Origin: a virus
IMG/VR virus record: IMGVR_UViG_3300024346_000423
Coordinates: 1 to 27,012 of that record
Direction: 5' to 3' (one strand)
Length of the DNA stretch: 27,012 bases
Part shown: positions 1-27,012 of the stretch, in pieces
Numbering within the stretch: position 1 is the stretch's first letter
Layout: each line of letters starts with the position of its first letter
Notes under the pieces: model-generated
The model's database searches: none
What the model was told of the DNA's origin: nothing
The model's input: the letters and a program-made list of their open reading frames with translations, nothing else
Translations under genes and position numbers: made by a program

Positions 1-3000
1 TTGACGAGTTAATGTAACCTACTTGCAAATAACCACTGCCATCAGTACGAACAATTTGGTTAGCGGAATTGTTACGGCCTGTTGCCACTGCTAAACCACC
101 AGCTGTGGTTGCGTTTGTTGCGTTTGTTGCGTTTGTTGCGTTTGTTGCGTTTGTTGCGTTTGTTGCGTTTGTTGCAGAAGTAGCAGTTGCCGCATTACCG
201 GTACATGATCCAGAGCTACCAGTTACGTTACCAGTTACGTTACCGGTCAATGACCCAGAAAAAGAAGATGCTGTAACTGATCCTGGGAAACTTGTGTTTC
301 CAGAGCCGTCTAATAGAGTAGCTGTTCTTGCCAATGTAGTGAATACACCTGTGTACTGACGTACATAGATTGGCTCTGTAGCATCATCGGCTGTGGCAAT
401 TTCAACAAAACCTGAGTTGGTTGCTGTGCCTCCAACTCTAATACGAAATTGATCGTTATCAGCCATGTTGCCATAAACTAAGTCAAGTGATCCTGTACCT
501 GCTACTGTACCTAGTACCGTGCCAGCTGTAGCGGCGTTTGTGGCATTGGCCACTGTACCAGTTACGCTAACTGTTACTGCACCAGTGGCACCACTTAGTG
601 CAATGTTGGTACCTGCCACAATACTGGTTACTCCAGTGTTGGTAATTGTTAGTGGGTTAGTACCACTTACGCTAATACCTGTACCTGCACTGGCAGAAAT
701 AATACCAGTGTTAGTAACTGTTGTACCACTTACGCTGATACCAGTGCCTGCTGTAGTAACTGTTACGTCAGCACTGCCATTAAAACTTACACCGTTGATT
801 AAACGAGCAGTTTGTAATGTTGTGGCTGTACCTGCGTTGCCGGATGTTGAACTAGATGTTGTTGCATTACCACTCAATGCGGCTGTAATTGTACCGGCAG
901 TAAAGTTACCACTTGCATCACGAGCAACAATAGCACTTGCTGTATTAGCAGAAGTAGCGGTTGAGCCTAACGTAATAGCACCAGCTGATGCACTTGCAGT
1001 AATACCGCCGCCACTAGTTAAACTAATAACACCAGTGTTGGTAACAGTTGTACCAGATACGCTAATACCTGTACCAGCCGTAACAACTGTAATTGCCGCA
1101 CTACCGTCGAAATTTACGCCTTGAATAGCACGAGCAGTTGCTAATGTAGTAGCGGTAGCGGCATTGCCTGTTGTTGAACCAGAACTTCCAGTTACGTTAC
1201 CAGTTACGTTACCAGCTAATGTGGCATTTAATGTCTTGTTAAAGTTCCAGCGATCGTCTGCACTTGTGTATGTTAATGTTGCAGGAGTTGCAGGGCCGGC
1301 TACTGTTAATCCAGCGCCATTGGCCGCGGCCGCTGTGGCCGCACCGTTAGCTACAGTAATGTTCAAGTCAGCTACATTTAATGTAGTTGAGTTAATAGTA
1401 GAAGTTGTGCCGCTAACTGTTAAATTACCAGCAACAGTTAAGTCATTAAATGTAACGTTGCTTGATGTACCAACTGCTTGACCAATACTGAATGTAACAG
1501 CACCGGTTGCGGCAGATACGCTAACCCCTGTACCAGCTACTGCACTGGTTACACCAGTGTTAGTAATAGAAACTGCGCCAGTTGCACTTGTGTTTGTACT
1601 TAAACCACTGCTGGTTGTAAGAGCAGTAACACCTGCGTTAGTTAATGTAACTGAACCACCTAGTGATACTGCGCCGCCGCCTGACATACCAGTACCAGCT
1701 GTAACTGTTACTGAGCTATTTGTTAAACTTGCGTTAGCAATGGCAGATAATGTATTAGTAGAACCGCTGATTGACTTGTTAGTCAATGTATCAGTAGTTG
1801 CACGGCCAACCAATGTATCAGTTGCAGATGGCAGAGTTAAAGTAGTTGTACCAGCGATGGCTGAAGCAATAACGGTAGTTGCACCACTTGTTGAGCCATT
1901 AAATATACCACTTGTAGTATGTGTAACACTAGCGAATGTTGGTGAGCTAGATGTAGCAACTGCTTGGCCAATGCTAAATGTAACTGCGCCAGTTGCGGCA
2001 GACACGCCAACCCCAGTACCAGCTACTGCACTGGTTACACCAGTGTTAGCAATTGTAACTGCGCCAGTGGCGCCCGACACACTAATACCTGTACCAGCAA
2101 CGTTGCTTGTCACACCAGTATTAGTGATTGTAATTGCCCCTGTGGCACTTGCGTTTGTGCTTAAACCAGTGTTTGTTGTAATTGATAGTACACCAGTGTT
2201 AGTAATAGAAACTGCGCCAGTTGCACTTGTGTTTGTACTTAAACCACTGCTGGTTGTAAGAGCTGTTACGCCGGCGTTGGTTACAGTAACTGAACCACCC
2301 AGTGATACTGCGCCACCGCCTGACATACCAGTGCCGGCTGTAACGGTGATACTACTGTTAGCCAAATTGGCGTTGGTAATACCAGCTGTACCGCTTAGGT
2401 TGGCGTTAACTATACCACTAATTGTATTGCTACCTGCGGCTATAGATTTATTTGTTAATGTGTCAGTAGTGGCGCGGCCAACCAATGTATCAGTTGAGCC
2501 TGGCAATGTTAATGTGCTTGTGCCAGCCACTGCTGTTGGCGTTAATGTAATAGTGCCTGACGTTGCACCTGGTAACGCAACGCTGGAAATACCAGTTAAT
2601 GCTAAATTGGCACTTGACCTATTCAATGCAACGCTGGTTGTACCAATATATGTTGTATCTGCTTTTTGTGCTATTACTGACGTGTCCACTGTAACTGTTG
2701 GAGTTGCTGTTTCTCCTGTGTTATTTGCCAATGTTATGCCAGTCCCGGCTATCAAACTTGCAACATAATTACCAGTTGTATCAGTGCCAAGCACAACACT
2801 ATTTGCCGCGGCCGTTGTGGATATTGAAACGCTTTGACTACCGTCAAAACTCACACTACCAGTTACATCGCCGGTTAAACTAATTGTTCTAGCTGTTTTA
2901 AGTTTACTAGCAATAATGCTAGTTCCTGAATCTGTATCAATTGAATCGCTGATAAATGCTTGGGCGGCTAGCACACTGATGTTTTTTTCCACAGCATCAA

Positions 3001-3175
3001 GACGGTCGCTGATGTTTGACTTTTTACCAATAAAAACAATGTCGCTGGAAGTTATGCCTGCGTCACTGGTATATGTATCATATGCTCCAGTGCTCTTGTT
3101 TAATTTGTAATTATTTGTTCCGCTGGCAAAGGTAGTACTACTACCGCTTGCTCTTAAATCATATTTTCTTGACAT
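1..3175 (-). CDS. Tail-fibre-like repeat protein, C-terminus beyond the window
   Basis: The frame opens at ATG 3175 (N-terminus MSRKYDLRASGSST) behind an AGGA Shine-Dalgarno sequence and stays open to the left edge, giving about 1058 visible codons without a stop. A short N-terminal section (about residues 1-85) is followed by long low-complexity beta-type repeats rich in T, S, N, A, G and V. These include LTGDVTGSVSFDGS, GTDTTGNYVAS, TDTLTNKSIAAGSNTISG and NTGV.SVAGTG-type units. Near the visible end come seven Ala-Thr-Asn triplets and then RTDGSGYLQVGYINSS, an ending phrase I associate with marine T4-like phage fibres. It begins 12 bases after the stop of the upstream fibre gene and is probably co-transcribed with it. 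The role in host contact is inferred from family type and from position in a fibre cluster. It could instead be a long structural decoration protein. Confidence 0.85.
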   Translation of the reverse strand, partial: MSRKYDLRASGSSTTFASGTNNYKLNKSTGAYDTYTSDAGITSSDIVFIGKKSNISDRLDAVEKNISVLAAQAFISDSIDTDSGTSIIASKLKTARTISLTGDVTGSVSFDGSQSVSISTTAAANSVVLGTDTTGNYVASLIAGTGITLANNTGETATPTVTVDTSVIAQKADTTYIGTTSVALNRSSANLALTGISSVALPGATSGTITLTPTAVAGTSTLTLPGSTDTLVGRATTDTLTNKSIAAGSNTISGIVNANLSGTAGITNANLANSSITVTAGTGMSGGGAVSLGGSVTVTNAGVTALTTSSGLSTNTSATGAVSITNTGVLSITTNTGLSTNASATGAITITNTGVTSNVAGTGISVSGATGAVTIANTGVTSAVAGTGVGVSAATGAVTFSIGQAVATSSSPTFASVTHTTSGIFNGSTSGATTVIASAIAGTTTLTLPSATDTLVGRATTDTLTNKSISGSTNTLSAIANASLTNSSVTVTAGTGMSGGGAVSLGGSVTLTNAGVTALTTSSGLSTNTSATGAVSITNTGVTSAVAGTGVSVSAATGAVTFSIGQAVGTSSNVTFNDLTVAGNLTVSGTTSTINSTTLNVADLNITVANGAATAAAANGAGLTVAGPATPATLTYTSADDRWNFNKTLNATLAGNVTGNVTGSSGSTTGNAATATTLATARAIQGVNFDGSAAITVVTAGTGISVSGTTVTNTGVISLTSGGGITASASAGAITLGSTATSANTASAIVARDASGNFTAGTITAALSGNATTSSSTSGNAGTATTLQTARLINGVSFNGSADVTVTTAGTGISVSGTTVTNTGIISASAGTGISVSGTNPLTITNTGVTSIVAGTNIALSGATGAVTVSVTGTVANATNAATAGTVLGTVAGTGSLDLVYGNMADNDQFRIRVGGTATNSGFVEIATADDATEPIYVRQYTGVFTTLARTATLLDGSGNTSFPGSVTASSFSGSLTGNVTGNVTGSSGSCTGNAATATSATNATNATNATNATNATNATNATTAGGLAVATGRNNSANQIVRTDGSGYLQVGYINSS
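111..173 (-). repeat. Seven perfect 9-bp tandem repeats inside the fibre gene
   Basis: On the plus strand the unit GCGTTTGTT is repeated seven times without a mismatch. In the minus-strand reading frame it encodes seven consecutive Ala-Thr-Asn triplets. The unit is a multiple of three, so gain or loss of copies by slippage would change protein length without breaking the frame. A diverged copy (GCTGTGGTT) precedes it at 102-110. Confidence 0.95.
1550..1624 (-). repeat. 75-bp perfect direct repeat, copy 1, in the fibre gene
   Basis: These 75 bases are identical to 2189-2263. Similarity, now imperfect, continues past 1624 through about 1710 and matches about 2264-2350. The 639-base offset equals 213 codons, so the same protein module occurs twice in frame. 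Confidence 0.9.
2189..2263 (-). repeat. 75-bp perfect direct repeat, copy 2, in the fibre gene
   Basis: This is the second copy of the block at 1550-1624, in the same orientation and reading frame. A related, more diverged block joins about 1441-1560 to about 1927-2046 at an offset of 486 bases (162 codons). The gene therefore appears to have grown by several internal duplications. Confidence 0.9.
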
Positions 3176-3187
3176 TTTTAATCCTGT

Positions 3188-5689
3188 TTAAATATAGTTA
3201 ATTGTAGTTATTTCTAGTTCGTCAGAGGCATCTATCGTGCCAGTGACAAAAGTTATTGTCCCGCCAGAATTAACTGTATACTCATTTGCTCTCATTTTTA
3301 ATCTGTTGTTAAAGATTGTTACATTGTCTGTGTCTACTGACATTGCAGACGCATTGTATAAGAATGTGTATGTTAATACTGCGGCATCAGTAACTATAAG
3401 AACATCACTATGTCTTAGTGCCCATGTCCTTTCAGTAATCCCTGTCACTCGACCTTTGCTATCTACAATAACCGTTCCAATTTTCTTGTTACCAGTTCCT
3501 GTGCTGGTGTTTGCAAAACCATATGTTCCAGCTGTTACTGCCGTGTTAGCTAACGTTAAACTAATGCTAGTTGTTCCACTACCAGTGGCATCACCTGACA
3601 CTGTGATTGATTGATTACCTGTTAAGTATGCGGCGTTAGATCCAGCACTGACTCTACCTTTGACATCAACTGTTACAGTATTATATGTTCCTGCACTTAC
3701 ACCTGTACTGGTTAGTGCCAATGACAGATAATCACTAGCGTCTGTATACGTAGCACTAATACCAGTATGGACACCATTTGTTATCATTGACGATGCTGAG
3801 TCTTGTACTGCTTCATTAAAGTCGGTGACTTGTGTACTTGCAATTGCAATAGTAGTATTAGTTGCCGAAGTTATTCTACCTTTTGCATCTACTATAATTA
3901 CAGGATGAGTACTAGCAGATCCATAAGTGCCAGCTGTTACACCAGTACTGGCCAATGTAGCAGATATAGTTGCATTTGCTGAACCATCGAATCCAGCAGA
4001 TCCCGACAAGTCGCCTGCGACTGCTAATGTTCTAGAAGTTGCCAATGCTGTTGCTGTACTTGCGTTGCCAGTTAAAGCACCAACAAATGTTGTTGATGTG
4101 ACAGAAGTTAAACCAGCCAATGTAGTTGACGTTGCTCCCAATGATATGCTTGTGGATCCTACTGTTACTGCACTATTTGCTAAATTAGCATTACTAATTG
4201 CGGCTGAACCGCTTAGGTTGCTATTTGTTAAACCGCTGATAGTGTTACTACCTGCGACTATGGTTTTATTTGTTAATGTTTGTGTATCAGTTGCACCGAC
4301 AATAGTATAGTAAGCGGTGCCATCAGTAGTATAACTCCAATTATCGGTTGCTTCAGTCCAACGAAGTTGTGTTGCCGGCTCATCGCCACGCATTATACGA
4401 ATACCCGCATTTTCTGTTGGTGTGCCAGTGGTAAAGTTACTGTTTAAATCAATAATGTTATCGGCTAAACTAATTGTTTCACTGTTAACTGTAGTTGTTG
4501 TTCCACTAACTGTTAAGTTACCTGTTACTATTAAGTTATTTCCAACTGTTACATTATCGTTAAGATAAACTTTACCAGTGCCAGCCGCAACAATGGTTAT
4601 ATCAGTATTGGCTGTTTTACTAGTTATTGAATCAACTGCAATTTGATTTGAAAAACCAATTGCATTGCCATCACTAGAAGTAATATTTTGGCTAGCTTCA
4701 ATTTGCAACGGGCCTTTAACTGCAATAACTCCAGTACCCACTGGATCTAGTTGGATATCACCACTACCACTGGTTTGAATTGATAAATTCTGGTTTATAT
4801 CTGTACTAAATGTAATCGTTCCAGAAATATCTTCAACTACTTTCTTACCGTTAACATATAACGATCCAGGTCCAACATATAAGTCTTTCCATGTTTTTGC
4901 CGCAGATCCTAGACTATATGTATTATTAGTTGCTGGAATAATGTTACCATCAAAGGCGCCATCGCCCAGATAACTTTTAACGCGGGCAACAGTATAATAT
5001 AAATTAGTGCTACCTTCGGCTACAGAATCTGTACCAAAAGTAATATTTGCGCTACCGTTGAAACTTGTGCCGTTGATATTACGGGCTGTTTGTAATGTAC
5101 TTGCTGTACTTGCGTTACCTGTCAGGGCCGCTGTAATTGTTCCTGCGCTAAAATTGCCGCTGGCATCTCGAGCAACTACTTTACTTGCTGTGTTTGCACT
5201 TGTGGCATCTACTGCTAATGTTAGTACTGAACCTTCTGCACCTGCGGCGCCTCCAGTAATATATGCACCATTAGCGATACTGGCAACATAGTTACCAGTT
5301 GTATCTGTACCAAGGGCAATAGAGTTACTGCTAACAGTTACCGCTAAGTTAACATCTCCGGATCCGTCAATATATACGCTACCACTGGCATCACCTGTTA
5401 ATGTAATTTGTCGTTGTGTAGCCCATTTAGTAGCTGTTGCGGCATTGCCGGTCATTGTGCTATCAGTAAAAGCAATGGTTTTTCTAGTAGAAGCTGGTGT
5501 AAGATAGAAATTAGTACCGTCAAATTCCATGGATCCTTGGTAAGGAACAGTTAAGTTACTGCCCGAAGAAAACAATAAAGGAGGAGCAGATGTTGTTCCG
5601 CTAGACAGTGCCACAGTGGTTGTAAACCCGGCGCTACTTGGTGTAATTACACCGTTCAATAAACTTGCTTTTACTCTAGTTAATGCCAT
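3188..5689 (-). CDS. Tail-fibre-like repeat protein (833 aa)
   Basis: The protein starts MALTRVKASLLNG and ends ELEITTINYI. The N-terminal half carries GNAS/TAT-type linkers and a GSVYIDGSGDVNLAV unit. The C-terminal half has three spaced copies of a motif of the form (V/S)AGTY...V.VD.KGR(V/I)(T/S)(S/A), a repeat known from many phage tail fibres. The last about 70 residues (ITERTWALRHSDVLIVTDAAV onward) are less repetitive and may form a tip or trimerising domain. Units GTDTTGNYVAS and TLTNKTIVAGSNTISGL also occur in the next gene downstream, so the two genes share modules. Two late-promoter-like sites lie just upstream. The fibre role is inferred from composition, repeats and neighbours. 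No receptor can be deduced. Confidence 0.85.
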   Translation of the reverse strand: MALTRVKASLLNGVITPSSAGFTTTVALSSGTTSAPPLLFSSGSNLTVPYQGSMEFDGTNFYLTPASTRKTIAFTDSTMTGNAATATKWATQRQITLTGDASGSVYIDGSGDVNLAVTVSSNSIALGTDTTGNYVASIANGAYITGGAAGAEGSVLTLAVDATSANTASKVVARDASGNFSAGTITAALTGNASTASTLQTARNINGTSFNGSANITFGTDSVAEGSTNLYYTVARVKSYLGDGAFDGNIIPATNNTYSLGSAAKTWKDLYVGPGSLYVNGKKVVEDISGTITFSTDINQNLSIQTSGSGDIQLDPVGTGVIAVKGPLQIEASQNITSSDGNAIGFSNQIAVDSITSKTANTDITIVAAGTGKVYLNDNVTVGNNLIVTGNLTVSGTTTTVNSETISLADNIIDLNSNFTTGTPTENAGIRIMRGDEPATQLRWTEATDNWSYTTDGTAYYTIVGATDTQTLTNKTIVAGSNTISGLTNSNLSGSAAISNANLANSAVTVGSTSISLGATSTTLAGLTSVTSTTFVGALTGNASTATALATSRTLAVAGDLSGSAGFDGSANATISATLASTGVTAGTYGSASTHPVIIVDAKGRITSATNTTIAIASTQVTDFNEAVQDSASSMITNGVHTGISATYTDASDYLSLALTSTGVSAGTYNTVTVDVKGRVSAGSNAAYLTGNQSITVSGDATGSGTTSISLTLANTAVTAGTYGFANTSTGTGNKKIGTVIVDSKGRVTGITERTWALRHSDVLIVTDAAVLTYTFLYNASAMSVDTDNVTIFNNRLKMRANEYTVNSGGTITFVTGTIDASDELEITTINYI

Positions 5690-5710
5690 CTTAAGATCCT
5701 ATTATTTGAA

Positions 5711-5718
5711 TATTTATC
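5711..5718 (-). promoter_or_regulatory. Late-promoter-like site GATAAATA, proximal
   Basis: The minus strand reads GATAAATA, one base from the T4 late consensus TATAAATA, about 22 bases ahead of ATG 5689. A second identical site lies at 5765-5772. The same octamer recurs in front of the tape-measure gene, which makes chance less likely. Confidence 0.6.
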
Positions 5719-5722
5719 ATGT

Positions 5723-5747
5723 AAAAGAATACTCAGAGAGGGTATTC
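5723..5747 (-). terminator. Weak hairpin with short T run between two late-promoter sites
   Basis: On the minus strand GAATAC (5747-5742) can pair with GTATTC (5732-5727) around a 9-base loop, followed by TTTT. It could be a weak terminator for the 5796-7067 gene or a 5' stem on a transcript from the 5765 site. Six A/T-rich pairs make this tentative. Confidence 0.3.
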
Positions 5748-5764
5748 AAATATTCCTATTCAAG

Positions 5765-5772
5765 TATTTATC
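5765..5772 (-). promoter_or_regulatory. Late-promoter-like site GATAAATA, distal
   Basis: The minus strand reads GATAAATA within the 106-base gap between the two fibre genes. With the copy at 5711-5718 it gives the 833-residue gene two tandem candidate late promoters. Confidence 0.55.
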
Positions 5773-5795
5773 GTATACTAGTAAACTTGTACGTA

Positions 5796-7067
5796 TCACA
5801 CTGGTAAGTCTAAGCGTTTAAGCGTAATCACAGTCGGGTACGTCTGTTGTGTTGGTAATACTGTTAATTCTACATATGGACCATTAATTACCCCGTCAAT
5901 GTTGATAAGAGTAGAGCCCGTGTTAACCGTTTGAATTGCAACGCTAACTGTAGTGCCGTTTTGTATTAGTAACACATCGGCCGCTTGAAATATGCCGTTA
6001 GATTCTGCTTGTATTAAATATTTTGCAGTCCTATAAACTGCTTTTAAAAATGTATCAACTACTTCGGGAGTATACATATCCTGTGATGTTGCCGTCGCTG
6101 TCCAGAAATCGGCTCCGCCAGCAGTGCCGGCTCCGCCAGTGGATTGATTATTTGACATTATTATTATTTCAAATTCCTCGCCAGCATCAACTGTTTCTGA
6201 TAAAGTAATTTCCTGACCTGTTATCGAATATGCATCATCATTCTGGTATACACCTGACCAATATAGTTTATAAACGTCTGACGTCGATACATAATAACCT
6301 ATGTTAAGTGTATCTGTTGAAACTGCCGTAGTCATCGAGTAACGGGCAAAATTAAGATTTGAATTTAATGTAACTACTTCTATTACCGAACCATTACCTG
6401 GTGCTTCAGAAAATATTACAGTTGTGTCTGTTACATTGTTTCTCACTTCCATAACATAACCATTTGGGATAGCAGTAGAAAATGTAATAGTACTGCCCGA
6501 TAATGTAAAAGCTCCAGATTGTTGGTAGACTCCGGATATAAACACTTGTATTTGATCTATAGACTGCGGTGTTGCACTTAACCCAAACGATGTCATCGAA
6601 CCGTTTCCAGTAAATTGATCCATTGTACTAGATCCTTGGCCCAGCTCATATGTATCTATCAGCTGATAGACGCCATCGATATATACTTCCACGTGATTTA
6701 TATCTTTGGGAGTAACAGCCAAATCAAATATTAATTGAGATCCATCGCCAACGAATGTTGATCTGTCAACAACTAATTGTGTAACTTCCGTGGCCGTCGC
6801 GCCTGCTGAAATTACTCCGGAACCGTTAATTGAAATAGATGTTCCGTCAACTTTAACGCCGCCCAACGTATTTGTACTTGCTGTCGGTAATGAATATGGG
6901 TTTGCAGTTGATCCTACTTCAACGACTGTTTCAGTTCCACTAACACTCTTTTTAACATAAACTTTACCGTCATATGTGTTGACTGCTAGTTCACCCAATG
7001 CCAGGTCTGTTGTTGCAGGAATTTTCCCTTGTTGGGCACTGCGTTTTAATTTAATATTTGCGCTCAT
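5796..7067 (-). CDS. Fibre/structural protein with GELA N-terminal motif and GVYQ repeats (423 aa)
   Basis: The N-terminus carries a motif shared with the neighbouring 973-residue protein: I.(L/I)KRS, then LALGELAVNTYDGKVYVKK at about residues 21-40. This KRS...GELA...DG.(L/V)Y pattern is common at the start of marine phage fibre proteins. The middle (about residues 95-300) holds three beta-rich repeats of the form GNGS....L...P..I..V.V.I.GVYQ...Y.L.G..I.F, probably beta-sandwich units. The C-terminal 120 residues are unique (WTATATSQDMYTPEVVDTFL onward) and more globular, so they are a candidate assembly or tip domain. The start is ATG 7067 with an AGAAGG ribosome site. The gene lies just after a strong terminator and has no clear late promoter, so it may depend on read-through. 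Confidence 0.8.
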   Translation of the reverse strand: MSANIKLKRSAQQGKIPATTDLALGELAVNTYDGKVYVKKSVSGTETVVEVGSTANPYSLPTASTNTLGGVKVDGTSISINGSGVISAGATATEVTQLVVDRSTFVGDGSQLIFDLAVTPKDINHVEVYIDGVYQLIDTYELGQGSSTMDQFTGNGSMTSFGLSATPQSIDQIQVFISGVYQQSGAFTLSGSTITFSTAIPNGYVMEVRNNVTDTTVIFSEAPGNGSVIEVVTLNSNLNFARYSMTTAVSTDTLNIGYYVSTSDVYKLYWSGVYQNDDAYSITGQEITLSETVDAGEEFEIIIMSNNQSTGGAGTAGGADFWTATATSQDMYTPEVVDTFLKAVYRTAKYLIQAESNGIFQAADVLLIQNGTTVSVAIQTVNTGSTLINIDGVINGPYVELTVLPTQQTYPTVITLKRLDLPV

Positions 7068-7093
7068 ATGGCTTACTACCTTCTTCTATATAG

Positions 7094-7129
7094 AAAAACA
7101 AACAGGATAGTGTGTTACTATCCTGTTTG
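7094..7129 (-). terminator. Rho-independent terminator after the 973-residue fibre gene
   Basis: A 12-bp perfect stem (7129-7118 with 7110-7099; CAAACAGGATAG on the left arm read as minus or plus) encloses a 7-base loop. On the minus strand it is followed by TTTTTC. It sits 22 bases past the stop of the gene at 7151. Confidence 0.85.
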
Positions 7130-7150
7130 GTATATAACATACAGTATTAT

Positions 7151-10072
7151 TTAGTATGTTCCGCCATCCACTTCAGCACTCCAAAATGGAGCTCCGGATG
7201 CATCTTGACGCAAATAACTTCCTGCAATAGTTGCCACAGCGGTTGCTTGCAGGGCACTAGTACCATTTCCATATACCACTCCATTTGAAGTGAACGATGA
7301 TACCCCTGTACCACCTTGTGCTACGTTAACTGTGGTAAATCCCACTCCCAACGCACCAGTTGTTAATGTACCAACTGTGACAATACTTGCTTGTCCAACA
7401 TAGCTTGAAGAAATATCAATGCTATCACTGCTAACACTGATTCTATTAGTTGTACCAACAACATCCAATACACCAGTAGTGTATGTTAAACCGTTACCAG
7501 CTACTGTTGTTGCAAGAGCAACATCGTTGGCATTAACAGTAATACCATTGCCTGCACCAACGTCAATCTGATTACCTGTCTTTGTTAGGCCTGCGCCAGC
7601 AATTACTTGTCCTGCACCACTGAACTGTGCAAATGTAATTGCTGTTGAACCTAATGTAATTACGCCATCATTAGTACATACAAAGCCAGAGTCTCCGTTA
7701 ACAGTACCTTCTTCAACAAAGCAGAACAATCCAGCAGTAAATTCACCAGTTGTACCACCAGCATCTGCAATGTTATTAGCATCTGTAGTGCGAGTCCATG
7801 CGGCACCACTTACAACCTCATACAAGCCGTTTTGGCTTGCAGTTGTTTGTTCTTTAACCAATACGCGATCGCCAGCGGCTAATGCAACGCCGTCAATTGT
7901 TTGTGTATTAGATAATGTAATGTTAGCTGTTGTGGCCGCTCTTACCGACTGCTTGATATCTAAGCCGTTTCTAGCGGCGTCAACATAGGCCTTTGTAGCG
8001 GCGTCTTGTGCATTTGTTGGATTAGCTAATCCAGTAATTGCGTAACCGCTCATTGCTATGTTGGCACTATATGTAGCTACGCCAGTTACTGCTAAAGTAC
8101 CTGCTACTGTAGTGTTACCACTGCTTGCCGCAACTGTAAATTTGTTAGTAGCTACTGCAAAGTCGCCAGCAACAGAAGCTGTGTCACCTACTACTAATTT
8201 CTTGGCAATACCAACTCCGCCAGCTACTGTTAATGCACCTGTTGTTGTAGTAGTGGAATCAGTAATACTGTTAACCGCTAGTGTAGAAGTTAACGTAGCG
8301 GCGCCAGTTACTGCTAGAGTACCTGCTACCGCGGCATTGCCGCTGGATGCCGCTACTGTAAACTTATTAGTTGCAACAGAAAAATCACCAGTTACTGCTA
8401 AAGTAGAACTTAATGTAGTAGCGCCTGTGGCCGCTAATGTTCCGCCAACAATAACATTACCAGTGGTAGTAATTGCCGCGGCGTTCAATGTTCCAGTAAA
8501 CGTTGGGCCTACACTATAAACTAAATTACCTGTACCTGTAGAACCTGTACTAGTTACACCTTCAAAAGTTGTATGTCCAGATACTGACAATGTTTGTGCA
8601 ACGCTTACTGCTGTGTTGATTGTAGTTGTACCTGTTGCTACGCCCACACTACCAATATTAACGTTAGTAATAGACCCCGACTGGCCGCCTGTACCAATAT
8701 TGATAGTTTTAGTTGTTGCCGATGCTACGTTGCCTGTAGCAAGATTGGTAGTAGATGCAGAAACTCCACTATACCCCATTGTCAAACTAGTTGCGGCACC
8801 AAATGCGCCAATAGTAGCGGCATTGGATTGTAATAAGTTGAAAGAAACTGCTGTGGTACCAATTGTGCCGCCATTGGCATTAATTGTAGCGGCTACTGAT
8901 AAATTACCAGTAAGTGCTGTATCACCTGTTACACTTAGTGTACCACCAACGCTGGAAATATTATTAGTAACTGCCAAAGTATTGACTGTTAATGTTGTAC
9001 CATTAAATGTCATGTTGTTACTGTCAACTAACAAGCCGCCAGTAGATGCATAAGTTACTCTTCCAGATGTTAGTCCTGAATCAGTAATGGATGTTGCGCC
9101 AAGTGCCGCATATACAACTGTACCAGTAACATTTAACGTACCTTGAATTACAGTGTTACCAGTTGAACTATCAACTACAAACTTGTCAACACCAGATCCG
9201 TTTTGAATTTTAAAATATTCTGTTGCCGCAGTATCGCTACCAACTATAGTGGTATTCTTTTGTAATGTGACATTGTCAAATACGTTTTCTGTACCTGTTA
9301 ATACTAAGTTACCGCCGATATATAAGTTGCCGCCAATTCCAACGCCGCCTGCCACAACCAATGCACCGGTTGTATTACTGCTTGCGGCAGTTGTTTGTAA
9401 TAATTCTAATTTCGTTGTATTTAATTTAGCAACTTCGATAGCAGTGCTATTGTTACTTGCATAAAAATGGATTATATCGTCACTTGCACCTGGTGTATCT
9501 TCTGCGGCAATATAAGTTAATCCGTCTACACTTCTAACACCGCCCATGCTTGCCCAGTTACTTCCACTGTAACCTTCAAACTGTGAAGTGGTTGTATTAA
9601 ATCTAATTGCGCCTTGTATAGCCGGAGCACGTTGTCCTGTGGTACCTACTGGAATTATTACTCCGTTAGTACCGGATATTGATACATACCCAGTGCCGTT
9701 AGGTGTAAGAACAATATTACCATTGGTATCTGTGCTACTAATAACGTTTGAGCTACCAGTTACTCGAATATTGCCAACGTTAATTATATCAATTTTACTG
9801 TTAGCATCAGCAATGAGTGCAGAACTAGCAGTTAATGTGCCTGCAACATGATCCAACATGTCCGTAAAATACTTACCACCAACTACATAGTGATTTGCGG
9901 CATTAGCAGTACCAGCGGCTAATGTGCCTGATTCAGAACCAATACCAATGTATAAGCGGTCGCCGCCATTGGATTGTGTTCCTGCTTGTGCCGAATACGC
10001 TAATTCGCCTGCGGCCAGATAGGTAGGATTACCGTTTACACTGGAACGTTTAATTCTAATTGTTGACGCCAT
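7151..10072 (-). CDS. Tail-fibre-like protein with conserved AYVDA/GLD domain (973 aa)
   Basis: The N-terminus MASTIRIKRSSVNGNP..LAAGELAYS matches the KRS...GELA opening of the neighbouring fibre gene. Residues about 40-680 are threonine/glycine/alanine repeats, including two near copies of VATNKFTVAASSGN..VAGTLAVTG and units reading TTTGALTVAGGVGI. At about residues 685-820 there is a compact domain beginning NAQDAATKAYVDAARNGLD, with ATTANITL, AGDRVLVKEQT, NGLYEV, W.R..DAN and F.FVEEGT. I recognise this as a module found in tail fibres of many unrelated phages. The C-terminus ends in FWSAEVDGGTY. The start at 10072 has GGAGA 8-12 bases upstream, and the stop of the preceding gene is only 15 bases away. 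The role is inferred to be host contact or tail decoration. Confidence 0.85.
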   Translation of the reverse strand: MASTIRIKRSSVNGNPTYLAAGELAYSAQAGTQSNGGDRLYIGIGSESGTLAAGTANAANHYVVGGKYFTDMLDHVAGTLTASSALIADANSKIDIINVGNIRVTGSSNVISSTDTNGNIVLTPNGTGYVSISGTNGVIIPVGTTGQRAPAIQGAIRFNTTTSQFEGYSGSNWASMGGVRSVDGLTYIAAEDTPGASDDIIHFYASNNSTAIEVAKLNTTKLELLQTTAASSNTTGALVVAGGVGIGGNLYIGGNLVLTGTENVFDNVTLQKNTTIVGSDTAATEYFKIQNGSGVDKFVVDSSTGNTVIQGTLNVTGTVVYAALGATSITDSGLTSGRVTYASTGGLLVDSNNMTFNGTTLTVNTLAVTNNISSVGGTLSVTGDTALTGNLSVAATINANGGTIGTTAVSFNLLQSNAATIGAFGAATSLTMGYSGVSASTTNLATGNVASATTKTINIGTGGQSGSITNVNIGSVGVATGTTTINTAVSVAQTLSVSGHTTFEGVTSTGSTGTGNLVYSVGPTFTGTLNAAAITTTGNVIVGGTLAATGATTLSSTLAVTGDFSVATNKFTVAASSGNAAVAGTLAVTGAATLTSTLAVNSITDSTTTTTGALTVAGGVGIAKKLVVGDTASVAGDFAVATNKFTVAASSGNTTVAGTLAVTGVATYSANIAMSGYAITGLANPTNAQDAATKAYVDAARNGLDIKQSVRAATTANITLSNTQTIDGVALAAGDRVLVKEQTTASQNGLYEVVSGAAWTRTTDANNIADAGGTTGEFTAGLFCFVEEGTVNGDSGFVCTNDGVITLGSTAITFAQFSGAGQVIAGAGLTKTGNQIDVGAGNGITVNANDVALATTVAGNGLTYTTGVLDVVGTTNRISVSSDSIDISSSYVGQASIVTVGTLTTGALGVGFTTVNVAQGGTGVSSFTSNGVVYGNGTSALQATAVATIAGSYLRQDASGAPFWSAEVDGGTY

Positions 10073-10086
10073 TTATAAATTCTCCA

Positions 10087-10497
10087 TTAAAACTCGCCTG
10101 CATCAACAACTTGTTGAGCTAGGTAATTTGTAACTAACCATTGATCTACCATAGCAGAGTAAACTAAAACATCGCCGCTGTTTAAACCATTTGGTTCCGA
10201 GACATTAGAAATGTCCTGTAATTTCAAATTGTCTACGTAGGCTTTAGCTTGTGCTAATGCTGAATCAACATCATCTTTAATCGGGATCTGCTTGATAACT
10301 AATTGTCCGTTATCATTAATTGCAGACATCTTCACATGTTTATCGGTAGTATTGTACCAAACTCGTCCACTAACTGTAATGTTAGGATCAGACGCTACAC
10401 GTTCAACGTTAACATTTTTCATCATAGTGTCTTGAAAATCCAACTCACTATTTGATGTTGTTACTTCGTTGTTTTGGTGATTAATGTTGATGGCCAT
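10087..10497 (-). CDS. Small fibre-associated structural protein (136 aa)
   Basis: I do not recognise a named family. The segment SGRVWYNTTDKHVKMSAINDNG (about residues 43-64, shown in part) resembles the G(R/T)(I/V)(W/Y)YN(T/S)T...(V/L) beta-hairpin that introduces head-fibre and tail-fibre domains in marine phages. A short helical stretch (DDVDSALAQAKAYVDNL) follows and the protein ends QQVVDAGEF. It is the first gene after the capsid terminator, with a TATAAATA late promoter about 27 bases upstream, and it heads the fibre unit. A fibre adaptor, chaperone or short fibre are all possible. Confidence 0.65.
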   Translation of the reverse strand: MAININHQNNEVTTSNSELDFQDTMMKNVNVERVASDPNITVSGRVWYNTTDKHVKMSAINDNGQLVIKQIPIKDDVDSALAQAKAYVDNLKLQDISNVSEPNGLNSGDVLVYSAMVDQWLVTNYLAQQVVDAGEF

Positions 10498-10524
10498 TTG
10501 TTTACTCAGTTACTAATATTCATA

Positions 10525-10532
10525 TATTTATA
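10525..10532 (-). promoter_or_regulatory. T4-type late promoter TATAAATA for the fibre unit
   Basis: The minus strand has an exact TATAAATA, about 27 bases before ATG 10497 and downstream of the gp23 terminator. Position and exact match to the T4 late consensus recognised by gp55-type sigma support the call. Confidence 0.75.
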
Positions 10533-10574
10533 CCAAATTTGATTTTTATTTAGTATGCAAGGAATTATATTAAC

Positions 10575-10598
10575 AAAAAAGCCCCTTGCGGGGCTTTT
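10575..10598 (-). terminator. Strong terminator after the major capsid gene
   Basis: The GC-rich stem GCCCC/GGGGC (10581-10585 with 10590-10594) has a 4-base loop and is extended by A-T pairs. On the minus strand it is followed by TTTTTTG. It lies 28 bases beyond the gp23 stop. T runs on both sides mean it could act in both directions. Confidence 0.92.
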
Positions 10599-10625
10599 CT
10601 GAATTTACTAACTTTAATCCTAAGA

Positions 10626-11792
10626 TTATTTGAAGCTAATGTTTGCCATAGCAATTTTAGCAACATAGTCAGCGGCATTGCCTAAGCTGGATGCTGTGTT
10701 TGTTAACTCAACATAACCATAACGTGTCATGAATGACACAACTGGTTCGAATGTTGATGGATCAAGAACAACGCCAGAGCTCATCAATGGAATGTATGGG
10801 CAGTAGAAAGCGGCCGCATCCATTTCATTAGGACCTTTGTAACCAACTAGTACTGGACTAGTTTCGTTAGCGTAGCTGTTTACATATACACGCATAGAGC
10901 TGTTTAGTGTACCAACGAATTTAGTATTTGTTGGAGCTTCGAATGTACCTTCTGTAGTACGAGCGAATGCTGAAGTTGTAGCACTTTGTAGTACTGTTAA
11001 AGCTGTTGGGCTTACAACAACGTAGTTACCTGCGCCACGACGTGTACGTTGGGCGATTAGGTTAGCGGCGTTATTGATAAGAATAGCTAAAACTGCATGA
11101 CGGTCACCAACGTATGTAGGTGTGCCAGTGAAATCACCAGCAGTCATGTCAAATGTGCTAACTGCAGAACCAGCTAGGCTCAATAAAGAACCGATAACTT
11201 CTTGGTCGATTTCAGCAGTAATTTCTTGTGCTAGAGCGGCCATGATTTCTGCTTCGACATCCAAACCATGCATGGCTTGTGCGTCTTGAGCGGCTTCAAA
11301 TGTCCAACGAGCAGACAATTTACGTGTCTTAGCTTCAACAGTTTGCTTCAATACTTGAATGCTTAACTTGTTACCAGCTTCGCCTTCTAGTGCGCTTGTA
11401 GCAGTTGCTTTACCAGAACTAGCACCAGAATATGCTTCTGCAATCTTGAACGGGCTTAGTGCTTCTTCACCAGCTGTAACGCCAGTGGCAGACTGTGCGT
11501 AACGAACACGCAATGTGTGGATTTGACCAACTGGGCCTGTCATTGGCTGAACACCAACGATTTCGTTAGCGATAACAGTAGGCATAACACGACGAATAAC
11601 TGGCAGAATTACTTTGTTTAATACTGCGACGTTACCAGAAGATGTAGCACCAGCTGTAACACTTTCAGACAAATACTTACGTGTATTTTCTAATGTTGTT
11701 TCCATAACGGCTTTTTTATTGCCGGAGAGTCCGTCTAGCAGAGCTTCTTTAGTAGCTGACCAGTTTTGTGACTCGAAAAGTTGACTTGACAT
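10626..11792 (-). CDS. 23: Major capsid protein gp23, short form (388 aa)
   Basis: The shell protein of the phage head. Conserved T4 gp23 landmarks are visible in order: a removable N-terminal segment, then VIRRVMPTVIANEIVGVQPM (about 66-85), VEAKTRKLSARWTFEAAQD (part of about 152-173), MHGLDVEAEI, and late in the protein VGYKGPNEMDAAAFYCPYIP followed by TRYGYVEL. L41-S42-E43 fits the L/I-x-E cleavage rule of the gp21 protease and sits where T4 gp23 is cut. The protein is much shorter than T4 gp23 (521 aa). The region between the ...RYAQSA strand and VEAKTRKL is about 45 residues rather than well over 100, so most of the T4 insertion domain is absent, and the C-terminus is trimmed. An AAGGAG site precedes the start. 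Confidence 0.96.
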   Translation of the reverse strand: MSSQLFESQNWSATKEALLDGLSGNKKAVMETTLENTRKYLSESVTAGATSSGNVAVLNKVILPVIRRVMPTVIANEIVGVQPMTGPVGQIHTLRVRYAQSATGVTAGEEALSPFKIAEAYSGASSGKATATSALEGEAGNKLSIQVLKQTVEAKTRKLSARWTFEAAQDAQAMHGLDVEAEIMAALAQEITAEIDQEVIGSLLSLAGSAVSTFDMTAGDFTGTPTYVGDRHAVLAILINNAANLIAQRTRRGAGNYVVVSPTALTVLQSATTSAFARTTEGTFEAPTNTKFVGTLNSSMRVYVNSYANETSPVLVGYKGPNEMDAAAFYCPYIPLMSSGVVLDPSTFEPVVSFMTRYGYVELTNTASSLGNAADYVAKIAMANISFK

Positions 11793-11808
11793 TTAATGTC
11801 TCCTTACT

Positions 11809-12912
11809 TTAGATTCCTGCAAGTTTGCGTAGTGCAACTATCTCAGCTTTACCTGTAGATTGTTCTGCGCTTACAGACTTGTTACCAGTAAACACAGTAC
11901 TCTGTGCTTTGGCGCTCTCAACTAGCGTTGCCTTTGCGTTGCCGCGTGGGGCAGATTCGTTAAGAACTGCTGGTAGATATTTTTCAAAAGATTCCTTAAG
12001 ATTAGTTGTCTTTACTGTTTGCAGTAAATCTTCCATAATCTCGCGTTTCTCTTTAGACAATGGAGCTACCAGCTCCTGCATAATACGGGCACGTTTAGTA
12101 GTATCTTCTGCGATACTTTGCTTACGTACTGCCTCTGCAATCATTTTGTCTTTTTGTTCAAGTTGTTGTGTTGTCACTTGTAACTTGGACTCAAGTACGG
12201 CAAGTTGTTTGCCCATCTTTTTAACTTCTGTTCCATCTGCAAAGTGGCTTGCCATGAATTCTGCGGCGAATGTTTCCATGATCTTACGACCAAACGCATT
12301 TTCACGAGCAACCTTGATGTCTTCTTTAAGCTGAGTTAACTCTGTCTTCATAGCATTACTAATAATACCTTCAACTTTGTTAGCGGCTTCTTTAACAAAT
12401 TTCACTTTTGCATCTGCAATTATCTTCTTACCTTCTTGAACCATGCGAACACGAGCGGAGCGCAAGGCCTGCTCATCTTCTTTTAATTCATTCAGTTCAC
12501 CAGTTAATCGTTGTAATACAAATTCTTCTAACTTAGAAAAGTTAGTTTCATGTGCTTTGCGATCTTTTCTCAATTCACCTAATTCACGTGCAAGAGCTTC
12601 CATAACAAACTTGTTTAATAGTTCACTATGTTCTGAGACTTTCTTTTTGTAGGCCACACGGGCTTGTACTAAAGCGTCTTTATCTTGCTTGAATTCTTCG
12701 ATTTCATGTGTAATTGCTTCTTCAATCATTGTGTTCATTGATTCAACAATCATACCTTTATCGTGCTCATAGCGTTGAGCGAATTCTTCGCGAAGGTTGG
12801 CGGTTAATTCTGTCTTAGCTTCAGCGATTTGTTTTGCAAACGCTTCCTCTAATTTAGATTTAACATCTTCTGAGAGTACTTCTGAACCAAGTAGTTCCGA
12901 AAAAACTGTCAT
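11809..12912 (-). CDS. 22: Prohead core scaffold protein gp22 (367 aa)
   Basis: The internal scaffold around which the gp23 shell assembles, later cut to peptides by gp21. The protein is highly charged and almost entirely helical, with heptad-like runs and long Glu/Lys stretches from about residue 15 to 300, a predicted coiled coil. Several I-A-E tripeptides (KQIAEAK, MIAEAV, SIAEDT) offer gp21-type cleavage sites. The C-terminal section SFEKYLPAVLNES and the basic tail ending LRKLAGI resemble gp22 of T4-like phages. Position between gp21 and gp23 is diagnostic. An AAGGAG ribosome site lies just before ATG 12912. It is longer than T4 gp22 (269 aa). Confidence 0.93.
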   Translation of the reverse strand: MTVFSELLGSEVLSEDVKSKLEEAFAKQIAEAKTELTANLREEFAQRYEHDKGMIVESMNTMIEEAITHEIEEFKQDKDALVQARVAYKKKVSEHSELLNKFVMEALARELGELRKDRKAHETNFSKLEEFVLQRLTGELNELKEDEQALRSARVRMVQEGKKIIADAKVKFVKEAANKVEGIISNAMKTELTQLKEDIKVARENAFGRKIMETFAAEFMASHFADGTEVKKMGKQLAVLESKLQVTTQQLEQKDKMIAEAVRKQSIAEDTTKRARIMQELVAPLSKEKREIMEDLLQTVKTTNLKESFEKYLPAVLNESAPRGNAKATLVESAKAQSTVFTGNKSVSAEQSTGKAEIVALRKLAGI

Positions 12913-12924
12913 TATACCTTCTCC

Positions 12925-13566
12925 TTAGACTTTAAGGTTTTGGATAAACTTCAGAACCTCTTCCTGGAGGTACCTCTGTGCTTTAGAGTCATGTTTGACG
13001 GCACCTGCTACGTCCATTAATTGTCGCTGACGATTGCTCATCATAACACGTTCGTAGATTGCCTTCGGATATGCCTCTGGAGCACTAGGGTTTGCAACAA
13101 TGTCTACTGTAACGATTTCGAAGTCTTTAACTTCACCGCTTTCATTAACATTGCCAGATCCCCTAGAACTTACACCCAATTTAACTCCGCTTTCTAACAA
13201 TGTTTTAACAATGTTACCCATTGGAGTTGGTAGGATCTTTAGCTTGCCTAATCCATTACCGCCATCCATGTAGATGTCAGTAATCATATGACTTACTCGA
13301 TCCAAATTAACTTGCAAATCATCTGGATGATCTGCTTCTCCTAATACACTATAACCTGAGTTAATACGTTCTTTTATACTTTTAACAGCTAGTCCAATTT
13401 CATTTACAGGGTAAACTCGTTGGTTTTGATTTTTAACGCCGCCTTGTATAAAAATACCACTCATGTACAAGTCTTTGCTTTTGCCATCTGCGTGATCGCG
13501 AGATTCGACAACAAGCTGGGCTTGATCAAAAGTTAATGCTTCTCTAAGTGGTATATACTTAATCAT
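12925..13566 (-). CDS. 21: Prohead maturation protease gp21 (213 aa)
   Basis: A serine protease of peptidase family S77 that sits in the prohead core and processes gp23, gp22 and other core proteins. Visible motifs are SGIFIQGGVKNQNQRVYP near the N-terminus; GEADHPDD with the candidate catalytic His80; LGVSSRGSG with the nucleophile Ser133 or Ser134; and VTVDIVANPSAPEAYP with Asp155. The length matches T4 gp21 (212 aa). The start at 13566 follows an AGGA site, and the gene begins 1 base after the stop of the acidic core gene, so the two are translationally linked. It is followed directly by scaffold gp22, the normal T4 order. Confidence 0.96.
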   Translation of the reverse strand: MIKYIPLREALTFDQAQLVVESRDHADGKSKDLYMSGIFIQGGVKNQNQRVYPVNEIGLAVKSIKERINSGYSVLGEADHPDDLQVNLDRVSHMITDIYMDGGNGLGKLKILPTPMGNIVKTLLESGVKLGVSSRGSGNVNESGEVKDFEIVTVDIVANPSAPEAYPKAIYERVMMSNRQRQLMDVAGAVKHDSKAQRYLQEEVLKFIQNLKV

Positions 13567-13567
13567 A

Positions 13568-14389
13568 TTAACGTCCTGCTACAGGAGATCTTGTGTTTCC
13601 TGCGGCTTCAGCTTTAGCTGGTTTAGCAACTGCGCTTAAACTAGGAGCTTTCTTTTGCCCTGGAGCATTGCCTGGATTTACACCCATGTCTTTAGCGTTA
13701 GCACCAGTTCCACCATTGCTGGATTCACTGCTACCTAGTCTAACTGGCTTTGCGGACATTCCCTTAGCACCGCTATTAGCAGGTACTGGGCTTCTTGTAT
13801 TGTTTCCATTATCGCCGCCAGCTGGTTTAGCAACTGCGATTAAATCAGCAGATTCGTCTAATTCATCAGCGTCTTCAAATTGGAAACTTTCTTCTGTTTC
13901 TTCTTCAGGACCCATATCCATGTCGTCGCCTAAGTCGTCGCCCATGTCATCGCCTGCACCGTTTTCATCTTTAAGTTGTGCAAATAAAGATTTTAGTTCG
14001 TCTAGTGCATCTTCAACGTCCATTACAGCATCGTCAACTTGGTTGATGGTTTCACCACCTTCTTCGTCGCCCATGTCGTCCATGTCTATTTCGTCTTCGT
14101 CGCCTAGTTCGTCGCCAAACTCTTCATCATCACCTTCTTCGCTGAACATTTCTTCGCTAGCAATATCTTCCTTAGCGGCATTGATATCGTTCTCAAAGTC
14201 ATCTTCAGTGTTACCGTTGATTTCTTCTGTTTCTAAGACTTCGTCTTCGTCGACTTGGTCATCCTCGATTAAGCCTTCATAAATGCTACGTCCTTTTTCA
14301 ACGAAAAATGAGTGTAGTAAATCTTGAGCTTTATCTTCTTCCTTATTCAGGATGTGCTCTAGCACTTGTTCTAGTATCTTTTTTGACAT
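13568..14389 (-). CDS. 67: Acidic prohead core protein, gp67-like (273 aa)
   Basis: The N-terminal 55 residues are helical (MSKKILEQVLEHILNKEEDKA...). They lead into RSIYEGLIEDDQ and then a run of Asp/Glu-rich sequence to about residue 175, as in T4 gp67, which has a short helix followed by LIEGEE and an acidic tail. L-I-E fits the gp21 cleavage rule. Unlike the 80-residue T4 protein, this one adds a neutral, Pro/Gly/Asn-rich C-terminal tail with two near copies of VAKPA...GNTRSPV. The start has AAGGAGATATAC upstream at ideal spacing. The place between the portal and gp21 supports a prohead core role. The gp67 assignment is by partial similarity and order, not by full-length alignment. Confidence 0.75.
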   Translation of the reverse strand: MSKKILEQVLEHILNKEEDKAQDLLHSFFVEKGRSIYEGLIEDDQVDEDEVLETEEINGNTEDDFENDINAAKEDIASEEMFSEEGDDEEFGDELGDEDEIDMDDMGDEEGGETINQVDDAVMDVEDALDELKSLFAQLKDENGAGDDMGDDLGDDMDMGPEEETEESFQFEDADELDESADLIAVAKPAGGDNGNNTRSPVPANSGAKGMSAKPVRLGSSESSNGGTGANAKDMGVNPGNAPGQKKAPSLSAVAKPAKAEAAGNTRSPVAGR

Positions 14390-14443
14390 TCGTATATCTC
14401 CTTGTACAAAGATTATGTTATCGTATTATTATTTAAAGGAGGC

Positions 14444-14513
14444 GGGTAAAATACCCTTAGAAAAGGCCTAAAAAACGTGTTTTTTAGATTTTAGGCCGCG
14501 GCATAAGTATGCC
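14444..14513 (-). terminator. Cluster of three hairpins between the small prohead gene and the acidic core gene
   Basis: Reading the minus strand from the stop at 14521, there are three elements. GGCATA/TATGCC (14513-14500) comes first. A long stem, GGCCTAAAA with TTTTAGGCC (14497-14465), contains an inner CTAAAAAA/TTTTTTAG option and is followed by TTTTC. GGGTA/TACCC (14456-14444) comes last. The middle hairpin with its T run looks like a terminator or attenuator inside the head operon, and the others may modulate it or protect RNA ends. Confidence 0.65.
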
Positions 14514-14520
14514 TTTGAGC

Positions 14521-14745
14521 TTATTGGGCCGAAGCTCTTGCGTAAATTATACCCAGTTTTTGGGCTTTTTTATTAACTTCTGCTTTACGTACTTCTTTCA
14601 TTTTACGTAACTTATTTAAGTGCATAAGCGTTAAACGGCCGCGGCGTGTATCCGTTTTACGTAATTGATCAAGTTGTCCTTTGAAGATATCATTGTTAGA
14701 CTTTGCGTCTTCTTCGATACTTTCTCGTAGTTCTAAAAATTTCAT
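14521..14745 (-). CDS. Small basic prohead-region protein (74 aa)
   Basis: A short, strongly basic helical protein. Its central sequence DTRRGRLTLMHLNKLRKMKEVRK resembles a small conserved protein that follows the portal gene in T4-like cyanophages, often labelled a prohead core or gp68-like protein. Its start overlaps the portal stop by four bases (ATGA), with GGAG inside the portal end, so translation is coupled to gp20. It lies where T4 has genes 67 and 68. A scaffold or core role is inferred; the family name is uncertain. Confidence 0.65.
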   Translation of the reverse strand: MKFLELRESIEEDAKSNNDIFKGQLDQLRKTDTRRGRLTLMHLNKLRKMKEVRKAEVNKKAQKLGIIYARASAQ

Positions 14746-16424
14746 TGTGGTGCTCCTTCGGGCGGTGGGCCGCCTTCTTCTCCGCCTTCGGGTGGTAGTT
14801 CTTCTCCGCCTTCAGCGGGAGGTTGTACTCCAACTGCTCCTAGTTCATTAGTGCCAATACCGCCGGCACTACCTGCGTTCATCATGTCGTCAGTACCCAT
14901 ACCAGCATCATCGTGCTTGTCTGGATTTTCTTCTAACCACATTTCTTCGTTTTCTACAATTTCGTCTTCTTCTAAGCCTAGATACTTGCTTAACACAAAT
15001 CTTCTGCTTAAGAATGGAATTTCTGCTAACTGTGTAAACACTTGTGCTCTGCTTGCATTTAGCTCGGTTTCCCTATACGCCGCAAAGTTTTGTGGCGGTA
15101 GGAATCGTAAATCAAATGTACTTGCATCAATTTCAATGCCTTTAAATTTTAAAAATAACTTAAATTCTTCATCGAAACGTGGCGCAATTAGTCCTTGTAT
15201 ACGTTGGCAATACTTGTTAAAACGGAACTCTTGAATAAATGCAGTACCTACTTTGCCATCTTGATATGCTGAAGTTCCGTCATCGGGTCCAGTAGGCAAA
15301 TAGCTACTAGGTATACGCAACGCTCGCATCATTTTATTAGTAAAGAACTTCAAGTCATCGATTTGACCTAAGTTTTCACCGCCTGGTAATGTTTCTACTT
15401 TACTACCTCTACCATCAGCAGTGGTAGCAAAAAAGTAGTCTTCCATCATACTTAACGGGTTATATCCCGCATCCATAACTGTTTGTCCGCCGCCGTTACG
15501 GCTTGGGATTCTACGTTGATGAATTTCATTTTTAACACGTTCAACAAACGCCATGGCCATGTGTGCTGGCATATTACCTGTATCTATATAGAATACACGA
15601 CGTTCTGGAGCACGTTGTACACGATAGATAATAATAGCATCTTCTAACAATTCTTTTTGTTTATAAATTTTAAACACAGGATCTAATATGCTTGTACCAA
15701 ACGGCCAATTATTATCCATTCCTTCAGTCATTGACAAATGTACTACGTGGTCTGCATCAATACCAAATTCTTCTGTTTCACCTTGATTTTTAATACCGTA
15801 CTGCTGGGCTCCACTGCCGGCTGTACCTAATTTGCCCATTGCGCCTGCAGACTGGAACTGTGTATCGTGTTTGATAATGTCCGTGGCTGTTTTATTCATT
15901 ATGTCCAGAGACAAGTTTCTAACAACATATTGCTCTGGCATTTTTCCTTTACTTTGATTAATAATAATCTTAGTAAGTGCAGTAGGATCTAACCATATCC
16001 ATTCAAATGTTTCTGGATCACGAATAAAGAAATTGTCGCCGTATTTTAATACGCTACGTACTGCACGGAATAAACGTTTATCCCATTCATTAATTCTACA
16101 CCACTGTTGTAGTGCTTTCTTAACAACTTTAACTTCACTATCAGTTGGGGTATCATTGAAATGTACATCAAATGGTACATTTGTTTTTGCATCAAACTGT
16201 GTACTGAATTCTGCAATGGTGTCTAGGGCGGCATTAATTTCGCTGTCCATGTCCATTTGATCATATTGAATATAACGGTCAACACGATTTGGTGTTCCGG
16301 TATACACTTCATTTAAGTAACTAGAAAATTTGCTGGTTGTGACACCTCTAGTATTACTTGTTGGGGGTTGGTTCCCGGGATTAAATGCAGACCCTTGAAC
16401 GTTAAAGTATTTTTTCCAAGACAT
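14742..16424 (-). CDS. 20: Portal vertex protein gp20 (560 aa)
   Basis: Forms the dodecameric portal through which DNA enters and the tail attaches, and nucleates prohead assembly. The sequence follows T4-like gp20: RYIQYDQMDMDSEINAALD (about 46-64), IRDPETFEWIWLDPTALTKI, HVVHLSMTEGMDNNWPFGTS, the IYRVQRAPERRVFYIDTGNMP region, and LRIPSSYLPTGPDDGTSAYQ before the C-terminal stem. Length is near T4 gp20 (524 aa), with the excess in a Gly/Pro/Glu-rich tail (about residues 510-560). The start is ATG 16424, 30 bases after the tape-measure stop. The ribosome site is weak (GAAGAA), and a loose late-promoter-like CTAAATAT lies in that gap. Confidence 0.96.
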   Translation of the reverse strand: MSWKKYFNVQGSAFNPGNQPPTSNTRGVTTSKFSSYLNEVYTGTPNRVDRYIQYDQMDMDSEINAALDTIAEFSTQFDAKTNVPFDVHFNDTPTDSEVKVVKKALQQWCRINEWDKRLFRAVRSVLKYGDNFFIRDPETFEWIWLDPTALTKIIINQSKGKMPEQYVVRNLSLDIMNKTATDIIKHDTQFQSAGAMGKLGTAGSGAQQYGIKNQGETEEFGIDADHVVHLSMTEGMDNNWPFGTSILDPVFKIYKQKELLEDAIIIYRVQRAPERRVFYIDTGNMPAHMAMAFVERVKNEIHQRRIPSRNGGGQTVMDAGYNPLSMMEDYFFATTADGRGSKVETLPGGENLGQIDDLKFFTNKMMRALRIPSSYLPTGPDDGTSAYQDGKVGTAFIQEFRFNKYCQRIQGLIAPRFDEEFKLFLKFKGIEIDASTFDLRFLPPQNFAAYRETELNASRAQVFTQLAEIPFLSRRFVLSKYLGLEEDEIVENEEMWLEENPDKHDDAGMGTDDMMNAGSAGGIGTNELGAVGVQPPAEGGEELPPEGGEEGGPPPEGAPQ

Positions 16425-16454
16425 TTATGTATTCTTCATAGTTTAATATTTAGT

Positions 16455-18575
16455 TTAAGCGTAGGCGCCGGTCGCTTCAACTGCTTTACCAGTTCGTTCG
16501 GTATTGTCGGCTGTTTGTTTTTGGACTCTGACACTTGCTGTCAATTGGTCTTTCATGTCTTGTTGTATCTGCATTTGTTGTTTATTATTGTCTTCTTGAT
16601 TACCATATTGCATCGTTTGGACATTTCTATTCGCCGAAACTACCGCCGCGCTATTATTTGACACTGGTGCTGACATTCCCGCAGTAGTTGCAGGGGTTGA
16701 ACTATCACTACCTCCTAGTAGTTTTTTAACTAACCAATTGTCAGTTAATGCACTAGTAAATTTTCCAATTGCGTCTTTTACATAACTAAATGCCGAAACA
16801 AGTGGCGAAAATATATTAGATAAAAAATCAACTGCCGGTTTTAATATTGCAACTAGGCCATCCACTACAATACCAAATACATTTTTAACACCTATTACAA
16901 GAACGTCTAACACTCGTCCAAAATCTAAATCAAAAATAGCATCTGCCAGAGCACCAAACATGTCTCCTAATTCTGATCCTATCGAAAATATTACTTTGAA
17001 TACATTAACCACAACCCCTATCACAGTCGCCAGTGCTACAAACATTGGCTTTAATACCCAACCAACAACCGTAAACAGTCCACCCAATATATCTGTAGTA
17101 ACTTCCAATATACTAGCCAAATCATCAAACATTGATATAGGTATTGTATCTATTAGTCCAAACAGTTTAGCGGACAACTTGTCCATCATTGCACCCATTT
17201 TTTCTGTTATCTTTTTCAAGTTTTCTTCTGCACGGCCTTTTTTCTTTATTGCTTCTAGTTCTTCGGTGCTCATTTCTGTATACTTTTTGGCATTTTGATA
17301 CATTTCAATCAGTTGTGCGGCCTGAGCATCACCTTGCTGAGCAAGTAATCGTAGTGTAGGTATGTTAGGGCCCATGCTGTTGACCATTGCTTCTGCACTC
17401 TTACCAAATTCACCTGCACTAACGGTGTTGTCTTTTAATTTCTTTTGGAAGTTATCTAGTATAGATACATCACCAAATGGTGCAAACGATTGTCCTAATT
17501 TTGTATTAATAATACTGAGTCCGGCGGCTTCTGCTTCAGCAGTTTGTTTAAATAATTCAGCACCCAATTTACCAAACACTGCTTCCATACCCGAGGCACC
17601 ACGTGCCAATGATTGTATTGCATCTTCGGTGCTTCTACCAAATGCTTTTAATCCTGCTGTTATGATTGGGCTCTTTAACAAGTCGCCCATGCTTTTCTTC
17701 ATGCCTGCCATACTAGCACCAGTGGCCACGCTGACTTCACGTAATGTTTCCAATGTGCCACCATATGCCTTGGCCGCGCCTGCTACTGCGTCAGATCCCT
17801 TAAGACCCTGGGCCGCAAATACATTAATAAAGTCTGCACTGCCTTCAGCTAACTGTTGGCGTGTCATACCAAAAGTACCGTATGTGTCCCTTACTTCTGT
17901 TTGTAGTTTACCAAAGTTGTCTGCGGCTTCTAATCCATTTGCACCCAGTGACCTGTATGCTTGTCCTGTTTTTTCTAATGCATTATAAAATCCAGTCAGT
18001 GACAGTCCAGCACTTGCGGCAATTGCGGCACTTTCCCCTAGTTTGTCACTGTACCCAAGTCCAGCCTCGACCATTTTGTCCATGGAATCAAGATATTCTC
18101 CTACCTTTGCGGCCATAGCTGTAACACCCACTGCCGCCAGCTGTATTGCCATTCCCCATGGGCCACCAAGTAATGCTCCCACACTAGACATGCCACTGCC
18201 CAATGTTTTCATTGCACCATCTACACTAGCTGACCCTTCTGCCATAGCAAATAGTTTTTTGCCAGCGTTCATAGCGCCATGCGTCATTGCAAGTGTAGCC
18301 GAACTTTGACGCTTGGTAGCGTCACCCATGTCCCCAAAGTTTTTCTTTACTGATTGTGCAGTTTCACCCATCTCTGCCAGAGATTCCATTGGGCTTCCGC
18401 CGGCGCCAGATGATCCACTACTGCCTGTGCCAGATTTAGATGTACCGCCAGCCGCACCTACACCTGCAGAACTGCCGCCAAATTTGTCTAGCAGTTTAAG
18501 TAACGTTTCTTCCGTGGCCCATTGTGGGCGTTCGGACCCGTCGGGTAAGGGTATATTTTTAGGTGCGGTTGCCAT
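16455..18575 (-). CDS. Tail tape measure protein (706 aa)
   Basis: Sets tail length and is ejected into the host envelope in contractile-tailed phages. Evidence: a 706-residue, largely helical protein with a Gly/Ser-rich linker near residues 34-62; Ala/Gly/Met-rich helices such as GAMNAGKKLFAMAEG and TLGSGMSSVGALLGGPWGMA; and, at about residues 490-600, several long hydrophobic segments (GLFTVVGWVLKPMFVALATV and following) typical of tape measures. The C-terminal 80 residues are Gln/Asn-rich. It is larger than T4 gp29 (590 aa) and occupies a gp29-like role, but I cannot align it to gp29 by eye. It diverges from gp26/gp51, whose relatives act in tail assembly, which fits a tape measure next to its assembly factors. 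Confidence 0.8.
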   Translation of the reverse strand: MATAPKNIPLPDGSERPQWATEETLLKLLDKFGGSSAGVGAAGGTSKSGTGSSGSSGAGGSPMESLAEMGETAQSVKKNFGDMGDATKRQSSATLAMTHGAMNAGKKLFAMAEGSASVDGAMKTLGSGMSSVGALLGGPWGMAIQLAAVGVTAMAAKVGEYLDSMDKMVEAGLGYSDKLGESAAIAASAGLSLTGFYNALEKTGQAYRSLGANGLEAADNFGKLQTEVRDTYGTFGMTRQQLAEGSADFINVFAAQGLKGSDAVAGAAKAYGGTLETLREVSVATGASMAGMKKSMGDLLKSPIITAGLKAFGRSTEDAIQSLARGASGMEAVFGKLGAELFKQTAEAEAAGLSIINTKLGQSFAPFGDVSILDNFQKKLKDNTVSAGEFGKSAEAMVNSMGPNIPTLRLLAQQGDAQAAQLIEMYQNAKKYTEMSTEELEAIKKKGRAEENLKKITEKMGAMMDKLSAKLFGLIDTIPISMFDDLASILEVTTDILGGLFTVVGWVLKPMFVALATVIGVVVNVFKVIFSIGSELGDMFGALADAIFDLDFGRVLDVLVIGVKNVFGIVVDGLVAILKPAVDFLSNIFSPLVSAFSYVKDAIGKFTSALTDNWLVKKLLGGSDSSTPATTAGMSAPVSNNSAAVVSANRNVQTMQYGNQEDNNKQQMQIQQDMKDQLTASVRVQKQTADNTERTGKAVEATGAYA

Positions 18576-18585
18576 TATCTACGTA

Positions 18586-18593
18586 TATAAATA
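18586..18593 (+). promoter_or_regulatory. T4-type late promoter TATAAATA for gp26-gp51
   Basis: An exact TATAAATA on the plus strand, 38 bases before ATG 18631, with GGAGA 8-12 bases before the start codon. It lies in the 55-base gap shared with the divergent tape-measure gene. Confidence 0.75.
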
Positions 18594-18609
18594 CTCATTA
18601 GTACAGTAT

Positions 18610-18617
18610 TATTTATC
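18610..18617 (-). promoter_or_regulatory. Late-promoter-like site GATAAATA for the tape measure
   Basis: The minus strand reads GATAAATA, 35 bases before ATG 18575. It faces the plus-strand TATAAATA at 18586-18593, so the two transcripts would overlap at their 5' ends. The same GATAAATA variant occurs twice before a fibre gene. Confidence 0.6.
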
Positions 18618-18630
18618 GGAGAAAAATACC

Positions 18631-19476
18631 ATGGAAAACACAAAAATGAATCCGTTGATTCAATATAACAAACGCCCAGCAAGATATATCAAATTACCCA
18701 GCGGCGGCCAAAGCTATAGTAAACCAATTGATTTGTCGGATTCGGGAGAAATAGCAGTATATCCTATGACTGCTAAAGACGAAATCTTATTAAAAAGTCC
18801 TGATGCATTATTAAACGGCGAAGCACTAAAGCAAGTATTCAGAACATGTGTGCCCGGGATTTCAGATCCAAACGAAGTACCGGCCATTGATATTGATTCA
18901 ATTATGGTGGGTATCAGAATGAGTACTTACGGTGATTTTATGGAAACTGAGTTTGTTTGTCCCGACTGTGTTCCATCGGTAAAGAATCCAGTTAATGTAA
19001 ATCTTGGCAATCTATTGGATACCACTGTGTTTTACACTGGATCTAAAATGGTAGAATTATCGTCGGGTATCAAAGTAACTGTAAAGCCTTACACATTGTC
19101 TGCTCAAAATAAAGTTAGCATTGCTGGCTTTGAAGAAATGGCCAAAGGACAACAAGTAGAAAAAGATGTACAGGATCAATTACAAAAAATTAGATTTGCA
19201 GGTGGAAGTTTTACTAGACTGTTAGATGCAACATTGGATTTAATTTCGTCCGCTATAGAAAAAGTAGAAACTCCTGACCGTCAAGAATTCAATGATAGAA
19301 CAATGATTAGAGAATGGTTAACAACTATCAGTAAGCCTGAATTTGATGTAATTGATAAAACCTTAAAGTCACTAATGGATGCTGGTGTAGATACTACTAT
19401 TAAGTTTACTTGTAGTTCTTGTAAAGTTGAACATACAACTGAACTGCCTATGAATCCCAGCGATTTTTTCGCCTAA
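18631..19476 (+). CDS. 26: gp26-like baseplate/tail assembly protein (281 aa)
   Basis: Belongs to the T4 gp26-type baseplate family. Recognised by YIKLPSGGQSYS (about 19-30), EIAVYPMTAKDEILLKSPDALLNG (part of about 40-63), FRTCVPGISDP and VPAIDIDSIMVGIRMSTYG (about 83-101). Two CxxC pairs, Cys110/Cys113 and Cys261/Cys264, suggest a zinc-binding knuckle. The start at 18631 is chosen over the longer open frame from 18313 because it has a GGAGA site and a late promoter, and because the homologous sequence begins here; the upstream part lies inside the divergent tape-measure gene. In T4, gp26 is needed for baseplate hub formation. The stop follows directly after a TTTTTTC heptamer, and gp51 continues in the -1 frame. 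Confidence 0.88.
   Translation: MENTKMNPLIQYNKRPARYIKLPSGGQSYSKPIDLSDSGEIAVYPMTAKDEILLKSPDALLNGEALKQVFRTCVPGISDPNEVPAIDIDSIMVGIRMSTYGDFMETEFVCPDCVPSVKNPVNVNLGNLLDTTVFYTGSKMVELSSGIKVTVKPYTLSAQNKVSIAGFEEMAKGQQVEKDVQDQLQKIRFAGGSFTRLLDATLDLISSAIEKVETPDRQEFNDRTMIREWLTTISKPEFDVIDKTLKSLMDAGVDTTIKFTCSSCKVEHTTELPMNPSDFFA
19464..19470 (+). promoter_or_regulatory. Putative -1 programmed ribosomal frameshift site TTTTTTC
   Basis: In the gp26 frame the heptamer reads T TTT TTC, the classic X XXY YYZ slippery form, one codon before the gp26 stop. A -1 slip here enters an 81-codon frame (19470-19712) that encodes gp51. The following GCCTAAGGC could form only a very short stem, and I see no convincing pseudoknot. 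The site itself may suffice for low-level slippage. Confidence 0.65.
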
Positions 19477-19715
19477 GGCTTTCTTCATTACTTCAAGAAC
19501 CCGCTGAGTTAGCACAGTTTGTTAGCTCGTTCGAAGAAGATCAGAAAGCCATAAGGAAAGACCTTATGTTACTAGCAATTTATAGCGGAATGTCATTTCA
19601 CGATATTCATGATATGTCTTCAGAAGAACGTGGCTCTTTAGCAGAAGCACTAAAGTTTAGAGCAGAACAAGAAGAGCAAGCTATGAAAGATGCTAAAGCT
19701 AAATCAAGAAGATAA
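19470..19715 (+). CDS. 51: gp51-like tail/baseplate assembly factor, expressed as a -1 frame extension of gp26
   Basis: The frame reads RLRLSSLLQEPAELAQFVSS and continues with FEEDQKAIRKDLMLLAIYSG, MSFHDIHDMSSEERGSLAE and a charged helical end (EEQAMKDAKAKSRR). It resembles the short gp51 (baseplate hub assembly catalyst) that follows gp26 in marine T4-like phages. The frame opens after a TGA only about 20 bases before the slippery site. It contains no ATG, GTG or TTG until ATG 19566, which lies inside the conserved part and would leave only 49 residues. Fusion by frameshift would give a protein of about 361 residues (280 of gp26 plus 81). Initiation at a rare start codon, or at 19566, remains possible. 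Confidence 0.7.
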   Translation, partial: RLRLSSLLQEPAELAQFVSSFEEDQKAIRKDLMLLAIYSGMSFHDIHDMSSEERGSLAEALKFRAEQEEQAMKDAKAKSRR

Positions 19716-19725
19716 TTAGAATTGT

Positions 19726-19743
19726 GGCTGTGTAAACACAGCC
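19726..19743 (+). terminator. Hairpin just after gp51
   Basis: A perfect 7-bp stem GGCTGTG/CACAGCC with a TAAA loop begins 11 bases after the gp51 stop. It lacks a clear T run, so it may be an RNA 3'-end stabiliser or a factor-dependent stop rather than a classical terminator. A second 7-bp stem (19752-19769) follows. Confidence 0.45.
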
Positions 19744-19751
19744 TAATCTTC

Positions 19752-19769
19752 GTGTTACTAACGTAACAC
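19752..19769 (+). terminator. Second hairpin after gp51, followed at a distance by six T residues
   Basis: A perfect 7-bp stem GTGTTAC/GTAACAC with loop TAAC. A TTTTTT run lies 10 bases downstream, too far for a textbook terminator. It could act with the preceding hairpin. Confidence 0.4.
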
Positions 19770-20183
19770 TCAATTAAGTTTTTTAACAAGATTAAGTATT
19801 ATCCTGAGTTCAGTCACACTTAGCCTTATTCCAAGGCCAAGTATGTTTAGACATTATCCTTCATCCATATGTCACACTCTAATTAAGAAACTTGTTTTTA
19901 CCAAGCAAAGGCGGTTTCGCGGTACCTTTTTACACTAGACTTTAACGCAACTACGTAACACTATTAGAGCAGGTTACATAGCTTGTGAGTTGTAATTGTC
20001 AACAGAGCTCACTCTTTTTAGCTTTACATATACTAAACCCAGTTCTTTTCAAGCAATTGAACTACGTCCTGTTAAGGATAGTGGAGTTAGTCTCTGCTAC
20101 GGCGCAGAATTTCCATCACTGTGACCCGCGGTCCAGTTATAGGATCCCTGTCAATCAGCCGGGACTTAGCTTTTCCGTAGTTG

Positions 20184-20609
20184 TTATTTGTTGAGTATAT
20201 GTGAGCCGTGGACGCGAACTTGAATGTGCCCATTGTACCAATCTGCAGATTCCAATACTTTATTTGTAAATTGTTCTCTTGCTTCTATGTATGAGCATTG
20301 TGCCTTTGATGTACAGTAATATAAAATTTCTCTTAAGAATTTATCTTTGCCTAATATTTCTACATCTTTGTTAAGTTCTATGTTTGACCCGTAGTAGTCT
20401 TGCCAGTCGCTGTCGATTTTGCTTCTAATTTTCTTTTTCTTTTTTGTGCCATTTTTAAGTTTAACTGTTTTATAAGTTGTTTTACTAAATTTTGCTAGTT
20501 TTTTGCCTATGTATTTTCGATTGGTTACGCTATTGGTAATAACGTAAACAAATCCAATACAGTCTATTGGAAGCGTTTCGACTAAATTTCCTTGGTGTGT
20601 CCATGCCAT
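20184..20609 (-). CDS. GIY-YIG-like nuclease (141 aa)
   Basis: The N-terminal part has GFVYVITNSVTNRKYIGKK (about residues 19-37). It has the paired (G)xxY...KYIGK signature of GIY-YIG nucleases, although the first element reads FVYVI rather than GIY. A Lys-rich stretch (KKKKKIRSKIDSDW) follows, then YYGSN (73-77), LGKDKFLREILYYC, a conserved Glu in YIEAREQF (a candidate metal ligand) and WYNGHI near the end. Proteins of this form occur singly in T4-like cyanophage genomes near gp51 and gp46. It may be a free-standing homing-type endonuclease or a domesticated nuclease. It has no gene around it to interrupt, and sits 48 bases after the accessory operon. Its stop abuts the structured non-coding region. 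Confidence 0.75.
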   Translation of the reverse strand: MAWTHQGNLVETLPIDCIGFVYVITNSVTNRKYIGKKLAKFSKTTYKTVKLKNGTKKKKKIRSKIDSDWQDYYGSNIELNKDVEILGKDKFLREILYYCTSKAQCSYIEAREQFTNKVLESADWYNGHIQVRVHGSHILNK

Positions 20610-20657
20610 GCTTACTATATAGTCTTTATGCTCAATTACTACCAGATCTTATGTGTG

Positions 20658-21299
20658 TTATACATTTTTCTTCTTTTTACTAACACTAGTAACTAAATTT
20701 TCTGCAGAAACTGTTTTTAATTCCGATATTATAAGATTATTGGTACTTAATAACTCTATACATGCATTACCAAATAACCGGTCTACTTCTGCCAAAGTGT
20801 TAGCATTTTTGATGTTATTAACAAACAAGTATCTGAATGATTCCAAAGTATGCATGCCACATTCAATTTCATCTTTTTTAAATTTAACTAATTTTGCGGC
20901 ATCTTCAATTGAACAATTATGTGCATAACTAAAAATTGCCGGCCAATTATTGTGATTTATATTTGCATAGAATTTTTCATTCCCCAAATGAAATTTTTCA
21001 TACTGATATACAATAGAATTATTAATTTGATTAATAGCTATACATTTTGCTCTACGAAGTTGAATATCCTCACTGAATTCACTTAGTGGAGATGCATATA
21101 ACGTTAATAAGTCTGGTTTATAAAATAACCTATATTGAGAATATAATGCCCATGCATTAATTTCCGGAGCTCCAGCGTAATGATAAACGTTAAGGGTAGG
21201 ATCATGCATGGGAGTGTTATCGTCAAAACGATAACTGAGCCAAACTACTTGTCCTGAATATTGGTCTACTAATACTTTAATGCGGTCAAGAATTGCCAT
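20658..21299 (-). CDS. Unrecognised protein, last gene of the accessory operon (213 aa)
   Basis: I do not recognise this family. ATG 21299 (MAILDRIKVLV) is preferred over the TTG at 21323, and it gives a 14-base overlap with the upstream PP-loop gene. The N-terminal half mixes beta and aromatic residues (VVWLSYRFDD, LNVYHYAGAPEINAWALYSQ). The second half is helical, with HNNWPAIFSYAHNCSIEDAAKLVKF (shown in part) and ECGMHTLESFRYLFVNNI. The C-terminus is basic (VSKKKKNV). No signal peptide or membrane helix is seen. Coupling to the PP-loop genes suggests that it acts with them, for example as substrate carrier or partner, but that is only an inference from position. Confidence 0.6.
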   Translation of the reverse strand: MAILDRIKVLVDQYSGQVVWLSYRFDDNTPMHDPTLNVYHYAGAPEINAWALYSQYRLFYKPDLLTLYASPLSEFSEDIQLRRAKCIAINQINNSIVYQYEKFHLGNEKFYANINHNNWPAIFSYAHNCSIEDAAKLVKFKKDEIECGMHTLESFRYLFVNNIKNANTLAEVDRLFGNACIELLSTNNLIISELKTVSAENLVTSVSKKKKNV

Positions 21300-22353
21300 G
21301 AATGATATCCCCAGCTGTTCCAAATTTTATAATGCCATCTTCAATGTATATAGAAGTTTTAAATACATGACGTAAACTCAGTCGTTGACTGAATATTTTT
21401 TGTTTATTCATATAGCTAATGTCGTTTGTCGAATTTACAATGTACTTTTTTTGCCACGTTTTATTATCTATATAATTATGGTATACTGGATTAGTACTCA
21501 TATATTCAAAACTAAACGTCATCATTGCCGCATCATAAAAGAATCTAAAAATTTTATTTTGTGTAATAGCATCTTCTATTTTAGCGGCAGTACTCCAATA
21601 CCATGGTCGAAACAAATCATCTTGGACACCAGTTAATGAATTTGCAGTCCACCAAAATAATTGATTAATGGAACATATCTCAAACGGTGCTTTACTAGCT
21701 AATGTTTCCATGGTATGTAAGTATAACGCTGATCCTTTAACTTTTGATATAAGAGGAATGATTTCTCTCCATGGCGCCATCAAATCTAAATCTGGTTGCA
21801 TAGCAGAAAATCGTAGAGTGTCGCTGGATCCAATACAATAATCTCCCATGTCACCGGTCACTAACATCACATCGTCATCGTTCATCAATGATACATAATC
21901 CAATGGAATCAACGGAATATTAGGTAGTATACTTTTATAAAATAATTCGGGGTATTCTGTTATACTGGTACTAGTTAATGCTACTTTAAATTTACCCTGC
22001 TCTAGGTATTCTTTATACTTGCTGTGTTTTTGCAAAGATATTAATGCAGAAACACTATCAATACCGCCACTATATGTAACTACAATTGTTCTTCCATTTG
22101 CAATAGTAAACACATTATCTGCAATACTATCTAATACAGAATAATATCGATCTTCCCAATCGTTTGTTAAATTTGTCAATAAAAACTTAGGATCTTGCAA
22201 TATGTTCCGGCATGGAATCTCAAGTACATTATCTAACATATTAAAACGATCAACAGGAAATTCAAAATTACCCACAACATTTCTGAAGCTACCGCGCACA
22301 GGCATATTTAGGTAATCTAAATTACTCCAATTAATCCACAGGTATTCTTTCAT
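21286..22353 (-). CDS. PP-loop ATP-pyrophosphatase protein, asparagine-synthase-like (355 aa)
   Basis: A PP-loop, VVTYSGGIDSVSAL, with the SGGxDS core at residues 95-100 after a beta strand, binds ATP and activates a substrate as its adenylate in this superfamily (asparagine synthetase C-domain, GuaA, QueC, TilS and others). There is no N-terminal Cys2 glutaminase domain. Residues 1-88 are unique and aromatic-rich (MKEYLWINWSNLDYLNMP). VTGDMGDYCIGSSDTLRFS (part of about 168-190) may form the substrate side, and FRPWYWSTAAKIEDAI lies toward the C-terminus. Its start overlaps the previous gene's stop (ATGA), so the two PP-loop proteins are made together and may be partners. The substrate is unknown. 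I rate the superfamily call high and any specific enzyme name low. Confidence 0.75.
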   Translation of the reverse strand: MKEYLWINWSNLDYLNMPVRGSFRNVVGNFEFPVDRFNMLDNVLEIPCRNILQDPKFLLTNLTNDWEDRYYSVLDSIADNVFTIANGRTIVVTYSGGIDSVSALISLQKHSKYKEYLEQGKFKVALTSTSITEYPELFYKSILPNIPLIPLDYVSLMNDDDVMLVTGDMGDYCIGSSDTLRFSAMQPDLDLMAPWREIIPLISKVKGSALYLHTMETLASKAPFEICSINQLFWWTANSLTGVQDDLFRPWYWSTAAKIEDAITQNKIFRFFYDAAMMTFSFEYMSTNPVYHNYIDNKTWQKKYIVNSTNDISYMNKQKIFSQRLSLRHVFKTSIYIEDGIIKFGTAGDIIHGNS

Positions 22354-23432
22354 TTTATATATTCGTCTTTTGGAGGTTTTCGTGTAGCAACTAAACTATG
22401 AGTATGTGGTTTAGTAACATACTCAATTAGATCTGGTATAGTAGTAACTACAACTTGTCCTAATGTTTTGCCGGCCGCGGCCACATCTATATGTCTTTGA
22501 AAAATAAGTTCTTTTCCTGAATTAAAATTCTTACCCTGTAGTTGCTCAAATCCAGTATACTTACGTGCTGGAATCATTTCAGGCCATTCTCGTTGAGTCA
22601 TCAATGGCTTATATAACATATGAAATAATCGCCACCACATCCGAACCTGCGGATGCCATCTGACATATACTTCATATACAATATCTTGTACTGCTAAAAA
22701 TTCTGTTACGGTAGGATCGGTGAGATAACTGGCAATTATTTCAGGTGTATACAAATAAAATTTGCTAGTGCCTTCATAACCCATTTCCATCATATGTTGC
22801 ATAATAGGTAACGGTGCTTGCCACCAAACCAGCTTATTTAATGTAGGATCCCAGTCGTAAGTGGGTATTTCTAAATCAGGAGTAACATACTTCCTATATG
22901 GAACCATTACAACATCACCACCAGCCATGATATAACAATAATCAGGGCAAATAAAATCCATAGTAGCACATTGAATAATTGTATGTACTCCGGTTAATCC
23001 ATATTTTGCCGCATACTCGGCACCTTTTGTTTGATAAAATTCGTCTATGTTTAACGGAAATATAATGTATTCGATATTATATTTTTCGCAGAATGCAAAC
23101 GCGGTCTTGATATCGTGATCGTTAACATTGTTGCCTTCTTCATCAAACATGCTTAAAATAACAACTTTAAATGGAATACCTGCTTCTCTAAACGCTAAAC
23201 ATGCCATCTGACTGTCACTGCCGCCGCTGAGTCCAATGCAAATAGGTTTAGTGGCCTTAGATGCAATTAATTTTGCAGTAATAATACATTCTTCTCTGAA
23301 ACGTTTAACTGGGCGGGTAACATAGCCTAGCTGTATTTTATACTGCTTTTCAGGATCCGGGTGGTTATACCATTCATCTCCGAAACCCCATTTAAAATGA
23401 TTGTTTTCGGTGTATTCAAATCTCAAATTCAT
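22350..23432 (-). CDS. PP-loop ATP-pyrophosphatase protein (360 aa)
   Basis: The start at ATG 23432 (MNLRFEYTENN) is preferred to the TTG at 23468, reducing overlap with the upstream gene to 17 bases. The core PICIGLSGGSDSQMACLAF places SGGSDS at residues 69-74, followed by a strand and helix (FKVVILSM, HDIKTAFAFCEKYNIEYIIF), the Rossmann-like layout of PP-loop synthetases. The C-terminal half has many Trp and Met residues (WDPTLNKLVWWQAPLP, VRMWWRLFHMLYKPLM), and the end is basic. A glutamine-hydrolysing domain is absent. It could be an amide or thio-forming adenylating enzyme. Pairing with a second PP-loop gene, a dioxygenase and an acetyltransferase suggests a biosynthetic pathway. Confidence 0.75.
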   Translation of the reverse strand: MNLRFEYTENNHFKWGFGDEWYNHPDPEKQYKIQLGYVTRPVKRFREECIITAKLIASKATKPICIGLSGGSDSQMACLAFREAGIPFKVVILSMFDEEGNNVNDHDIKTAFAFCEKYNIEYIIFPLNIDEFYQTKGAEYAAKYGLTGVHTIIQCATMDFICPDYCYIMAGGDVVMVPYRKYVTPDLEIPTYDWDPTLNKLVWWQAPLPIMQHMMEMGYEGTSKFYLYTPEIIASYLTDPTVTEFLAVQDIVYEVYVRWHPQVRMWWRLFHMLYKPLMTQREWPEMIPARKYTGFEQLQGKNFNSGKELIFQRHIDVAAAGKTLGQVVVTTIPDLIEYVTKPHTHSLVATRKPPKDEYIK

Positions 23433-23949
23433 AATGTCTATTCCACCACTGTGTGTTTTTAAAACCAACTGATCTAATTGGCCGTTTTAAGTCTAACTGT
23501 AAATCCCATATGAGGTAAGATAAAAAAGTATTGCAATTATAATTTAATAACTCAAATTTTTCAATAGGATATTTTTTAACTGAATAAAGTAAGTCACTGT
23601 AATCAACAGCCGGACAACTGTCCACAACATGTACCTTGTTACCAAACCATTGACCATTATACAAACGGTCGCTGATAAATGCGGCACGCTCTTCAATATT
23701 AGTTATATCTTTTGCCCCACTGTATATAGTACGACATTGTTGCACATCTAATGTTTCTTGGTCTGTGACTTCTGCCACAAGCCAGTTTTTATGCTGGGTA
23801 TTATAACATGCAAACCAGGAATGCGTTCCACCTATATACCCTTTAAAATGCCAGGCCTTGGCATGCAAGTAATAAGACTTGGTCTTATCTAAAATTAAGC
23901 CTGGATCTTCACTGATATCACATTCTCGCCAATCTTTAAACAGTTGCAT
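23416..23949 (-). CDS. Small protein with possible permuted papain-like Cys/His pair (177 aa)
   Basis: ATG 23949 (MQLFKDWRECDISED) is chosen over an upstream ATG at 24030, which would overlap the dioxygenase by 95 bases and add an unrelated segment. An AAAGAAG stretch touches the start. Visible features are GYIGGTHSWFACY (His43) early and, about 95 residues later, NYNCNTFLSYLIW (Cys139). A His in a beta strand followed later by an NCxxF helix is the order in circularly permuted papain-like families (LRAT, PPPDE/DeSI, YiiX-type). These act as thiol peptidases, amidases or acyltransferases. The match is by pattern only. No signal peptide is present, so it should be cytoplasmic. It overlaps the dioxygenase stop by 14 bases and the PP-loop start by 17, deep within the operon. 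Confidence 0.6.
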   Translation of the reverse strand: MQLFKDWRECDISEDPGLILDKTKSYYLHAKAWHFKGYIGGTHSWFACYNTQHKNWLVAEVTDQETLDVQQCRTIYSGAKDITNIEERAAFISDRLYNGQWFGNKVHVVDSCPAVDYSDLLYSVKKYPIEKFELLNYNCNTFLSYLIWDLQLDLKRPIRSVGFKNTQWWNRHYEFEI

Positions 23950-24781
23950 CTTCTTTATTAAATTTATTATAAGGACTGGCAGGAGTTTGTTCCATTTCGT
24001 AATAGTTAATATGCTGACGATCGTAAGCACCTTGCCAGTTTTTTAAATCCTTGTCCCAATCTCCACAAGGAGCAGGATCATGTAACATATAATTATAGTG
24101 GTCTTCGCCTGCTACCATTACAGTGCTTTCTGGACTTAGATTTAAAATGGGTTTACATTCAGTAGACGCAAAAATCATACCCATAGCCACTCTTGGGGTG
24201 GTTGCTTGATTATCTGCGCTACCGTGTATAGTATAAGGACTATGCAACATAACATGCCCGGCCGGCACCTTAGTTTTAATACGTTCTTTTGGGACATCAA
24301 TATCTACAGTTTGTCCCCTCATTAATAAATTAGTACTTGTTTTAACATCTTTATGTCTGTGCTGGAATACTCGATGGCTACCTTTGACATACTCTAAACT
24401 TCCGTGTTCTTCAGTTACATCACTAAATGCAAACCAAGCAGTAACAGCCAAATGTTTTTTATCAAAATTCCAATAAGTGGCATCTTGATGAAAGCTAACG
24501 TCTTTTTTATCACCGGGATGTTTGACCCAAAATAAGGTATCCCAACAATGTATATTTGGTCCTATTAACTGTGATAGATATTCTATTAATTTTGGGTGCT
24601 TACTAATTTTATCTACAAATGGAAATAATACATTACTTTTGCAACGATAATCACTTTTCATTAGTTTGATATTTTCTTCAGCATCCATAACCAGTTTGCA
24701 AAATTCAGAGGCCTCTTCTCGAGACATGACTTCTAGTGGCCCTAATACACCGTTTAGTTCAAATTCTTCTTTTAATGTCAT
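23936..24781 (-). CDS. Phytanoyl-CoA dioxygenase-family Fe(II)/2-oxoglutarate oxygenase (281 aa)
   Basis: The metal site is readable: FHQDATYW gives His98-x-Asp100, and IHGSADN gives the distal His186. Arg197 in TTPRVAM is placed to bind 2-oxoglutarate. The HxD acid is present, which argues for hydroxylation; related SyrB2-type halogenases replace the Asp with Gly or Ala. LEYVKGSHR (130-137) and AGHVMLHSPYTIHGS are standard PhyH-family landmarks. Length is typical. Its ATG overlaps the acetyltransferase stop (ATGA), so expression is coupled. Phage members of this family occur in marine T4-like genomes, mostly without known substrates. Here the neighbours suggest hydroxylation of an amino-acid-, sugar- or lipid-derived small molecule, but this is inference. 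Confidence 0.88.
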   Translation of the reverse strand: MTLKEEFELNGVLGPLEVMSREEASEFCKLVMDAEENIKLMKSDYRCKSNVLFPFVDKISKHPKLIEYLSQLIGPNIHCWDTLFWVKHPGDKKDVSFHQDATYWNFDKKHLAVTAWFAFSDVTEEHGSLEYVKGSHRVFQHRHKDVKTSTNLLMRGQTVDIDVPKERIKTKVPAGHVMLHSPYTIHGSADNQATTPRVAMGMIFASTECKPILNLSPESTVMVAGEDHYNYMLHDPAPCGDWDKDLKNWQGAYDRQHINYYEMEQTPASPYNKFNKEDATV

Positions 24782-25233
24782 AGTGTTTTTTCCATTCTTA
24801 AAAAATCAGGCTTCATCCCAACTGCTTCACAACTGGCTTGTCTTATAACGTTATCAACATGCACATGACTAGCCAGACGCTTACTACCTTCGTTTTTAAC
24901 AACGTTTTCGAAATGCTTATGAAGCATCATATATATTCCACGACGACGGTAGTTATCGTCGATACAACTTAATACAATCCATGCAGTTTTATAAGTGTCT
25001 TCTTGTGTATCATATACAATTGCACCTACCACCGTGTTGTCAATGACAGCATAAACTGCTTTACTGTTATTAGTTCCAAATATAAAGGAGGCAGAATGTC
25101 CGTTTTCTATTAACGCCGCATAATTTCGTAGAAAAAACGGAGTAACAATACTTCCGCCAATTTTCTTAGCCCAGCTGATAGTAACATCAGCGCCTGTTTT
25201 ATCTTTTTCTGTTGCGATAACTGTGCTAGTCAT
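24778..25233 (-). CDS. GNAT-family N-acetyltransferase (151 aa)
   Basis: Transfers an acyl group, usually acetyl, from coenzyme A to an amine. The core is seen in AVIDNTVVGAIVYDTQ (beta strands 2-3), WIVLSCIDDNYRRRGIYMMLHKHF, where RRRGIYMML is the R/Q-x-x-G-x-G/A acetyl-CoA pyrophosphate loop (about 96-104), and HVHVDNVIRQASCEAVGMKPD, the usual C-terminal helix and strand in which a residue falls out of alignment with CoA. Length is typical for a single-domain GNAT. It begins one base after the gp46 stop and overlaps the dioxygenase start by four bases. The substrate cannot be told; the context favours small-molecule modification over protein acetylation. Confidence 0.85.
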   Translation of the reverse strand: MTSTVIATEKDKTGADVTISWAKKIGGSIVTPFFLRNYAALIENGHSASFIFGTNNSKAVYAVIDNTVVGAIVYDTQEDTYKTAWIVLSCIDDNYRRRGIYMMLHKHFENVVKNEGSKRLASHVHVDNVIRQASCEAVGMKPDFLRMEKTL

Positions 25234-25234
25234 T

Positions 25235-27010
25235 TTAAGTCTCCACCATGTCTACGTCAATTCCAAACGTAGTAAACCCGTTTTCTTTGGTTACTTGTAG
25301 AATAGTATTTACTCTAGCAATCAACTCGTCTCTGTGACTAATCAAGAATATATTTTTATTTTGCTCTCTGCTCATTTTCTTAAGAACACCCAATGCACTA
25401 TCAACCCCATTAGGATCCATGCCACTATCAACCATTTCATCGATAAACAATAGATTTACAGGAGTATTCAGGCTTTCGTACACATCACGGAAACTCCATG
25501 ATAATCCCAGGATCAGCCTATTACGCTCGCCCCTGCTAAGATTATCAAAGTCAAACTCTTGCCCCAACTGTTCAATAGTAACAGTTAAATCGCTTTGAAA
25601 CTTAACTTCATGCGGTAGTGCTAATTTCTCTAAGTAATATTCTAATCGATGATTTAAGTAACTCAGGTTTTGCTCAATGATTTTTCGTCGAATAAAGCTG
25701 TCTTTGTTTGTTAATAGTTTTAACAAAAAGTCCTGGTGTTCAATTAACTTAGTTAAGTCGTTTATTTTATCCCAGTCAAGCTCAGTGAGTGCAGTATCTT
25801 TTAAATGCACAATTTGTTCATGATACGGATCAGTCTCTAATAGTTTATTTTCAAGTTGATTATACGTATTGTCTAATGTTGTTTTATGATTAATTGCCTC
25901 ATCCAACGTAGCATATTTTAGAATAGGACAGTTGCCCAACTCTCCTAACTCTGTAATAGAAGAACTGGCCACTTGCTCTAACGCAGACTCTGATGTTATG
26001 TCTGTAGTAATAATTAATACAGCATCTTCTAAATCACTTAACATGGATTCTTGTTTAGAATCATGTATCCCTTGTCCACATGCATGACATGTATGATCAC
26101 GTGCTTTTAACAGCGCATTTTCTAGTTCTGCTCGTTGAGTAGTTAATCTTTTAATTGCACTTTGATGTGTGCTTACGTCTTTATTAAATCTAGTAATTTT
26201 ACTTTGTTTTTCTTTCCATACAGTTACTAGCTGATGATTGGTCAGTTCCTGGTTAATCTCAATTGCTTCTAGTTCTGCAATTATCTTTTGATAAGTGACA
26301 ATATCTTCTTCACTTTTTCTTAACCAAATACTACTTCTTTTTTCTAAGTCGTCAATTGACGACTTAATTTTATTATTACTTTCTTGTTGAGCTTTCATTC
26401 TGAATTCTTCTTCTTTGAGACTGTCTTTGCTAGACTTCATTAGCTCTTTAAGAATTTCTGCTTTTTCACTAAGCAATGTAATGCCCAGTAACTGCTCAAT
26501 AATAGCACGTTGGTCAGTAGACTTCATACTAAGAAACGGCTCAGTAAAAGTGTTTAATGCTAAAATATGTTTGAACATATCGTAGCTCATACCCAACACT
26601 GACTCGATATGTTGTTGTGTTAGTCTGTTTTCTCCCTGACCTTCATCGGACGCATTGTCAGCAATCTCGCTTTCGTTGACAATGAATTTGAATACGTTAG
26701 GCTTGCGACCTCTTTCAATTCTGTAAGTCGACCCGTTTTTCGAGAAGTCGATAGTAACCAGCATGTTTTTGGAGTTTGTTTTATTAACAAGATTGTCTTT
26801 CCTAATGTTAGTTATAGCTTGACCATACAAGCCATAACAAAGGGCATTAACTAAGGTAGTTTTTCCTGTACCATTCCTACTTCCATCACCTCCCAAGTCT
26901 AGGTTATTGCCTAAAACAAGGGTGAGTCCGTTTTGATCTAGCTGTACTGCTTGAGTGACATTTCCAACACTCATGAAATTTTTAATCGTAATATTTTTTA
27001 CTGTGATCAT
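25235..27010 (-). CDS. 46: Recombination endonuclease subunit gp46, SbcC/Rad50-like (591 aa)
   Basis: The ATPase half of the gp46/gp47 (Rad50/Mre11-type) complex, which resects DNA ends for recombination-dependent replication and degrades host DNA. Motifs in order: IKNFMSVGN at the N-terminus; Walker A DGSRNGTGKTT (about 42-52); long coiled coils; a zinc hook, CHAC at about residue 307; return coiled coil; the ABC signature LSRGERNRLILG (about 489); Walker B NLLFIDEMVDSGMD (about 518-530); and the switch His in IFLISHRDEL (about 555). It is slightly longer than T4 gp46 (560 aa). The start is two bases from the window edge, so its ribosome site is outside. The N-terminus fits the family. It is the first visible gene of the unit that continues into the accessory operon. 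gp47 is not in the window. Confidence 0.96.
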   Translation of the reverse strand: MITVKNITIKNFMSVGNVTQAVQLDQNGLTLVLGNNLDLGGDGSRNGTGKTTLVNALCYGLYGQAITNIRKDNLVNKTNSKNMLVTIDFSKNGSTYRIERGRKPNVFKFIVNESEIADNASDEGQGENRLTQQHIESVLGMSYDMFKHILALNTFTEPFLSMKSTDQRAIIEQLLGITLLSEKAEILKELMKSSKDSLKEEEFRMKAQQESNNKIKSSIDDLEKRSSIWLRKSEEDIVTYQKIIAELEAIEINQELTNHQLVTVWKEKQSKITRFNKDVSTHQSAIKRLTTQRAELENALLKARDHTCHACGQGIHDSKQESMLSDLEDAVLIITTDITSESALEQVASSSITELGELGNCPILKYATLDEAINHKTTLDNTYNQLENKLLETDPYHEQIVHLKDTALTELDWDKINDLTKLIEHQDFLLKLLTNKDSFIRRKIIEQNLSYLNHRLEYYLEKLALPHEVKFQSDLTVTIEQLGQEFDFDNLSRGERNRLILGLSWSFRDVYESLNTPVNLLFIDEMVDSGMDPNGVDSALGVLKKMSREQNKNIFLISHRDELIARVNTILQVTKENGFTTFGIDVDMVET

Positions 27011-27012
27011 AG

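Follow-up and report, generated by a model that had tools for sequence, protein, structure and literature searches.

A viral gp26 gene probably encodes a second, gp51-tailed tail-assembly chaperone through -1 frameshifting

How a gp51-like reading frame that has no start of its own comes to be translated is the question raised by the gp26 gene of IMG/VR virus record IMGVR_UViG_3300024346_000423. The window, by which we mean the whole 27,012-nucleotide stretch that was analyzed (positions 1 to 27,012 of that record), carries the features listed in Table 1. The original prediction, made from the sequence alone, held that gp26 and a gp26-gp51 fusion arise from one message and are the functional counterpart of the phage lambda proteins G and GT. 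We conclude that gp26 and the -1 open reading frame (ORF) behind it very probably form a single tail-assembly chaperone gene, with a short product, gp26, and a long product, gp26-51 (361 aa), made by -1 frameshifting. Two chaperone forms are probable because ribosomes would sometimes slip back one base near the end of the gene. We infer that the majority of ribosomes would stop at 19474 and release a 281-aa short form, that a minority would move back by one nucleotide at T TTT TTC, yielding the 361-aa form with a two-helix, gp51-type domain at its end, and that both forms would work on the tape measure while the tail is being assembled, in the manner of lambda G and GT.

Table 1. Features at and around the gp26-51 junction, in window coordinates.
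Feature	Position	Strand	Basis
Tape-measure protein, 706 aa, divergent neighbor	16455..18575	-	via L011 homolog
Putative T4-type late promoter box TATAAATA	18586..18593	+	exact match upstream of gp26
gp26, predicted short tail-assembly chaperone (TAC-N), 281 aa	18631..19476	+	PF12322, phrog_150, phage relatives, AlphaFold2
-1 open frame, with predicted TAC-C gp51-like C-terminal extension at 19464-19712	19443..19715	+	frames, homology, AlphaFold2
Slippery heptamer T TTT TTC	19464..19470	+	sequence; same place in family junctions
Zero-frame stop TAA, one codon past heptamer	19474..19476	+	sequence
Possible downstream RNA hairpins, candidate stimulators	19471..19530	+	RNA fold; weak in window
Hairpin immediately 3' of gp51 stop, possible transcript end	19724..19744	+	RNA fold

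The junction is built as a frameshift site had been proposed to be. TTTTTTC lies in the gp26 phase, where it encodes F279-F280 and is followed by GCC and then by TAA, such that gp26 ends in PSDFFA. From the heptamer onward, the -1 frame reads FFRLRLSSLLQEPAELAQFVSSF... and runs for 81 codons after the FF pair, and therefore the joined gp26-51 protein would be 361 aa; the open frame and the size of the fusion thus came out as predicted. The claim that no ATG, GTG, or TTG precedes the conserved part also held, as the first such codon is ATG 19566, 34 codons beyond the slip and already within the conserved domain. AlphaFold2 models the -1 extension as two long helices (pLDDT 93).

Whether the junction could be due to chance was judged from relatives, and the comparisons that the original prediction called for all agree with it. 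Junctions were collected from jumbo phages, P-SSM2, S-PM2, HTVC008M, KVP40, Aeh1, and about 65 IMG/VR contigs, giving 83 distinct sequences. In 82 of these, with gp26 identity down to about 25%, T TTT TT(C/T/A) sits in phase at a common position, and the one exception (L098) carries A AAT TTT, another slippery pattern. As a control, the TTTTTT(C/T/A) form occurs in only 20 of 131 (15%) other Phe-Phe pairs of the same loci. All relatives have an open -1 frame, of 59 to 97 codons (median, 78; quartiles, 78 and 79), and the zero-frame stop always falls 0 to 11 codons past the heptamer. Because the junctions are kin by descent rather than independent events, the argument rests on constancy across about 25 to 35% identity and not on the counts. 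Across that range, the conserved in-phase heptamer is not chance. Moreover, the -1 ORFs of the close relatives L115 and L112 differ by 3, 4, and 18 substitutions at the three codon positions, as expected of coding DNA under purifying selection.

A homopolymer at the junction and an ORF without its own start might suggest that the -1 ORF is what is left of a formerly independent gene 51 in decay or that misassembly of the T run has split one long gene. Two other assemblies (L009 and L010), however, have a junction identical to that of the window, and the same -1 relation recurs in every relative, which excludes a sequencing indel. Neither the purifying selection on the -1 frame nor its constant length fits decay. 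The relatives refute both versions, and we assign them next to no probability.

Alternatively, gp51 might be a separate small protein made by termination-reinitiation or from an internal start, with the T run incidental. The slip is followed by an ATG within 5 codons in cyanophages, KVP40, and 121Q, in some cases overlapping the stop as TAATG, and these phages might additionally make free gp51 by reinitiation. In the window, TAAGGA stands 5 nt ahead of ATG 19566, from which a 49-aa fragment could be made. That ATG falls inside the long helix (model residues 13-41), however, and initiation there would cut it; moreover, L112 lacks a TAAGGA-type signal like that seen upstream of ATG 19566 in the window. 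Unlike cyanophages, KVP40, and 121Q, the window has no ATG shortly after the gp26 stop, and most relatives likewise lack a start near the junction: a start codon lies within 12 codons of the slip in 28% of nonredundant relatives and is accompanied by a 4-nt Shine-Dalgarno match in 9%. A usable early start is therefore not conserved, in keeping with the prediction. Finally, a separate gp51 leaves unexplained both the near-universal heptamer and the conserved -1 coding upstream of the starts that do exist. We consider it very unlikely.

Whether RNA signals assist the predicted frameshift is less uniform. In the window, the nearest structure is weak (45-nt fold, z +0.5; 60-nt fold, z -1.4), and the better hairpin begins about 35 nt from the heptamer, whereas in L112 and L115 a hairpin lies no more than about 6 nt away. 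When 45-nt folds were slid along 61 nonredundant junctions, mean z was -0.74, -1.07, and -0.97 at offsets of -3, +7, and +17 nt from the heptamer, compared with about -0.5 to +0.3 elsewhere, and 21 to 30% of junctions had z below -2 at the peak. A folding peak just past the heptamer fits a downstream stimulator. No enrichment for an upstream Shine-Dalgarno stimulator was found across the family. We note that in the cyanophages P-SSM2 and S-PM2, GGAGGG precedes TTTTTTC by about 10 nt, within the stretch encoding the motif LEGLQSFF, and that this sequence resembles the dnaX frameshift stimulator.

T4 gp26 and gp51 are both complete PF12322 paralogs encoded by two divergent genes, and gp51 is the long form, with an extra C-terminal segment of about 48 aa. 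The -1 ORF by itself had no significant match to a Pfam or PHROG family, and its gp51 identity therefore needed profiles: by hhalign, a profile of the jumbo phage -1 ORFs matched one of the gp51 C terminus (built from cyanophage, HTVC008M, Aeh1, KVP40, and T4) with an E value of 3.3e-5 and a probability of 72% over 35 columns. Thus, the frame had been called a recognizable gp51, and it is homologous, but only to the C-terminal 50 aa or so of the T4 protein and only as seen through profiles. Given the shared PF12322 domain and the C-terminal profile match, the frameshift product would be the counterpart of T4 gp51, and the normal product that of T4 gp26. Genes 26 and 51 of T4 had been described as adjacent and separate, and they are indeed two adjacent genes, but they are divergent and paralogous; each has its own start, and GAG TTC TTT GAG stands in place of the heptamer.

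Copy number and heptamer go together among the phages checked. The heptamer is absent from the end of the short copy in all five phages with two PF12322 copies (T4, Krischvirus FL15, Aeromonas 31, RB43, and KARL-1) and present in all 11 one-copy phages. The window contains one PF12322 match and no second full-length, T4-type gene 51 with its own start; the record is a 27-kb fragment, and one-copy relatives with whole genomes agree. In Aeromonas phage Aeh1, we observed a gp51 C-terminal -1 ORF behind TTTTTTC (L028, 1325-1534, minus strand), and gp51 had been listed as missing from that phage (PMC3037559). The gp51 proteins of cyanophages and vibriophages have been reported to lack the first 200 or so residues (PMC3037559).

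What the products do is suggested by family and by neighborhood. gp26 matched PF12322 (T4_baseplate) with an E value of 1.5e-22 and 80.8 bits against a cutoff of 24.5, matched phrog_150 at 2.5e-26, and had 62 relatives in phage records at identities of up to 34%, in jumbo phages such as RaK2, PA5oct, Munch, Atu_ph07, and Phosso. The AlphaFold2 model of gp26 is confident (pLDDT 93). Its search of the PDB with Foldseek returned no matches, a sequence search of solved structures gave chance matches only, and the best named Foldseek matches in a viral library were T4-like baseplate hub assembly proteins. Alignment by VIA-align with the HK97 tail-assembly chaperone 2OB9 covered 102 of 107 residues with a Z score of 6.8, a level at which unrelated helical matches also score, and kinship of fold is suggestive only. 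The neighbor that lies head-to-head with gp26 was identified through L011: the two neighboring proteins are 60% identical over 604 aa, and that of L011 matches tape-measure PHROG 58 at 1.7e-11. A tblastn search of phage records with the window's tape-measure protein found no match. The order of portal, tape measure, and gp26 is shared with RaK2 and PA5oct.

In lambda, a -1 frameshift on GGGAAAG near the end of the tail chaperone gene, beside the tape-measure gene, gives G and a minor long form, GT. The window has the same arrangement of a predicted frameshift site near the chaperone gene end with a tape-measure gene adjoining. Unlike that of lambda, its heptamer is TTTTTTC and its tape-measure gene is on the opposite strand; the likeness proposed is one of architecture. 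Thus, the chaperone pair proposed to sit next to the tape measure is adjacent to it, but the tape-measure gene is divergent rather than downstream on the same message. A further alternative is that frameshifting occurs and yields a baseplate hub component instead of a tape-measure chaperone. Its basis is the annotation "gp26 baseplate hub subunit" and T4 genetics, which places gp26 with hub assembly; a review reports genetic support for a place of gp26 in the hub (PMC3004832). The same review, however, has gp26 and gp51 in its table as hub assembly chaperones and gives gp51 as absent from the particle (PMC3004832). Furthermore, the tape-measure gene adjoins gp26, and a short and a long form are the typical architecture of tail chaperones. 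We consider a hub component improbable and favor a frameshifted tail-assembly chaperone.

The gene appears to be transcribed by itself. TATAAATA has a single exact match on the plus strand of the window, and of 84 family sequences, 65 have TATAAAT-like boxes in the 120 nt ahead of gp26. The segment past the gp51 stop folds strongly (19716-19760, -12.7 kcal/mol, z -3.1); the hairpin has no T run and was not flagged by a terminator scan of the window. With a putative late-promoter box at 18586 and a strong hairpin past the gp51 stop, gp26-51 therefore resembles a single-gene late unit.

Other features were noted in the surroundings. A Polynucleobacter-1 RNA (Rfam RF01718; 20032-20170, minus strand, 84 bits) is convergent with gp26-51 and similarly placed in L009, L011, L112, L113, L034, and L037. 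The window, L009, and L112 have a SegE-like gene directly 5' of this RNA, and a different gene takes that place in L034; the gene in the window encodes a SegE-type GIY-YIG endonuclease (20184-20609, minus strand; PF19835, 2.1e-30). Adjoining genes for a PhyH dioxygenase and a GNAT acetyltransferase (23936-25233, minus strand) lie near a weakly NAD-synthase-like gene (22350-23468), and the three are possible modification genes.

Frameshifted chaperones are not new among T4-related phages. Vladimirov and colleagues reportedly found the frameshift conserved in several T4-like groups, with T4 itself using genes 26 and 51. In contrast to the T4-like chaperones, the gene described here would stand alone as a late unit and is divergent from the tape-measure gene; its extension is also longer, at about 78 to 83 codons compared with 59 to 62 in cyanophages and KVP40. 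Like the predicted chaperone of the window, those reported for T4-like phages (Vladimirov, Gautam & Davidson 2022, Virology 566:9-15, as cited in PMC12846349 and PMC10885494) belong to PF12322, with short and long forms and a poly-T site outside T4 itself. One citing paper describes such slippery poly-T runs as an established feature of the TAC-N genes in T4-like phages (PMC12846349), and another notes that some of these phages have a short gene and a long gene instead (PMC10885494). Given the earlier report, the window gene is a well-supported further example and not a new mechanism. Phage Adele (Vandenendeviridae/Andersonviridae) likewise has a chaperone in which -1 frameshifting at a T-rich site is conserved, and the downstream ORF in such phages is annotated apart or not at all; unlike here, the invariant motif is GTTTTT and the phage group is different (PMC12846349).

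What may be new is the reach of frameshifting into jumbo lineages of the RaK2, PA5oct, and Atu_ph07 types. For and against in equal measure, we entertain the broader idea that the frameshift is ancestral across T4-related phages, including jumbo lineages in which it had gone unrecognized, that genes 26 and 51 of T4 are a derived duplication that did away with it, and that frameshifted chaperones are what all the "baseplate hub gp26" genes of RaK2-, PA5oct-, and Atu_ph07-type phages encode. Frameshifting would correct the annotation of many phages, where no long form is given and gp26 is labeled a hub subunit. It would also supply a mechanism for an old puzzle, the truncated gp51 of cyanophages and vibriophages and the "missing" gp51 of Aeh1 (PMC3037559). 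Ultimately, these phages would offer a natural comparison between frameshifting and gene duplication as ways of making the same pair of proteins.
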